DNA from: Methanosarcina vacuolata Z-761
GTDB taxonomy: Archaea; Halobacteriota; Methanosarcinia; Methanosarcinales; Methanosarcinaceae
NCBI RefSeq assembly: GCF_000969905.1
Contig: NZ_CP009520.1
Span: 1,984,001 to 2,048,000 of the forward strand
DNA length: 64,000 bases
Direction of reading: 5' to 3'
Part shown: one piece after another, positions 1 to 64,000 of the stretch
Layout of the letters: every line of letters begins with the position of its first letter
How positions within the stretch are numbered: the stretch's first letter is position 1
Position numbers and translations under genes: made by a program
Notes under the pieces: model-generated
The model's database searches: none
Told to the model about the DNA's origin: nothing
Seen by the model: only the letters and a program-made list of their open reading frames with translations

Positions 1-610
1 GTGATAGAGTCAAAACAGGCAGAAAGGCATGGTACGATATATCCAGTATCTGCTCTGCCAGACCATTATAGTTTGCAAAAGGAGTAACAGCACCTGCAAG
101 TGGAAATAGCCTGAGATACACACTAAAAATCAGAAGAAGGATCAGCCCAAGCAGAAAGGAAGGAATTTCTGCAAAGGCAATCATACCAGTCATCATAATT
201 CGATCACTCCCCTTCTTCCGGTTCTTTGCAGAAATTGTTCCAAGAACCACACCGGAGATTGTACTGATTACTGTCGCACTCACGACAATCAATATAGTCC
301 AAGGAAGATGGAGCACTATTACGTCACTGACCGGCATTTTGTAATAAATACTCCTCCCAAGATTGCCAGTCATCAGGTTTTTCATATATGCTAAAAACTG
401 TTCAGGCAACGGCCTATCAAGTCCGTAATAGTTTATGTAATAAAGATGCTGCTCCTCTGTCATTACAATAATATCTTCCCCAACTTCATCTGCGGAAGTG
501 GTTGAGAATGGGTCTCCAGGCATCATCCTTGGTAGAAAAAAATTAATGACAAGAATTACAAAAAGTGTCGATAACAACCTAAAAATAAACGAATTCCTGT
601 CATTTACCAT
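1..610 (-). CDS. Peptide/nickel-type ABC transporter permease (DppB/NikB family), partial
   Basis: This is the first 203 codons of an inner-membrane permease whose C-terminus lies beyond the window edge. An N-terminal membrane segment is followed by the extracytoplasmic stretch usual for DppB/NikB (MPGDPF, then YYGLDRPLPEQF and NLGRSIYY). At least two more hydrophobic spans follow (IVLHLPWTILIVVSATVIST and the AEIPSFLLGLILLLIF region). The family forms a heterodimeric channel for a periplasmic-type binding protein and imports peptides, nickel or related solutes. ATG at 610 is the only good start: an in-frame TAA lies four codons upstream, and an AAGGGG sequence lies further up. It follows the methyltransferase gene by 28 bp, so it is the third gene of a minus-strand operon. 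The substrate cannot be told from the permease. Confidence 0.85.
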   Translation of the reverse strand, partial: MVNDRNSFIFRLLSTLFVILVINFFLPRMMPGDPFSTTSADEVGEDIIVMTEEQHLYYINYYGLDRPLPEQFLAYMKNLMTGNLGRSIYYKMPVSDVIVLHLPWTILIVVSATVISTISGVVLGTISAKNRKKGSDRIMMTGMIAFAEIPSFLLGLILLLIFSVYLRLFPLAGAVTPFANYNGLAEQILDISYHAFLPVLTLS

Positions 611-638
611 CCAATCATCTTACCCCTTTACTATCCAA

Positions 639-1499
639 TCATCTGCCGTTAACTTCCCAGGTCATCATACCGGTATATACATCAGACTCAGAATGGTAGA
701 TTCCATCCACAGAGGCGTTTTTATAATAATCTCTTATTTTTTCTTTTGTCTCGTCATCAAAATCGCGTCCCCTTCCGATGAAATCTATTGCCTGGTCTGC
801 AGCTTCTCGCCAGTCTGTTTTTTCATCCCATTTAGAATAGTTAACCCTGATCAGTGGCCTGTAGCCTGAGATATAAAGATACATGAATGGAAAAACTATA
901 CCGTTCATGTTATTCTCGGATTTTTCACCGAGTATTGAACTCCTTATATCACGATATGCCCTGTCCTCTTCTCTTCTCAAAAAATTACTGTAATAACAGA
1001 GATTTTTTGAGCAAGCTATCATCTTGTCAAAACTTTCGATATCCTTTACTCCAGGAGTCATGGATGCAATTACTAGGTCAAATTCATTCCGGAATCCAAG
1101 CTCGTCTATGTCCGCGGTCCACCAGGAGCATTCAATGATATCTACCGGAAGAGACTCTTTTTTCACAGCATCTTTCAGTCTGTCGAGCATTCCGGATGAG
1201 ATATCAAGTGCTGTCACCTCTGCTCCAAGTTTTGAAAGAGGAAGAGTGAGGGTACCGGGCCCGCACCCGATATCCAGGACTCTGGAACCTTCCGGAGTAA
1301 AGCCGGATTCTTCAAGTAATTCGAGAATCTCATCGGTCCTCTTTTTTCTGTTATCTTTTTCAATGTTATTGGCATAGTTTCCAGACCGTTTGTTCCAGAA
1401 CTCTGCCATCCTGCCCTCATCCTGGATCATCCCATTACCTGTAGCTTTTTTCCAGCATTCGACCAGGTTATCCATGTTATCTTTTTGCTGCAATTCCAT
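639..1499 (-). CDS. Class I SAM-dependent methyltransferase in an ABC-transporter operon
   Basis: This 286-residue Rossmann-fold methyltransferase shows motif I as [15 protein letters not shown] (about residues 93-107), an acidic motif II (ALDIS) and a motif IV region around FDLVIAS. The substrate is not readable. The gene sits between the binding-protein and permease genes of an oligopeptide/nickel-type importer. That order suggests it modifies the transported ligand or a metallophore, which is inference. Two starts are possible. ATG 1499 overlaps the binding-protein stop by 23 bp but has a GAGAGGG pressed against it. ATG 1475 lies one base after the upstream TAA and would favour translational coupling (278 residues). 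A general biosynthetic methyltransferase is the alternative reading. Confidence 0.8.
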
Positions 1500-3150
1500 C
1501 CCTCTCTAAATACGAAAGAATACACTGTGTTCTTGCATGATGATCGTACCTGGTCATCCAGCCGTCATATTTTGAAATACGCCATATATCATACGACGTA
1601 GTATAATAGAGCGGTATTGTGGGTACATCATTAGCAAGCAAGGTCTGCATATTGTATACTATTTCTTTCCGTTTACTATCGTTCAATTCTTGCAATTCCC
1701 GAGTGCCAAGATCATTCAGGGTATCGTTGTGGTAACCAAATATTGCTGCTCCAGATGATACACTTCCTGACTGTGAACCTGTATCACAGTACCTTGTACG
1801 GAGATAATCTGCGTCTGCCCCCCAGCCGCCAAAGCCGCTTATCGCAAGTTCAAAGTCTCCGCTCTTTAGATTGGCATCACGGGATTTGCTCTCAAGGGCT
1901 TTTACCTGAATGTCAATTCCCACTTCACTTAATCTCTCTTTTATAAGTTCACCAATACGGACTTCGCCACTAGCAAGAGATAATACATATGACAGTTTTT
2001 CCCCATTGTTGTCACGTATTCCATCTCCATCTGTGTCAGTCCATCCGGCTTCTTCAAGCAATGTTCGAGCTTTATCCGGGTTGTAGTCATATTTCGGCTG
2101 GTCAGGATTATACCAGATATGGTCTTCAGGGAGTATGCCCATTTTACCGGCTTTCCCTGCACCTCTTGCGATCTTTTCCACCAGTTCATCGCGATCAATG
2201 GCGTAAGCAAAGGCCCGCCTTATTCTACTGTCATTTAGCTCAGGACAGTTTTTCATATTGAAATAAAACTGGTAACCCCAGAAAGCCGGCTGCTGGACTA
2301 TTCTTATATCAGAGTCTGATTTGAACCGGTCAAGAGTATCAGGCGATATACTTGTGAAATCTATTTGTCCCTGTTCAAAAGCTATTAATGAGTCGCTGAC
2401 CGGAATAAACTCGACGGCTTTAACGACAGGCTCTGGTCCCCAGAAATTCTCATTTGCTACAAACCGGTATGTTCCATGCTCTTTATTGTATTCATCAAGA
2501 ATGTACGGACCAGTACCGATGACTGCCTTTGGATCAAGGAAACTGGTGGGATCGGAGACATCTTTGTATATATGTTCAGGTATGATTTCAAAACTCGTGA
2601 GCTTGTAAATGAATGTCGAAACAGGCTGAGCAAGTACGAACTTTACTGTACTGGAATTCACGACCTGAATATTATCTATAATATCGGACTCAATTCCGCC
2701 TGAAACGGGTACATTTTTCTGCTCATAATCGAAAGTAAATTTAACATCATTTGCTGTAAAAGGCACTCCATCGCTCCAGTTGACACCGTCACGGAGATAA
2801 ACTGTATATTCTGTTCCATTTGAATTGACATCCCAGCTTTCAGCCAGCCAGGGAATTATACCTTTTTCATCCCTTTCGAACAGACTGTCAAAGATCATTC
2901 CAACTTTTGATGACCCAGGACCCCTCGGATATATCGTAAATGGCTGTGGATAGCCACAATCTCCTCCACTTAGATTAACAACATTCACATACTTTGATCC
3001 GTTGGAAGGGTTCTCAACCAATGCCCCGGTCTGATCAGAACTGTTTTCAGCCGATGACCCTGCCTGAGCACTGTCCTTATTAGTACAGCCCGCTGTCATT
3101 AAAATCAGGGCTATCAGGAAAATAGAAAATAATAACTTTTTTTTCTCCAT
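1477..3150 (-). CDS. ABC transporter substrate-binding lipoprotein, peptide/nickel family (SBP_bac_5)
   Basis: The protein is an extracellular ligand-binding lipoprotein of about 557 residues. Its signal sequence ([22 protein letters not shown]) ends in an AGC lipobox-like site, followed by a Ser/Asn-rich linker. The body has family-5 landmarks: [65 protein letters not shown] and a C-terminal [10 protein letters not shown]. It also has the calcium-loop-like [12 protein letters not shown] that often occurs in these proteins. ATG 3150 is preferred over the upstream open codons because AGGTG lies 7 bases before it and the lipoprotein signal then begins at once. It is the first gene of the operon with a methyltransferase and a permease. 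The ligand could be a peptide, nickel chelate or opine; the sequence does not decide. Confidence 0.88.
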
Positions 3151-3408
3151 CAAAGAACACCTATTTTGTGAATTAACCTGCCTAATCACCTGCAATAGGA
3201 ATAAAGATACTAATAACGCCTACGTGTTATTACTTAAAACTATAAGAGTGTTACTAAATGTATTTGAAATAAAAAAACTTTATTAAATAAACTCCCAAAA
3301 AAATATATTAATTTGACAAGAATTTCCCAAAACAAAGTCAACCCGTTCAAAATATAGTTCTTGCCAAAAAAGAATTACTTTTCACTGAACTTTCATCCAG
3401 AATTATAA

Positions 3409-4479
3409 TTCCATCTGCATAACCCAAAGAATACTCTCATTCATGGCTCTACAGAAATCTCGGAAAAAATGCAAAACGTAATCAAAATCATAGAGGTTTA
3501 TAAATGTAAAAAAACGGACAAAATAGATTCAGAAGTAATTGCACAACTTGCATTGAATAAGATGGTTCAACCATCAAGAGTTTTTCCGAAAAGGCATAGA
3601 GAATTCAGGTCATACGTTAGGTTCAGACTAACTATTGTAAGGAAAAGAACCGATATTAAAAATGAAGCTCATGCTATCCTTTCTTCCGAAATGTTACATC
3701 TGGGTGATGTACTTACTGATATTTTTGGAAAAAATGGGAGAGCAATTCTAGCTGGAATCTCTTCAGGTAAGAATGTTGATCAGATTATAGAATCACTTTC
3801 TCCAAATGTAAAGAAAAAAGGTATTCAGATAAGAGAAATTCTGGACAGAGAAATCTCCCAGAGTGCTGCAATCAGACTTCAGATATGCCTGAACCTTATA
3901 AAACATTTAGATGATGAAATTGAAGTTCTGGAAAGGGAAATTTTCAATTATGCTTATCAAAAGCATAAAAGAGAAATGGAAATTTTGATGTCAGTTCCAG
4001 GTATTGGAGAGCTTGGTGTGGCAACTCTTATTGCTGAAATAGGTGATTTCAGGGATTTTTTATCGGGAGATAAACTTGCTTCATGGCTTGGTCTGGTTCC
4101 AAATGTGTATCAATCTGCAGATAAATACTATAACGGCAGAATCACAAAGAGAGGATCGAAAACAGCAAGATGGATTCTGATACAGATTGCTCAGGCAGCA
4201 GCAAGAACGAAAAATAGCAATTTAAAAGAGTTTTTTAACAGGAAAAAGAAGTCGATTGGACATTCTAAGGCAATCGTTGCTCTGGCAAGGAAAATTGCAA
4301 CAATAATATGGCATCTTATCACAAAGGATGAGATGTACGAAGATGAAAAAGGATATAAAAAGGGAGAAATTCAAAAGAGAAAGATTGTTGAGACTGAGAT
4401 ATTCTCGGTTGATGAACGGATTAAAATAATTAGTGGAATATTCGCAATTATGGGAAAAGAGGGACGAGAGAGTACATGA
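3409..4479 (+). pseudogene. IS110-family transposase, 5'-truncated
   Basis: The open frame from 3409 carries the second half of the DEDD domain (KTDKIDSEVIAQLAL, the TD-x2-D signature) and the complete C-terminal transposase_20 region (SVPGIGELGVATLIAEIGD, LASWLGLVP, GRITKRGSKTARWILIQ). The first catalytic Asp and Glu, which normally lie in the first 60-100 residues, are missing. The reading frame begins about 30 codons before KTDK after an in-frame TAA, so ATG 3469 is probably not a real start. The copy is therefore expected to be inactive. No reliable terminal inverted repeats are expected for this family and none was seen. A 24-bp piece of its 3' part recurs at 8935-8958. Confidence 0.85.
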
Positions 4480-4499
4480 GGAAGATATCTTCATGTACT
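4471..4499. terminator. Inverted repeat at the IS110 gene 3' end
   Basis: AGTACATGA and TCATGTACT form a perfect 9-bp stem around an 11-base AT-rich loop. It overlaps the last codons of the IS110 frame and lies between convergent genes (IS110 plus, AhpD-like minus). It may terminate transcription or be an end structure of the element. Confidence 0.5.
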
Positions 4500-4536
4500 T
4501 TCATGCTAAATAAATTAAATAAATGTTTTAAGTGTT

Positions 4537-4881
4537 TTATTTCAATAATTTCAGAGCTTCTCGGCAAGCAGCAACAGCCGGAGCTCCTGAGGTGATAAAG
4601 ATAACTTCCATGGCTTCCATGATTTCTTCTTTAGTGACTCCATGATTAAGAGCACTTTTCATCTGCGCCACTGTACAGGCCTCACACTGCTTAGATGCCA
4701 CAACTGCAAGAGCCATAAGGATTTTTGTTTTTGCAGGCAGAGCCCCGTCAGATAATAATTTTCCATCACAACGTCTGTACTTTGTAAGAAACTCAGGATC
4801 AAGTTCTTCAAGTGTTTCTAAGATCTGGGGCTTAAATCCCATTTTCTTTTCTATACTCTCTACTGTTTTATGGTCTGCCAA
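4537..4881 (-). CDS. Carboxymuconolactone decarboxylase/AhpD-like protein
   Basis: This 114-residue all-helical AhpD/CMD-family protein has a redox-type CxxC (QCEACTVAQ, about residues 49-57). The histidine usual three residues after the second Cys in AhpD is Gln here, so peroxidase-reductase chemistry is likely altered. The rest ([27 protein letters not shown]) is typical of the family. The start is TTG at 4881, supported by AGGTGA 6 bases upstream; no in-frame ATG is available there. It heads a minus-strand neighbourhood of small thiol- or metal-rich proteins, which fits a role in redox or oxidative stress, but that is inference. Length is normal for the family. Confidence 0.85.
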
Positions 4882-5143
4882 ATTATGTCACCTACCTATA
4901 GAATAATATGTAGAAATATCAGACATTTCTTTTTATATTAAGACTTGACTGGTAAATAAAGAACTGCACAACTATAAATTTATAGATGAATCTTTGATTA
5001 AGCCCGTTCTGACCGATTTTCAACCCTTCTAGATTAGTACTTAGGGGCAAAGAAATTAGGGGCAAAGAAATAATGCCAATAAATTAAATTGGAACTAATC
5101 CTTCGGTCTAATGACGAACTGTAAAAATTTCGAAACCAGCTTT

Positions 5144-5365
5144 TTAGACGCAGCCGATGTCCCCAATAGTGGCGTCAATGCACTCACGACACATCATTCT
5201 GGGAAGATCTTTCTTTAGTGTCAAATGGGGAAGTGGATATCCTCCTTTCATAGGTAACTCTACTTCTTTGATATGATCCATGCAGAGACCTTTTCCACAG
5301 ACAATGCAAACTCCTACTGCCTCACTTACTTTATTTTCTTCAGAGCAATCATAACATTTCAGCAT
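5144..5365 (-). CDS. DUF2180-like small cysteine-rich protein
   Basis: The 73-residue protein has paired cysteines as CYDCSEE, CIVCGKGLCMDH and CRECIDATIGDIGC. The spacing suggests one or two zinc sites, treble-clef or B-box-like. I recognise the pattern as the archaeal DUF2180 family, whose function is unknown. GAGGTGA stands 7 bases before ATG 5365. A paralogue lies 27 bp upstream, so the two are probably cotranscribed. The protein is predicted cytoplasmic, with no signal or membrane segment. Confidence 0.8.
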   Translation of the reverse strand: MLKCYDCSEENKVSEAVGVCIVCGKGLCMDHIKEVELPMKGGYPLPHLTLKKDLPRMMCRECIDATIGDIGCV

Positions 5366-5392
5366 TTTTTATCACCTCAACAAACTCCATTA

Positions 5393-5623
5393 TCAACAAA
5401 CTTCATTAAATAGACAGTTTTCCTTCAGGGCTTCATGGCAAGAATAGCACATAATTCTTTTAATGTGTTCAATGTCAGGCTTCAGTTCAATTGGATAACT
5501 TCCTTCCCATACAGGAGTTTCCTCGCGGATAAGATGCTCTTTGCAAACCCCTCTACCACACGCAATACAAATCCCAACGGCGTCCGTGTCTTTACCTTCT
5601 TTAGCGCATTCATAGCATTTCAT
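5393..5623 (-). CDS. DUF2180-like small cysteine-rich protein (paralogue)
   Basis: The 76-residue paralogue of the next gene has the layout CYECAKEGKD, CIACGRGVCKEH and CYSCHEALKENC. Ten or so cysteine and histidine ligands in 76 residues imply metal binding, probably zinc. GGAGG lies about 7 bases before ATG 5623. The two copies are roughly half identical at the N-terminus and diverge in the middle, so this is an old tandem duplication. The family has no established function. Co-location with AhpD-like and desulforedoxin genes points to redox or metal homeostasis as a hypothesis. Confidence 0.8.
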   Translation of the reverse strand: MKCYECAKEGKDTDAVGICIACGRGVCKEHLIREETPVWEGSYPIELKPDIEHIKRIMCYSCHEALKENCLFNEVC

Positions 5624-5833
5624 AAGCTTTCCTCCAGGTAAGAAAAAGTTGTTTATTTATCCGAAAATTTGGTTAAGGAATGGTAAAAATATAACTTCAA
5701 ATTTTCAGCTTGGGAATTGATCTGCAGTTCCGTTTCCCTAAATAATCATTTTTGGCAACAAAAACCTTTGATATTATATTTGAATCATTCCTAAATGCAT
5801 GAAAGTATAATTAATTAAGTTATGCGGATGATT

Positions 5834-5959
5834 TTATTCCTCAACAAGAGTCATTTCCTGGCCACAACAAACAAGAGTTCCTCCACCTACTTCTTCTACT
5901 ACAACTTCGTTACCGCATATCTCACAAAGATATCTTTCCCCTTTAGCAGATACACCCAT
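5834..5959 (-). CDS. Desulforedoxin-like protein (41 residues)
   Basis: The short frame reads MGVSAKGERYLCEICGNEVV, then a Val/Glu/Gly stretch and TLVCCGQEMTLVEE. The CxxCG...CCGxxM arrangement is the FeCys4 signature of desulforedoxin, also found as the N-terminal domain of desulfoferrodoxin-type superoxide reductases. AGGAG lies about 11 bases before ATG 5959. At 41 residues it matches free desulforedoxin (about 36 residues) and lacks the catalytic superoxide reductase domain, so an electron-transfer or iron-carrier role is likely. It continues the minus-strand run of cysteine-rich small proteins. Confidence 0.85.
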   Translation of the reverse strand: MGVSAKGERYLCEICGNEVVVEEVGGGTLVCCGQEMTLVEE

Positions 5960-6258
5960 AAACCTTTCACTCCTGTTCCGTTAAGTTATTATCTCAAAGC
6001 AATTTAATTAAACTTTCCTGTTGCTAGACTTATTCAGTTTTTAGAGAACAATCCAAAAATTCAAAGCCAATTCTCTGAAAACTTTAATGACAAAAAATTA
6101 AGTTTGCTATGGGTGAGATCTTAAAAGACATATGTCTTATGTACCGTAAAAGGGTTATCAAAGAACAAAACACTGATCTCTTTTCATGTTTTTTCATAAA
6201 TATGGAATGTGCTTGTTTTCTGATTTTATTAAAGACTCACCCACTAGCGAGAACCTGC

Positions 6259-6381
6259 TTACTTGCAGGTGTCAAGAAGCCCTTTCTTTTTACCTCCCCT
6301 TTGTTCAGAGGGGTGTATCGGCTCAACTTTTGCTTCTTCTTCCTTTGTTTCTGCCTTCTTTTCTTTTTCATGATGGGTCAT
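6259..6381 (-). CDS. Small charged protein, 40 residues, unknown function
   Basis: The frame encodes MTHHEKEKKAETKEEEAKVE, followed by PIHPSEQRGGKKKGLLDTCK and TAA. An AAGGAG lies 9 bases before ATG 6381, which is strong support for translation. The protein is highly charged, probably disordered in its N-terminal half, and ends in a basic patch with a single Cys. It has no recognisable domain. Its position beyond the desulforedoxin gene on the same strand may mean shared regulation. The long open frame on the opposite strand (6109-6669) has no comparable support. Confidence 0.6.
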   Translation of the reverse strand: MTHHEKEKKAETKEEEAKVEPIHPSEQRGGKKKGLLDTCK

Positions 6382-7371
6382 AGATTCAACTCCTTAATCA
6401 GTTATATTTTTAACAATTTTTATAGATTATACAGTTTGATCAAATTTATCAACTTTCAAATGATTCCCAATTTTTATGATTCCCAATTTCATGTTATGTT
6501 CAGATTGCTCCTGCCAACTTTATTCAGATACATTGACAGTTTTTTCCCATCCCTCCTTATGACCAATAAGACATCAACTGAATCAAATTTGAGAATATAT
6601 ACACAACTTAGATATTTCATTATCCTGGGATCACAAAATTTGAGATTGATTCTGCTAGTAATTAACTGAAATCAATCAAATTCTTTTATGTTACAATAAA
6701 TAATTCTCCCAGTAGTTACTCAATTATCCTCGTAATTATTTTAAATTATTTATATGAAAAATTGTTTCTTAACAAAAGACAGTTTAGCATAAAATATTTT
6801 AAAGCCGGAAAATAATTTTATATTAATAAAGTATGCGGATTATCTGTATAAAATCATTTTTTTTCCTTATGCACAGACATTACAACAAAACCTACGCATT
6901 GAGATTTTTTAAAACAAATTTTATGTAAACTGGGTAAATCAAAGTTGCGCTGGCGCATCCCGCAGCAAGTTAGTGAGGTATTCGACTGAAATAAAAAAAG
7001 GAACAGGAGAGAAAATATTTTCGATTATATAACTAACAGAGTCTTATATCTTACAGATTGTTTTAACTAAAAATAATCAAAAAACATACATGATATTCTT
7101 CGAAGAACATGCCCCAAAAATGAAAGTACTTGAGAGCACTTTCATGCCAAACGTACATGATACTCTTCGAATAACATGCACAACCAATGAAAATGCTTGC
7201 AGATGGCAGCATTTTCATGCCAAATATAAAGAAATGAGTAAAGAAGAACAGACCTTTTCGATGAAAATGTCTCCAAAAATTAGAGAGTTTTTTGGAAGGG
7301 AAAATTTTTTCACTGAAATTTTTTTGATGGCTAACCAGTAGCTACTTTTACGACTCTATCTCCTTCTGAAG
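6382..7371. other. Gene-poor AT-rich region
   Basis: About 1 kb with no gene I can support. It is very AT-rich, and only 7085-7226 shows structure (listed separately). A short higher-GC patch near 6943-6980 looks like a degraded fragment of unknown origin. Confidence 0.6.
7085..7226. repeat. Two-copy hairpin repeat, dispersed family
   Basis: Two adjacent copies (about 7086-7150 and 7155-7226) each contain a palindromic core (CATGATATTCTTCGAAGAACATG-like, 23 bp) followed by a second hairpin with the stem ATGAAA(A/G)TGC...GCA..TTTTCAT. A third, inverted copy is at 54940-54990. The weak open frame 7090-7341 is probably a by-product of this repeat. Confidence 0.6.
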
Positions 7372-7536
7372 TTACATGAATTTTCTCACTAATAAGTAAA
7401 ATAGAACAATAAAGCAAAGGATAAGGAATAAGTGCATCAATGCTCCAAGCATCACTTCAGAACTTACGTCGTGGTCTTTAAAATAAGGAATATTTTGTTT
7501 CAAAGTGGAGAGGAGATTGCCAATCGAGTCTGTCAT
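7372..7536 (-). CDS. Small single-pass membrane protein, hypothetical
   Basis: From ATG 7536 the frame encodes 54 residues: a polar segment (MTDSIGNLLSTLKQNIPYF), a short charged stretch and one C-terminal membrane span (LMHLFLILCFIVLFYLLV) ending in RKFM. An upstream start at 7683 would add 49 residues of poor composition, and an AT-rich promoter-like TATATATA lies between the two, so the short form is preferred. No strong ribosome binding site precedes either start, and I recognise no family. Confidence 0.4.
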   Translation of the reverse strand: MTDSIGNLLSTLKQNIPYFKDHDVSSEVMLGALMHLFLILCFIVLFYLLVRKFM

Positions 7537-7777
7537 GGTTGTAAAATAATTTTTCCTATATATAGAATTATAGTTTTGAGTTTCTTGCAACTTTCCTGAT
7601 AATACCCGATTCTGCGCCGTTTCATTGAGAAAATGATCAGGGTTCAAATCTGATTTTTTGAGACCCTGAATTTTACAGTTCAATATAGAAAATTTAAAAA
7701 ACTACAATACAATAAATATTGATAGTATATTTGTCGGGCATCTTCCAGGCAAATAAAAAGTTAACAAAGGGAAAGAG

Positions 7778-8107
7778 ATGGCCAGTTATAAACATCCGTG
7801 TAACTACTGCGGTAAATTAATCGCTCGTGATTCTAATTTCTGTCCTTTCTGTACGCATGAGAACCCTCTTGGGCCTATGAGATGCCCTGTATGCAGGTAC
7901 CCTCTTGAGGACGGGGCAAAAGTCTGCGGACACTGCGGCGTTTTGCTGTGGATCACATGTCAAAGTTGCGGAAAAGAAACATTTCTTGGGGATAAATGCA
8001 GCAATTGCAGTGCTCCTCTTTTAATTGTCTGCCCTAATCCGAAATGCAGGACCGAACAGTCCCCTGCAAGCAAGAATTGTATCAAATGCGGTAAACCGTT
8101 GAGGTGA
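7778..8107 (+). CDS. Multi-zinc-ribbon protein
   Basis: The 109-residue protein consists almost wholly of CxxC knuckles: CNYCGK, CPFCTHEN, CPVCRYP, CGHCG, CQSCGKE, CSNCS, CPNPKC and CIKCGK. That is about four zinc-ribbon (DZANK/zinc-ribbon_2-like) modules in tandem with nothing else. Such proteins usually mediate protein or nucleic-acid contacts; no catalytic motif is present. It is followed after 4 bp by another zinc-ribbon gene, so the two form an operon. AAAGGGAAAGAG immediately before ATG 7778 includes an acceptable binding site. Confidence 0.85.
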   Translation: MASYKHPCNYCGKLIARDSNFCPFCTHENPLGPMRCPVCRYPLEDGAKVCGHCGVLLWITCQSCGKETFLGDKCSNCSAPLLIVCPNPKCRTEQSPASKNCIKCGKPLR

Positions 8108-8111
8108 TAAT

Positions 8112-8792
8112 ATGGGATTCAAGACATCACAACTCCAACCTTTTACAAGGAACTATGAAGACAACAGTTCAGAAGCAGGTTTCCAGTTTACTTTCTACTG
8201 TGACATCTGTGAAGACGGCTATAAAACAAGATTCATCGAATCCAAAACATATAAGAAGACAGGCCTGTTTGGCATGGTTGGAAGAGCCCTTTCTGCAGGC
8301 TCCGACCTTGTAGGCCAGTACGGTGTTGGAAATGCACTGGAAAGAGGCGTGGATATACTCAACGACCGAAAGCAGGGAATGTCTCCTGAATGGCGCAAGG
8401 AGTGGGAAGATGCCTTTGAAATAGCCCAGAATGAGGCAAAAGAACATTTCTTCAGGTGCCCAAGATGCAAGCACTATGTCTGTGAAGCCGACTGGAATGA
8501 GCAGGATAATCTCTGTGTAGAATGTGCACCAAGGGAAAATGTTGAGCTGACTGCAATAAGAGCAGAACGCATGGTAGATGAAATGAGGGACAAAGCTGAA
8601 AATGCAAACGTATTTAAAGGAAATATAGAGAGAAGGCAAACTTTATGTCCGGAATGCGGCAAACCCTCAGGTGAAGGAAAATTCTGTAATAACTGCGGAG
8701 CATCCCTTACCCTTACAAAATGTCCAAACTGTGGCAACAAGGTCTCCATTGGTACCAGGTTCTGCGGAGAATGTGGTACAAAGTTAAATTAA
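8112..8792 (+). CDS. Zinc-ribbon protein with a conserved middle region
   Basis: The 226-residue protein has an N-terminal CDIC pair, a Gly/Ala-rich segment (LFGMVGRALSAGSDLVGQYG) resembling an amphipathic or membrane-associating helix, and a CPRC...CVEC pair around residues 117-141. It ends in two C-terminal zinc ribbons (CPECGK...CNNCG and CPNCGN...CGECG). GAGGTGATA lies 4-5 bases before ATG 8112 and overlaps the end of the upstream gene, indicating translational coupling. The function is unknown. The pair may act as one multi-zinc scaffold, which is inference. Confidence 0.85.
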   Translation: MGFKTSQLQPFTRNYEDNSSEAGFQFTFYCDICEDGYKTRFIESKTYKKTGLFGMVGRALSAGSDLVGQYGVGNALERGVDILNDRKQGMSPEWRKEWEDAFEIAQNEAKEHFFRCPRCKHYVCEADWNEQDNLCVECAPRENVELTAIRAERMVDEMRDKAENANVFKGNIERRQTLCPECGKPSGEGKFCNNCGASLTLTKCPNCGNKVSIGTRFCGECGTKLN

Positions 8793-9067
8793 TCTCTCTG
8801 AGTGAACTACTCCTCCCTGAATCCTTTGCCTGACAGCTCAGGTTCGAGGTAGGAGCTTTTTTGGTTCATTATTTTTTCTATTGAAGGATAAGTCACACAA
8901 ACCCTTCTCCGCTTTCCGCGGGTGTCGGATAACTAAATAATTAGTGGAATATTCGCAAATTTGTTTGATTTTAAAAAATTACCTCTCATGTCCTTATTGG
9001 AGCATGGACAAACATACGTTAACCTTCCAATCCCTGACCGGAGGTTGCCCAGCCAAAAACTATATAA
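8793..9067. other. Intergenic region with an IS110-derived scrap
   Basis: No gene. Positions 8935-8958 repeat 24 bp of the IS110 frame (4424-4447). A T-run after 8860 could terminate the zinc-ribbon operon. Confidence 0.5.
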
Positions 9068-9086
9068 TTAGTCAATACCTAACTAA
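9058..9086 (+). promoter_or_regulatory. Promoter and likely MarR operator
   Basis: A TATA-like ACTATATAATT is followed at 9068-9086 by the imperfect palindrome TTAGTCAATACCTAACTAA, just before the MarR gene. Overlap of operator and promoter would fit autorepression, as is common in this family. Confidence 0.5.
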
Positions 9087-9101
9087 CTATCCAGATTCAG
9101 C

Positions 9102-9521
9102 ATGACAGAGAAAAAAGAGCATTTGTTATTAGTCTTTGAAAATCTGATCAAAATCAAAAGCGAATGCTCCTGTGAGATCCTCTCTCAATGCGGGTTATCG
9201 GATATCACTATAAAACAGATCGGATATCTGAAGATTATCGATGAACATGGGGACGTGACTTTTAGCAGGCTTGCTAAGATCACCCGAAACTCAAAGCCGA
9301 CCATCACAGAGATGGTAAACAAATTCGTAAAAATGGACTGCGTGTACAAAGAAAAGTCCTCGGAAGACGGGAGAATATTCTACATTCGCCTGACTGAAAA
9401 AGGACGGAGAATAGCTCGTGCCGAAGAAAACGCATTGTTGAAGGTCATTGAAAAAATGGCAGGATCTCTGGACGAGAAAGAAATTGACACGCTTATCGAC
9501 CTCCTTGAAAAGGTGTGGTAA
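9102..9521 (+). CDS. MarR-family winged-helix transcriptional regulator
   Basis: This 139-residue MarR protein has an N-terminal dimerisation helix, the winged helix-turn-helix (DVTFSRLAKITRNSKPTITEMV, then the wing KSSEDGRIFYIRLTEKGR) and a C-terminal helix pair. Cys residues near position 26-33 (ECSCEILSQCG) could sense thiol oxidation or metal, which is speculation. No ribosome binding site is visible, so a leaderless transcript from the TATA box at about 9058 is possible. It lies 84 bp before lon in the same orientation and could control it. Confidence 0.85.
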   Translation: MTEKKEHLLLVFENLIKIKSECSCEILSQCGLSDITIKQIGYLKIIDEHGDVTFSRLAKITRNSKPTITEMVNKFVKMDCVYKEKSSEDGRIFYIRLTEKGRRIARAEENALLKVIEKMAGSLDEKEIDTLIDLLEKVW

Positions 9522-9605
9522 TTTTTTTTGTCCAGCGAAAAAGTTAGGTTAATTCAAACTAAATAATTGGACTGACCTGGTAGACAGAAGAACAAATTCA
9601 AAAAA

Positions 9606-12011
9606 ATGAGACGATTGACAATGTATCCAGAACAACCCGATGAAAACAGAGAAAGCATCGTAATGCCGCTCTTTGAGGTAGTTGTCTACCCGAAAAGCCG
9701 GGCCAAATTCCTTGCTGACAAAGTCACAGGAGAAACCCTCCTGAATGACATGAAAAACGCTGAATCTGTATATGCCATCGGGCTGACAGTACAAAGCGGC
9801 ACAAAACCTTCCGACCTGACAGAGGATAAACTGTATAGAACTGGAAATCTCCTTTACATTAAATATGTCCAGCCTGCCGATAATGGATATCTCGTTGTTG
9901 CAAGGGCTCTAGAAAGGGTAGAGGCTATTTCTCTGTATAGGAAAAATGGGCTGTTCTACACAACTTACAGGCCTGTCCATGATCTGCCGGATTTCAATGA
10001 GGATGCTGAGACCGAGGCAATGGCAAATATAAAAAAGACAATTCACGAGATCAGCAACAGGTTCCAGGGCTCCGAGCAGTTTACCCGGTCAATAGATAAG
10101 ATGGACTCCATTGACCAGATAATAGGCTTTGTCATGCCGTATATACCCGTAAAACTTGCCGAAAAGCAGAACCTCCTGGAGCTTGCCTCGGTTCGTGAGA
10201 GGCATCTTGTGTTCCTTCATATCCTGACAAAGCATAAAGAAAATATCAATCTACAGATCGAAATGGCAAGAAAAGTCACTGACAAAATAAGCAAGTCAAA
10301 TCGAGAGGCAATGCTCCGCGAGCAACTGAAAGTGATTCAGGAAGAGCTAAACGAAGGGGATGACTCGCTTTCAGGCGATGCTGCATACAGGGAGAAAATT
10401 GAAAACTCAACCATGCCTGATGATGTAAAAAAGAAGGCATTTTCCGAATTAAAGAAACTAGAAACCGGAGGCAGTCACAATCCTGAAGCCCCTGTTATAA
10501 GGAATTATCTTGACCTCCTGATCGACCTTCCCTGGGTAACCGAGGAGAAAAAGAGCATCGATATTGCCGAAGCCCGTCGGGTGCTTGAGAGCAACCACAA
10601 TGGACTGGAAAAGGTCAAAGAGAGAATAATCCAGCACCTGGCAGTCATGAAATTAAAACATGAGAAGCAGGGCTCAATTCTTCTTCTGATAGGGCCGCCC
10701 GGAACCGGAAAAACAAGCCTTGGGAAAAGCATTGCTGATGCTCTGGGCAGAAAATATATCAGGGCCAGCCTCGGAGGCGTCAAGGACGAAGCCGAAATCC
10801 GGGGACACAGGCGGACATATATCGGCGCCCTGCCCGGAAGAATTATTCAGGGCATGAGAAAAGCAGGCACGAAAAATCCTGTGTTTATTCTTGATGAGGT
10901 CGATAAGCTTTCAACTTCCTACTCGGGAGACCCGGCAAGTGCTCTCCTGGAAGTCCTTGACCCTGAACAAAACAGCACGTTCTCAGACCACTATCTGGAA
11001 ATCCCATATGACCTGTCCGATGTCCTGTTCATAGCTACAGCTAACTCCCTGACAAGTATCCCCTGGCCTCTTCTTGACAGAATGGAGACCATTGAGATCT
11101 CAGGTTACACAAAGAATGAGAAACTTGCAATTGCAAAAGACCACCTGGTGCCCTGCATACTGGAAGACCACGGCCTTGATGCGGAGAAACTTAAAATTGA
11201 AGATGAAGCCCTGCAAGTAATCATCGAGAAGTATACCCGCGAAGCTGGTGTCCGTGGGCTTAAAAAGCAGCTTGCTAAGATTGCAAGGTTTGTGTCCGAA
11301 AAGATCGTGTCAGGCAAGGCCGACCTTCCTTACGTGGTCAGGGCTGATATGCTCAAAGAAATTCTCGGAAAAGAAATAATCCGGCAGGAAGAAGCCAGAA
11401 AAGAGAATGTCCCAGGCGTTGTTACAGGGCTTGCATGGACGCCAGTGGGAGGAGATATCCTCTTCATAGAAGGCACGTTTATGCCAGGCAGTGGAAAACT
11501 CACGCTTACAGGTCAGCTTGGAGATGTGATGAAAGAATCTGCAAAGATATCTTTGAGTCTTGTCAGGTCAAGGCTTGCAAACACTGCAAACAGCTTTGAC
11601 TTTACTTCAAGCGATATCCACATCCATGTACCTTCAGGTGCAACCCCGAAAGACGGCCCGTCAGCAGGCGTAACCCTCTTTACCGCCCTCACATCCCTCA
11701 TAACCGGCAAAGCGGTTGACCCCAAGCTTGCCATGACAGGGGAAATAACGTTGAGCGGTGCAGTACTGCCCGTTGGAGGCATAAAAGAAAAAGTTCTGGC
11801 AGCTCACAGGGCAGGCATAAAGAAGATAATCCTGCCAAAAGAGAACGAGAGGGACCTTGAGGATGTACCTGAAGATGCCAGAAACGAACTTCAGTTCGTG
11901 CCTGTAGAGACCATCGAAGAGGTCTTGAGAGAAGCTCTGGATATTGATCTGCCCAGGCCGGTAGTACCCTCATATTCGGGAAACAGCTTTGCAATTACGC
12001 ATAGTGTATAA
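9606..12011 (+). CDS. lon: ATP-dependent Lon protease, bacterial (LonA) type
   Basis: The 801-residue soluble Lon has the LonA order. The N-terminal substrate-binding LON domain spans about residues 18-205, followed by a coiled linker. The AAA+ module has Walker A GPPGTGKTS (G363) and Walker B VFILDEVDKL. The C-terminal protease domain has catalytic Ser686 in PKDGPSAG and Lys727 in GGIKEKVLAA. Archaea usually encode membrane-anchored LonB without the LON domain; this copy has no membrane segment in the AAA domain, so acquisition from bacteria is likely. The start could be ATG 9606 or ATG 9621; neither has a strong binding site. The upstream MarR gene may regulate it. It would degrade misfolded or regulatory proteins in the cytoplasm. 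Confidence 0.93.
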   Translation: MRRLTMYPEQPDENRESIVMPLFEVVVYPKSRAKFLADKVTGETLLNDMKNAESVYAIGLTVQSGTKPSDLTEDKLYRTGNLLYIKYVQPADNGYLVVARALERVEAISLYRKNGLFYTTYRPVHDLPDFNEDAETEAMANIKKTIHEISNRFQGSEQFTRSIDKMDSIDQIIGFVMPYIPVKLAEKQNLLELASVRERHLVFLHILTKHKENINLQIEMARKVTDKISKSNREAMLREQLKVIQEELNEGDDSLSGDAAYREKIENSTMPDDVKKKAFSELKKLETGGSHNPEAPVIRNYLDLLIDLPWVTEEKKSIDIAEARRVLESNHNGLEKVKERIIQHLAVMKLKHEKQGSILLLIGPPGTGKTSLGKSIADALGRKYIRASLGGVKDEAEIRGHRRTYIGALPGRIIQGMRKAGTKNPVFILDEVDKLSTSYSGDPASALLEVLDPEQNSTFSDHYLEIPYDLSDVLFIATANSLTSIPWPLLDRMETIEISGYTKNEKLAIAKDHLVPCILEDHGLDAEKLKIEDEALQVIIEKYTREAGVRGLKKQLAKIARFVSEKIVSGKADLPYVVRADMLKEILGKEIIRQEEARKENVPGVVTGLAWTPVGGDILFIEGTFMPGSGKLTLTGQLGDVMKESAKISLSLVRSRLANTANSFDFTSSDIHIHVPSGATPKDGPSAGVTLFTALTSLITGKAVDPKLAMTGEITLSGAVLPVGGIKEKVLAAHRAGIKKIILPKENERDLEDVPEDARNELQFVPVETIEEVLREALDIDLPRPVVPSYSGNSFAITHSV

Positions 12012-12061
12012 ACGTTAAGAAATGCAGGATTGGGCTTATGGTTTTCAGACCATAATACCCA

Positions 12062-12280
12062 TCCAATTTTTCCTCCTAATTTTTCTTTTTGATTTCCTCT
12101 TGATTTTTCTTCCTGATTTTTCTTTTTGATTTCCTCTTGATTTTTCTTCCTGATTTTTCTTTTTGATTTCCTCTTGATTTTTCTTCCTGATTTTTCTTCC
12201 TGATTTTTCTTCCTGATTTTTCTTCCTGATTTTCTCTAATTTTCCTTCCTGATTTCCTCCTGATTTTTCTTCCAATTTTT
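12062..12280. repeat. Pyrimidine-rich minisatellite
   Basis: Irregular tandem units of TTTTTCTTCCTGA and TTTTTCTTTTTGATTTCCTCTTGA fill the space after lon. On the minus strand they read as a Lys/Glu/Gln-rich frame, which I regard as an artefact. Confidence 0.8.
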
Positions 12281-12689
12281 ACCCAGAAAACTTTGAAAAA
12301 ACGTCTTTCTTCTTCATAGAAAAATATGCAAAATAGTATCGAGAATGGAATAAAAGACGGCTCTTTTACAGTCCTGGACTGTCGTTAGAGTCTGATTTAC
12401 AAAACCGGAACTCCACCAAAGCCAAAAAATCAAAAATCGCCATGTTTAAAGTTAAAAACATAAGGATTATGGAATTATATCTTAGTTTACTTTTTAGGGT
12501 ATGTCAAAAAGTATTATACTTATTGTAACTTTTATAGTTAGAAGCGTGCACAAATTAACTGATATTTAATATTATAAACTATTGTAACTGATACAACATG
12601 CCACCATTGACTTTTTGGATAGGCTCTACATAACAATTTAGCCTACTCAAATAAATTTATTGATATTCGTTTTAACTTCGCATATAAGT
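12281..12689. other. Intergenic region with an IS-end relic
   Basis: No gene. Positions 12579-12627 carry an IS-end-like sequence finishing in TTTTTGGATAGGCTCT. It also occurs at 58267-58316 and, in diverged form, at 48384 and 49149. Confidence 0.5.
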
Positions 12690-12863
12690 ATGATAATTAA
12701 TGAAAAATGTAAAAAAGCAATCAATACAATCATTAAAGAAAATCAACTCACAGAAGTTAGTTCATTGAATATCAATAAATATGGCTATTTGTTGTTTTAC
12801 TCAGACATTTGCTTTCAGTTTTACTGCGGAAATCCTATAGAAAATAAAACATTAATCATGTAG
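12690..12863 (+). CDS. Hypothetical small protein, 57 residues
   Basis: ATG 12690 opens a 57-residue frame with a helical N-terminal half (INEKCKKAINTIIKENQL) and an aromatic C-terminal half (YGYLLFYSDICFQFYCG). It ends 15 bp before the thioredoxin-like lipoprotein gene, which would suit an operon. No binding site is visible and no family is recognised. Confidence 0.3.
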   Translation: MIINEKCKKAINTIIKENQLTEVSSLNINKYGYLLFYSDICFQFYCGNPIENKTLIM

Positions 12864-12878
12864 TAGCAGACGATCAAC

Positions 12879-13403
12879 ATGAAGCAATTAGTTATATTAT
12901 CAATTCTGATTATAGCTGTGCTTTTTACAGCTGGTTGTACTGAGCCAAACCCTACTCAAGAATCTCATGATAATGGTTATGTTGTCAATACAACCGAACT
13001 TCATTATAATGGTTCCATTGTCAATACGACCGAACTTGAGCAGATAAATACATCACTTGAGAAAGGCCCGGTCTTTTTGAAAATCGGCGCCGAATGGTGT
13101 GGGCCATGCCAGAAAATGGAGCCTATCCTTCAGGAACTGGCAAATAAATATGAAGGAAAAGCAACGATCATGTCTGTAGATCTAGAACAAAGCCCTGAAT
13201 TTATTGAGTATTTCGGAATAAGCTCTATTCCTGACTCATCTGTGATCATAGGTATTGAAAACGGAGAATACGTATATATGCAAGAGGATGGAAACGTCAG
13301 CAAGGACAGGTTCACGGCCAGAATTCTTGGACTCAGGGATCAGCAAGAATTCGAAAAAGTTCTGGATCTAGCGCTGCAGAAAGAAAATATCAAATCCAAA
13401 TAA
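12879..13403 (+). CDS. Thioredoxin-fold lipoprotein
   Basis: The 174-residue protein has a lipoprotein signal (LFTAGC, Cys20). A Thr/Asn-rich spacer follows with two near-identical segments (VVNTTELHYNGS, IVNTTELEQ). A thioredoxin domain carries the active site AEWCGPCQKM and the cis-Pro region SSIPDSSVI. It should act outside the membrane as a disulfide reductase or isomerase, or in maturation of secreted or cytochrome-type proteins. No ccd-type partner lies nearby. Family and location are clear; the substrate is unknown. Confidence 0.88.
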   Translation: MKQLVILSILIIAVLFTAGCTEPNPTQESHDNGYVVNTTELHYNGSIVNTTELEQINTSLEKGPVFLKIGAEWCGPCQKMEPILQELANKYEGKATIMSVDLEQSPEFIEYFGISSIPDSSVIIGIENGEYVYMQEDGNVSKDRFTARILGLRDQQEFEKVLDLALQKENIKSK

Positions 13404-13508
13404 AATCTCCAAATAAAATCCCCAAATAAAATCCACTTTTTGCAGTAAAATTTCAAATTCATAATTTTTCGTGCTATCTATTTTTCTGCAAAGTATACAT
13501 TTGGAAAG

Positions 13509-15188
13509 TCATATCCTGCCTGTCTTGAATATATTATATATAAGCCACAGTCCAAAGATGCTGGCAACAACGAAACTGAATGTGCCAAGAAAAGGAACAC
13601 CCCAAACAAGAGGTCTCATATGTGTCTGAATGACCAGAGAGGAAGCGACAATCATAGCAGAGATAATCAGACTGATAGATAACCGATTACTTGCAACGTC
13701 AATCTCGGACACCAGCCGGTTGCCTTCCTCAGATTCAAATTTTATTTTCAAATAGCCATTTTCAGCATGATCAAGTATATGTGAGATTTTATTCGGTGCT
13801 TTTCGAAAGAGACGTGTCCAGCTTGAAATATTGTTATAGGCTTTGTGAGCCAGGTTTTGTGGATAAAAACGCTTTTTCAATTCGTTTTTTGCATAAGGTT
13901 CGAGAAGTTCGCTAAAATTTAAATCCGGGTCCATTATAAGTCCAAAGCTTTCAACAGCCACTATACCTCTAACCAGTAAGACTATATTATGAGGCATCGC
14001 AACCTGGTGGTCTCTTAAAATGCTTATCAATTCTTCAATTATCATGGAGGCATCAAGGTTTTTAAGAGACTTACCATAGTATTTGGATCGAAAAGATTCA
14101 ACATCCTCTTTCAATAACCTTGTGTCTGCATAAGAGTCTATACAACCCATATCTCGGAGTAACTCGATGAACAACGAACTATCTCCATTAACTAAAGCTA
14201 CCATGCCATCCAGAAACATATCGCATATTTCCGAGGAAAGGTGGCCTGTCATTCCAAAATCAAGAAAAGCTACGATCCCGTTTTCCATTATAAGGATGTT
14301 TCCGGGATGCAGGTCTGCATGGAAAAAGCCATCTTCAAATACCTGCTGCATGAAAGCTTCTATGACTACAGAAGCTATAGTGCTCCTATCAAAGCCCTGT
14401 CTGTCCAGTAAATCCACACGGCTACTTTTTATACCTTTGATATATTCCAGCGTCAACACACATGTGTTTGTATAGTCCCAGTAAACCCGTGGAATATGGA
14501 CCTGGCTATTTTCCCTGAAATTGTCTGCAAAACGGTCTGCATTCCAGCCTTCCTGAGTATAATCAATTTCTGCAAGAATACTGCGAGATAACTCGTCAAC
14601 AATCTCAATCGGCCTGTATAATCTTGCCTCTGGCATATGTTCATCAACAAGCCTGGCTATACTGTACATAATGTCCAGATCAGATTCGATTACTTCCTTT
14701 ATGCCAGGACGCTGGACTTTCACGACAACCTCATCGCCATCTTTTATCTTTGCCCTATGCACCTGACCAATGGATGCACAGGCAAGTGGTTTTTTCTCAA
14801 AACACTCAAATAATTCTTCAATGGGATGGCCGAGTTCTTCTCTTATAATTAGCTCGACTTCTTCAAATTCAAAAGAAGGCGCCTCGTCCTGAAGTTTTGC
14901 AAACTCGGCAGCATATTCCAGAGGAATAAGGTCGTGTCTCATGCTCAGTAATTGACCTAACTTAATGTAGGTCGGACCCAGTTCCTCAAGTATCTTACGT
15001 ATTCTAACCGGGCCTGAAGTGTTGAGCCTGTCCATCTTATCTTTATTGTTAAACTTATAGGTCAAATCCCTGATACTGCTCAAACCTATCTTTTCAACAA
15101 CATATCCAAACCCATACTTCTGGAGAACCTCGATTATCTGGCCATATCGTTTCAACATGGCATAGCGATGAAGCTTTTTACGTATCAT
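13509..15188 (-). CDS. ABC1/UbiB (AarF) family atypical kinase
   Basis: The 559-residue protein is of the UbiB/ABC1 kinase-like family. It has the KxGQ extension (GPTYIKLGQLLSMRHDLIP), an Ala-rich loop (PLACASIGQVHRAKIKDGDEVVVKVQRPG), a catalytic-loop equivalent (DGFFHADLHPGN) and the DFG-like AFLDFGMTGHL. Two C-terminal transmembrane helices (about residues 498-555) anchor it. In bacteria and mitochondria the family supports ubiquinone synthesis as an ATPase. In a methanogen the target may be the methanophenazine or isoprenoid-lipid pathway, which is inference. No isoprenoid genes adjoin. ATG 15188 lacks an obvious binding site. Length is normal. Confidence 0.88.
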   Translation of the reverse strand: MIRKKLHRYAMLKRYGQIIEVLQKYGFGYVVEKIGLSSIRDLTYKFNNKDKMDRLNTSGPVRIRKILEELGPTYIKLGQLLSMRHDLIPLEYAAEFAKLQDEAPSFEFEEVELIIREELGHPIEELFECFEKKPLACASIGQVHRAKIKDGDEVVVKVQRPGIKEVIESDLDIMYSIARLVDEHMPEARLYRPIEIVDELSRSILAEIDYTQEGWNADRFADNFRENSQVHIPRVYWDYTNTCVLTLEYIKGIKSSRVDLLDRQGFDRSTIASVVIEAFMQQVFEDGFFHADLHPGNILIMENGIVAFLDFGMTGHLSSEICDMFLDGMVALVNGDSSLFIELLRDMGCIDSYADTRLLKEDVESFRSKYYGKSLKNLDASMIIEELISILRDHQVAMPHNIVLLVRGIVAVESFGLIMDPDLNFSELLEPYAKNELKKRFYPQNLAHKAYNNISSWTRLFRKAPNKISHILDHAENGYLKIKFESEEGNRLVSEIDVASNRLSISLIISAMIVASSLVIQTHMRPLVWGVPFLGTFSFVVASIFGLWLIYNIFKTGRI

Positions 15189-15342
15189 AATGTCATTAGC
15201 CTGGAATTTTTATGGGGGTTGTTAATTTATTTTTATAATAAGTTAACAGGATATATTATATATTTTTAGTTATCCTTATATTAGAGTTCCTGTTTCTTAT
15301 CCCGTTTTCATGTTATTCAAATTATTTACAAACTCCAGATCC

Positions 15343-15470
15343 CAGGAGATAAAGAAATTCCTTAAGCTTCGGATAGGGAGATAAAAAATTCCTTAAGCTT
15401 CGGGTAGGGAGATAAAGAAATTCCTTAAGCTTCAGGCAGGGAGAGAAAAAATTCCTTAAGCTTCAGGCAG
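15343..15470. repeat. Four-copy tandem repeat, 31-32 bp
   Basis: The unit is GGGAGATAAAGAAATTCC followed by TTAAGCTTCGG(A/G)TA. Four copies stop 5 bp from the stop codon of the next minus-strand gene, so the array would lie in its 3' untranslated region. Confidence 0.85.
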
Positions 15471-15475
15471 TTTCA

Positions 15476-16459
15476 TTACATCATTAAAGAAGTGTGTAAA
15501 AATTCAAAGTTGCCCACTGCTTCAGGAGGAAGTCCTATTTCTTCAAACATCTCCCTGAAAAATGCGCGATATTTCTTTTCAGGTATCGATTCTCCGACGC
15601 TTCCGACATGCATTATGATTTCGAGCCTGACCTTTCCTGAAGAATCAAGTTCAACTATGTACTTATTTCCTATGTATCTGTTCCCCATGTACCTGTTCTC
15701 CTTATCATAAGTCACGACCCCTGCCTTTGGGACAAAATACCTTACTAAACCTACCTGGTTCCCGTCCTTTAAAAAAACTTCTTTCGTATCCGAACCTATC
15801 TTGGGGTATCCATAAAAACTCAAAACGTAATTGTCGTAACTGGAATCATCACTGTTTTCCGCAAGATAGGCATATACAGCCGGAAAATCCGGGGACTCGT
15901 TTACCTGTATTTCGGCGTCCCATGTCTGATTTTGTGCAGCTTTTTTCAGAGCCTCAAGATACTTTTCCGAAGCTTTTTCATCCGAGCCGAAGAGGAGCCC
16001 TAATTTTTCAAGCATCCAGGAGTCATCAGGAAATTCCGATAGCTGTAACGGAGACTTGGGGTCGGAATGGCTAAAATTCGAGACTGCAATACAGGTTTTA
16101 ATCCCGGTTTCAGTTCCGTTTTCACATACAAAGACCATAAGCTCGGAGTCATCTTTATAGTTAAGCCTTATATTCTGCACAAGAACAGCACTTCCGAAGT
16201 TTTCCCGGACTTCAGAGACATCTCCTGGTTCAAAGCCCGAAAAGTTTCCGGGCCAGGGCCATGAACCTTCTATCTCATAACCAGCTTTCTCCGCTTTCGT
16301 AAGTACGGAATTGTAGTCAAAAGACCCAATATCAACTTCTTCGGAGTAGTACCAGGAACTGTCAAGTAAATCCATTAATAAGAAAGGGCCGTAGAGAAAC
16401 AGCATAAATAGAATGAGCGGGAGCAATAATAATATCAGTATGGCTTTTTGCTTATTCAT
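15476..16459 (-). CDS. Membrane-anchored hypothetical protein
   Basis: The 327-residue protein has one N-terminal membrane helix (AILILLLLPLILFMLFLYGPFLLM) after a short basic start (MNKQK), and an extracytoplasmic remainder. The body alternates charged and aromatic segments without Cys clusters or repeats apart from a short YMGNRYIGNKYI tandem. I recognise no domain. It is separated from the ABC1 gene by the minisatellite. Coding is well supported by composition and length. Confidence 0.7.
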   Translation of the reverse strand: MNKQKAILILLLLPLILFMLFLYGPFLLMDLLDSSWYYSEEVDIGSFDYNSVLTKAEKAGYEIEGSWPWPGNFSGFEPGDVSEVRENFGSAVLVQNIRLNYKDDSELMVFVCENGTETGIKTCIAVSNFSHSDPKSPLQLSEFPDDSWMLEKLGLLFGSDEKASEKYLEALKKAAQNQTWDAEIQVNESPDFPAVYAYLAENSDDSSYDNYVLSFYGYPKIGSDTKEVFLKDGNQVGLVRYFVPKAGVVTYDKENRYMGNRYIGNKYIVELDSSGKVRLEIIMHVGSVGESIPEKKYRAFFREMFEEIGLPPEAVGNFEFLHTSLMM

Positions 16460-17168
16460 GAGACTCTCAACTCTGGAAAAGCTTCAGTGGACTGGGAGGC
16501 CGTTTTTGTTCCTTTGTTCCTTATATGTAGAATCTTAAAAATACTGGAATTATAATTGGAGTTTTTCACATTATTATATGAAACAGATCCACTTACTAAA
16601 TAATTTATATATTTCCACTACTTATTTAAAAAATTATCTATAATCCGAGAAAAAAGCGCAGGTAGACCAAAGAATCTGGCTCGGAAACTTTCCCAGGGTT
16701 CAACAGCCTGCCCATTGTGGTGTTATTTGTGGCGTTATTTGTGGCGTTATTTGTGACGTTATTTGTGACGTTATTTGTGACGTTATTTGTGACGTTATTT
16801 GTGACGTTATTTGTGGTGTTATTTGTGACGTTATTTGTGGTGTTATTTGTGACGTTATTTTTCCCTCCGTTCTTGTTGGTCGAAATTCACTACTCGACTT
16901 CGGAGAAAAACTTTCTAAAAAACTGTTCTTTTTTCCAAGTTTTTCTGTTTCTGGCTATTGAGAGAATACTGTAGTAATCTGTAAAGTAGTGAAACCTATA
17001 ACTTTTCAAAGTTTTCAGATAAAACTCGCCCATGATCCCAATAATCTGTAACGTAGTGAAACTTATAACCATAGTGATTACATAAAGAAAACTAAGGACC
17101 TGTATTGCCTAACGTACCTATATTGCGAATATAAATGTAAAGAAAGTTAAAAACCCGAGGTAAAAGTC
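16460..17168. other. Intergenic region with a 12-bp minisatellite
   Basis: Positions 16718-16862 are about twelve copies of GTGACGTTATTT with variants (GTGGCG, GTGGTG). They create an artificial Val-Thr-Leu-Phe frame. The rest is AT-rich with repeated CTGTAA(A/C)GTAGTGAAAC at 16979 and 17046. No gene seen. Confidence 0.75.
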
Positions 17169-17852
17169 ATGAAAGTGATAGCAATAAACGGAAGTCCTCG
17201 AAAGAACTGGAACACAGCCACCCTGCTGGAAAAAACCCTTGAAGGTGCAGCTTCAGAAGGTGCAGAAACCGAATTAATCCACCTCTATGACCTTGACTTT
17301 AAAGGCTGTATAAGTTGTTTTGCCTGCAAATTAAAAGGTGGAAAAAGCTTTGGAAAGTGCGCAGTAAAGGATGAACTGACACCTGTACTTGAAAGGCTGG
17401 AGGAAGCCGATGCTGTAATACTCGGATCGCCAATTTACCTTGGAAATTCCACAGGAGAAATGCGGTCCTTTATGGAGCGCTATATATTCCCGTATATAAC
17501 CTACTCTACTGACATACAAACATTTTATCCCAAAAATATTCCTGTTGGTTTTATCTACACTATGAACATCACTGAGGACCTTTTTGAGCTGGTTGGGACT
17601 AATAAGCTTATTGAGGCAAACGAATGGGTTGCAACAAGGATATTTGGGTATTCAGAATCGTTATGCAGCACAGATACATACCAGTTTGATGATTATTCAA
17701 AATACGCTTCGTCTGTTTTCAATCCTCAGGAAAAGGCAAATAGGCGAAAAGAAGTATTCCCTCAGGACTGCCAGAAAGCCTTTGAGATGGGAGCCAGATT
17801 CGTTAAACGGCAAAAAGCTCTGAAAGAGCAGAACAAAAGCAATAAAACTTGA
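17169..17852 (+). CDS. NADPH-dependent FMN reductase/iron-sulfur flavoprotein-like
   Basis: The 227-residue flavodoxin-fold protein has the FMN phosphate loop as NGSPRKNWNTATLL (residues 7-20) and GSPIYLGNSTGEMRSFMER lower down. The cysteine series CISCFACKLK...GKCAVKD (C-x2-C-x2-C-x10-C) resembles the cluster site of the Methanosarcina iron-sulfur flavoprotein (Isf), with a longer last gap. It may carry a [4Fe-4S] cluster and pass electrons from ferredoxin to oxidants. Whether the altered spacing still binds a cluster is uncertain. It is monocistronic. Shine-Dalgarno-like GAGGTAAAAGTC precedes ATG 17169. Confidence 0.85.
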   Translation: MKVIAINGSPRKNWNTATLLEKTLEGAASEGAETELIHLYDLDFKGCISCFACKLKGGKSFGKCAVKDELTPVLERLEEADAVILGSPIYLGNSTGEMRSFMERYIFPYITYSTDIQTFYPKNIPVGFIYTMNITEDLFELVGTNKLIEANEWVATRIFGYSESLCSTDTYQFDDYSKYASSVFNPQEKANRRKEVFPQDCQKAFEMGARFVKRQKALKEQNKSNKT

Positions 17853-18118
17853 GTTATTTTACTTCCTGAACCCGATTTTTAACTCCTGTAATATCGAAAA
17901 CATCCGCCAGTTTGTCTGGCGGCCCTGCACAAAAAGGAGAAATACGTGGAAGAAGAAGGCTTAAAAAGGCAAAAAACAGGAAAAAGAAGATTAAAAAACA
18001 AAAAGGATCTTCACCATCCCCTATGGATAAAATGATTTCCAATTCAAGGCTGCATTGGTTTTTATGATGACATTATGAGGATAATCGCATAGTAAAATAT
18101 TTTGTCACAATTATAGGA

Positions 18119-18277
18119 TCAAATTTTCCTGTCGTTGTCTTCAAACCTATTACTGTTATCTCGTTTGTTCCTGTCATTGTTGCAGGGTGCTATACTTAAC
18201 TTAATGATAAAATTGTTACTTACCGTGCAAGACAGTACAAAACAGAATGCCAGGAAAACTCCCAGCATCTGTTTTAT
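18119..18277 (-). pseudogene. Decayed paralogue of the downstream-repeat secreted protein
   Basis: Read from 18277 the frame gives IKQMLGVFLAFCFVLSCTV, then about 30 residues including APCNNDRNKRDNSNRFEDND and a TGA. This aligns with the start of the intact neighbour (MKKTLGIFLAVCFVLSVTV, AAPWDNNKNKKDGNKFKFDN). The expected ATG is ATA, although the upstream GGAGTGGGT is retained, and the protein stops after one repeat. An internal ATG at 18268 could still give 49 residues with a signal-like segment. Confidence 0.7.
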
Positions 18278-18457
18278 TTTCAATACATGACCCACTCCAA
18301 ACTTTAATCGAACCCATTTCTTTATCCAGATTGTTGTTTATTTAATAGAGGGGTGTATGACGAGATAACTACCTTCTTATACAGCCAATTTTTTATACAG
18401 CCAATCCTCATCGTTTTTTATAGTGACTTTTACATAGTGGCTTTTACGTAGTGGCTT

Positions 18458-18832
18458 TTATCTGCTGTAGAATACATAGGAGTACTCGTAGTAGTAGCTA
18501 TAGAATTTGTTGTAAGAACTGCAGAACGTATTGTAGCTGATGAACCAGCTCATATACATTTTGTACCATTTGTTGTACTCTTTGCCATGTTTCTTATTGT
18601 TCCACTTTTTCCTGTCGTTATCCCACTTTCTCTTATCGTTATCCCACTTTCTCTTATCGTTATCAAATTTTCTCTTGTCGTTATCCCACTTCTTTCCGTT
18701 GTAGTTGTCAAACTTAAATTTATTTCCATCCTTTTTGTTCTTATTATTGTCCCAAGGAGCTGCACTGACTGATGCAACTGTCACTGACAGTACAAAACAG
18801 ACTGCCAGGAAAATTCCCAATGTCTTTTTCAT
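18458..18832 (-). CDS. Secreted repeat protein with (W/F)DNDKRK repeats
   Basis: The 124-residue protein has a signal peptide (KKTLGIFLAVCFVLSVTVASVSAAP) and a central array of about five (K)(W/F)DNDKRK heptads. An aromatic Tyr/Ser-rich tail (FISYNTFCSSYNKFYSYYYE) completes it. It is predicted extracellular or surface-bound; the alternating Asp and Lys could bind metal or other envelope polymers. ATG 18832 is chosen over the GTG at 18850 because GGAGTGAGGT then lies in normal range and the Lys-Lys n-region becomes terminal. No known family. A broken tandem paralogue lies about 180 bp downstream. Confidence 0.7.
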   Translation of the reverse strand: MKKTLGIFLAVCFVLSVTVASVSAAPWDNNKNKKDGNKFKFDNYNGKKWDNDKRKFDNDKRKWDNDKRKWDNDRKKWNNKKHGKEYNKWYKMYMSWFISYNTFCSSYNKFYSYYYEYSYVFYSR

Positions 18833-19614
18833 TTCTAACACATACCTCACTCCAAAAATTTATTCTCCAGAAATTTATTTAAACTCTTTTTATTTATAAA
18901 ACGTTATTTATTTCTTTGGTTTTTATTTTATTTTGATTATATTACGTGATTTTGTTTTATACCTTAAATTACCTGTTAAATTTACTCTGTTCAATTCACT
19001 TGTTCTAGTTGTCCTGCCGACTACACGCAGCTTGACAATTTTAAAATTCGTTATATTAAATATAAATATACTTATACTAAAAAATAGCTTAAAAGGGTTT
19101 AATTAATAAAATAATAGTTTTAAATGATTTAATTCGTAAAATAAATGTTTTTAAAACTTAAAACTTATTTTTATCGACATATAACGTGTTTAATGCTTAT
19201 AAACCGCCTTAACATTGGTGTTTCAAGGCGAACTGCCAGGATCTAAGGTATATAAGCCTTTTAACAGATTCAAAAAAATCGGGTTGTATTTGCTCTTTAT
19301 ATACGATCAACAATTTGCTTTATGGTTGTGTCTTAGAATTACCGTTTCTGTTATCGATTAAGCATTTTTTGCCTGAATATAGGTTTTTTCAAGCAAAATG
19401 GGATTTAATGGAAGTTTTTAGGGAAAATAAGTTTTTTTAAACTTTAAAATCCATATATCTGAATAAATAATAGAAATAACATGGAAAAAACCTCTTTAAA
19501 TCATTAGATCTTACAAAAAAGTGAAAAATTTGCTTATTTTATTTTCCAGGCACATGCATAAGAAGCTACTTTACGATTAATGAAAGCACAAGAGCTATGC
19601 AGTACGTAGCTTAA

Positions 19615-19761
19615 CTAAAAAACCAGTATCATGAGCTTAAACCGCTTTATCATTCCTGCTGATTCGGTGGACGTGGTAAGGTCCAGGAATCTCAGCTCGC
19701 TGGCGTCAAGCACTTCTATGGTCAGGTGCGTGTATTTTCGGTTTGTTATTCGTGGAAAAGT
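19615..19761 (-). pseudogene. Orphan C-terminal coding fragment
   Basis: An open stretch without a start codon encodes RKYTHLTIEVLDASELRFLD, then LTTSTESAGMIKRFKLMILVF and TAG. Its GC content is clearly above its surroundings and the composition is protein-like (regular hydrophobic alternation, GC-rich third positions). It looks like the last 45-49 residues of a lost gene. I do not recognise the family. Confidence 0.45.
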
Positions 19762-19920
19762 CTAATGTAATATATAGAATAGGACAAGTTTGTTTAAGAA
19801 TTGTCCAGATTGCACTCCTTAAGGTAAGATGGAAATTCATTTTTCAGGAACTCGATATCCGTTTCATGTAACGAAAAAGTGCATAAACGAATTGCAAAAA
19901 CAAGCTCTAAAAACAATTTC

Positions 19921-20004
19921 AATATCAGTTGTAACCCAATATAAGTTGTAATCCAATATAAGTTGTAATCCAATATAAGTTGTAACCCAATATCAGTTTG
20001 ACTC
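19921..20004. repeat. 17-bp minisatellite
   Basis: About five copies of AATATAAGTTGTAA(T/C)CC, with terminal copies reading AATATCAGTT. Confidence 0.8.
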
Positions 20005-20430
20005 CATTCGGATCGAACCTGAAATCTATATGAAATCATATGGCAGACAAAGCTAAAGATGTTCTAGCAATGTGAAAAAGAAGGTAACATTCTGGATAAA
20101 TAATATTGAAGATAAAAATATTGAACATAGCATTAATGGGGATTGGGCATCCGGTTATTGGGGAGTTGGGGGGTATGGGGGGTTATTAAAAAGAGTTAAA
20201 AGGTCTCTTATGACCTTCCCAGATGCCCAATACGCTAAGAGTACTTCATTGTATATAAACTTAAAGATTTAATCGTAGATTGGCTAAGGATAGTCAAATT
20301 ATGTAAAAAATAAACCTTTGCAAAGTGGCTCTGGTGTTACGATGGAAACTTTCAATAAAATCTCAAATTTACGGCATTTGTGATGCCAGATTCATATCTA
20401 TAAGTCCGAGGCCAAATAATGCAACTTCAC

Positions 20431-20972
20431 AATGAGATACAATGAGGTTTTTCCGGATCATAGTCTTCTTCAAAGACTGAGAACGTCATACATTCTTTTC
20501 CTACATTCTGCGCCTATATTTTGGATGCACCACTTTCTCTTCGACCAGGGCTTAGTTTTGCTTTTTTTAAAACAAGCCTGATGCTCTCTTTGTTTATTGT
20601 CTCAAAACCTTCTTTTTTCTGCAATTCTTCAGTCAGCAGTGCAAGTGTCCACTTATTTCTTCCATCAGGAGGTGTAGTACATGCTTGAGCTATGATTTCT
20701 GCAATGTGTTTCTCTGTATATTTTATGGGTTGACCAGTTCTTGGATTATCTTGAAGAGCTCTTTGGAGACCTTCCTCCAAATATCTCTTCTTGGTTCTCC
20801 CAACGGTATTCCTGCCGACATTCAGTATTTCAGCGATCTCCAGATTCTTTTTATTCTTATTTGCAAGTAATAGAATTCGTGCTCTGATCAATTCTCTTGC
20901 ATTTTTCTGTCCTTTTTTAACAAAGTCCTGGAGGTATTGCTCCTCGTTATCTTTAAGTTTGATTTTCACCAT
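20431..20972 (-). pseudogene. IS630-family transposase, frameshifted and truncated
   Basis: The first 152 codons encode the N-terminal helix-turn-helix of an IS630 transposase (LEIAEILNVGRNTVGRTKKRYLEEG, DNPRTGQPIKYTEKH). After LVLKKAKLSP the family sequence continues in the next frame (KPWSKRKWCIQNIGAE, KRMYDVLSL). It then continues in yet another as EDYDPEKPHCISL, close to the first catalytic Asp region. At least two frameshifts plus loss of the DDE domain make this a dead copy. Some IS630 elements use one programmed frameshift at this place, but the second break and the truncation argue for decay. Confidence 0.8.
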
Positions 20973-21096
20973 AAAGAGCTCTATAACATTTTAAGTATAT
21001 AAAAACGCACTAAATTTAAATTGTCATGACCTCGTTTCTAAAACATAGTTTCTTAAAGTTTTTAATTTGTCTTTCTCAACTCATTTATTCTGTGAC

Positions 21097-21642
21097 TTAT
21101 ATTGTGACGAAAACCATTGCAGCTACAACCGTGGTCCATTTTCCATCCTTGTCGCCGTTTGCGGTCTGGCACATATGGAATGTGTCAAAGATATGCCCGC
21201 TCGCCTTGTAGACCTGCTCTCTCTCATGCCAGGCCATTTCTGCGTTAAACTCTATTCCAAGGGTGGTCGCAAGCATTGTTGCCGCCAGGTCTTCAGCATA
21301 TTCTCCTGCAATAATTTCTTCTTCTCCAAAAGAATGATGTTCGGAAATGTACCCGTAGTTGTCTTCATTTACAGGAACTGCAGTCCCTATGGCTGCAGCC
21401 ATTAAACGATGAGGCTCATTAGTATCATTCCTTGCAAGTACACAATGGACAATGGCACCAGGTTTTAACTCTGCAAGTCCTTCTTCTCTGGGTACAACTT
21501 TGCAATTCGGGGGCAGAATACTTGAAACACTTACAAGATTGAATTTCTCAATTTTTGCAGCCCTTAGCGCAAGTTCAAAAGATGCTAATCGGTCTTTGTG
21601 TACCCCTGTACCCTTTGTCAAAAATGATTTTTTTGGGATCAT
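21097..21642 (-). CDS. pdaD: Pyruvoyl-dependent arginine decarboxylase
   Basis: PdaD converts arginine to agmatine for polyamine synthesis. The proenzyme self-cleaves between two serines to make a pyruvoyl group; here the site is VSVSSILPP (Ser40-Ser41 from ATG 21642). Other family features are LTKGTGVHKD, FELALRAAKIEKFNLV and the C-terminal GKWTTVVAA. ATG 21642 is preferred over 21684 because AAGGAG lies 6 bases upstream and the family starts at this point (181 residues). A 119-bp inverted-repeat element begins 11 bases above the start, so the native promoter has been displaced. No other polyamine gene adjoins. Confidence 0.93.
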   Translation of the reverse strand: MIPKKSFLTKGTGVHKDRLASFELALRAAKIEKFNLVSVSSILPPNCKVVPREEGLAELKPGAIVHCVLARNDTNEPHRLMAAAIGTAVPVNEDNYGYISEHHSFGEEEIIAGEYAEDLAATMLATTLGIEFNAEMAWHEREQVYKASGHIFDTFHMCQTANGDKDGKWTTVVAAMVFVTI

Positions 21643-21653
21643 GTTAACTCCTT

Positions 21654-21772
21654 CAGGACTTACGCAGTTGAAATGAAGAATCAATAGCTTCAGACCGTTA
21701 ACTGCCTAAAAACCGACTTTAATCCACAGTTTTTGCCTTAATTGATTTTGCTTCTCAAGTGCGTAAGTCCTA
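21654..21772. mobile_element. MITE-like element with about 31-bp terminal inverted repeats
   Basis: AGGACTTACGCA at 21655-21666 is mirrored by TGCGTAAGTCCT at 21760-21771. The similarity extends inward over about 31 bp (to ATCAAT). TCCTT at 21649-21653 and again at 21773-21777 is a direct repeat flanking the element, a plausible 5-bp target duplication. There is no coding capacity. It forms most of the pdaD leader. Confidence 0.8.
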
Positions 21773-21948
21773 TCCTTAAGAGATTTATGCATTTACTGTG
21801 CGGTTTCCATTGTATGAGCAACCGACACATATTATAAAATTTTCAAATTAGTTTAAAAATTTTTTAATTGTTGTAAGTTAAACTACTGAGCTCATAGTTA
21901 TATCTTTAATTTCTGAAACGTAAGCCACAGTTATGAACTTTACCCTTT

Positions 21949-24018
21949 TTACTCATAATTTTCAGAGATAGAGAATTCTCCACAGGAATTGCAACCCAGA
22001 GAATGGACCTGCCTGTTTAGGTCTGTAAAGCCATCATCTTTTTTCCTCTGCCCAGAAAGAGCTTTTTCATAGACATTAGAATTTGCAACCCCTTCAAAGA
22101 TAAATCTTGTCTCTATCGGAATTTCACCTGCATGGACTTTTATATCTTTTTTTTGTACATTAACTGTAACCTGGTCAGGGAGAAGCCCGGATTCGGCCAT
22201 ATAATCAAGAATCAGCTTTCTTCCAAACTCCTCAGCAAACTCCACGGCTTCACTCCGGATTATGAAATGCCTCCTTCCTACAGGTGTGTACACAAAGATC
22301 CCTTTTGTTTTAAGGTCATACTTGGACTCACTGTAAAGCGTGCGTACTGTTATCTCAATGCGTTTTGTCCCTTTTCCTGCAAGAGCTCCAACAGCATTTC
22401 CAACCTCTGAGTGTTCAGGAGCAAAGACTTCGGCATCTATAAGCTTCTTCAGTTCGTCCACATATGCCCTTACAGGTCCTCCAAGCAGGACAACAGGGAT
22501 ATCCACTTTAAAACGAGCGAAGAAATTGCCATCAAGCATTTTTTCAATTTCTTTCCTGTCCACTCCTTCCATCAGAAAAGCAATAAGGTCTCGGGCCATG
22601 TTTCTGGCAAAGAGCCGCTTAACATTTAGGCAGAACTCATCCCTGTCAATCCCTATGAAGTTTGCAAGCAGAGTAGCTCCGATTTCCGAAGCTTCAACAT
22701 TCCATTCAGTATATTCACCAAGCACATGAAGCGCATCTGTTGGGGTAAAACCGATTACCTGAACAAGCCGCTTCTGGATTAGAGAATCCATTACTCTCTT
22801 TGGAGGGAGGATACTTTTGTCCCAGTAGACATCTTTGAGGGAACGCGGTTCATCCCGTATAAGGGCAAGGAGCTCTTTTTCTTCCCGGTTCAAATTGACA
22901 GGTTTCTGCTCTGTCCGGACAAAGAATTTTGTTGCCTGGATATGTTCGTCCAGCTTGAGCCTGTCCGGAATCCAGCGCTTTTTCAGAGTGTTCATAAAAT
23001 CGGGGTACAGGACTGCTGCCCTGCAGAGAGGGATAACCCGCCTGGGGCCTATGTGTATATTGCCACTCTGGACCCAGATATGACTGTCTCCGCCCATAGC
23101 CGAAGTCTCCATACGCAGAGCTCTGACTTTTGTTTGCCAGCCTCCCACAACTGCTCCTGCCTCACTGAGGTCTGGCAGTCCTTTATGGACCAGGGAGACA
23201 TCCGTGCTTGTTCCTCCGACGTCAATTACAGTGCAGGTCTCGTGCCCGGACAGATAGGAAGCTCCAAGGAGACTTGCTGCGGGGCCTGAAAAGACCGATT
23301 CGATGGGTTTTTTCATAGCCTCCTGCATGCTTACTACAGAACCGTCGCAGCGGAGCATGGCAATTCTCGGGTTGAGGCCTCTTCTTTCGATCTCAGTTAC
23401 TATCGTTTTTAAGAAGCCCTCTGCTACAGGCAAGAGCTGGGCATTGAGGTAGGCAGTAACTCCCCTTTCATAAGCCCCGAGCGACTGGGCCAGTTCATGC
23501 CCGCAGACAACGGGCAGCCCTGTCAATTCCTGGATCAGGGTTTTTACACGCAGCTCATGCTCCGGATTTCTCACACTGAAGTAAGAAGAGACTGCAAAAG
23601 CCGATACCCTGTCTTTTATTTCAAGTACGAATTTTTCGACTGCTGGCAGGTCAAGGGCTGCGACTTCTTCGCCATTACTGTCATGCCCTCCCTTTACCAT
23701 AATCCAGTTCTCAATTCCCGAATCTTCAGGAACATCATAATTTCCGATAAGGATGAGCCCAACAGGATATCCTGTTCCTTCAAGAATAGTATTGGTGGCA
23801 AGAGTAGTTGAAACCGAAACTACAGTCACGAGTTTTATCTTTTCCGGGTCAAGTCCGTCAATTGACTTCTTTATTCCTTCTATAGGATCAGGATAAGTTG
23901 TGAGGGCCTTGTTTGAGCATACAACTTTTCCATCCGATTTCCTGATTAAAACCGAATCAGTATAAGTTCCACCTGCATCAATGCCCAGATCATATGCCAT
24001 TTTTGAACTGCATTCCAT
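21949..24018 (-). CDS. Hydantoinase/oxoprolinase family protein (HyuA type), copy 1
   Basis: The 689-residue protein is of the ATP-dependent N-methylhydantoinase A/oxoprolinase family. It has the N-terminal ASKHA phosphate loop LGIDAGGTYTDSVLI, a middle GVTAYLNAQLLPVAEGFL, then SVFSGPAASLLGAS and VIDVGGTSTDVSLV (second phosphate and adenosine motifs). The family cleaves cyclic amide rings with ATP. The partner HyuB and an aspartate racemase, often linked in bacteria, are absent. GTGGAG lies 8 bases before ATG 24018; Met7 (24000) is an alternative start. It is about 50 residues longer at the C-terminus than copy 2. The substrate is unknown. Confidence 0.88.
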   Translation of the reverse strand: MECSSKMAYDLGIDAGGTYTDSVLIRKSDGKVVCSNKALTTYPDPIEGIKKSIDGLDPEKIKLVTVVSVSTTLATNTILEGTGYPVGLILIGNYDVPEDSGIENWIMVKGGHDSNGEEVAALDLPAVEKFVLEIKDRVSAFAVSSYFSVRNPEHELRVKTLIQELTGLPVVCGHELAQSLGAYERGVTAYLNAQLLPVAEGFLKTIVTEIERRGLNPRIAMLRCDGSVVSMQEAMKKPIESVFSGPAASLLGASYLSGHETCTVIDVGGTSTDVSLVHKGLPDLSEAGAVVGGWQTKVRALRMETSAMGGDSHIWVQSGNIHIGPRRVIPLCRAAVLYPDFMNTLKKRWIPDRLKLDEHIQATKFFVRTEQKPVNLNREEKELLALIRDEPRSLKDVYWDKSILPPKRVMDSLIQKRLVQVIGFTPTDALHVLGEYTEWNVEASEIGATLLANFIGIDRDEFCLNVKRLFARNMARDLIAFLMEGVDRKEIEKMLDGNFFARFKVDIPVVLLGGPVRAYVDELKKLIDAEVFAPEHSEVGNAVGALAGKGTKRIEITVRTLYSESKYDLKTKGIFVYTPVGRRHFIIRSEAVEFAEEFGRKLILDYMAESGLLPDQVTVNVQKKDIKVHAGEIPIETRFIFEGVANSNVYEKALSGQRKKDDGFTDLNRQVHSLGCNSCGEFSISENYE

Positions 24019-24138
24019 TTTTATATCTCCACATTTACTTTCTGGCGGTTTTGCATTACTCTTTCCTCGCCATTTGTAATGCTGTTCCTTTTATGCCATT
24101 TTTAATTACTTGCTGATGTTCTGACCGCAAAATCAGGA

Positions 24139-24191
24139 CATTACGTCCAGAACATTACGTCCAGGACATTACGTCCAGGACATTACGTCCA
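24139..24191. repeat. 14-bp tandem repeat
   Basis: Four copies of CATTACGTCCAGGA lie between the two HyuA-type genes. Confidence 0.85.
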
Positions 24192-24304
24192 ATTCTGTTC
24201 GGTCCTCAGGAGCTGGTGAGAGACTCAAGACCAAACACTGAATTAATTATTGCATTATTGCACTATTGAGGGTAAATATAAATATTCCGGGAGATTTCCG
24301 GAAC

Positions 24305-26227
24305 TCAAACTTTTGGCATTCCAACTCCAACGAAAACAAGCTTTGTCTCTAAGGGTACTGCCCCTGCTTCACTAAGAGATATATCTTTTCTACTGACTTC
24401 GATCTGGATCTGCCCTTTGTCGAGCCCGGCTTCGGTCATGTATTCCATGATGAGCTTTCTTCCCAGAACATCGGCATATTCCAGAGCGTCTGGATAGCTT
24501 CCAAAGGTTTCCCTGCCCTGAGGCGAAAACAGAAGAACGAGCCTTTTCTTATCTTTTGAGTAGGCGCTTTTGATCAGGATTTCAATTCTTTTTATGCCCT
24601 TGCCTACAACGGCTCCGACCGCGTTTCCTACTTCGGCATGCTCCGGGATTATGATATCGGCATCGAGAATTTGTTTCAACTCCCTGGTGTATGCAACTAC
24701 AGGGCCTCCTATCAGCACCACAGGGATTTTCATTTTGAACTGTGTAAACCTGTCAGAAAGCAGGATTTTCTCGATTTCGGAGGACGGCACGTCCGTCTGG
24801 ATAAAAGATACCAGGTTTAAGGCCATGTTCCTTGCAACGTCCTGTTTTATCTGTTTGCAGATCTCGATATGGTCGGTCTCGGTATATCGTTCCAGAAGTT
24901 TTGCTCCTACCCTTGAGGCTTCTTGGTCCCAGGCTGTATATTCTCCGAGCACATGAAGCGCATCGGTTGGAGTGAAACCGATTGCCTGGACCAGGCGTTT
25001 TCTTATGAGCGAATCAAGCAGACCCGGAGAAAGCGTTTTCCTGGTCTCCCAGAAAATATCATTAAGCGATGCCGGAAAATCTCCTATCCTGTCAAAGAGT
25101 TCTGCTTCAAATTTTCCGAGGTCTGAGGGTTCAATGCCTGTCCTTACAAAAAACTTAGTAGGTTGCACATTTTCGTCAAGGTGCATAGCTCCAGGAATTC
25201 TTCCTTTTCTCAGGACTTCAAGAAAACCAGGGTATTTAACCGCTGCAACGCAGAGTGGGATAACTCGCCTTGGGCCGATATTTATTTTCATGTTCCTGAT
25301 CCAGACATGGCTGTCCCCTCCCATTGCTGAGGTTTCCATCCGGATAGCTTTTACCTTTGTCTGCCAGCCTCCGACTACAGCGCCCTCTTCACAGAGTTCA
25401 GGAAGCCCGTTTTCGAGCATGGAAACATCCGTACTTGTCCCGCCTACGTCAATAACTGCACAGGTCTCAAGCCCCGAAAGATGGGACGCTCCTACAAGGC
25501 TTGCTGCAGGGCCCGAAAAGATAGACTCGATTGGTTTTTCCAGGGCTTCGTTAATGCCCACTACCGAACCGTCGCATTTGAGCATCAACAGCCTTGAGTC
25601 CATTCCCCGCCTGGAGATTTCTTCCCTGATTGAGCGGATAAACTGGTTTGCAATAGGAATCAACTGGGCATTCAGGTAGGCTGTAATCCCTCTTTCATAG
25701 GCTCCAAGGTCAAGGGAAAGTTCGTGCCCACAGACCACAGGCATCCCGGTAAGTTCCTGGATGCGGGCTTTGACTGCCAATTCATGAGCAGGGTTTCTGA
25801 TACTGAAATAGGACGAGACTGCAAAGGCTGAAACCTTATCCCTAACCTTACTGACAAAAGCTTCCACAGCTTCCATATCAAGAGAAACCAGTTCGGCTCC
25901 GTGATGGTCGTGCCCTCCTTTTACGATAGTATAAAACTCAATATCCTTCCTTTCCGGAATTTCATAATCTCCTACGAGGATCAACCCTACAGGATAGCCA
26001 TTTTTTTCAAGGATTGTGTTTGTAGCAAGCGTTGTTGAGACCGAAACCATTTTTACGTCTTTTAAATATTTCTCATCCAGCCCGTCTATGGAATTTTTAA
26101 TTCCTGTGAGCAGGTCAGGATAAGTGGTAAGCGCCTTGTTCGAATCCATCACTTTGCCATCGGAATCCCGAATGATGATCGAATCAGTATAGGTGCCTCC
26201 TGCATCAATTCCCATGCTGTATTGTAT
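24305..26227 (-). CDS. Hydantoinase/oxoprolinase family protein (HyuA type), copy 2
   Basis: The protein has about 636-640 residues and is strongly similar to copy 1 throughout (MGIDAGGTYTDSIIIRDSDG, SIFSGPAASLVGASHLSG, AVIDVGGTSTDVSMLENG, PTDALHVLGEYT). The first ATG is 26215, but AGGAGG at 26235-26240 stands 7 bases before an ATA codon at 26225-26227 and 19 before that ATG. The frame closes with TAG just above the ATA. The ATA start gives four extra residues, matching the longer N-terminus of copy 1; the coordinates follow that reading. The two genes probably arose by duplication and may act on different cyclic substrates or as a hetero-oligomer, which is inference. Confidence 0.88.
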   Translation of the reverse strand: MQYSMGIDAGGTYTDSIIIRDSDGKVMDSNKALTTYPDLLTGIKNSIDGLDEKYLKDVKMVSVSTTLATNTILEKNGYPVGLILVGDYEIPERKDIEFYTIVKGGHDHHGAELVSLDMEAVEAFVSKVRDKVSAFAVSSYFSIRNPAHELAVKARIQELTGMPVVCGHELSLDLGAYERGITAYLNAQLIPIANQFIRSIREEISRRGMDSRLLMLKCDGSVVGINEALEKPIESIFSGPAASLVGASHLSGLETCAVIDVGGTSTDVSMLENGLPELCEEGAVVGGWQTKVKAIRMETSAMGGDSHVWIRNMKINIGPRRVIPLCVAAVKYPGFLEVLRKGRIPGAMHLDENVQPTKFFVRTGIEPSDLGKFEAELFDRIGDFPASLNDIFWETRKTLSPGLLDSLIRKRLVQAIGFTPTDALHVLGEYTAWDQEASRVGAKLLERYTETDHIEICKQIKQDVARNMALNLVSFIQTDVPSSEIEKILLSDRFTQFKMKIPVVLIGGPVVAYTRELKQILDADIIIPEHAEVGNAVGAVVGKGIKRIEILIKSAYSKDKKRLVLLFSPQGRETFGSYPDALEYADVLGRKLIMEYMTEAGLDKGQIQIEVSRKDISLSEAGAVPLETKLVFVGVGMPKV

Positions 26228-26654
26228 CTAAATGCCTCCTGTTCATTTTTTAGAATTGGGGTTCATGAATTGGGGTTCATGAGAGAGTTTATATGGTTAA
26301 AATTGCCGGGCATATATTATATTTAAAAGTATTTTATTCATGTGCATAATATGCTATTGGGAAAGTTAGTGGTTTTTGACAAATAAAAAGAAAAAAGTCT
26401 AAGACGGTTTTATGTAATCAATATGATTGATTGTTAAGTACTAAGATTCGAAAAAAATTGTGATATTAACGCCAATTTTAATAAAAATATTTTAATGAAA
26501 CATTTATGAATTTGGAAATAAAAGTTGGTTTTGGAATGAGCTCATACTTTCGATAGAATCCTGAATTAAAAAAGTACTTTACTATTTGACACCCAATTAG
26601 TAATAGAAAAATAGAATCAAACAGAAATCTTAATTTTAGGAGTTGGTAAACTTT
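26228..26654. other. Intergenic region
   Basis: AT-rich divergent region. A short tandem copy of AATTGGGGTTCATGA occurs at about 26255-26282. TAGGAG precedes the next gene. Nothing else seen. Confidence 0.5.
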
Positions 26655-27002
26655 ATGGGAGATCAAAATGAAGAAATATATCTTGCAGAGTTGCAAGCTT
26701 GCAAACTGGATTTTTTAGAATGGACACCTGAGAAGGGAGTGAATGTTAGTGAAACGTCAAAACAATTTGCAAGGGAGTTTCTGAATTTATCAGGTACAGA
26801 AGACGATGGCGAGAATAAAAAATTTAACGGGGCTAAAAAGACATTCAATGAAATAGCTTCATTATTAGTCCAGCGTAAAGCAGAGAGTGACGGACTGATT
26901 CCTAAAGCAGCCATAGATGAAATAGCAGAACAAAGCGGAACTACAGATCGTAGAGTTTATACAGTACTGGAAGCTTTAGAAGCTGAGGGATGGGAACCAT
27001 AA
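26655..27002 (+). CDS. Hypothetical protein with a C-terminal winged-helix-like segment
   Basis: The protein has about 115 residues from ATG 26655, with TAGGAG 12 bases upstream; a TTG at 26643 is a less likely start. The N-terminal half is acidic and helical. The C-terminal part (IPKAAIDEIAEQSGTTDRRVYTVLEALEAEGW) reads as a helix-turn-helix with the recognition helix at TTDRRVYTVLEAL, so DNA binding is plausible. No family is recognised. It stands alone between AT-rich regions. Confidence 0.65.
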   Translation: MGDQNEEIYLAELQACKLDFLEWTPEKGVNVSETSKQFAREFLNLSGTEDDGENKKFNGAKKTFNEIASLLVQRKAESDGLIPKAAIDEIAEQSGTTDRRVYTVLEALEAEGWEP

Positions 27003-27586
27003 AAGGGCTATGAAGAAAGAACGAGTGCATCGATTCTGAAATAAATACATACTAATTAAATAATTACAGCTTATGACGCAAACATTATTTTAAAGTCACA
27101 TGGAATTTTGTAACACGAAAAATGCAGTCGTCCGAAGAGTGATTCGAAAGAGTGATTCGAAAGAGTGATTCGAAAGAGTGATTTTATCTGGATATTACAA
27201 CCACGGAAAACGCGGAAAGCACGGAAGAACCACACATTTACTACTTATTTTTCCGTATCATCCGTGTCTTCTGTATCATCCGTGTCTTCTGTATCATCCG
27301 TGTCTTCTGTATCATCCGTGTCTTCTGTATCATCCGTGTCTTCTGTATCATCCGTGTCTTCTGTATCATCCGTGTCTTCTGTATCATCCGTGTCTTCTGT
27401 ATCTTCCATGCCTTCCGTGTCTTCCATGCTTTCCGTGGTTTTTAAAAAGCTCATTTTTGACATACTCCGGAATCAACGCACCAGCTGGTGTTGTATAGTT
27501 TGTTATATTATTGACAATGCAATCTATTGAAAAAAGTTTAACTGTAAAATAAACGTCTCTATCGATTTGCGTTCACTGACATGTTT
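27003..27586. other. Intergenic region with two minisatellites
   Basis: Positions 27131-27183 are about four copies of GATTCGAAAGAGT. Positions 27249-27430 are about nine copies of TCATCCGTGTCTTCTGTA with degenerate ends. All three frames on both strands stay open across the second array, giving Ser-Ser-Val or Asp-Thr-Glu runs that I take to be artefacts. Confidence 0.8.
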
Positions 27587-29833
27587 TTACTTCTTTTCCG
27601 CTACTGTGATTTTTATAGTGAACTCAGTTCCAGAGTCCCTGTTCAAGTCAAGTTCTCCGTCTAACTGGTCTACCAGGATGGTTACCAGTTGTATTCCAAG
27701 GGTATAGGAGTCTTCCAGACTGATGCTCTCAGGTATGCCTGCTCCGTTATCTGAAACGACCAGGATATAACTGGTACTTTTACATGCTTCGTTACTATCT
27801 TCAATTCCGTTATCTTCAGATTTTTCACTTATTTCCCGTGAGAGTTTTATTTTAATTTCTCCTGTTTTCCCACCTGGAAATGCATGTTTGAGGGAATTTG
27901 AGACCAGCTCATTAACAATCATTCCTAACGGAACTGCAGTATCCATATCAAAGAAAATATTTTCCTCTATTTCCAGAACCATTTTGACTTCCGAAGCTCC
28001 AACGTTGTAACACCTGAAGAGCTCCTCAATCAGTTTTTGAAGGTAAGTCGCAAAATTAAGAGTACTGACTTCTTTTGACCCATACAGTTCTTCGTGGATC
28101 AAAGCCATAGAAATAACCCTGTTCTGGCTGTCCCTGAAAGCTGCAAGCACCTTTGGAGTGTCATAAACCTCATTGACAGCGAATTTTTCAGCCTGCAGGT
28201 CTAGCAGAGACGAGATTACCTGCAGATTATTTTTAATTCTATGATGAATTTCCTTTTTACGGGCTTCTTCAATTTTTTTCAGGAAATTTTCAGCTTCCTT
28301 TTTCTCAGTAATATCCATTGCGACGCAGATGACCCCAATAATGTTTCCTGTGGCGTCGTGCAGCGGTTCCGTGGTCATATCATGGACCAGATTACCACCA
28401 GCGGAAGCTGACCTATGGGTGACTACCTCGTCACGTCTACCTGTGCCACTGGCTAATACCTGACGCTTGATAGCGGTAAATATCTCAGCATCCTCTGGCT
28501 GATATATCTCATAGTCACGCTTACCCAGGACATCCTCGACTTTGAAGCCCGGCGCAGGGTTGTACACCCATGTGTACCTCAGCTCAAGGTCCTGACTGAA
28601 CATAACAATGCTTGAGCCTCTCAGAGCGAGACGAAAGCGTTCCTCGGACTTTCGCAGTTCTTCTTCTATCCGCTTACGCTCTGTGATATCCTTCATTATT
28701 CCGAGGACTTTGTTTGTAAGATAATTTCCCTTTTGAAGACAGACCCCATGATCTTCAACATGGATATATTCTCCGTCCTTCCTTCTAAAACGATACTCAA
28801 GGTGGAAATTCCTCTTATTTTCAGTGTTCCTTAAGTCATAGCTGCAGCCGTTTATCTTTTGATTCCAGACTTTCTTCTGGTCTTCAGGGTGGACATTGTT
28901 TATCCATAGTTCAATACCGGTGTCCAGCAGTTCTTCCTGAGTATATCCTGTAATCTCTTCTATGGTGCCTGCCCAGTAGATTTTATTTTCCTCGACATCG
29001 TGCTCATATATTAACTGACCTGTCTGTTCCGTAACAATCCGATATCTTTCCTCACTATTGTGAAGCCTTTCTTCGGCTTTTTTACTCTCGGTTATGTCTC
29101 TGGCGATAACCGAGATAGCCATAAGCTCTCCGAAAATATCAAAAACCGGAGAAAGAGTCATTGAGACATCTATAACCGTACCGTCTTTTCTTAACCGTGA
29201 AGTCTCATACTGGTGAATCTTTTCTCCCTGTTTTATCATTTCAGTCAGTTTTTGTGATTCATTTACCAGGATGGAAGGCATTAAGACTGTTGCAGGCTTT
29301 CCCAAAATTTCTTCAGCTGGATACCCATAGATTTGCTCTGCCCCAAGGTTCCAGCTGGTAATGAAACCATCAAGAGACCGGGTTACAATGGCATCATTTG
29401 AAAATTCCACTATATTCGCTAAGTTCTGAACTCTTTCCTCTGCTTTTTTACGCTCAATGGAATACTGGATAGAACGTTTCAATAATCTGCCATCTACCTG
29501 CCCTTTGACCAGATAGTCCTGAGCACCTGTCTTTACAGCCTCAATTCCGATATTTTCATCATTCATTCCTGTCAGAATTATAATGGGAATTCGTGAATTC
29601 CTTGCATGAATTTCAAGAAAAGTATCAATACCGTCGCTGTCTGGCAATCCCAGGTCAGATAATATTATATCAAACCGATTCTCTTTAAGAAGGCTTAAAC
29701 CTTCATTAAGGGTCTGAACGGTTTTAAATTCGTACTGAAAGTCGGTGAATCCTTCGAGCATCTCTTCAATTAAACCTGCATCCCCGGGATTATCCTCAAA
29801 AAGCAAGATTTCTACCTTTTTATACATAGTCAA
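27587..29833 (-). CDS. Hybrid receiver-PAS-histidine kinase (HisKA_2 type)
   Basis: The 748-residue soluble sensor kinase starts with a receiver domain (about 8-125, phosphoacceptor Asp in ILSDLGLPDSDG, Lys in YLVKGQ). Three PAS/PAC domains follow at about 135-255, 265-390 and 400-520. A HisKA_2 dimerisation domain has His in KEIHHRIKNNLQVISSLLDL, and a HATPase domain has N-box LVNELVSNSLKHAF and G-box DNGAGIP. It has no membrane segment. It is the last gene of a three-gene signalling operon, 26 bp after the response regulator. The N-terminal receiver suggests it is controlled by the upstream kinase in a phosphorelay. Confidence 0.92.
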   Translation of the reverse strand: MTMYKKVEILLFEDNPGDAGLIEEMLEGFTDFQYEFKTVQTLNEGLSLLKENRFDIILSDLGLPDSDGIDTFLEIHARNSRIPIIILTGMNDENIGIEAVKTGAQDYLVKGQVDGRLLKRSIQYSIERKKAEERVQNLANIVEFSNDAIVTRSLDGFITSWNLGAEQIYGYPAEEILGKPATVLMPSILVNESQKLTEMIKQGEKIHQYETSRLRKDGTVIDVSMTLSPVFDIFGELMAISVIARDITESKKAEERLHNSEERYRIVTEQTGQLIYEHDVEENKIYWAGTIEEITGYTQEELLDTGIELWINNVHPEDQKKVWNQKINGCSYDLRNTENKRNFHLEYRFRRKDGEYIHVEDHGVCLQKGNYLTNKVLGIMKDITERKRIEEELRKSEERFRLALRGSSIVMFSQDLELRYTWVYNPAPGFKVEDVLGKRDYEIYQPEDAEIFTAIKRQVLASGTGRRDEVVTHRSASAGGNLVHDMTTEPLHDATGNIIGVICVAMDITEKKEAENFLKKIEEARKKEIHHRIKNNLQVISSLLDLQAEKFAVNEVYDTPKVLAAFRDSQNRVISMALIHEELYGSKEVSTLNFATYLQKLIEELFRCYNVGASEVKMVLEIEENIFFDMDTAVPLGMIVNELVSNSLKHAFPGGKTGEIKIKLSREISEKSEDNGIEDSNEACKSTSYILVVSDNGAGIPESISLEDSYTLGIQLVTILVDQLDGELDLNRDSGTEFTIKITVAEKK

Positions 29834-29859
29834 ACCGTCCTATCCGGGTTATTCTGGCC

Positions 29860-30306
29860 TTACTTAGATGGCAACTTTACAATCTCAAGCCAGAAATTTT
29901 CTATGGACTTAACTACGTCTAGAAACTGATCAAAGTCAACAGGTTTAGTAATATATGCATTGGCGTGCAGATTATAAGATCTCAGGATGTCCTCCTCAGC
30001 TTTGGAAGTAGTTAAAACCACAATAGGTATGTTTTTAAGTTCATCGTCGCCTTTCACTTCCTCAAGAACCTCGCGCCCGTCTTTTTTTGGTAAATTTAAG
30101 TCCAGAAGTATTATATCCGGGCGCGGGGAACCTGAAAACTGTCCTTCGCCACGTAAAAAAGCGATTGCTTCTTCTCCGTCCTCTACAATATGAAGAATGT
30201 TCCCGATTTTTGCATCTTCGAAACCTTCTTCTATTAGTCCAATATCGCCTTTGCTGTCTTCTACTACAAGAATCTCTACCGGTTTAAATGCTATTCGAGT
30301 TCTCAT
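29860..30306 (-). CDS. Single-domain response regulator (Rcp1-like)
   Basis: The 148-residue receiver domain has acidic pocket EDSKGD, phosphoacceptor Asp in DIILLDLNLPKKDG, switch Thr in IVVLTTSKAEED and Lys in AYITKPVDFDQF. There is no output domain. The FWLEIVKLP tail is the form typical of phytochrome-type Rcp regulators and the many methanogen homologues. It lies between two histidine kinase genes and probably carries phosphoryl groups between them or to an unlinked target. Confidence 0.92.
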   Translation of the reverse strand: MRTRIAFKPVEILVVEDSKGDIGLIEEGFEDAKIGNILHIVEDGEEAIAFLRGEGQFSGSPRPDIILLDLNLPKKDGREVLEEVKGDDELKNIPIVVLTTSKAEEDILRSYNLHANAYITKPVDFDQFLDVVKSIENFWLEIVKLPSK

Positions 30307-30468
30307 TTATATGACCATCCTGGTTATATGTCAAAAATTTTGAGCTTTCCCGAAACTGGTTATCTAATTTGAGCCGAATATCTAAAATTTAAATTTTTTA
30401 TAGGGATTAATTTTTTTATATAAATTAAATTTTTTTATAAAAATTAAATTTTTACTGTATAGTCATAA

Positions 30469-33400
30469 TCACGAATTCACGGTATAGTCTTTATCACAAA
30501 CTTTTATAGGAATTACTGGTAAAGTGAAGTAGAAAGTAGAGCCCTTCCCTGGTTCAGATTCTACCCAAATCTGTCCTCCATGCCTTTCAATAATTTTTTT
30601 ACAGATCGAAAGCCCTATACCTGTACCGGGGTACTCTTCTCTTTTATTAAGTCTTTTAAAAACCTCAAAAATCCGTTCAGAGTATTTAGGGTCAATTCCA
30701 ATCCCATTATCTTTTACTAAAAATAACCATTGACCAGCTTTTTTTTCGGCAGAAATTTCAATTTCCGGGGCATTTTCACTGCGGAATTTTATAGCGTTGC
30801 TTATAAGATTCTGGAATAGTTGAGTGAACTGGACAGGGTCCGCCATTACTACAGGTAAAGAACCAGAAGATATACTGGCTTCATTTTCTTTTATTGATAC
30901 CTCTAAATTAAATAAGACTTTATCCAGAACAGATTTGCAATCTGTAGGTTCGAATTCTCTGGTTTTTGTGGTTACCCGAGAAAATTCCAGAAGGTCGTTA
31001 ATCAGGTTTTGCATACGGGAAGCCCCGTCCACAGCAAAATAGATGTATTTGTCAGCCTTCTCGTCAAGCTTTCCCTGATATTTTCTTTGTAAAAGCTGTA
31101 AATAACTTGCTATCATTCTCAAGGGTTCCTGCAAGTCGTGGGACGAGACGTAGGCAAATTGTTCCAGCTCCGCGTTTGAGCGAGCAAGCTCCTCTAATTT
31201 CAGTTTTAACAGTTCTTCTGCCTTTTTCCGTTCGGTGATATCACGGGCGGCTGCAAAAGCTCCAATAACCGCACCATTTTCGTCTTTATAAATTGAAGCG
31301 TTATATAATACAGGAGTTACACGACCGTTTTTGTGCTGAATTTCAAGTTCGTAGTCCAGTACCAAACCTTCCCTGAAGAAATGTTGATATCCTTCTCTAG
31401 CTTTCTCAGGATCGGTGAAATAGTCTGAAAAATCAGTCCCGATTAACTCATTTCTTGAATAACCGGTAGCCAGTTCTGTGGCTTTATTTACATCGGTTAT
31501 CCTCCCATCAGGGCCGATAGTAACCATAGGGTCAAGGCTGACTTCTATCAGACTACGATTATAAATGCTTGACAACCTCAGAGTTTCTTCTGCTTTTTTT
31601 CGCTCAGTAATGTCTCTTGCAATAACGGAGAAAGCTATAAGTTGGTCAGAAACATCCAAAACCGGAGAAAGAGTTACTGAAATATCTATTAATGTACGAT
31701 CCTTTCTTAACCGTACTGTTTCATAGTGCTGGATTCTCTCTTCCTCTTGAATTTTCTTAGCTAACTGCTTTATCTCTCCTTTACGATTATCTGGCTCAAG
31801 TATTGAGATATTTTGTCCAATAATTTCTTCGGCGAGATAGCCATAAATCTGCTCTGCTCCTTTATTCCAGCTTGTAATAATGCCATCAATAGACTTTGTC
31901 ATAATGGCATCATCCGATGACTCTACAGCACTCGCCAGTACCTGTATCTTTTCTTCCGCCTTTTTCTGCTCACAAATATCACGTGCAGCTGCAAAAACCC
32001 CAATAACTTCTCCAGTTTCATCCCTATAAACCGATGCATTATACAAAACAGGCGTTATCTGCCCGTTTTTATGTTGAATTTTCAGAGAATAATTTCGCAC
32101 CAGCCCTTTCTGGAATGCATTCTGATATCCTTCTCTGGCTTTCTCAGGCTCGGTGAAATAATCCGAAAAATCAGTCCCAATTAACTCCTTGCGGGAGTAA
32201 CCCGTAACAAGTTCGGTTGAATTATTTACATCAGTAATTTTACCATCCGGACCGATAGCTACAAAGGGATCTATACTGGCCTCAATGAGACTGCGATTAT
32301 ACGTGTTAGCCAGCTCTAAGGCTTTTTCAGCCTTTTTTTGCTCAGTAATATCCTGAACTGTTCCTCTCATATGGACAGGAATATTTTCCTCATTAAAAAT
32401 AACCTCAGCCTGTTCATGTACTATACGCTCTTCTCCACTGGCTAAGGTAATCCGGTGATTAATATTGTATTTTTTGCCGTTTAAAGCTTCTTTAACGGCA
32501 TTATTTACATAATCTCGATCATCCGGATGTACATAACTCAGAAACGCATCGAAAGTTGCCCCGAACTCTTGAGGGCTGCGTCCGAAGATACGATATATCT
32601 CATCAGACCAGTATAACTCATTAGTTACAATATTCCAGTCCCAGTTTCCAAGGTGTGCCATCCTCTGAGCTTCATAAAGACTCCTTTCGCTTTCCTTCAA
32701 AGAATTATAAGCGTTCTCAAGCTGCTCCCTATGCTTCTTTAGCTCCGTTTCAGCGCGTTTTTGCTCGGTGACGTCAATGTCCATCTTGAGGATCATGGGC
32801 GAACCGTCAATGTCTGTGAACGGAAAGTCGTAGGAATCAATTATGCTTCCGTCCGGGGTGGTGCCTTCCCAATGATGGGGCTGACCGGTTTCAAGCACTT
32901 TATATGTTTCGCAGAATTCACAGGGTCTGGTGCACTCATAACAATATTCATAACAGTGCCGGCCGCCTGATTCGCCAAACTTTTCACGGAAGCCACGGTT
33001 GGCAAAGGCGATGTGATAGTCAGGTGTCAGCAGGGATATCATTGCCGGCAGCGTCTCAAGAACGTCAAAGAGCCGCTGCCGTTCTGCCTTAACAGCCGCT
33101 TGTGCCTGTTTGATCTCGGTGATATCAATGCCCACTTCCAGGATGAGTGTGGAACCATCGGAGTCCTTGAATGGGTAGTCATATACATCGTAATTACGGC
33201 CATCTGGACCTAGCCACTCCCAACGATGAGGTGCACCTGTTTTGAGCACCTTGTAGGTTTCACAGTTCTCACAGGGCTCGGTGCGCTGGAAGAGATATTC
33301 GTAGCAACGCCTGCCCTCAGATTTGCCGAAACGCTCCTCGAAGAAACGGTTTGCAAACGGCACGCTGTGATCCGCTGAGAGCAGTATCACATAAGCCGGC

Positions 33401-36400
33401 AGCATGTCCAGCACGCTGTTCAATCGCTCCCGTTCAGCTTGCACAGCCTCAGTAACCTTGCGACGTGCTTCGCTCTCGCGAAGCGCCTCCTCGGCTTGCT
33501 TGCGCTCTGTGATATCTCTTAAGATTACTGCGAACTTCCCTTTTTCAGGGCTGAATACATAACTGTCAAGATACCTATCTAGCCCCTGGCTAAAAATCTC
33601 AACATGCGTTGACTTACCTGAGAGTGCTACTTCACCATACTTCTCGATAAGCAAGTGACTCGGGTTATGCAGTACTTCCTGTATAGTCTTGTCTGATATC
33701 TCTTTCCTCTTTAAGCCTGTTTGACACTCAAAAGCAGGATTTATCTCAAGGAAGCGATAGTCGCGTGGCGTACCATCCTTATCATAAATAGGTTCTCCAA
33801 GGAAGAAGCCGTCAGTCATGCTTGTGAAAAGCATTCGATATTGCTTTTCGCTTTCACTCAAAGCTTCATAAGCTTCCTGGAGTTCTTCCGCCTGAGCCTG
33901 CAATTCCTCGGATTGTACCTGAAGATTGTCGTATGCTTCACGCAAGTCATCTTCTGCCTGTTTGTATTTTGTCGTCTCACGTAACGACAAGACAAGGCCA
34001 GTTACGTTTCCGTTCGGATTCTTGACCGGTACAAGACTCCAGTCCCAGTAAGTGACTCCGAGTTCGGGCTGATCAGGATAGAAAAACGGCTTGTCCCTAT
34101 AGAACACTCCTTCGCCGGTGTCCCGAACCTTCCTAAAAATCGCTTCGTTTTCTTCATGGGGATATAATGCGAAATGGTTCTTGCCGATAATATCTTCCAG
34201 CTTCATATGGCACGACTCGGCATAGGCGGCGTTAGCCCACAAAAAGTTGAACTGCGGATCGAAAAAAGCCAGCATAAAGTCGGTGGTTCGCATTACGCTT
34301 TCTAGCAAGCTTCTTTCTCGTTGCAGCGCCTCTACTGCCCGTTTGCGTTCGATAGCTACCGACACTTGGTCAGCCACGGTGCTCATGAGAGCAAGTTCGT
34401 CCCTCGTAAAGCTCTTTCTGCTCTTCGTGCCAAAGGAGAGTGTGCCTATTGTTTTCTCTCCGACATGGAGAGGCTGACAGGCGTACGCCTGAATTCCCAT
34501 TGACCGCACAAGGTCAGCCCGCTTGTCTCCGTTATGCTGTACGTCTTCGGAAACGATAAGGCAACCGTTACTGGCTACACAGCCACATATAGCAATTCCT
34601 TCATCAAGCCATTCGATCTCTTTAGCCGACTCTGCGCTTGTCCCACCGTAAGCTTTGAGATGTAGCCTGCTTTGTACCTCGTCAAAAACGTAGTTAAAGA
34701 ATACATCACAATTCAGGTGTCGCATTACCTTCTCGGCGATAGTCTGAATCGTGGTTTCGGGCTCTTTGCTTGAAAGGAGGAGGGCATTCGCCTCGCTTAG
34801 GAGCTCGAAGCGTTTTTTGCTTTCGCTTAATGCTTCATAAGATTCCTGAAGATCATCGGTCTGAGCCTCCAACTCTTCCGCTTGCACCTGAATATTCTCA
34901 TAAGCCTCACGCAAAGCATCTTCTGCACGAGTTTTGGCAATGGCAATGGCAAGATATTCAGCCAAACGTTCCCACAATGAAATTGTTTCAGGAGAAAACT
35001 GCCCTTTACGTCTATCGTTCAACTGGAGAAGACCTAAACATTCGCCGCCCACTCGTAGAGCAATCAGAGCTACAGATTCGTATCCTTCACCATTACACCT
35101 GTTACGCGTGTTTGCTTGACGGTCAGCATCAGTTGTGGTAGCGAGAAGTTCAGTAGTGGAATTTGTGCAGAAACTTCCCTTCTTTGTGAAGAACAACTTC
35201 GATGGATCAAACCTTCCGTGAATAATGTTTCCGCACATGCATTCATGGATTGGATAGCCATTACTATCGCGAATAGGCTGTCCGATGGGATCTCTTGTAC
35301 AGAGGCTATTCTCAAACCTTACAAATTCCTCAGGGAAACCAGAAGTTTCGAAGTAAGGATAATCTTCGCCTTCCCTGAGCCTAATGCCGACAGCCTCAAA
35401 GCCGGAGCGTCCCTTAAAGAATTTCACGGAAGAATGAACTAGTTCTGATGTACTTCTACTTTCATTTACGAGACGTAAGAATTCCACAATAATCTCACGT
35501 TCTAGTTCGGCACGTTTGCGTTCGGTGATATTACGGGCAACATGAATAGATCCAACAATTTTTCCTTCATAGTCATGAATAGGAGATACACTTACTATGA
35601 AATCGCCACCCAGGCTGTCTTCGTGAACCTCTGTTATATGTTCAAGTCCGTCTGCAAGCAACTGACGGTGAGGACAAAAGGAGGGCGGTTTGTTCGTCCC
35701 ATGAATAGCACGATAACATTTTAACCCTACGCATTCTTCTGGTGTCACTCCAAGCCTTTCAGCTATGGCTTTGTTTGCACGAACAACTCGATATTCCTCG
35801 TCGATTATAGCTATTAGGTCTGGTACAGAGTCAAATGTATGTTCCCAATTTTTTGTGGCTTGAATAGCTGTTTTTTCGGCTTCTTTGCGCCTGGAACTCT
35901 CGATTTGTGTCCATTTCTCTTCTTTTTTAACCAGGGCAAATTGGTGGTTGATAACTACATCAATAATTTCGGTTGCACTGCACCTCTCGAGGCAATATGT
36001 GCACAGGGCTATCATGGAGTAATTGCCAATGATGCTGTCGATCTCTTCTTCATAATCGACAAAATTGTTCCAGTCTTTTTTTTCCAGCCAGAAGGTGTTT
36101 CCGCTCAACCTTAAACCGTCGTAGCCGTTAGCCAGGGCTCGGTTGAGTTTTTCTATCCAGCCGTTAAGCACTTTTTGAGAATCGAAAATTCCCTCTTTGA
36201 CATACCAGTAAGTGTAAGGAATAATCTCAATTTGTCCTTTTTCCAGATAAACATCAATCTCAGGAATAGCTTTTCTAAGAGCTCCTTTTGCCTCTTCCAC
36301 ATCAAGGGGCTCTGATGTAACCCACATGCAGAATTCGTTATTTTCCAGGCCGGCTTTAAAATAAGGAACAAGTATGTCAATTAAATCCTGTTTTGTCTGG

Positions 36401-36498
36401 TAGAATTGGCAGAAGTGCGTTCCCCAGGGTACCTCTCCAATAATGTCAATCCCAGATTTTCTCAAGCTTTTTTCCATTTCAACCCTTTCCGAATTCAA
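30469..36498 (-). CDS. Giant MEDS/PAS/GAF histidine kinase (2009 residues)
   Basis: Approximate domain order: MEDS sensor domain 22-195 (WGTHFCQFYQT, LSGNTFWLEKKDW); PAS 215-325; Cys-rich GAF 345-540 (ECMCG, CTRD, RCNGEGY); GAF 580-740; PAS 745-865; PAS 890-1010; two similar PAS domains near 1020-1260 with a CYEY...PCENCETY or PCEFCETY pair; a PAS_3 fold near 1290-1400 (YWSDEIYRIFG); three PAS/PAC 1405-1760; HisKA with His in YVSSHDLQEPLRM; and HATPase with DNGIGIDP and GTGIGLSICKKI. Short coiled coils link the units. No membrane segment is present, so it senses cytoplasmic signals. The MEDS domain occurs with methanogen and methylotroph sensing of C1 compounds. It heads the operon with a response regulator and a hybrid kinase. 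ATG 36477 is an alternative start. Confidence 0.92.
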   Translation of the reverse strand: MNSERVEMEKSLRKSGIDIIGEVPWGTHFCQFYQTKQDLIDILVPYFKAGLENNEFCMWVTSEPLDVEEAKGALRKAIPEIDVYLEKGQIEIIPYTYWYVKEGIFDSQKVLNGWIEKLNRALANGYDGLRLSGNTFWLEKKDWNNFVDYEEEIDSIIGNYSMIALCTYCLERCSATEIIDVVINHQFALVKKEEKWTQIESSRRKEAEKTAIQATKNWEHTFDSVPDLIAIIDEEYRVVRANKAIAERLGVTPEECVGLKCYRAIHGTNKPPSFCPHRQLLADGLEHITEVHEDSLGGDFIVSVSPIHDYEGKIVGSIHVARNITERKRAELEREIIVEFLRLVNESRSTSELVHSSVKFFKGRSGFEAVGIRLREGEDYPYFETSGFPEEFVRFENSLCTRDPIGQPIRDSNGYPIHECMCGNIIHGRFDPSKLFFTKKGSFCTNSTTELLATTTDADRQANTRNRCNGEGYESVALIALRVGGECLGLLQLNDRRKGQFSPETISLWERLAEYLAIAIAKTRAEDALREAYENIQVQAEELEAQTDDLQESYEALSESKKRFELLSEANALLLSSKEPETTIQTIAEKVMRHLNCDVFFNYVFDEVQSRLHLKAYGGTSAESAKEIEWLDEGIAICGCVASNGCLIVSEDVQHNGDKRADLVRSMGIQAYACQPLHVGEKTIGTLSFGTKSRKSFTRDELALMSTVADQVSVAIERKRAVEALQRERSLLESVMRTTDFMLAFFDPQFNFLWANAAYAESCHMKLEDIIGKNHFALYPHEENEAIFRKVRDTGEGVFYRDKPFFYPDQPELGVTYWDWSLVPVKNPNGNVTGLVLSLRETTKYKQAEDDLREAYDNLQVQSEELQAQAEELQEAYEALSESEKQYRMLFTSMTDGFFLGEPIYDKDGTPRDYRFLEINPAFECQTGLKRKEISDKTIQEVLHNPSHLLIEKYGEVALSGKSTHVEIFSQGLDRYLDSYVFSPEKGKFAVILRDITERKQAEEALRESEARRKVTEAVQAERERLNSVLDMLPAYVILLSADHSVPFANRFFEERFGKSEGRRCYEYLFQRTEPCENCETYKVLKTGAPHRWEWLGPDGRNYDVYDYPFKDSDGSTLILEVGIDITEIKQAQAAVKAERQRLFDVLETLPAMISLLTPDYHIAFANRGFREKFGESGGRHCYEYCYECTRPCEFCETYKVLETGQPHHWEGTTPDGSIIDSYDFPFTDIDGSPMILKMDIDVTEQKRAETELKKHREQLENAYNSLKESERSLYEAQRMAHLGNWDWNIVTNELYWSDEIYRIFGRSPQEFGATFDAFLSYVHPDDRDYVNNAVKEALNGKKYNINHRITLASGEERIVHEQAEVIFNEENIPVHMRGTVQDITEQKKAEKALELANTYNRSLIEASIDPFVAIGPDGKITDVNNSTELVTGYSRKELIGTDFSDYFTEPEKAREGYQNAFQKGLVRNYSLKIQHKNGQITPVLYNASVYRDETGEVIGVFAAARDICEQKKAEEKIQVLASAVESSDDAIMTKSIDGIITSWNKGAEQIYGYLAEEIIGQNISILEPDNRKGEIKQLAKKIQEEERIQHYETVRLRKDRTLIDISVTLSPVLDVSDQLIAFSVIARDITERKKAEETLRLSSIYNRSLIEVSLDPMVTIGPDGRITDVNKATELATGYSRNELIGTDFSDYFTDPEKAREGYQHFFREGLVLDYELEIQHKNGRVTPVLYNASIYKDENGAVIGAFAAARDITERKKAEELLKLKLEELARSNAELEQFAYVSSHDLQEPLRMIASYLQLLQRKYQGKLDEKADKYIYFAVDGASRMQNLINDLLEFSRVTTKTREFEPTDCKSVLDKVLFNLEVSIKENEASISSGSLPVVMADPVQFTQLFQNLISNAIKFRSENAPEIEISAEKKAGQWLFLVKDNGIGIDPKYSERIFEVFKRLNKREEYPGTGIGLSICKKIIERHGGQIWVESEPGKGSTFYFTLPVIPIKVCDKDYTVNS

Positions 36499-37362
36499 AG
36501 GTAATTTAAAGCTAGTATTTAACCAGGTGCGAGAAATTCGTAACCTTCAAGTTATTTGTCACCTATAAGATCAGGCAACTTTTATAAAATTCTGCCATAT
36601 CAATCAGTTTATTCATTATCCCTTTGTCAGGACTTTCAAAACCCAGAACCTGACAGTAAACATTTAGATGCAATCGCTCAATCTAATCGTTTGATGTTCA
36701 ACGCTAAATTTTTAACCCACTTTCTGTAACGTTTAAGACTCTGGATGTTTTCTCATACGCCAGATGTCCATTATTTTCTAATTTATGTTAATCAATAGTT
36801 TGTAGTCAGGATCTCAAGATTGCTTTACAGTTATCATTGCTATCGATTTCACGTAAACGTTCCTTATTAAAAGCGAGTTTAAATATTTTTATAAAAAGTA
36901 ATAAATACTTTATTTTTCCAAAGGCAGTTGTAAATAAATTATACATTCATTATGTCCTTTACGAGTTATTAGTTATAAAACTGCCTATAATAAATGTCAA
37001 AATATTTAGTCGTAATCAAAAATTATTAAAAAAGAGGCGCAACGATTATTATCACATATAAAGAATAGATATAATGTATGGCAATACTTATGAAGTAAAG
37101 TAATTTTTATAAGGCAACATTTATTTTATAATTATGTTAAGTTTTTACAGCACATGTTAATCTTTTGCAGAGTTTCGTATTAATTTTTTACAGAGTATTG
37201 TAGTTTTTATAAATGCCGTAAAGACCCTGAAATGCAGTAAATAGTATCACTTTGTGAAGATTGAACGCTATCAAAAATTAAAAGCAATAATATTCACCGC
37301 ATTTCTAAAATATTATAGTTTCTTGATTGCGGAAATTATTCTCTACTGCTTTTTTTTCTAAA
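36499..37362. other. Long AT-rich intergenic region
   Basis: Almost 0.9 kb upstream of the kinase operon and downstream of the adenosylhomocysteinase gene. A frame at 36837-37061 lacks a binding site and protein-like composition. The region may hold promoters for the kinase operon; I see no RNA gene. Confidence 0.55.
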
Positions 37363-38598
37363 TTACGTTCCGCACTCCCAGCCGCTCATGTAGCATTCCT
37401 GAGTCGTCGTGAGTTCGTCGATGGTTATGCCCATTGACTGAAGTTTCATTCTTGCCACAAAAGTATCAAGTTCCAGAGGTACCTTATGGACTCCGTTCGG
37501 AAGCTTATTTTCGGCAATATAACGCACACAGAGGGCCTGGTTTGCAAAACTCATATCCATAACCTCAGCGGGGTGTCCGTCACCGGCAGCCAGATTGACC
37601 AGCCTACCTTCAGCTATGACATTGATGCGCCTGCCGCCGATATCGTATTCCTTTATATTGTGTCTTACAGTTCGGGTGGATTTGGCAAGGGAGGCAAGGG
37701 CTTCCATATCGATTTCCACATTGAAGTGGCCGGAGTTTGCAAGGATTGCCCCATCAGGCATGGACTTGAAATGTTCGGCTGTGAGGATATCGCGGTTTCC
37801 GGTGGTGGTCACAAAGATTTCACCTAATTTTGCAGCATCTGCCATCTTCATGACCCTGTACCCGTCCATCCTTGCTTCAAGAGCTCTTACAGGATCGACT
37901 TCGGTAACGATTACATTTGCCCCAAGGCCTGAAGCACGCATTGCAACTCCGCGCCCGCACCAGCCGTAGCCTGCAACAACGACGTTTTTGCCTGCTACCA
38001 GGAGGTTTGTCGTCCTGTTAATCCCGTCCCAGGCTGACTGGCCTGTCCCATAGCGGTTATCAAACAGGTATTTGGTCATGGCATCGTTTACTGCGATTAC
38101 CGCCATTTTCAGGGCTCCTTCTTTTTCCATCGCATGAAGCCTGTGGACACCAGTTGTTGTTTCTTCGCAACCGCCAAGGATATTCGGAAGCAGGTCGGTC
38201 CTTTCTGTATGTAATTTGAATATAAGGTCTGCCCCATCATCTATTGTGATATCGGGTTTAATGTCCAGGACCCGGTCGATTGCTTCGTAATATTCCTGGC
38301 TCTCGACACCGTATCTTGCAAAACAGCATATGTTCTTGCGAGTGCCGAGGGCAAGGGACACGTCGTCCTGAGTGCTTAGAGGATTGCAGCCGGTAATTGC
38401 TACCTCTGCACCGCCTGCAGCGAGAGTCTCTACAAGGACTGCAGTTTTTGCTTCCACATGCAGAGCCATCCCTACCTTCATCCCCTTAAGGGGTTTTTCC
38501 TCCTCGAATTTTTTCCTTACGATGGCAAGTACGGGCATATGGTTTCTTGCCCAGTCCATCTTCATGTTTCCAGATTCTATGAGTTCTTTTTCGGTCAT
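37363..38598 (-). CDS. ahcY: Adenosylhomocysteinase (or S-inosylhomocysteine hydrolase)
   Basis: The 411-residue NAD-dependent hydrolase splits S-adenosylhomocysteine, or in some methanogens S-inosylhomocysteine, to homocysteine and the nucleoside. It has substrate-site residues in KMDWARNHMPVL and GCEETTTGVHRL, the NAD-binding loop VVVAGYGWCGRGVA, and GTGQSAWDGI. The C-terminus lacks the KxxYRY end of the bacterial and eukaryotic enzyme, as in the shorter archaeal and Thermotoga type. It lies 181 bp after a nucleoside deaminase gene on the same strand. Together they can recycle the product of methylation reactions by deamination then hydrolysis. Confidence 0.93.
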   Translation of the reverse strand: MTEKELIESGNMKMDWARNHMPVLAIVRKKFEEEKPLKGMKVGMALHVEAKTAVLVETLAAGGAEVAITGCNPLSTQDDVSLALGTRKNICCFARYGVESQEYYEAIDRVLDIKPDITIDDGADLIFKLHTERTDLLPNILGGCEETTTGVHRLHAMEKEGALKMAVIAVNDAMTKYLFDNRYGTGQSAWDGINRTTNLLVAGKNVVVAGYGWCGRGVAMRASGLGANVIVTEVDPVRALEARMDGYRVMKMADAAKLGEIFVTTTGNRDILTAEHFKSMPDGAILANSGHFNVEIDMEALASLAKSTRTVRHNIKEYDIGGRRINVIAEGRLVNLAAGDGHPAEVMDMSFANQALCVRYIAENKLPNGVHKVPLELDTFVARMKLQSMGITIDELTTTQECYMSGWECGT

Positions 38599-38779
38599 GT
38601 TGATCCCGTGATATCAAGTATACAGTTGAGTTCGATCTTTATTCTAGCTTCGAACATAAGTGTTTATCTTTTACTCACTCAGATTACTAATTCAGGTCCC
38701 ACAGTGGAACATTATTGGCATCAATTATTCTTGACATAAATTATTCTTGACATATATTTTTTTGTCATAAATAGAGTTT

Positions 38780-40078
38780 TCAGGCGTTTACCCTTGCAAC
38801 AAGCTCTTCTGCGGTTTTTTGAGCCTCTTCCATTACCTTCTGCTCGTCCAGGGTCAGCACTTTGTAATCATCCATAAGGACTTTTCCATTTACAATTGTT
38901 GTCCTGACATCGCTTCCTTTTGCAGAGTACACCAGGTGAGAGGGAACGTCAAAGCAGGGGGTAAGATGCGGTTTTTTCATATCTACCACGATAAGGTCCG
39001 CCTTCATTCCGACTTTCAACATGCCGGTTTCCGTGCCAAGGGCTTTTGCACCGTTTATCGTACCCATTTGGAGCACTTGCTGCGCAGGAAGGGCAATTGG
39101 ATTGAAAGTATTGACTTTATGCAGAAGAGCAGCCGTTTTCATTTCCTCAAAAAGGTCAAGGTTATTGTTTGAGGCACAGCCGTCAGTGCCAAGGCTCACG
39201 TTGACTCCTTTTTCGAGCATCTTGTGAACAGGTGCAATCCCTGAAGCCAGTTTCATATTACTTATGACATTATGGGAAACATTCACTCCTCTTTTCCCCA
39301 GGATTTCTATGTCGCCGTCCGAAAGCCAGACGCAGTGAGCAGCAAGCACATCCGGCCCTAAAAACCCTATGTCTTCCAGTAGATGTACCGAACATTTTCC
39401 GTACTTTTCTTTCATAGCCAGGAGTTCGGCTTCCGTTTCAAGGAGATGGATATGGATTCCTGCACCGTCTCTGTTGGCTTCTTCCCTAACCTTTGCAAGA
39501 AATTCATCAGAGCAGGTATTCGGAGCATGGGGCCCATACATTGTTTTTATCCTGCCGTCAGCCGCTCCCTGCCAGGCCCGGACAAAGCGCTTCCCTTCCT
39601 TAAGGTCTGTTGCCCCTTTTTCTTCGTTCCAGAGTTCTATGAGCCCATGGCAAAGCGAGGCCCGAAGCCCTGATGCCTCAACAGCTTTTGCAGTCTCGTC
39701 CATATAAAAGTACATGTCTGCAAAAGATGTGGTGCCTGACCTGATCATCTCCATGCATGCAAGCAGACTGCCTTTATATACATCGTCTGCAGTCAGCTTT
39801 GCCTCGGCAGGCCAGATATGCCCTTCAAGCCAGTCTGCAAGCTGTAAATCGTCGGCATAACCCCGAAAAAGAGTCATTGCGGCATGAGTATGCGTGTTCA
39901 CAAGCCCTGGCATTACTACCGAGTGTTTTGCATCAATCACGGTATCGGCACTTTCGCTGGTCTTTTCCCCGATCTCCGTAATCTTTCCATCTTCGATGAC
40001 AACAGTCCCGTTTTTGAGGTCTCCCGCATCAGGGTCCATTGTCATAACGTAAGCATTTTTTACAATTATGTCAGCCAT
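38780..40078 (-). CDS. dadD: 5'-deoxyadenosine/SAH/MTA deaminase
   Basis: This is a 432-residue amidohydrolase of the MTA/SAH deaminase (DadD/MtaD) type. The metal site shows as NTHTHAAMTLFRGYADDL (HxH), the HIHLLETEAE histidine, HCVWLSDGDIE and the LGTDGCASNNNLDLFEEM aspartate. The Methanocaldococcus homologue deaminates 5'-deoxyadenosine, SAH and MTA. The next gene downstream is the matching hydrolase, which supports a deamination-first route for clearing SAH and radical-SAM by-products. Full length, no defects. Confidence 0.92.
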   Translation of the reverse strand: MADIIVKNAYVMTMDPDAGDLKNGTVVIEDGKITEIGEKTSESADTVIDAKHSVVMPGLVNTHTHAAMTLFRGYADDLQLADWLEGHIWPAEAKLTADDVYKGSLLACMEMIRSGTTSFADMYFYMDETAKAVEASGLRASLCHGLIELWNEEKGATDLKEGKRFVRAWQGAADGRIKTMYGPHAPNTCSDEFLAKVREEANRDGAGIHIHLLETEAELLAMKEKYGKCSVHLLEDIGFLGPDVLAAHCVWLSDGDIEILGKRGVNVSHNVISNMKLASGIAPVHKMLEKGVNVSLGTDGCASNNNLDLFEEMKTAALLHKVNTFNPIALPAQQVLQMGTINGAKALGTETGMLKVGMKADLIVVDMKKPHLTPCFDVPSHLVYSAKGSDVRTTIVNGKVLMDDYKVLTLDEQKVMEEAQKTAEELVARVNA

Positions 40079-40631
40079 ACAATCAGATCCGTAAGGTAAT
40101 GAACTGAAACTGTTAAATTATTCTCTAAATTTAATAATTCTATCCAAATTAAAGAAGTACTGGACTTAACAGACAAATGAAATTAAAAGGTATTGGAATT
40201 AAGAGGTTATCCTAAAAAAAGTTGTCCTGAAAATTACGCTAAAAACATGTGAAAAATTCATAAATTTATGAGAAAATAAGAATTCCTGAGAAAATAGGAA
40301 TGAATCAGTTCCAAAATCTAGTGATTTTTTATTTTTACTTTCATCACAGATTTTGGCATTGTGTCCACAGAAGCCTAAAATTATATAGGCGGCGTTTTGT
40401 TGGAATTTACCAAATCTATTGTAGGGTTCTTTAAACTCATATTTCAAATTTTAGCATACTTGTACAAACTCATGGTACAAATATGCCACTTTTTTGAGGT
40501 TCTATTAACCAAATGGCTACTATACAGGAATTATTTGTCCCTATTGGGGCAGGGGGTGGAAATGTGGATTTAAAGAACCGCTGACATTTAGGTTTTTAAA
40601 AGCACTAATCGGATAGAGATATACCATCGTT
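40079..40631. other. Intergenic region
   Basis: AT-rich, about 550 bp between the deaminase and the NHL-PKD gene. A minus-strand frame at 40199-40447 (82 codons) has poor composition and no binding site. Nothing else identified. Confidence 0.5.
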
Positions 40632-42968
40632 TTATTCGCTTTCAGAGTATATACCCGGTCTTGTATTCGTTGTCACTGTTATGTAATTTGTTTTTGTTGT
40701 AGTATTGCTGCCTGCCACATTGCTTACTGTAAGTGTAACCTTATATTTTCCTTCCTGTAAATACTGATGTTTTGGATTCTGGACTGTTGAAGTTTTTCCA
40801 TCTCCAAAACTCCATTTCCATTTAGTTGGCACCCCTGTACTTTTGTCAGTAAAAGCAACAGTCAATGGAGCTTTTCCTGAGGTCGGTTTCGCAGAGAATG
40901 AAGCAACCGGCTTCGTTACCACTTTAATATAATCTGTTTTTGTTGCAGTGTTACTACCTTCAGCGTTTGTTGCTGTAAGTTTAACAGTATATCTACCTAC
41001 TTTGGAATACTTATGCGTTGGATTCTGCTGGGTTGAAGTTGTTCCGTCTCCAAAGCTCCATTTCCATTTAGTCGGTGTTCCTATGCTTTTGTCAGTAAAT
41101 GAAACTGTTAATGGAGTTTTTCCTGAGGTTGGGGATGCAGAGAAAGAAGCAACTGGTTGAGTAGATGCTACTTTAGCAAACTTCTGAATTCGATTATTTA
41201 AAGTATCGGCAACATAAACATTGCCCAGGGAGTCGAGAGCAATCCCTTCTGGTTCATTAAATTGGCCGTCGCTGTTGCCATCAGAACCCCATTTGGTAAT
41301 AAATTTCCCACTGCTATCAAATTTTTGAATTCGATTATTGCCTGAATCGGCAACATAAACATTGCCAGAGGAATCTACAGCGACACCAACGGGACCATTA
41401 AATTGTCCGTCGCCGCTGCCCTCTGAACCCCATTTGGTTATGAATTTACCGTTGCTGTCAAACTTCTGAATGCGGCTATTGCCCGTATCGGCAACATAAA
41501 CATTGCCTGAAGAATCTACAGCAACACCCTGAGGCCAATAAAATTGCCCGTTACCGCTGCCCTCTGAACCCCATTTGGTAATGAATTTACCGTTGCTGTC
41601 AAACTTCTGAATGAGACTATTATCATCGGTAACATAAACTTTGCCAGATGAATCGACAGCGATACAATTTGGTTTAACCTCACCATCCATAGGGTCCATA
41701 TACCATGAATCTGAACCCCATTTGGTTATGAATGTGCCGCTACTGTCAAACTTCTGAATGCGAAAATTCCATGAATCGACAACATAAACATTGCCAGATG
41801 AATCAACGGCAACGTCAGGTGGAGAATCAAATTGTCCGTCGCCACTGCCCTCAGAACCCCATTTGGTTATGAACTTACCGCTGCTGTCAAACTTCTGAAT
41901 GCGATTATTTAAAGTATCGACAACATAAACGTTGCCAGATGAATTGACAGCAACACTCTCAGGATACTCAAATTGACCGTCTGCGGTGCCGCTTTTAGAA
42001 CCCCATTTGGTAATAAACTTCCCATTGCTGTCAAACTTCTGAATACGATAATTCTCTACATCGGCAGCATAAACATTGCCTGAAGAATCTACAGCAACAC
42101 CCTTAGGCCACTCAAATTGTCCGTCGCCGCTGCCCTCTAAACCCCAGTTGTTAATGAATTTACCGTTGCTGTCAAACTTCTGAATGCGATTATTTAAAGT
42201 ATCGACAACATAAACATTGCCAGAGGAATCGATAGTAACACCCTCAGGATCAATAAATTGACCTTCATCGCTTCCTTCAGAGCCCCATTTGGTAATAAAT
42301 TTTCCACTGCTGTCAAATTTTTGAATTCGATCATTGCCTGAATCGCCAACATAAACATTGCCAGAGGAGTCTACAGCAATACCAGACGAGCCATCAAATT
42401 GACCGTTGCCGCTGCCCTCTGAACCCCATTTGGTAATGAATTTACCGTTGCTGTCAAACTTCTGAATGCGATGATTATATTTATCGGCAACATAAACATT
42501 GGCAGAGGAATCGATAGTAACACCCTCAGGACCATGAAATTGTCCGTCGCCGCTGCCCTCTGAACCCCATTTGGCAATAAATTTTCCACTGCTGTCAAAC
42601 TCCTGAATGCGGTTATTGCCTATATCAGCAATATAAATATTGCTAGAAGAATCAACAGCCATACAGCCTGGACCATTTAATTGTCCGTCGCCGCTGCCCT
42701 CTGAACCCCATTTGGTAATGAATTTACCGTTGCTGTCAAACTTCTGAATGCGGTTATTGCCCGTATCGGCAACATAAACATTGCCAGAAGAATCGACTGC
42801 AACACCCATTGGATTGTAAAATTGTCCGTTGAGGCTGTCATCAGAGCCCCACTTTGTAACAAAAGTATAAGTTTCAGCATGCGTAACAGAAGCGCTCATC
42901 AATCCAAAAAATAATACAATAAAACATAAAAACACTTTATTTCGAATAGTAAATTGTTGAAATCTAAT
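40632..42968 (-). CDS. Secreted NHL-repeat protein with two PKD domains
   Basis: The protein has about 778 residues. A signal peptide ends near SASVTHAE, then come twelve NHL repeats (consensus GVAVDSSGNVYVADTGNNRIQKFDSNGKFITKWGS, about 46 residues each) forming one or two six-blade propellers. Two PKD domains follow (WKWSFGDGTTST, WKWSFGDGKTST), with no sorting or membrane end. It is predicted at the cell surface or secreted, probably for binding or adhesion. The obvious start is GTG 42935. However, GGAGGG at 42976-42981 lies 7 bases before ATT 42966-42968, and that reading gives the basic n-region RFQQFTIRNKV expected of a signal peptide; the coordinates follow it. The repeats are nearly identical in DNA, so recent duplication or conversion is likely. 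Confidence 0.88.
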   Translation of the reverse strand: MRFQQFTIRNKVFLCFIVLFFGLMSASVTHAETYTFVTKWGSDDSLNGQFYNPMGVAVDSSGNVYVADTGNNRIQKFDSNGKFITKWGSEGSGDGQLNGPGCMAVDSSSNIYIADIGNNRIQEFDSSGKFIAKWGSEGSGDGQFHGPEGVTIDSSANVYVADKYNHRIQKFDSNGKFITKWGSEGSGNGQFDGSSGIAVDSSGNVYVGDSGNDRIQKFDSSGKFITKWGSEGSDEGQFIDPEGVTIDSSGNVYVVDTLNNRIQKFDSNGKFINNWGLEGSGDGQFEWPKGVAVDSSGNVYAADVENYRIQKFDSNGKFITKWGSKSGTADGQFEYPESVAVNSSGNVYVVDTLNNRIQKFDSSGKFITKWGSEGSGDGQFDSPPDVAVDSSGNVYVVDSWNFRIQKFDSSGTFITKWGSDSWYMDPMDGEVKPNCIAVDSSGKVYVTDDNSLIQKFDSNGKFITKWGSEGSGNGQFYWPQGVAVDSSGNVYVADTGNSRIQKFDSNGKFITKWGSEGSGDGQFNGPVGVAVDSSGNVYVADSGNNRIQKFDSSGKFITKWGSDGNSDGQFNEPEGIALDSLGNVYVADTLNNRIQKFAKVASTQPVASFSASPTSGKTPLTVSFTDKSIGTPTKWKWSFGDGTTSTQQNPTHKYSKVGRYTVKLTATNAEGSNTATKTDYIKVVTKPVASFSAKPTSGKAPLTVAFTDKSTGVPTKWKWSFGDGKTSTVQNPKHQYLQEGKYKVTLTVSNVAGSNTTTKTNYITVTTNTRPGIYSESE

Positions 42969-43353
42969 TTTTAAACCCTCCTCATCTATTGGAATTCATT
43001 TAGAAAGTTAACTCCCCTGAAGTAATTTTTTTTAGAAGATTGCCGATGCGAAACTTAAAATTGATGAAAATAGCTTACTGTAACTGTCTGTTTTTAAGCT
43101 ATTACTCGCAAATTTACCCTTTTAAATAAAACAGTATATAAATTCAAAGTATATAATAATGTGCATATGTTAGGATGTTGATATATTTCAGTAAGCAATG
43201 AGAGGGACTTATCCTCTTTAAGTGATAACGTTTTTCAAAATTCCATAAAATTAAAAGGCAATTGAAGCTCCTGGAGCTAAAAAGCCATGTGGCGATCTTG
43301 GCAATAAAATTTACGAATTTTTTCTCAAAGCAGATTTAAAGTCAAAAACAAAG
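42969..43353. other. Intergenic region upstream of the IS
   Basis: Holds the leader of the NHL-PKD gene on the minus strand and AT-rich sequence up to the left end of the IS1634-type element. No gene seen. Confidence 0.5.
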
Positions 43354-45077
43354 AGCCTAGCTTCGGCAGGTAAACATATAATTTAATATAATTAATTTTC
43401 CTATCTCTTTTCTTGATCTTCCATGGCAGATAAAAACAACAGTAGAAGAGTTGAATCCTCAATAAAACGTACAAGCTTCTTAGGTCACCTTGGTCTCATT
43501 GCTGGAGTTTTCCGCGAACTTGAAGTTGACAAATTGATCGATGAGAAACTTCCTAAAGAACGAGATCACAAGGTTCCTCACTCCGTCTGTATCCTTGCCA
43601 TGGTACTCAATGGTCTTGGTTTCATAGGGCAACGTCTGTACCTTTTTCCTGATTATTTCAGGACTATTTCCATAGGAAGACTTTTTGGAGACAGCGTCAC
43701 ACGAGAAGACCTGAATCAATATGCTATTGGAGAAACTCTTGACAGAATAGTAAAGTATGGTCCTACAAAACTGTTTACGGAAATCACTCTTCACATTATG
43801 GCTCGTCTACCTATTCCTCTCCATTGTTTACACGCTGACACTACAAGTGTCAGCGTTTATGGCGATTATGAAGACGAAGAAACTGAGTATATTGATATTA
43901 CTTTTGGAATACCAAAAAACGGAAGATGGGACCTCAAACAATTTGTTTTGAGCTTGATTGTAAATCAGCATGGGATACCACTTTTCATGAACACCCATTC
44001 AGGGAACGCTTCAGACAAAAGCACAATTCTGGAAGCAATCAAGTCTCTCAAATCAGCTTTAAGCCCTGAAAGCAAAGTGTACTATGTAGCTGATAGTTCT
44101 TTTTACACTGACAATAATATCAAGAACATAGGAAAGTCATTCTGGATCAGTCGTGTTCCTGCAACAATTAATGAAGCAAAGGAACTGCTAACTGCAAATC
44201 TAAACCTGAAAACGTTGAAAAGCGACGAAAGATACTCATTTTATCAAACCTTTGTAGAATATGGTGGAGTTAAACAAAAATGGGTTTTGTTACTCTCTCA
44301 TAAAATGAAAGAAAAAAAAGAGGCAACTCTAACAAGAAAGCTTGAAAAAGAGCTTGAAAAAGCAGAAAAGTCGCTTAAAAAGCTGGCAGGAGATGACTTT
44401 TTCTGTGAAGAAGATGCATTAAAAGCAGCAGAAAAATGGATTGCAGATTTCCCTTCTGTTCTTTTTGAAAAAGTAGATTTGAAAACCATTAAAAAACGTG
44501 AAGCAGGTAAAAGAGGCAGAATTTATAAAGATGAGAAATTGAAGACATGTTATAGGATTGATGGAATTATAAAGGTTAATGATGCTTTTGTTTTGAATGA
44601 AATGGAAAAAATGGGACTTTTCATTCTTGCAAGTAATGATATCCGTCTTTCCCCTGAAGAGATGCTGAAGTATTACAAAGGACAGGATAAAGTAGAAAAA
44701 GGATTCCGATTTTTGAAAAGTGATACCTTTAGCATATCGAAGGTGTATCTCAAGAATAAATCAAGAATTGAAGCGTTGACAATGATAATGGTTCTCTGCT
44801 TAATGATTTATGCAATTGCAGAATGGAAATTAAGGACAAAGTTAGAAGAAGAAAATGAAACGGTTCCAGATCAAAAAGGGAAACCAACAAAAAGACCAAC
44901 AATGAGATGGATATTTTTCAAGTTTCAGGGAATTACAGAACTTATAACGCAGAAAAAAGGGAAAACAAAGTCAGAAATACTGAATATGGAAGAAATTCAC
45001 TGGAAAATATTGAGGCTCATGGGGGAGGAATATGAAAATATATATCTCTAGTTGCGTTAACCTGCCGAAGCTAGGTT
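43354..45077. mobile_element. IS1634-type insertion sequence, apparently intact
   Basis: The terminal inverted repeats are GAGCCTAGCTTCGGCAGGTA at the left (43354-43373) and GAACCTAGCTTCGGCAGGTT read from the right end (45058-45077), differing at few bases. The element is about 1.72 kb with one full-length transposase. No clear target duplication flanks it (left AACAAA, right TATTGC), so one end may be slightly misplaced or the duplication lost. Confidence 0.85.
43423..45051 (+). CDS. IS1634-family (IS4-like) DDE transposase
   Basis: This 542-residue transposase starts with the DUF4277-like N-terminal region (LGLIAGVFRELEVDKLIDEKLP). DDE residues are in LHADTTSVSVYGDY (first Asp), YYVADSSFYTDN (second Asp) and the Y-x-G-Q-x-x-V-E-K-G-F-R-F segment (Glu). 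Length is usual for the family and no frameshift or internal stop is present, so the enzyme may be active. It ends in TAG, followed two codons later by TAA. Confidence 0.92.
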   Translation: MADKNNSRRVESSIKRTSFLGHLGLIAGVFRELEVDKLIDEKLPKERDHKVPHSVCILAMVLNGLGFIGQRLYLFPDYFRTISIGRLFGDSVTREDLNQYAIGETLDRIVKYGPTKLFTEITLHIMARLPIPLHCLHADTTSVSVYGDYEDEETEYIDITFGIPKNGRWDLKQFVLSLIVNQHGIPLFMNTHSGNASDKSTILEAIKSLKSALSPESKVYYVADSSFYTDNNIKNIGKSFWISRVPATINEAKELLTANLNLKTLKSDERYSFYQTFVEYGGVKQKWVLLLSHKMKEKKEATLTRKLEKELEKAEKSLKKLAGDDFFCEEDALKAAEKWIADFPSVLFEKVDLKTIKKREAGKRGRIYKDEKLKTCYRIDGIIKVNDAFVLNEMEKMGLFILASNDIRLSPEEMLKYYKGQDKVEKGFRFLKSDTFSISKVYLKNKSRIEALTMIMVLCLMIYAIAEWKLRTKLEEENETVPDQKGKPTKRPTMRWIFFKFQGITELITQKKGKTKSEILNMEEIHWKILRLMGEEYENIYL

Positions 45078-45233
45078 CTATTGCTGCGAATTCCAATGCA
45101 AGTATGTCGATTATGCATACTGAAGGTAGTTTGCAATTTTTCTGATATTTGTTATTTTACAAAAATTTCGCGACACTGCCTTTTGGTATCATCTCACTGG
45201 TTAGAGGGATATTTCATTAGAATTTTGTAGATT

Positions 45234-48200
45234 CTACTTGTATTTATGTTGTATCTGTTTGAAGTGTAGAAATTTAATATCTAAATTATTTGATTCGAGA
45301 GCTTTAAGTTTCCTTTCGATCAAACTTGGAGCAAGTTCGAACGTAGAAGGGGGACGTATTTCTATTTCTATTTGGCTACTTTTGAAGCGCTGCAAAATTG
45401 GTGAACCTAAGATAAAAATTATGATTAAAGCCATAAAAGTTAGTGATATCGTGTTATCTTGCCAATTAATTGAAGAAAAGAAACCGCCTAAAGAAATAAT
45501 TATCATTGATATTAATGATTTAATAATCGGATAATTTAATGCTGGTTGATAAACAGAAATAGTTTTCAATACCAGGTCATTTATAAAATTAATCATTTTA
45601 CTGAATACAGAGGGAAGTAAAATTCCAAACAAAGAAAAAATAAGTATTACAAATGTTACCCTTCGAGTCCAGCGTTTTAAGGGTGAATATAACCACCAGA
45701 CCCAGATCGAAGGTCTTACTTTATTATCCCATATATTGTTGAGAGTCTCACAAGCTGATCTCTTAGTATCATAATCCGATTTCGAATCAGTGCACTTTTT
45801 TAAACAGTCGACTGCTGTAGAGTAATCATTGATTTTATAGTAAAAACAACCAAGGAAATAATAATTATACGCTATGATCTTAGGATTTTCTAGCTTGCTT
45901 ATCAATATGTCCATTTTTTCGGACATGCTTACTGTTAATTTTTCACTTCTATTTAAATAAATTAAAGTACTTTTTGCAAGTTTTGTTAAGTATATAACCA
46001 AACTTTTTAAACATTGAGGAATCATTTTTAAATTATTTTCTTCTTGAGAAACACATGTATCTACCTTTTCAAGTTCTCTTATGATTGCAAGTAGCATATC
46101 TTGATACTTTTTTTCACTGGATGAAAATTCTAATTCTGCATTTAAGTATTTCGCATAAGAATCCCATAGAAGATAAGTCGGATTCATTAAATCTGAAGAA
46201 ATTGCTTTTTTAAAATACTTAATTGATTCAATATAGTCTTGTTCCTCAATTTTGATCTTGCCTTTTAGGCCTAATGCAAATGCATTTTCATTATCCATTG
46301 AGAGAACTTTTTCGACATACTTTGACGCATTTATAAGATCACCAAAGGTTAAATAACATTCAGCTAAGTAGTTATTAACACTAGGCTCATCTGGATCAAT
46401 TGAAATCGCTTGTTCTAATGAATCTTTACATTCGATGTATTTACGGCGTCTTTTTGAAATAATAGCCTTGTTTATAAATAAATTTATTTTCTTTTTGTCT
46501 AGTAAAGTTGCTTTACTAATCAGCTCAGAAGCACGACCATATATCTCTAAATCGATAAATATATTGCTTTTGCCAACCCATGCATCTGTATTTTCCGGGT
46601 CGATGCATATCGCATTATTAAATGCTTTCAGAGCTTCTTTGTACTTCTTAAAATAGTTGGTTAGAATAGTCCTTTTATTGTTCCACGCCGTTACATTATG
46701 AGGTTTTATCTCTATTACTTTTTCAAATACTTCCAGAGCTTCTTCATATTTCTTAAAATAATTGGCTAAAACTGCTCCCTTATTAAGCAATGCGCATATG
46801 TACTTTGGCTTAATCTCTATCGCTTTTTCATATGCTTCCAGGGCTTCTTCGTGCTTACCAATATCTTCAAAGATTTTGCCTTTTTTAACCCATACCATTG
46901 CGTTATCTGGTTCGATCTCTATTGCTTTCTCAAAAGCTTCTAGAGCCTCTTCGTACTTTTCAAAACTGTCGGCTAGAACTATCCCTTTACTAATCCATGC
47001 ATCAGAGTTTTCTGGCTCGATTTTTATTGCTTTCCCAAATAATTCCAGAGCCTCTTCGTGCTTACCAGTATCTTCAAGGAGATTACCTTTTTTAACCCAT
47101 ACCGTTGCATCATCCGGTTCGATCTCTATTGCTTTCTCAAAAGCTTCCAGAGCCTCTTCGTACCTCTTAAGATTATTTAAAACTGTTCCTTTATTGCTCC
47201 ATGCTGTTGCATCATCCGTTTTGATCTCTATTGCTTTCTCAAAAGCTTCCAGAGCCTCTTCGTATTTTTTAAAACCGTTGGCTAGAACTGTTCCTTTATT
47301 TCTCCATGCTGTTGCATCATCCGGTTCGATCTCTATTGCTTTCTCAAAAGCTTCCAGAGCCTTTTCGTACTTTTTAAAATGGTTGGCTAGAACTGTTCCT
47401 TTATTAATCCATGAACTTGCGTTATCCGGTTCGATCTCTATTGCTTTCTCAAAAGCTTCCAAAGCCTCTTCGTACCTCTTAAGATTATCTAGAACTATTC
47501 CTTTTTTAACCCATATCATTGCGTTATTCGGTTCGATCTCTACTTTTCCATATGCTTCCAGAGCCTCTTCGTATCTCTTAAGATTATCTAAAACTATTCC
47601 TTTATTGCTCCATGCTGTTGCATTATCCGGTTCGATCTCTATTGCTTTCTCAAAAGCTTCCAGAGCCTCTTCGTACTTTTTAAAATGGTTGGCTAGAACT
47701 GTTCCTTTATTAATCCATGAACCTATTTCCTTTGGCTCAATTTCTGTTACTTTCTCATATGCTCCCAGAGCCTCCTCGTATTTTTCAAGATCAGATAAGG
47801 CATATCCTTTAACAGTCCATGCTGTTGCATTATCCGGTTCGATCTCTATTGCTTTCTCAAAAGTTTCCAGAGCCTTTTCGTACTTTTTAAAATGGTCGGC
47901 TAGAACTATTCCTTTATTAATCCATGCTGTTGCATTATCCGGTTCGATCTCTATTGCTTTCTCAAAAGTTTCCAGAGCCTTTTCGTACTTTTTAAAATGG
48001 TCGGCTAGAACTATTCCTTTATTAATCCATGCTGTTGCATTATCCGGTTTGATCTCTGTTGCTTTCTCAAATGCATCCAGAGCCTCTTCATACCTCTTAA
48101 GATTATCTAGAACTATTCCTTTATTGCTCCATGCTGTTGCATCATCCGTTTTGATCTCTATTGCTTTCTCAAATGCTTCCAGAGCCTCTTCGTACTTTTT

Positions 48201-48326
48201 AAGATTAGTTAGAATCGTTCCTTTATTGCTCCATGCATCAGAGTTTTCTGGCTCGATTTTTATTGCTTTCCCAAATAATTCCAGATTGTCGTCTTCAATC
48301 AATGTATCTGTATTCTCTATTTTCAT
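45234..48326 (-). CDS. Large TPR-repeat protein with C-terminal membrane segments
   Basis: The protein has 1030 residues. About the first 700 are a long series of tetratricopeptide repeats with the consensus A(W/I)xNKGxVLxxLKKYEEALEAFEKAIEIEPDNA; several copies carry the extended form ANHFKKYEE. A more diverged helical part follows. Two hydrophobic segments near residues 895-915 and 945-995 (VTFVILIFSLFGILLPSVF, IISLGGFFSS with LTFMALIIIFILGSPIL) imply membrane anchoring with the TPR solenoid on one side. It should scaffold a protein complex; no partner is suggested by context. The first dozen repeats are highly alike in DNA, so copy number may vary between strains. Confidence 0.88.
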   Translation of the reverse strand: MKIENTDTLIEDDNLELFGKAIKIEPENSDAWSNKGTILTNLKKYEEALEAFEKAIEIKTDDATAWSNKGIVLDNLKRYEEALDAFEKATEIKPDNATAWINKGIVLADHFKKYEKALETFEKAIEIEPDNATAWINKGIVLADHFKKYEKALETFEKAIEIEPDNATAWTVKGYALSDLEKYEEALGAYEKVTEIEPKEIGSWINKGTVLANHFKKYEEALEAFEKAIEIEPDNATAWSNKGIVLDNLKRYEEALEAYGKVEIEPNNAMIWVKKGIVLDNLKRYEEALEAFEKAIEIEPDNASSWINKGTVLANHFKKYEKALEAFEKAIEIEPDDATAWRNKGTVLANGFKKYEEALEAFEKAIEIKTDDATAWSNKGTVLNNLKRYEEALEAFEKAIEIEPDDATVWVKKGNLLEDTGKHEEALELFGKAIKIEPENSDAWISKGIVLADSFEKYEEALEAFEKAIEIEPDNAMVWVKKGKIFEDIGKHEEALEAYEKAIEIKPKYICALLNKGAVLANYFKKYEEALEVFEKVIEIKPHNVTAWNNKRTILTNYFKKYKEALKAFNNAICIDPENTDAWVGKSNIFIDLEIYGRASELISKATLLDKKKINLFINKAIISKRRRKYIECKDSLEQAISIDPDEPSVNNYLAECYLTFGDLINASKYVEKVLSMDNENAFALGLKGKIKIEEQDYIESIKYFKKAISSDLMNPTYLLWDSYAKYLNAELEFSSSEKKYQDMLLAIIRELEKVDTCVSQEENNLKMIPQCLKSLVIYLTKLAKSTLIYLNRSEKLTVSMSEKMDILISKLENPKIIAYNYYFLGCFYYKINDYSTAVDCLKKCTDSKSDYDTKRSACETLNNIWDNKVRPSIWVWWLYSPLKRWTRRVTFVILIFSLFGILLPSVFSKMINFINDLVLKTISVYQPALNYPIIKSLISMIIISLGGFFSSINWQDNTISLTFMALIIIFILGSPILQRFKSSQIEIEIRPPSTFELAPSLIERKLKALESNNLDIKFLHFKQIQHKYK

Positions 48327-48383
48327 ATCACTTATAATACTATTTGTTTAGGTCAATAAATTAAACTATCGTAATTATTTAAT

Positions 48384-49165
48384 GAGCCTATCCCAAAACA
48401 TCATACAATCTCATTATGGGGTACCGCCAACATTTCCGACAAGATACCCTAGTGCCGAGAAAACGTAATTATGGATCGCCTGAATAAGCTTTGAATCCCT
48501 TTACTCAAAGAAGCTTGCTCTTGTCGATTTGTTATGAATAACTATCCAAGTTTTATGCTCCATAACTAAATTTTCGTGGTACTAGTGTAAATTTACAGAA
48601 AACCTAATACATTGCCCTATTCCCAATATAAGCTAATTACTTTGCGTCTATGGAACATGGGTATTTTGCAGCTGCCAGGACTCAAGTGAATCCGAATAGC
48701 TTTAGGGGAAAATCTGTGTATTTTTGCAGTTTATTCAATGCACAGGTTTTATTGTAAAAGCTCTGTGACGGCAGTTGTCCAAAATACCTTATTTTTTAAA
48801 AGAAAGAGGTAGGCTGCTGCTTCATAAGAAGTCAGTCCGATATCCTGAAGAAGCCTCTTATTTTGCATATATAACTCAACTGCTGATATTAAAATATGTT
48901 TCAAATCTGGGATTCACTTTTATATGAGAGCGTCGTAAAAGTCCATTTGATTCTATAAATAGGATAAATTAATGTCCAATAAGGTTGGTGTTTACCTAAA
49001 TTCTATGCAAAATCTTACAACCATATTTAAAGTCAACGTTTTGATGATCCAATTGTAGAATTGTTTTGACTTTTGCGACGCTCTCTTATATATGAAATAA
49101 AAGATCGAAAATAATAAAAAGTCTCTAAAAATTACAATAGGTAACAATACTTTTCGGATAGACTC
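48384..49165. mobile_element. Decayed insertion sequence bounded by GAGCCTATCC ends
   Basis: The left end GAGCCTATCCCAAAACA (48384-48400) and the right end, read inward as GAGTCTATCCGAAAAGT (49149-49165), are imperfect inverted repeats (13 of 17). The 780-bp interior has no open transposase and includes a nested MITE. The right end touches the stop codon of the HD-domain gene. The same end sequence occurs alone at 12579-12627 and 58267-58316. Confidence 0.55.
48921..49092. mobile_element. MITE with GAGAGCGTCG terminal repeats
   Basis: TATATGAGAGCGTCGTAAAAGTC at 48921-48943 faces its near-perfect inverse at 49068-49092 across about 125 bp of non-coding sequence. The outer TATAT on both sides could be a TA-type target duplication, as used by IS630/Tc1-like enzymes. 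Confidence 0.75.
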
Positions 49166-49825
49166 TTAGAGCCCTCTTTCGTCAATTCCGGCCTCTAGGT
49201 TCAGTGCTTCGAGGTAAAGGCGCATGATTTTCAGCCTTTCCTCGGCAATCTTTTTTGCAGCATCGGTATTCAATTTTTCAGGAATGGTGAAAGGTTTGTA
49301 CTGCATATATTCATTAAAGCCTTCAATAGGGTCTTCGATGTACACGGTTCTTTTTGAACTTCCCTTATCCATCCCAGTTGTGTGCTTTAACATCCTGAGA
49401 GCTCCCATCGAAAGAACAGCCCTGAAAATCCCCACTGCTCCAAGGGCATCAATCCGGTCGGCGTCCTGCAAAATTCGAGCTTCGAGACTATCCGGCTTTT
49501 CCCCTGCGCTGAAGCGGTGTGTCCGGATACAACTGGTAACAGCTTCAATAACCTCTTTTCCAAGCCCTGTTCTCGAAAGAAATTCAGAGGCGATATCGGC
49601 ACTGTATACGGCATGGTCCCCGCCTTCTTCATGTTCCTTAATTACGCCGACATCATGGAGGAGAGCTGCAAGCTGAAGTACGAGAGGGTCTCCCCCTTCT
49701 TCCTTCTGGATTTCCAGGCAAAGGGCTTCTACCCGGTTTATATGGGACATATCGTGGGAACTGGGCTCACCTTCAAGAAAAGTGGCTACAAATTCCCTCG
49801 TTTTTTCTATCAGGTCCATATTCAT
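49166..49825 (-). CDS. HD-domain phosphohydrolase
   Basis: The 219-residue protein is of the YedJ/uncharacterised HD family. The metal-binding set is H in SSHDMSHINRV, HD in AALLHDVGVI, H in GDHAVYSADI, and D in RILQDADRIDALG. These usually hydrolyse nucleotide or other phosphomonoesters. Its start overlaps the end of the phosphopantothenate synthetase gene by 4 bp (ATG within the last codons), so it belongs to the coenzyme A operon. The physiological substrate is unknown. Confidence 0.88.
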   Translation of the reverse strand: MNMDLIEKTREFVATFLEGEPSSHDMSHINRVEALCLEIQKEEGGDPLVLQLAALLHDVGVIKEHEEGGDHAVYSADIASEFLSRTGLGKEVIEAVTSCIRTHRFSAGEKPDSLEARILQDADRIDALGAVGIFRAVLSMGALRMLKHTTGMDKGSSKRTVYIEDPIEGFNEYMQYKPFTIPEKLNTDAAKKIAEERLKIMRLYLEALNLEAGIDERGL

Positions 49826-50583
49826 TGTTCCAATTCTACAGCCATAGCTTTAAGGTATTCCTGGATTTCAGAAATCGCCTCTATGAGGGTTTTTTTATTA
49901 TCATAAGTCGTGATTAATTTCACAAGTTCTTCATTTCTCTCCTTTTTCAGTTCCACTCCGAACTTGATCATGTTTTCTAGTGCACGGGTAAGGTTGTCAA
50001 CTATCGAGATTGTAGACATCTTTGAAGTCCGTGAGAGAGGGTTCAGGTCAATAGCTATGACCGTTTTTCCCATTTCTACAAGTTTCTCACACCGGTCTCC
50101 GTCTTCCAGCGGGACAAGAACTACGTCTGCAGAATATATCCCCCGGCTTTCTACCAGCCGCCTGGCATGAGATAGTTCAAGGCTTGCATCCGGATTTTTC
50201 CCGAGCACCTCGGAAGCCCCGTTGGCTTTGAGTTGTTCTATTATAAGGTGGACCCTTGTTTCGGTCCTGTGAAAAAGATTGACCTCGAGCTTTGCTCCTG
50301 TTACATCTGCAAGGGAAACAATTTTATCAGGAGCGAGAGCTGCAGCATTGCCGTTTACGGAAATTACAGGATTTTTTGCCAGTAGCAGAGCAGCAACTGC
50401 CGCTCTTTCAGCATACAGGGCAGACTTGGTGCTTCGCTCGCCTATAAGGTAATCAAAGCTTTCGCCTCTTCCCTGAGAAATCAAACCCTGAATGCTTGTC
50501 ATTCCCATTTTTACCCCGGCTGCAACCTTTTCACGGGCTAGCAGGGACTCATACCTCGGGTGGTCTTTGGGTATCTCGGTCAT
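49822..50583 (-). CDS. 4-phosphopantoate--beta-alanine ligase (phosphopantothenate synthetase)
   Basis: This 253-residue archaeal enzyme joins 4-phosphopantoate and beta-alanine with ATP to make 4'-phosphopantothenate, replacing bacterial PanC. Recognisable segments are HPRYESLLAREKVAAGVK, QGLISQGRGESFDYLIGE, VSVNGNAAALAP, LVPLEDGDRCEKLV and AIDLNPLSRTSKMSTISIVDN. The length equals that of characterised archaeal members. The preceding gene is pantoate kinase, which supplies its substrate, and coaBC lies above that, so three successive steps are clustered. Confidence 0.92.
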   Translation of the reverse strand: MTEIPKDHPRYESLLAREKVAAGVKMGMTSIQGLISQGRGESFDYLIGERSTKSALYAERAAVAALLLAKNPVISVNGNAAALAPDKIVSLADVTGAKLEVNLFHRTETRVHLIIEQLKANGASEVLGKNPDASLELSHARRLVESRGIYSADVVLVPLEDGDRCEKLVEMGKTVIAIDLNPLSRTSKMSTISIVDNLTRALENMIKFGVELKKERNEELVKLITTYDNKKTLIEAISEIQEYLKAMAVELEQ

Positions 50584-51064
50584 ATCGGTCGCTTACCTTT
50601 TTTTAATTGACTTTCCAGCATCTTTTTTTATTTATGAACTTAATCCGTAAATGAGTTTTATCAGTTTTAACATAAACTAATTGAGTATCAGTTTTAGCAT
50701 AAACTGCTTGAGTATCAGTTTCAACATGAACTGCTTGAGTATTAGTTACAACATAAACTACTTGAGTATCAGTTTTAACATAACCTGCTTGAGTATCAGT
50801 TTTAGCATAAACTGCTTGAGTATTATCAGTTTTAGCATAAACCGCTTGAGTATTATCAGTTTTAGCATAAACCGCTTGATTAGTTCAGACACTCAAATAA
50901 AAAACTAAAATGAGTAATCTGAATTATATATTACTATTTGATCCCAACTTTCGACCTTTACTTTATTTTAACTCTCTTTAAGTTATAAGGAAATTAATTA
51001 CGCAGCAATTTTCTGCAAGTATTTTTTATTTTCCTGGCCCATTCAAAATATGTTCTGCCTGAAC
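50584..51064. repeat. Minisatellite between CoA genes
   Basis: Positions about 50656-50885 hold eight to nine copies of a 27-30-bp unit based on GAGTATCAGTTTTAACATAA plus ACTGCTT. The rest is AT-rich. The array separates pantoate kinase from the phosphopantothenate synthetase gene. Confidence 0.85.
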
Positions 51065-51967
51065 TCATTCGTTCATCAGCTTCGGCACACAGGTGCTTAT
51101 GCCGTATTCCAGCACCACCCCGAATTCCTGGAGGGCTTCGTAGAGACGGAACTGTTCGGAGTAAGGGGCAATTGCGAAAACCGTATCCCCAAGCATTGCC
51201 TGGGAAGCTAGCCCACCATTTGCGTTTGCAGCTTCGATCACATCTTTTGCCTTGCTGCTCATAAGGTCTGCTTTACTGGCAAACACTTTTGACTGCTGCA
51301 TGAAGTTCTCAAGAGTGGGCTTTTTAAGCAGCTCGGACATAGCTTCTTTTCCCGCGCTGTTAATTCTTGAGGCTGCAGCTTCATCTCTCAGGACCGAACC
51401 GGTAGAGATCTCGCCAAGCACAATACAAAAAACCCTGGCTTCGGAAGTCGGAATTCTGTCCACAAGCCCAAACTCGGGTCCACCCGGCTGCAGTCTGATC
51501 ACGACTCCACCGCTTGACTGGGCAGCAATATCGCCAAGTCCGCTGCAATTGATGACCTCAGCCACATGGGCATATTCAGTCAGACTTTTTACGGTCTGAT
51601 CCAGGGAAAGTGCACTATTCAGGGCATAGGCTGTCCCTAGAGCTCCTGCACCTGAAGCTCCAAATCCGCATCCGGTTGGGATTTCTGACCAGCTCCTTAT
51701 TCTTACAGGCAGTTCCGTCATCATCTCTGCGACAGTCCGAGTAGTTCTGCCTTCAACTCTCTTTCCATTAAGGAAAATTTCGGTTTTTTCCACAGATCTC
51801 CCGATCTTTACTTCGGTGGTTACGCCTCCATTCAGGACGATTCCGCAGCCTGTAGAACCCTTACGATGAGGGTTTTCATGCTCGTGGATCTGGAAAAAAC
51901 CTGTGATGTGTCCCGGAGCATAGGCTTTTGCCTGAATGTCTGCTCCTTCACTCTCATATGTATACAT
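51065..51967 (-). CDS. Pantoate kinase (archaeal GHMP family)
   Basis: The 300-residue GHMP-superfamily kinase phosphorylates pantoate before ligation with beta-alanine, the archaeal order of steps. Features are the N-terminal AKAYAPGHITGFFQIHE, the glycine-rich ATP loop IPTGCGFGASGAGALGTA (about residues 98-115) and GLGDIAAQSSGGVVIR. The last resembles the third GHMP motif region in this branch. Its product feeds the adjacent synthetase. The frame is intact and of normal length. Confidence 0.92.
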   Translation of the reverse strand: MYTYESEGADIQAKAYAPGHITGFFQIHEHENPHRKGSTGCGIVLNGGVTTEVKIGRSVEKTEIFLNGKRVEGRTTRTVAEMMTELPVRIRSWSEIPTGCGFGASGAGALGTAYALNSALSLDQTVKSLTEYAHVAEVINCSGLGDIAAQSSGGVVIRLQPGGPEFGLVDRIPTSEARVFCIVLGEISTGSVLRDEAAASRINSAGKEAMSELLKKPTLENFMQQSKVFASKADLMSSKAKDVIEAANANGGLASQAMLGDTVFAIAPYSEQFRLYEALQEFGVVLEYGISTCVPKLMNE

Positions 51968-52087
51968 AGAAAACGCCTTTTTGCCACTTAAATCATTTTT
52001 TCAAAGTTCGTTCGTGTTTTGCAGGATACTTTGCAAAATGCTTTCGGATTTTTGTGAAATACTCTGGGATACTTTGCAGCAGATTTT

Positions 52088-53347
52088 TTACTTTAACAGA
52101 TCGGCTACCTCTTCAAGGATAAAGGCTGCAAGTTTGCGTTTGTTCCCACTTACGTGCCCTGGTTCGTTTTTTTCCCGTCCAAGCAGGTACAGTTCATTCT
52201 CTTCAGTACCCATTCCGCCTTTTGCGACGTCGTTTGCTGCAATCAGGTCCAGTTTTGAAGTTTTAAGGGCTGAAGCTGCCCTTCTAAGGAGTTCGTCTTT
52301 TTCAATTCCGGTCTCAGCTTTGAAACCTATAATCACGAGGTCAGGATACCTTTGACGGCATTCTTTAATCAATTTGCGGGTGGGATTCAGTTTCAAGGTA
52401 AGTTCTCCTCCCGATTTTATCTTTTCGGGAGAAGGATTAACTGTATAATCTGCAATTGCTGCTGAACTGATAAGGACATCGTATCCTTTTTCAAGTTCCG
52501 AGAGGACAGCATCAGTCATGTCGGCGGCGCTTTCTGCAAAAATTTCCCTGATCCCTGCAAACCCAAGTTTGTCCCTATGGACCAGGGTGACATCGGCTCC
52601 ATTGCGATAAGCTTCAAGAGCAAGTTCCCTGCCAGTTTTACCCGAAGCCCGGTTTGTGAGAATTCTGATGGGGTCCAGGCTTTCGGCAGTAGAACCGCTT
52701 GTGATAATTATCTTTCGGTTTTCGAGGGTTTTATTTCCGAGAGCTCTTTCTACCTCGAGCACGATTTCCTCATTTGCCGCAATTTTTGCGATTCCTTCTT
52801 CAAGTCTGGGGCCTACAATAGAGATTCCCCAGCTTTTCAATTTTACCAGATTCTCAGCTACAGCAGGGTGCCTGAACATTGATTCGTGCATTGCAGGAAC
52901 AACCATCACAGGCACACCCGAGCCAAGGGCAGTTGTTGCAAACGAGGTAACAGGGGTATCATCTATCCCGTATGCGATTTTTCCTATGGTGTTTGCGGTT
53001 GCAGGAGCTATAAGGAGAAGGTCGGCCCTGCCTTTAAGCCCGCAGAACTCCACATGCTCAACCCTGCCTCCAAGTTCGGTAATTGCTGGATTTCCGGTAG
53101 CATAGTGCAGGGCATCAGGGTGCAGGATATGTGTAGCAGCCTCTGTCATAACAGCATGGACCTCAGCCCCGTTTCTGATTAGCTCTCTTGCAAGTTCAAC
53201 TACCCTGACTGCTCCAATGCTTCCCGTAACGCCAAGAACTATGGTTTTTCCGGCAAGGAAAGAGCTCTTTTGCCCCTGGATCCAGAGTGTGGGATGGAAC
53301 TTTTCGGCTCTGGACCTGGTGGCCTTTTGCTTATCTTCTTTATCCAT
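52088..53347 (-). CDS. coaBC: Bifunctional phosphopantothenoylcysteine decarboxylase/phosphopantothenate-cysteine ligase
   Basis: The protein has 419 residues. The N-terminal flavoprotein (CoaC) half has LGVTGSIGAVRVVELARELI, HAVMTEAATHIL and the VVPAMHESMF motif. The C-terminal CoaB half has IIITSGSTAESLDPIRILTNRASGKTG and SSAAIADYTVNP. Together they add cysteine to 4'-phosphopantothenate and decarboxylate it to 4'-phosphopantetheine. An extra N-terminal stretch of about 35 residues precedes the flavoprotein fold. It is the first of the minus-strand coenzyme A genes. Confidence 0.93.
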   Translation of the reverse strand: MDKEDKQKATRSRAEKFHPTLWIQGQKSSFLAGKTIVLGVTGSIGAVRVVELARELIRNGAEVHAVMTEAATHILHPDALHYATGNPAITELGGRVEHVEFCGLKGRADLLLIAPATANTIGKIAYGIDDTPVTSFATTALGSGVPVMVVPAMHESMFRHPAVAENLVKLKSWGISIVGPRLEEGIAKIAANEEIVLEVERALGNKTLENRKIIITSGSTAESLDPIRILTNRASGKTGRELALEAYRNGADVTLVHRDKLGFAGIREIFAESAADMTDAVLSELEKGYDVLISSAAIADYTVNPSPEKIKSGGELTLKLNPTRKLIKECRQRYPDLVIIGFKAETGIEKDELLRRAASALKTSKLDLIAANDVAKGGMGTEENELYLLGREKNEPGHVSGNKRKLAAFILEEVADLLK

Positions 53348-53664
53348 TTCATCTACTCTATCCGGTCCCTTTGACCGGGGCTTTCCTGTTTAGGGTCCTT
53401 CTGCCTGTCCGGGTTTAAAAGTCTTTTAATAATGTTTCATTCAGGCAGTGGAGTGATCTATAAGGTTAATATCTGGGCAACAATTTTTTAAATCAGCCTG
53501 CTTTTCAGAAAATGATCCTGAAAACAAAGTGACATTCAATACGATATTATTAAAACTTTCGAAATAATAAGGATTAAAATTAATTAATAAATAAACTTTA
53601 TAGAGAGTTATTATTTTATTAATCCGATATCCAAGTCAAAAATAACAGAATGTGAGGGAGACAA
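53348..53664. other. Divergent intergenic region
   Basis: AT-rich spacer between coaBC (minus) and the Vms1-like gene (plus). GTGAGGGAG at 53652-53660 is the binding site of the plus-strand gene. No other feature seen. Confidence 0.6.
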
Positions 53665-54705
53665 ATCAGCGACAAAAACACAAAAAAAGAAGCCTCTGAA
53701 GTTCCAAAAAAAGGTTTAAGCACATTTTTAGGGAAGATTTCAGGGAAGGAGCAGCTCGAACTTGAGATAGAGAGTCTCAACTCACAGATTGTTAAACTGG
53801 AACTTGATTTGCAGAGTGCAAAAAACCAGCTTGAAAAGAAAGATATTCTTGCAAGGCAGGCAGTTTCGGACAGGCAGGAAGCTGAGGCTCTTTTAAACCA
53901 GGAACGTATTCGCACCCGGACTATTTCTCACGAACTCGAAACAATCAGAGCTGAGTCCCAGAGTAAACTGAAATTTCGCGGAATTGAAACCCTGAGCCTG
54001 CAAGCTATTCAGGCTTACCTCTCCAAGCTCAAGTCCTTCCACGCCCCTGCAGACGACCTGCTGACCGCTTACCTGCCCTCCGGTACCCGACTCTCAGGTG
54101 TGATAAGTGAAAAAGTTCTTGAACGCGTGGAAGAGGAAAACCTTACCCTTCTTGACAGGCTTGAGACTGAGACCGGCATTGTACTTTTTTATGATATTCA
54201 CCGAATGATCTGCGAAGCTATAGCTCCTTCTTTTCCAGTTACTTCCTCCTCCTGGCAGCTTGGGGACAGTTTTGAGGTTTCTTTGCTTGAAGAGATCTTA
54301 AATAAGGACTACAGGATGCTTGTCCTTGTCCTGCACGCCGGCGAATCCTTCATAGGTTTTGCTCCCGATGCTCGGGTTTTCGATACCGAGGAGCTTATCC
54401 GCAGCAGCGTAAAAGAGAAGCACAGTAAAGGAGGCTTTAGCCAGCGCCGTTTCGAACGCCTCAGGGAAGAGGATATCGCACACCACATGGATAAGGTTAT
54501 CGAGGCTCTTGATAGGGTTCTTGAAGAAAACAAGCTTATCGACTGCGTTATTCTAAGCGGAGATTTTCAGCTAATTGGGGAAATTCGAAAACGCCTTCCT
54601 TTCAATCTTGAGATAATTGAAAAGCCGTCTGACATCAGGGTCGAGAAATCAGGCGGTGAAGAGATTCTCAGGACGGTCTTGAGCTCCAGAAGATATCTGC
54701 TTTGA
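53665..54705 (+). CDS. Vms1/eRF1-like peptidyl-tRNA hydrolase (VLRF1 family)
   Basis: The reading frame gives about 346 residues. A basic N-terminus (SDKNTKKEASEVPKKGLSTF) and a long coiled coil (about 30-105) precede a release-factor-like domain. In the latter, KHSKGGFSQRRFERLREE (Gly256, Gln260) parallels the eRF1 segment KHGRGGQSALRFARLRME, with Gln shifted as in Vms1/ANKZF1. LVLVLHAGESFIGF and the C-terminal VILSGDFQLIGEIRKRLPF complete the fold. Vms1 proteins cut peptidyl-tRNA on stalled large ribosomal subunits. The only ATG/GTG/TTG in the 5' part is TTG 53809, inside the coiled coil. GAGGGAG stands 4 bases before ATC 53665, which is the natural start. Confidence 0.75.
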   Translation: MSDKNTKKEASEVPKKGLSTFLGKISGKEQLELEIESLNSQIVKLELDLQSAKNQLEKKDILARQAVSDRQEAEALLNQERIRTRTISHELETIRAESQSKLKFRGIETLSLQAIQAYLSKLKSFHAPADDLLTAYLPSGTRLSGVISEKVLERVEEENLTLLDRLETETGIVLFYDIHRMICEAIAPSFPVTSSSWQLGDSFEVSLLEEILNKDYRMLVLVLHAGESFIGFAPDARVFDTEELIRSSVKEKHSKGGFSQRRFERLREEDIAHHMDKVIEALDRVLEENKLIDCVILSGDFQLIGEIRKRLPFNLEIIEKPSDIRVEKSGGEEILRTVLSSRRYLL

Positions 54706-54939
54706 GAAGATATTTACTGTAGGATTTCAAGAAAGATATGTTGTAAAGTTTCGATAAAACGCTAGAAAAAAGGAGACGAAACTTCATCTTTAAGAAATTC
54801 TCTGTAATCAGGTTGTATCAAAACCATTTTGATTTCAGTCAAATACCCCGCCATGCGTCTTCGGTTAAGTGAAAAATCATGATAAATTGCGTCAATTTTC
54901 CATAACATTTGTCAAATATTTTAATAAAAAAGGTGGGTA

Positions 54940-54990
54940 AAAACTACTTTCATTTCTTTGTGCCTGTTATTCGAAGAATTTCATGTGTTG
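54940..54990 (-). repeat. Third copy of the hairpin repeat
   Basis: Read on the minus strand, ACATGAAATTCTTCGAATAA is followed by CAGGCACAAAGAAATGAAAG. It matches 7158-7195 (ACATGATACTCTTCGAATAA, CATGCACAACCAATGAAAAT) at most positions. Confidence 0.55.
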
Positions 54991-55000
54991 TTTGGTCAGA

Positions 55001-55032
55001 TGTACACAGTTTTCTAAGAAAACTGTATACAT
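55001..55032. terminator. AT-rich hairpin
   Basis: TGTACACAGTTTTC and GAAAACTGTATACA form a long stem with one mismatch and a short TAA loop between two convergent genes. A bidirectional terminator is plausible. Confidence 0.5.
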
Positions 55033-55038
55033 AGTCTT

Positions 55039-55148
55039 AGTCCTGATCATGCTTATGTCTTAGTCCTGATCATGCTCATTTCTGAGTTCTGATCATGCTC
55101 GTGTATTAGTTCTGACCGCACATATGTCTCGATCCTGATCATTCTCGA
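55039..55148. repeat. 23-bp minisatellite
   Basis: Four to five copies of AGTCCTGATCATGCTTATGT plus CTT, progressively degenerate. Confidence 0.8.
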
Positions 55149-55288
55149 ATACAAGCTCCCAGGAAAAGAAGCGATTCTCTGAGTATTTGACTTTCCTTTG
55201 TCGCTATTCTTTTCCTGGACTATTCCTGACTGGAACCGAAATGAAGATATCCTTTTTCTAAACATGTCCCAAACAGGAAGCCGATTAA

Positions 55289-56140
55289 TTAATAAAATTT
55301 TTCAATTTCGTGCTTTACGTCCTCAATAGAGAATTTTTGTCTGACAAGAGGCTCTTCCTGAATCGTCGGTATTCCTTCTTCAAGCGTTTCTCTTTCATTT
55401 TTATAGAAAATGCCGTTAGGAATCCTATCTCCCCATTCCAGAGACCTTTCGAACGCTTTTAAGCGGTTATGTGGGTCATATTCTTCTTCGAGTTTATACA
55501 CCCTGTCCCGATACCACTTAAAAGTGTTTATCTTATTAAAGGTAACACAGGGCTGAAGGATATCAAGAAGAGCAAAACCTTTGTGTGATATAGCAGCCTT
55601 CATGAGCTCTTTCAGATAAGCCTTATCTCCTGCAAAACCTCTGGCTACGAAACTGCAGTCCTGAGATATTGCCAGAGCAAGTGGGTTCAACGGCTCTTCA
55701 AGGACACCATAAGGCTGGATTTTGGTGCGAGTTCCCTGAGCTGTGGTAGGAGAAGCCTGCCCTTTTGTCAGTCCGTAAATCTGGTTGTCGTGCACTAGCA
55801 GGGTAATATTCGGGTTGCGGCGAATTGTGTGAAGGAAATGGTTTCCGCCTTCTCCATAACAGTCCCCATCCCCTGCAACTGCTATTACGTGCAAAGAGTG
55901 ATTGGCAAGTTTTGCAGCCGTAGCTACGGGCAGGGTCCTTCCATGAAGCCCATTAAATGTGTGGCACTTAGTATAATGGGGTAGTTTTCCAGACTGTCCT
56001 ATCCCTGAAACCATAAGCACTTCCCAGGGCTCAATGCCAAGTTCTACAAGTGCCTCTTCGACAGTCGAAAGGATATTGAAATTTCCGCACCCTGGACACC
56101 AGGCAGGAACCTGGCCCTTATAATCTTCAGATGTAGGCAT
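55289..56140 (-). CDS. korB: 2-oxoacid:ferredoxin oxidoreductase, beta subunit
   Basis: The 283-residue thiamine-diphosphate subunit has WCPGCGNFNILS and GIGQSGKLPHYTKCHTFNGLHGR. TDP/Mg binding is in VAVAGDGDCYGEGGNHFLHTIRRN. The Cys residues of CPGC and the later CHTF and CVTF positions match the single-cluster beta subunit. It oxidatively decarboxylates a 2-oxoacid to acyl-CoA with reduction of ferredoxin, or the reverse. Its ATG lies 14 bp inside the 3' end of the alpha gene, so the two are translationally coupled. 2-Oxoglutarate is the likely substrate but pyruvate or others are not excluded. Confidence 0.88.
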   Translation of the reverse strand: MPTSEDYKGQVPAWCPGCGNFNILSTVEEALVELGIEPWEVLMVSGIGQSGKLPHYTKCHTFNGLHGRTLPVATAAKLANHSLHVIAVAGDGDCYGEGGNHFLHTIRRNPNITLLVHDNQIYGLTKGQASPTTAQGTRTKIQPYGVLEEPLNPLALAISQDCSFVARGFAGDKAYLKELMKAAISHKGFALLDILQPCVTFNKINTFKWYRDRVYKLEEEYDPHNRLKAFERSLEWGDRIPNGIFYKNERETLEEGIPTIQEEPLVRQKFSIEDVKHEIEKFY

Positions 56141-57866
56141 GCAATTCCTCCTTCAGATTTTCGATTGTAAAAGGCCTCCCATCATACCTGAGAATCTGGT
56201 GGGAAAATTCAAACCCTGTTTCTGCTCTCATTAGTTTTGCAAACTGTCCGGTAGCACTGTTTTCTATACAGATGGTAAGATCAGCATTCTCAAGAAGTTC
56301 AATATAATCAAACTTATCCCGCTCCGGAAGAGGATAGACCTGGCTAAAGTGCATCATCGCAACCTTGTGATCCTTAGAAATAGTATCGACAACCTCTTTT
56401 ATCACACCATAAGTAGAGCCACGCCCTACAAGCACGATTTTTGGAGAAGAATCGCCATAAAGAAGTGGTGGGTCAATCTCTTTCTTTATAAGAGGCAATT
56501 TATTCAATAACCTTTTCTGGACCATTTTGATCCGGGTCTCGGAATCTTCTATGATATGCCCTTCTTCGTCATGTTCATCGCTATCCGCTACAACGAGGTG
56601 TTTTCCGGTTTCTCCGGGAACTGCAAGAAGAGAAATTCCTGTACTGGAATATTTAAAACGTTTATAAACCTCAACACCTTCAAGGTCTTTTTCTCTCAGC
56701 CGATAATCATTGTAAATTATATTCTCAAGGTCGAATTTTTCATAAGTCCATTCGGTATCCACAAGATACTGGTCTGACTGGATGAACACAGGGATCTGGT
56801 ACTTTTCCGCAAGCTCGAAGGCCCTGTTAGTGAGGTAAAAAGCCTGTTTTGGGTCTCCAGGCTCAAAAATCACCCTTGGAAACTCTCCATGCGCTGCATA
56901 AAGGACAAAAAGCAAGTCTGCCTGTTCCGTGCGTGTAGGTAAGCCGGTTGCAGGCCCAGGGCGCTGCATTTCTGCAATAACGATAGGAGTTTCGGTCATT
57001 CCTGCAAGAGAAAGGCCTTCTACCATCAGGGCAAATCCTCCACCCGACGTTCCGGTCATTGCCCTTACGCCTGCAAAAGAGGCTCCTATCGCCATATTAA
57101 TAGCTGAAATCTCGTCTTCAACCTGTTCAACGACCAGGTTGTACTCTTCTGCTCTGGAAGCCATATAGTTTAGAATCCCTGTTGAAGGCGTCATAGGGTA
57201 ACCGGAATAAAACTTACAGCCCGACATAAGGGCGCCCATTCCAATTGCATTAACCCCGTCAATAAGCATGAGTTTTCTGTTTTCAGGTTCACGGATTTCG
57301 GGAGCTTCGCAACGGAGACAATTTTTACGAGCATAATTATACCCCGCTTCTGCGCAGGCTATATTTCCCTGGATTACTTCCTCCCCTTTTTTCTCGAAAG
57401 CTTTTCTTAGAACATTCCTGAGGGTTTCAAGCCCAATATCAAGAATCCCAAGCGCTGCTCCGGTAGCTACAGTATTTGCCATCACGCTTTTTTTTCCTAC
57501 ATCAAGGGCTATTTTTTTGAACGGGATATCTATGAACTCGGGTTCTTCAAATTTCTTTTTGGTAATTTCGGAATCATAAAGAATAAATCCTTCATCCCGT
57601 ACGCTTTTTCTATGAATTTCTATAGTGTCCAGGTCAAGAGCCAGGAGGATATCAACCATATCTCTTGAGGCAGAGATTTCCTTTTCAGAAAAGCGAATTT
57701 GATAAAAATTGTGCCCACCACGTACCCTGGACATATAGTCCTGGTGAGTAAATACGTGAAATCCTGTTTTGGAAAAGACCTGTGCAAGAGCTCCACCTAT
57801 GGTCTGCAGCCCCTGTCCGGCCTCTCCTCCTACTCGAAGTGTGTACTCCAAATATTTTACCCCCAA
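56127..57866 (-). CDS. korA: 2-oxoacid:ferredoxin oxidoreductase, fused gamma-alpha subunit
   Basis: The 579-residue protein joins an N-terminal gamma domain (about 5-185: LRVGGEAGQGLQTIGGALAQ, MSRVRGGHNFYQIRFSE) to the alpha pyrimidine-binding and transketolase-like domains. The latter hold GVNAIGMGALMSGCKFYSGYPMTPSTGIL and AMTGTSGGGFALMVEGLSLAG. The YPMTPS motif corresponds to the YPITP motif of two-subunit archaeal 2-oxoacid oxidoreductases. No ferredoxin domain is encoded, so electrons leave through the beta-subunit cluster. This two-gene form differs from the four-subunit enzymes usual in methanogens. Confidence 0.88.
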   Translation of the reverse strand: MGVKYLEYTLRVGGEAGQGLQTIGGALAQVFSKTGFHVFTHQDYMSRVRGGHNFYQIRFSEKEISASRDMVDILLALDLDTIEIHRKSVRDEGFILYDSEITKKKFEEPEFIDIPFKKIALDVGKKSVMANTVATGAALGILDIGLETLRNVLRKAFEKKGEEVIQGNIACAEAGYNYARKNCLRCEAPEIREPENRKLMLIDGVNAIGMGALMSGCKFYSGYPMTPSTGILNYMASRAEEYNLVVEQVEDEISAINMAIGASFAGVRAMTGTSGGGFALMVEGLSLAGMTETPIVIAEMQRPGPATGLPTRTEQADLLFVLYAAHGEFPRVIFEPGDPKQAFYLTNRAFELAEKYQIPVFIQSDQYLVDTEWTYEKFDLENIIYNDYRLREKDLEGVEVYKRFKYSSTGISLLAVPGETGKHLVVADSDEHDEEGHIIEDSETRIKMVQKRLLNKLPLIKKEIDPPLLYGDSSPKIVLVGRGSTYGVIKEVVDTISKDHKVAMMHFSQVYPLPERDKFDYIELLENADLTICIENSATGQFAKLMRAETGFEFSHQILRYDGRPFTIENLKEELHAYI

Positions 57867-58087
57867 ATATTTTTTATTTTTTAATTTTGGTTCGATTGTT
57901 CGAATAAGTTCAAGTCACTAATACGAACTCTAATACAAAACTTGTTTGAGCAGTTTCGTAATGATTGCAGCAAAACAGAGATTCTTTATCAACTTCCTTT
58001 TTTATGTTGTTATTAACCCTGTTTAACCGCCTTATCTTTTCAGCTCCCTGAATAATAGTTATTATTCAGTATTAAATATTCTTGTAA

Positions 58088-58279
58088 CTTGACTATTTTC
58101 GAAAAGAATACGCCTTTAAGGTAGTGTCAAAATTGACAGAAGGCTGTAGATATAATCAAGGTGAAAGGTTGATTCCCTGGACAGTAGGTGAACGAGAGTT
58201 CCCTTACCAGCAGGAAAATATGAAGCCTATGTTCTTACAAAATCTGTCTGAATACTATGATATTATAGACCTATTGTAA
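58088..58279 (+). pseudogene. Orphan coding-like fragment
   Basis: A 63-codon open stretch without an early ATG reads DYFRKEYAFKVVSKLTEGCR, then YNQGERLIPWTVGEREFPYQ and QENMKPMFLQNLSEYYDIIDLL with TAA. The composition is protein-like. Its 3' end runs into the GGATAGGCTCT IS-end relic at 58267-58316, so it may be a gene remnant cut by transposition. The family is unknown. A TGTCAA-AA-TTGACA inverted repeat lies near its 5' part. Confidence 0.4.
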
Positions 58280-58316
58280 ATTTTCAACATGCATTACTGA
58301 CTTTTCGGATAGGCTC
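58267..58316. mobile_element. Solo IS-end relic
   Basis: Fifty bases ending in ACTTTTCGGATAGGCTCT match 12579-12627 closely (shared CTATTGTAA, CAACATGC, TTGAC/CTGAC and TTTT(C/T)GGATAGGCTCT). Confidence 0.55.
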
Positions 58317-58334
58317 TTTGATTGAAAATTGGGG

Positions 58335-58490
58335 GGACTTAAACCTATTAGGACTTAGAACTATTAGGACTTAGAACTATTAGGACTTAGAACTATTAGG
58401 ACTTAGAACTATTAGGACTTAGAACTATTAGGACTTAGAACTATTAACTTAGAACTATTAGGACTTAGAACTATTAGGACTTAGAACTAT
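58335..58490. repeat. 16-bp minisatellite
   Basis: About ten copies of GGACTTAGAACTATTA, one of them shortened. Just upstream of the 35-residue membrane protein gene. Confidence 0.9.
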
Positions 58491-58562
58491 TAGATCTCTC
58501 ATAGAGGACGAGTTTTAATTAGACAAAAAACGTGTAATACGGAGAATTTAAACCAATATACA

Positions 58563-58670
58563 ATGATCTCCGTAAAAAGATACTGTTCTCTGGCTGTATT
58601 TTTGATAGGGGCAGTTATAGCTTTCTTTATTAATGATAAAAAGGGATTAAAACGCTTGGCTGAGAGTTAA
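58563..58670 (+). CDS. Tiny membrane protein, 35 residues
   Basis: The frame encodes a basic start (MISVKRYCS), one membrane span (LAVFLIGAVIAFFI) and a charged tail (NDKKGLKRLAES). It is followed 5 bases later by a strong hairpin terminator, as expected for a real short transcript. A GGAG lies about 18 bases upstream, too far for a standard binding site, so support for the start is moderate. No family known. Such small single-pass proteins often modulate membrane complexes. Confidence 0.5.
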   Translation: MISVKRYCSLAVFLIGAVIAFFINDKKGLKRLAES

Positions 58671-58674
58671 GAAA

Positions 58675-58699
58675 AAAAGCACCATATTCTGTGCTTTTT
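58675..58699 (+). terminator. Rho-independent-like terminator
   Basis: AAAAAGCAC and GTGCTTTTT form a 9-bp stem with a 7-base loop and a T-tail, right after the 35-codon gene and before the convergent nitroreductase gene. Confidence 0.7.
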
Positions 58700-58794
58700 A
58701 TGTTCTTTTCTTTGCCACTAAATTTTAATTCCATATTTATGATTTTTTGCACCAGAACCCACAAAACAGCAAAGAACCAATAACTTTGATATGG

Positions 58795-59610
58795 TTATCT
58801 CCATATAATATCCGCTTTTTTTCTACCGGGTATTTTTCTATGTTTATATTTTGGGTATCCAAAAAGCATTGGAAATTGCAAAACAAATCCTGCAGGAATA
58901 CCAAGAGCTTCTTTTAATGGCTGATATTCTACTGCTGCTCTATGTAGTAGTCCTACCCAACAAGTTCCAAGACCAAAAGAAGGAGCAATGAGATCAAAGG
59001 TTGTCAGGGCTATAATGCTGTCAGTGTATCCAGAGGCATTTTCTGAATAAGCATAGACAAGTCCCGGAGAATTTCTACAAATGGGATCAAAGCCTGCATC
59101 AGCGAGAGCAACAAGAATAGGAAAATAACGCTTAAGAGGATGGTCTGCGTCTTTTTCTGCCATCATTCTCATCCAATCAATAGTAAGATCTGCAAACTTT
59201 TTAATCTTCGATGCATCAGTTACAACAAGCCACTTAACAGGTTGTCCATTCATGCCAGATGGAGCAAAGCGGACGGCTTCAAAAATATCTCTGATTTTCT
59301 CTTTTTCAACGGGCTTATTTTTGAAAATCCTTATCGAGCGTCTGCTTTGAATATATTTTTTAAGTTGTTCAGGGTTAATCTGCTCAATGCTAGCATTATC
59401 ATCTTCAGGAGGGAATGACTGATAATTTACCATAATTGCATTCGCAGGACAAACAGCTTCACAGTGCCCACAACGAGTACAAAATGCCTCATATTCGGTG
59501 GGTAAGGACGGAGCACCTTTTTCTCCAGGCATGATTATATTTACAGGACAAACCATAGAACAAATTCCACAAGCTGTACATTTTTCCACGTCAAACGAAA
59601 TAAGGCTCAT
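58795..59610 (-). CDS. Ferredoxin-nitroreductase fusion protein
   Basis: The 271-residue protein has two N-terminal [4Fe-4S] motifs (CTACGICSMVCP, CTRCGHCEAVCP, residues 11-55). A nitroreductase-family FMN domain follows (SRRSIRIFKNKPVEKEKI, RFAPSGMNGQPVKWLVV, GLGTCWVGLLHRAA) with the C-terminal HRKIPGRKKADIIWR. Ferredoxin feeds electrons through its clusters to FMN, which reduces nitro- or other electrophilic compounds; the natural substrate is unknown. The arrangement is common in anaerobes. It is monocistronic and separated from the MBL gene by 145 bp. Confidence 0.9.
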   Translation of the reverse strand: MSLISFDVEKCTACGICSMVCPVNIIMPGEKGAPSLPTEYEAFCTRCGHCEAVCPANAIMVNYQSFPPEDDNASIEQINPEQLKKYIQSRRSIRIFKNKPVEKEKIRDIFEAVRFAPSGMNGQPVKWLVVTDASKIKKFADLTIDWMRMMAEKDADHPLKRYFPILVALADAGFDPICRNSPGLVYAYSENASGYTDSIIALTTFDLIAPSFGLGTCWVGLLHRAAVEYQPLKEALGIPAGFVLQFPMLFGYPKYKHRKIPGRKKADIIWR

Positions 59611-59754
59611 TTGCTAACCTCTTTTTACAAAACTACTCTTTATTTAACTCTTTTTTCCGTTCGGTTGCAATCTCGGCACGTTTAAATATCAACTGCAATA
59701 GATCGCGACAAAGGAAACTTATCAATTCCTGACAACGCAACAGAAACTCCTGCG

Positions 59755-60645
59755 TCAGCAGAACTGCCACACAAAGCGGCCTCCCTTACGGGTTACGCGC
59801 CCCGCTGAGGTCTCTGCAAAATGTGAACTGAAAAACAGGGCATGCCGGTCTGCAAGATAATCCAGCGCCCACCGCCGTGAAGCACGGGCTTGCAGTGCAT
59901 CTTCACAGTACACCGAGTTCCATTCAGGGCGGTATACCTGGATGGGATGGTGCATGACATCCCCACCAAAAAGAGCTTCTTTTCCGCCGGAAGTAAGGCA
60001 GACTGCCATCTGGCCAATGCTGTGCCCGGGTACCGGATATAAGGAGATTCCCTCAAGAAACTCCGTCCCATCAGGTTCAATGATTTCGGCCTGCTCTGCC
60101 TGGATCACCGGCAGGATGCTGTCTTCGTATACTATGAATTTGACGCGGTTATTCACCGGGTAGTTTTCCGGGTCGGAATAATGCATCTGCTCGGCCTTTG
60201 AGAAGACATACGTTGCATTGGGGAATGTCGGTTCCCATACACCATCAACAAGCTGCGTATTCCATCCAACGTGATCCACGTGAAGGTGTGTTAAGATAAC
60301 ATAATCCACCATTGCCGGAGTCACACCTGCGGCTTTGAGCCGTTCCAGGTAGGGGGATTTCAACCTGTTTAACCGGGGCATCCAGATACGTTCCTTGTCG
60401 TTTCCCGTCCCTGTGTCAATAAGAATCGTATGTTGCTTTGTCCGCAGCACCCACGTATGGATACTCTGGAAGACATGCGTACGGGTCTTGTCCATGTTTC
60501 CGGGAACCAGCCATTTTTCATGCTCCTGAATGAATGAAGGGTCCCACTGGGGATACAGATATTCAGGAGTGTTTGAATCGAGAATAAGTTCGGATACGCG
60601 GGTTACTGTGGCCTCGCCCACGCGATATACGCGATTTGTGTCCAT
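59755..60645 (-). CDS. MBL-fold metallo-hydrolase
   Basis: The protein has about 296 residues from ATG 60645; 33 further upstream codons are of low quality and run into the shared promoter. Metal-binding motifs are ILTHLHVDHVGW, PGHSIGQMAV and FGGDVMHHP, with a C-terminal SSHFAETSAG. The overall pattern is that of the AHL-lactonase/AttM-like subgroup rather than beta-lactamases of clinical type. The substrate is not known. It is divergently arranged with an HxlR regulator, which probably controls it. Codon composition is more GC-rich than the surroundings, so recent gain is possible. Confidence 0.88.
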   Translation of the reverse strand: MDTNRVYRVGEATVTRVSELILDSNTPEYLYPQWDPSFIQEHEKWLVPGNMDKTRTHVFQSIHTWVLRTKQHTILIDTGTGNDKERIWMPRLNRLKSPYLERLKAAGVTPAMVDYVILTHLHVDHVGWNTQLVDGVWEPTFPNATYVFSKAEQMHYSDPENYPVNNRVKFIVYEDSILPVIQAEQAEIIEPDGTEFLEGISLYPVPGHSIGQMAVCLTSGGKEALFGGDVMHHPIQVYRPEWNSVYCEDALQARASRRWALDYLADRHALFFSSHFAETSAGRVTRKGGRFVWQFC

Positions 60646-60748
60646 GATGCTTCTACCTTTTTGCCCGTCTTTTCCTGTCCGGGCCGCTTCAATGCAGGTA
60701 AAAGACCGTAAGTGCTGTAGTATTAAAAAATGAGCAGTTTGCAAAATC

Positions 60749-60775
60749 GTATATACTATTATAAATGATACTATT
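60749..60775. promoter_or_regulatory. Promoter/operator between MBL and HxlR genes
   Basis: TATATACT at 60750-60757 can serve as a TATA box about 25 bp above ATG 60780. The direct repeat ATACTAT (60753-60759 and 60768-60774, 15-bp register) is a candidate HxlR site. Confidence 0.45.
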
Positions 60776-60779
60776 GCTT

Positions 60780-61157
60780 ATGCAAAAATCTCCTCCTGTA
60801 GGAAAATGTCCGATCCAGATTTCTCTCTCAGTCATTGGCGGAAAGTGGAAGCCAATAATCCTCTGGTTTCTCAAAGACGGACCGGTCCGGTTCTCTGGGA
60901 TCCAGAAGAAAATCCCCGGGATCACCCAGATGATGCTGACAAAACAGCTCCGCGAGCTGGTTGCCGATGGGATGATCGAAAGGACAGTCTATCCCGAGGT
61001 CCCACCACGAGTCGAATATAGTATCACTGATGACGGCCGCTCGGTCTTTCCCGTTCTTATGGCATTAAACGAGTGGGGAAACGAGTACCAGAAGAGGAAA
61101 TACGGAAGCTGGAACCAGAAGTGTGCGGAAACTTTTCGCGATGATATTAAAGAGTAA
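60780..61157 (+). CDS. HxlR-family transcriptional regulator
   Basis: The 125-residue winged-helix regulator has CPIQISLSVIGGKWKPIILWFL, RFSGIQKKIPGITQMMLTKQLREL (recognition helix) and the wing VPPRVEYSITDDGR. The family usually responds to redox or electrophilic signals; one Cys lies just before the fold. ATG 60780 is preferred to 60765 because the TATA box at about 60750 would start the message there, giving a leaderless transcript; neither has a binding site. It likely regulates the divergent MBL hydrolase and itself. Confidence 0.88.
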   Translation: MQKSPPVGKCPIQISLSVIGGKWKPIILWFLKDGPVRFSGIQKKIPGITQMMLTKQLRELVADGMIERTVYPEVPPRVEYSITDDGRSVFPVLMALNEWGNEYQKRKYGSWNQKCAETFRDDIKE

Positions 61158-61762
61158 GATTAGGTCATGTCAAGTTGTCGGGAGTTAGATCAGGTCTATG
61201 TCGAAGATATCTCCTTTATCTCCAAAGACTTGATAGAACCTTTTTTGGTGCTCTGACAAAAGGCCGAAAAAGGCCGCAAGATGACAATAAAAATCCGAAG
61301 CAGTTCACCGCGTAAGTAACCCTGGCCTGAAAGAGACCACCTTATGAATAGGATAAAATCGACATACTTATAATATTTTTGTAATGATGAAAGTTTAATA
61401 AGTGTAATTCTTATTTTATCTTTTAATTTATATAAAGAAAATGTTCTTTTCAAGCAGAATTTTCCACAAATGCCTGAATGTTTGTTTTCTCGATTGTTCT
61501 ATGATATATAAGAATAAACTGGTTTCCTCTGATGAACTCCATGGTAAATGCAAAAAGCTTAAGAAACAAAGAAGCAAGACTGAAGCATTAACTTAAGAAA
61601 CGATTTAGCCATAACTGATTTTTAGGTCTACTTAGTTTAGTTTCATATGTAGTACCGACTCAAATTGTATTAGACGATTACTTCATACCAGAAATACTTA
61701 TTATAAAAGAGACAAAATACTGAAAATCTCTGCATAGAATGATACCCGTAGAATGATAACAT
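61158..61762. other. Intergenic region upstream of yggS
   Basis: No gene. A GGCCG-rich patch at 61260-61282 and the upstream copy of a 120-bp direct repeat (61447-61568) are the only structures seen. Confidence 0.55.
61447..61568 (+). repeat. Diverged 120-bp direct repeat, upstream copy
   Basis: The copy shares CACAAATGCCT, TTTGTTTTCTCGA, ATGAT, GTTTCCT, AAATGCAAAAA and AAGAAAC, in this order and spacing, with 62457-62577. I judge identity at about 70 percent by eye. The two copies flank yggS. Confidence 0.7.
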
Positions 61763-62407
61763 ATGATAGAAGACAATGTAAAAGAACTTTTTAAAATGAT
61801 ACCATCTGATGTAACACTTGTCGCCGCAGTAAAATACGCGTCAAAAATACAAATAGACGAAGCCATAAAAGTAGGTGTTACAGACATCGGCTTCAATCAT
61901 TATCAACAGATGAAAGATCTGGCCCCATATCTTCCACCTGAGATCAAAACCCACTTCATCGGCACACTTCAGTTAAACAAGGCAAAAAAAGTAGTAAACC
62001 TGAATCCCTACGTGATAGAAAGTGTTGATTCGTACGAACTTGCAGAAAAGATAAACAACGCCGCAAAAGAAAAAAAAAGGGTCCAGAAAATCCTCATACA
62101 GATGAAGACAGACGAAAAAAAACACACTGGATTAGATCCCGGTGACCTCTTAAAGCTTATAGACCAAATCTCAACCCTCGAATACTTAAGTTTTGAAGGC
62201 CTGATGACAATCCCGCCAAAAAACGAAGACCCCGAAGATTCAAGAAAATATTTCAAAGAATTAAAAGACCTGAAAGACAAAGCAGAGAAGCACTTAAAAA
62301 AACATCTTCAGTATCTCTCAATGGGAATGACAGACGATTATCAAATAGCAATAGAAGAAGGTGCAAGCATCGTCCGCGTCGGTAGAAAAATTTTCGATGT
62401 ATTATGA
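61763..62407 (+). CDS. yggS: YggS/PLPBP-family pyridoxal phosphate-binding protein
   Basis: The 214-residue protein folds like the alanine racemase barrel without the second domain. It has PLP lysine in VAAVKYASKIQID, IGFNHYQQMKD, HFIGTLQLNKAKK, and the phosphate-binding SMGMTDDYQIAIEEGASIVRVGRKIFD. The family regulates vitamin B6 and amino-acid homeostasis. Length is about 10-15 residues under the usual 225-235, and the GENYxQE motif is GFNHYQQ, so it is a diverged member. Codon use is A-rich. Repeats on both sides suggest it arrived or was duplicated as a unit. Confidence 0.88.
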   Translation: MIEDNVKELFKMIPSDVTLVAAVKYASKIQIDEAIKVGVTDIGFNHYQQMKDLAPYLPPEIKTHFIGTLQLNKAKKVVNLNPYVIESVDSYELAEKINNAAKEKKRVQKILIQMKTDEKKHTGLDPGDLLKLIDQISTLEYLSFEGLMTIPPKNEDPEDSRKYFKELKDLKDKAEKHLKKHLQYLSMGMTDDYQIAIEEGASIVRVGRKIFDVL

Positions 62408-63004
62408 CAACGTAGAATCATTCTCATTTTCGAAAGTTTTGATAATAAAATAATCCTTTCCGGGCAGAGTTTTACACAAATGCCTATGTCTTTGTTTTCT
62501 CGAGTATTTCATGATCTAAAAATATGCTTGTTTCCTTCTGTCAAGAGAATATCAAATGCAAAAATAATGCAAGAAACATATAGGTACTTTTCTCAGTGTC
62601 TATTCTTGATGATAAAAAAGATAGTTTTTAGGTGTAAGAGTCCTGCAGCGTCTTGTTGACTCTGATGGTATTGTCAAATTTCTTTTTAAAATTCAGCTGA
62701 AAACTTCCCTCCACGCCCGCATGCTCAAGAGGTGAGCATATATCGGGTGAACAATGGGGAAAAAGCCACTGGCAAAAAAGAGGGGCAGAACCCAAAAACA
62801 CAACCATGAAATAATACACAGATTTTATGGTAAAACCTACGCACAAAAACAAATTGAGTTTCAATCTCTCTAAAACTCAATGGTATAAAGCAAATTTTGA
62901 AAATTAAGCATATTACTCGATCAGACAGTTTTCTACGCTAATATAAATAGAATCGCAACAAATATTTTGAAGAAAAACATGTAAAAACTAGGCTTGGAGT
63001 GACC
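62408..63004. other. Intergenic region downstream of yggS
   Basis: Contains the second copy of the 120-bp repeat (62457-62577). Positions 62640-62990 show no supportable gene or RNA. Confidence 0.5.
62457..62577 (+). repeat. Diverged 120-bp direct repeat, downstream copy
   Basis: Partner of 61447-61568; the same ordered blocks are present in the same orientation about 1,010 bp further on. Confidence 0.7.
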
Positions 63005-63220
63005 ATGAGACAATTTCTCGTAGCTATAACAAAAGAAGATGACTTCTTTATTGCAAGATGTCCTGAACTCAATGTGACTTCTCAGGGTAAGACCCTTGAA
63101 GAAGCCGAAAAAAATATTAAAGAAGCTATAGAACTGTACATTGAGAGTTTCGGGACTGAAGATCTTCCGCAACAAGTTTCCAAACCTTATCTGACTCTTG
63201 TGGAAGTCGCCCATGTCTAA
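63005..63220 (+). CDS. HicB-like antitoxin
   Basis: The 71-residue HicB-type partial RNase-H fold has RQFLVAITKEDDFFIARCPEL, VTSQGKTLEEAEKNIKEAIELYIE and a C-terminal SKPYLTLVEV strand. It lacks a separate DNA-binding domain, as in the short HicB group. GGAG lies 6 bases before ATG 63005. Its stop overlaps the start of the hicA-like gene by 8 bp. The pair is a type II toxin-antitoxin module with the antitoxin first. Confidence 0.85.
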   Translation: MRQFLVAITKEDDFFIARCPELNVTSQGKTLEEAEKNIKEAIELYIESFGTEDLPQQVSKPYLTLVEVAHV

Positions 63221-63440
63221 ATTGCCAGTTGTATCCGGAAAAGAACTTGTAAATGCATTAGAGAAGGTTGGGTTTGTTGTTGTAAGGCAAAAAGGAAGCC
63301 ATGTATCACTTCAAAAGATAACCAGTGAAGGAACTTACAGAACAGTTGTTCCTTTACATACAAAACTTGCTAAGGGGACACTTCTTGATATTCTTCATCA
63401 AACTGGATTAAGCAAAGAAGAATTGATAGATTTACTCTAA
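63213..63440 (+). CDS. HicA-like mRNA interferase toxin
   Basis: The 75-residue double-stranded-RNA-binding-like fold has SKLPVVSGKELVNALEKVGF, the catalytic His in QKGSHVSLQK, and VVPLHTKLAKGTLLDILHQTG. HicA toxins cut mRNA and are held inactive by HicB. ATG 63213 is within the 3' end of the antitoxin gene, with GGAAG upstream, so translation is coupled. No defect is visible, so the module is probably functional. Confidence 0.88.
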   Translation: MSKLPVVSGKELVNALEKVGFVVVRQKGSHVSLQKITSEGTYRTVVPLHTKLAKGTLLDILHQTGLSKEELIDLL

Positions 63441-63506
63441 ACGTCATAAATGGAGCAAAAGACAGTGCACTGGGTCCATAGTGCATCTAAAAAGATTGAT
63501 TTTTTG

Positions 63507-64000
63507 TAACTATTCAGGTAGCCTTGTTAAGGCTACACAATTTTTCCTCGTTCCGAGGAAAAATTGGATATAAAATGAACCATTTTCTTCCTTGATGAAA
63601 CGTGAAGAGATTCTTGCTTTGTGTGCTTCAAACCCTGAAGTTATTGCTTATATTATAAGTCTTGAATCTCAAATTAAAGACCTCACTGAAAGATTGCAAG
63701 TTTTAGAATTTCGCTTAAATCAAAACAGCCGAAACAGCAGTAAACCTCCTTCTAGTGACTATATTTCCAAAGGAAAACCTAATCCAAAGAGTCTCCGTAA
63801 ACAGAGTGGCAAGAAACCTGGAGGTCAAGAAGGTCATCCCGGGACAACTCTCGAAATGGTTGATAATCCTGATTAGGTAATAGAGCATTCTTTGAACTGT
63901 TGCGAAGAATGTGGACATAATCTTAATAATGTTGAAGTTAAAGCTTATGAGAAAAGACAGGTTTTTGATATTCCCCCTGTAAATCTTATTGTTACAGAAC
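63507..64000 (+). mobile_element. IS66-type element, left part
   Basis: The left boundary is uncertain, placed near GTAACTATTCAGGTA at about 63506. Two hairpins (63518-63536, GTAGCC...GGCTAC; 63541-63563, TTTTTCCTCG...CGAGGAAAAA) precede the transposase gene, perhaps protecting it from outside transcription. The right part lies beyond the window. Confidence 0.6.
63595..64000 (+). CDS. IS66-family transposase with an in-frame UAG, partial
   Basis: The N-terminus of an IS66 TnpC-like transposase has a leucine-zipper-like helix (IISLESQIKDLTERLQVLEF), the NSRNSSKPPSSD motif and Lys-rich KKPGGQEGHPGTTLEMV. After ...VDNPD a TAG stands at 63874-63876, and the frame continues exactly as the family does (VIEHSLNCCEECGHNL zinc finger, VFDIPPVNLIVTE) to the window end. 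Either the copy is killed by one nonsense change or UAG is read through, for example as pyrrolysine. ATG 63595 is the start. The tnpA and tnpB genes are absent, as in the single-gene IS66 subgroup. Confidence 0.8.

Follow-up and report, generated by a model that had tools for sequence, protein, structure and literature searches.

A MITE inserted within the Shine-Dalgarno site of pdaD in three Methanosarcina genomes, with the site restored by the target duplication

The DNA analysed here, called the window, is a stretch of 64,000 nucleotides from Methanosarcina vacuolata Z-761 (contig NZ_CP009520.1, positions 1,984,001 to 2,048,000), and coordinates refer to it unless a genome and contig are named. 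It carries pdaD on its minus strand, with the start codon at 21640-21642, and the features above this gene are collected in Table 1. The product of pdaD scores 127.8 bits against TIGR00286 (cut-off 106.95) and slightly below the cut-off of NF009064, and a longer frame (21097-21684), which is the pdaD frame read open backwards into a 119-bp element above the gene, scores 207.8 bits against PF01862. The list of open frames offers an alternative TTG start inside this element; the orthologs share their start region at the ATG. Upstream of pdaD, next to each other, lie two similar-looking genes of the hydantoinase/oxoprolinase type (21949-24018 and 24305-26215, both minus strand, with the Pfam assignment made on the first). 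Just downstream of pdaD is a 152-aa frame (20514-20972, minus strand) with HTH_32 and HTH_23 domains that is probably a transposase fragment.

Table 1. Features of the pdaD leader and gene in the window
Feature	Position	Strand	Basis or remark
pdaD, encoding a pyruvoyl-dependent arginine decarboxylase of 181 aa, with an ATG start	21097-21642	minus	PF01862, TIGR00286, ortholog start region
Shine-Dalgarno (SD) site of pdaD, AAGGAG	21648-21653	minus	Motif and spacing the same in most orthologs; they vary in, for example, G014, G018 and G022
Gene-proximal duplicate of the 5-bp target, forming the core of the SD site	21649-21653		TCCTT on the plus strand
MITE, 119 bp	21654-21772	minus	Sequence, inverted repeat, copies, duplications, ortholog alignment
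Distal copy of the target duplication, 5 bp	21773-21777		Plus-strand TCCTT; AAGGA in the direction of pdaD
47-nt native leader block upstream of the MITE	21778-21824	minus	Conserved in most of the genus; putative promoter or leader role
TATA-like AT-rich stretch, attttataat	21831-21840	minus	Above the native leader block; weak candidate promoter

On the pdaD strand the element reads TAGGACTTACGCACTTGA...CAACTGCGTAAGTCCTG. Its inverted-repeat arms are 31 nt each (21655-21685 and 21741-21771), are 84% complementary and enclose a spacer of 55 nt, with the length of 119 bp counting the outermost C and A in addition to the arms. No gene-length frame of its own is present. When the single strand from 21643 to 21777 is folded the z-score is -5.2, and none of 200 shuffled sequences folds as well. 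The original prediction of a 119-bp MITE with a TCCTT duplication in the pdaD leader agrees with the sequence itself, with the multi-copy status of the element and with target duplications found across its family, and the terminal repeats of about 31 bp that it described correspond to the two arms. It had further placed the insertion next to the ribosome binding site, 11 bases above the start codon. This distance holds (21643-21653), and the position can be refined in that the element lies inside the core of the SD site and not merely beside it.

The element belongs to a dispersed family. The genome from which the window is taken (G000; 4.56 Mb in two contigs) contains 40 matches at E <= 0.001, the pdaD element included, so that the lack of a second copy, which would have spoken against a mobile element, is not what is seen. 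Matches occur in 29 of 30 Methanosarcina genomes, this genome among them. Forty-six loci of the genome were taken (30 similarity matches, six loci with a lone end and ten that were additionally fetched), and these yielded 34 distinct copies with two ends, the remainder being 11 loci without an end pair and one duplicate. The family consensus is 119 bp long and starts with TAGGACTTACGCAC. Nine loci in the same genome that have exact lone ends are mostly decayed copies of the MITE, two of them (L043 and L050) having no second end. Target duplications of 5 bp flank 14 of the 34 two-ended copies as compared with 0.58 expected from permuted flanks. When four genomes are pooled the count is 28 of 68 as compared with 0.82 expected, where two sites present in two genomes each are counted twice and some paired copies with five or six end mismatches are doubtful members of the 68; the G003 copy at pdaD falls outside this number because inserted bases made end pairing fail. 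These 28 duplications are varied in sequence and are 78% A+T. In terms of gene context, as judged with a simple frame caller, a single copy of the 34 lies within a frame, and two, one of them the pdaD copy, have a start no more than 40 bp away; for the 34 copies of other genomes, gene context was taken from 500 bases of flank. This indicates that the family sits between genes and is not crowded near starts. Searching a plasmid collection with the element gave no match, and an Rfam search gave a single sub-threshold match that lies outside the element.

The original prediction had proposed to look for a full-length element that shares the ends of the MITE. One is present in the same genome as an insertion sequence (IS) of 1139 bp (G000:C2:3628302-3629440) that has an open frame of 342 codons and is flanked by a 5-bp GAGGA duplication. 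The left end of this IS has 19 of the 20 terminal bases of the MITE consensus end and the right end has 16 of 20, with an exact MITE-type end at 3629428-3629439; which end of the MITE corresponds to which end of the IS is tentative, as one or two bases decide the assignment. The first lead to this IS was a broken 1139-bp copy in G001 that has the same ends and fragments matching DDE_5 and IS701-type transposase models. The transposase of the open-frame copy scores 400.5 bits against NF049921 (cut-off 250) and falls under the cut-offs of two other IS701 models, NF033540 and NF049999. Relatives of the IS are matched in 21 of the 30 genus genomes. We surveyed IS ends in 19 of 20 regions plus the G001 copy, omitting L182, which is a broken copy; three regions (L183, L188 and L196) are single-ended, and the ends of a fourth (L197) are about 1.3 kb apart, which is beyond the length range that was set. 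Among the 16 two-ended copies the duplication is 5 bp in 11, 6 bp in three, 4 bp in one and absent in one. In the part of PMC2266710 covered here, target duplications of IS701 elements are given as exactly four bp in almost all cases. The partner IS departs from this published criterion, its duplications being mostly 5 bp, and for this reason we call it IS701-like and not a typical IS701 element.

Several further observations concern this group of insertion sequences. The window's genome has six IS matches and a single copy with an open frame. G003 has 86 protein-level matches to the IS701-like element, dozens of them with an identical score, and the size of this count relative to that of the window's genome points to a putative recent burst in G003. 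One IS copy of G003 lies on a plasmid. A second IS branch is found in G002 and G020 (L199:714-1858 and L200:734-1880); its transposases have 58-60% identity, its terminal bases are near-identical to those of the IS and its duplications are 5 bp long. Since this branch has like ends and duplications, mobilisation of the MITE might not be limited to a single transposase.

Taken as a whole, the short length, the inverted ends, the duplication with an empty site, the dispersed copies and the ends shared with an IS indicate that the pdaD element is a MITE. The empty site comes from the comparison of pdaD leaders across the genus. A pdaD-like match is found in all 30 genomes, with an ortholog in 29 and only a more distant paralog in G025. 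The leader alignment omits G027, where a contig end cuts the locus, as well as G008 and G010, which have unrelated leaders and no element. Among the 30 genomes the element occupies the pdaD site only in G000, G003 and G005, and in 23 aligned relatives without it the alignment continues uninterrupted into the SD motif; G016 and G017, both among the 23, have a diverged leader above. The original prediction had noted that the same sequence at orthologous loci of distant species would point away from an insertion, and in other species the site is empty. All three carriers have AAGGA-TAGGAC at the distal junction. At the proximal junction G003 and G005 have GTCCTA-AAGGAG, and G000 has GTCCTG-AAGGAG. 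In a pdaD tree built from the 29 orthologs minus G027 the carriers form one side of a branch with support of 100/99, and a single insertion therefore suffices.

The relatives that lack the element have a single SD motif at the pdaD site. As the five duplicated bases, AAGGA, make up the core of the AAGGAG motif, the element landed within the SD site, and the duplication left a gene-side copy that reads AAGGAG at the old spacing, so that the ribosome binding site was regenerated upon insertion. This SD-restoring placement is the notable part of the locus and is particular to pdaD among the paired copies examined. Specifically, the 15 bases next to 66 other paired copies were scanned, and beside none of these copies is there an SD motif with a start codon after it at the usual spacing; an SD-like motif within this distance occurs beside two of them (L019 in G000 and L231 in G003), in both cases with no such start codon. 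We also considered whether the SD site is a preferred target of the element. This is not supported, given that the duplications are varied and that the other copies lack an SD motif with a start.

The reading that we consider probable is that of a tolerated MITE insertion, in which the SD site was regenerated and a native transcript crosses the element as a hairpin. In this scheme a non-autonomous MITE would have been mobilised in trans by the IS701-like transposase, encoded by the 1139-bp IS with its 5-bp duplication, and would have inserted once, inside the pdaD SD site, in the ancestor shared by the three carriers. The native promoter above the element would most likely still drive transcription of pdaD. 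The message would gain 124 nt, most of which is predicted to fold as a hairpin immediately above the SD site. This hairpin appears to have little effect on initiation, which would be why the insertion was tolerated, and the effect of the insertion on pdaD would accordingly be small as judged from the folding models.

A different view of the same hairpin is that it controls the translation or stability of the pdaD message, through ribosome access, RNase cleavage or protein binding, and has been kept by selection. We regard this as unlikely, although it has a stable hairpin beside the SD site to draw on, and although cleavage by RNase of transcripts bearing a MITE is described for bacteria in the covered part of PMC10969869. 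Folding of the leaders, with the leader start assumed and with the element left out in silico for comparison, gave predicted SD-opening energies of 2.05 kcal/mol with the element and 2.10 without it in G000, 1.66 and 2.05 in G005, and 1.89 and 2.58 in G003. Thus, the predicted opening cost is the same or slightly lower with the element and is raised in none of the three carriers. For the SD bases, the probability of being unpaired averages 0.49 with the element and 0.53 without it in G005, 0.52 and 0.52 in G003, and 0.30 and 0.45 in G000; the lower value in G000, where the SD bases are somewhat more paired and regulation would find some support, arises because nucleotides located above the element are able to pair with the SD site. 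The translational regulation that had been raised as a possibility in the original prediction is therefore unsupported by the opening energies, even though the unpaired probability in G000 drops from 0.45 to 0.30. The placement beside an SD site is also not a habit of the family, as seen from the 66 other copies.

Divergence among the carriers bears on the same question. Between G003 and G005 the element differs by 1.7%, as compared with 12% in the 100 bases above it and 1.0% in the first 100 bases below it. These two copies are the nearest to the consensus of 69 rows (3.4%, with inserted bases uncounted), and they fold at -44.9 and -44.3 kcal/mol as compared with -34.6 kcal/mol for the median copy. 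Their closeness to the consensus and their better fold could mean that the element was kept for a function, and either constraint or a recombined tract would fit their low mutual divergence. Against selection, the G000 element differs from those of the other two carriers by 10.9 and 11.8% where the intergenic DNA above differs by 13 and 14%. As the G000 copy diverges about as much as the DNA above it, constraint is inconsistent across the clade. Two other shared insertions give a further comparison: for one that is shared by G000 and G005 the element differs by 1.7% and its flanks by 5-6%, and for one that is shared by G003 and G005 the values are 7.6% versus 9-16%. A stronger form of the regulatory reading is that the insertion was co-opted in G000, G003 and G005, with the hairpin now acting as a selected leader element that controls pdaD and hence the supply of agmatine and polyamines. 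To this we give only a small chance; if true, it would represent a traceable case in which one step, the arrival of a transposon, turned a plain leader of an archaeal gene into a regulated leader.

It is likewise rather improbable that the MITE supplies the promoter, such that transcription of pdaD in the carrier clade starts inside the element. Any SD-bearing pdaD message that starts more than 11 bases upstream must begin in or above the element, and some bacterial MITEs carry promoters according to the covered part of PMC10969869. However, the best TATA-like match in the G000 element, scored against a consensus, has three mismatches and is equalled by 99.9% of 1000 shuffled sequences, so that it does not exceed what shuffling gives. 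The best matches in the G003 and G005 elements have two mismatches each, as raw scores. Matches in the native region above are also weak (two mismatches in G000 and G005 and three in G003, again as raw scores), and the first best match of the scan in the G000 native region is an AT-rich stretch other than the one in Table 1, also with two mismatches. What argues against a promoter in the element is also that the native leader block above it stays conserved, with the caveat that the native TATA-like match is no stronger than that of the element. The 47-nt block has 3-6 differences per carrier pair versus 12-18 per 80 bases in the next stretch up, the pairs being non-independent. Such conservation within the carriers suggests that the native promoter and leader region still matters. 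The promoter role suggested for the MITE in the original prediction thus finds no support in these data, since the native leader is kept and the TATA-like match in G000 is no better than in shuffled sequence.

The native block, which reads GGTTGCTCATACAATGGAAACCGCACAG..., is kept in most of the Methanosarcina leaders examined and has no Rfam match at threshold. It may be an operator, an initiation region or a structured leader of pdaD.

That the inverted repeat is instead a native and vertically inherited leader structure of an attenuator or riboswitch-like kind, with no insertion having occurred, can be dismissed despite the good fold and the location in a leader, as 23 aligned relatives lack it, the empty site being precise and the target duplicated, as dozens of copies exist elsewhere, and as the one sub-threshold Rfam match lies outside the element.

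The pdaD leader shows cleanly, and with the event located on a tree, how a target duplication lets a transposon enter a ribosome binding site without destroying it. The three carriers and their empty relatives also constitute a natural experiment on what a hairpin does when it lies immediately above the SD site of an archaeal gene. For the archaeal genus Methanosarcina, genetic tools are available.

MITEs of Methanosarcina and other archaea are already known (Kamoun et al. 2013, PMC3852290). As far as the covered part of that study goes, its archaeal MITEs are like the present family in being short, in having inverted ends that resemble a resident IS at the terminal bases only, and in occurring in many copies, and some of these MITEs have target duplications. 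Unlike this family, none of the ten Methanosarcina MITE rows in its Table 4 is about 119 bp long or assigned to IS701. The family may nonetheless be a known one, as the comparison is with Table 4, and 26 archaeal MITEs of an earlier study and 19 unassigned MITE-like repeats mentioned there remain candidates. A literature search with the end sequence returned nothing relevant among the matches listed, and the covered parts of PMC2246112 do not mention these MITEs. With the IS701 family, and specifically its ISAba11/ISMesi2-like branch, the partner IS shares a transposase model (NF049921, well over its cut-off), and its terminal bases are common to the MITE; the MITE differs in having no transposase, and duplications here are mostly 5 bp as opposed to the four of IS701 in the covered part of PMC2266710. 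The covered parts of PMC7760358 give no duplication length for ISAba11. The present work connects a repeat that is widespread in Methanosarcina with a partner of the IS701-like type. Finally, the Correia elements of Neisseria, as described in the covered part of PMC10969869, are likewise miniature, lie just above genes and can join their transcripts. The present family differs from them in that it is not concentrated above starts, and whereas promoters have been demonstrated in Correia elements, a promoter in the pdaD MITE is a candidate reading only.
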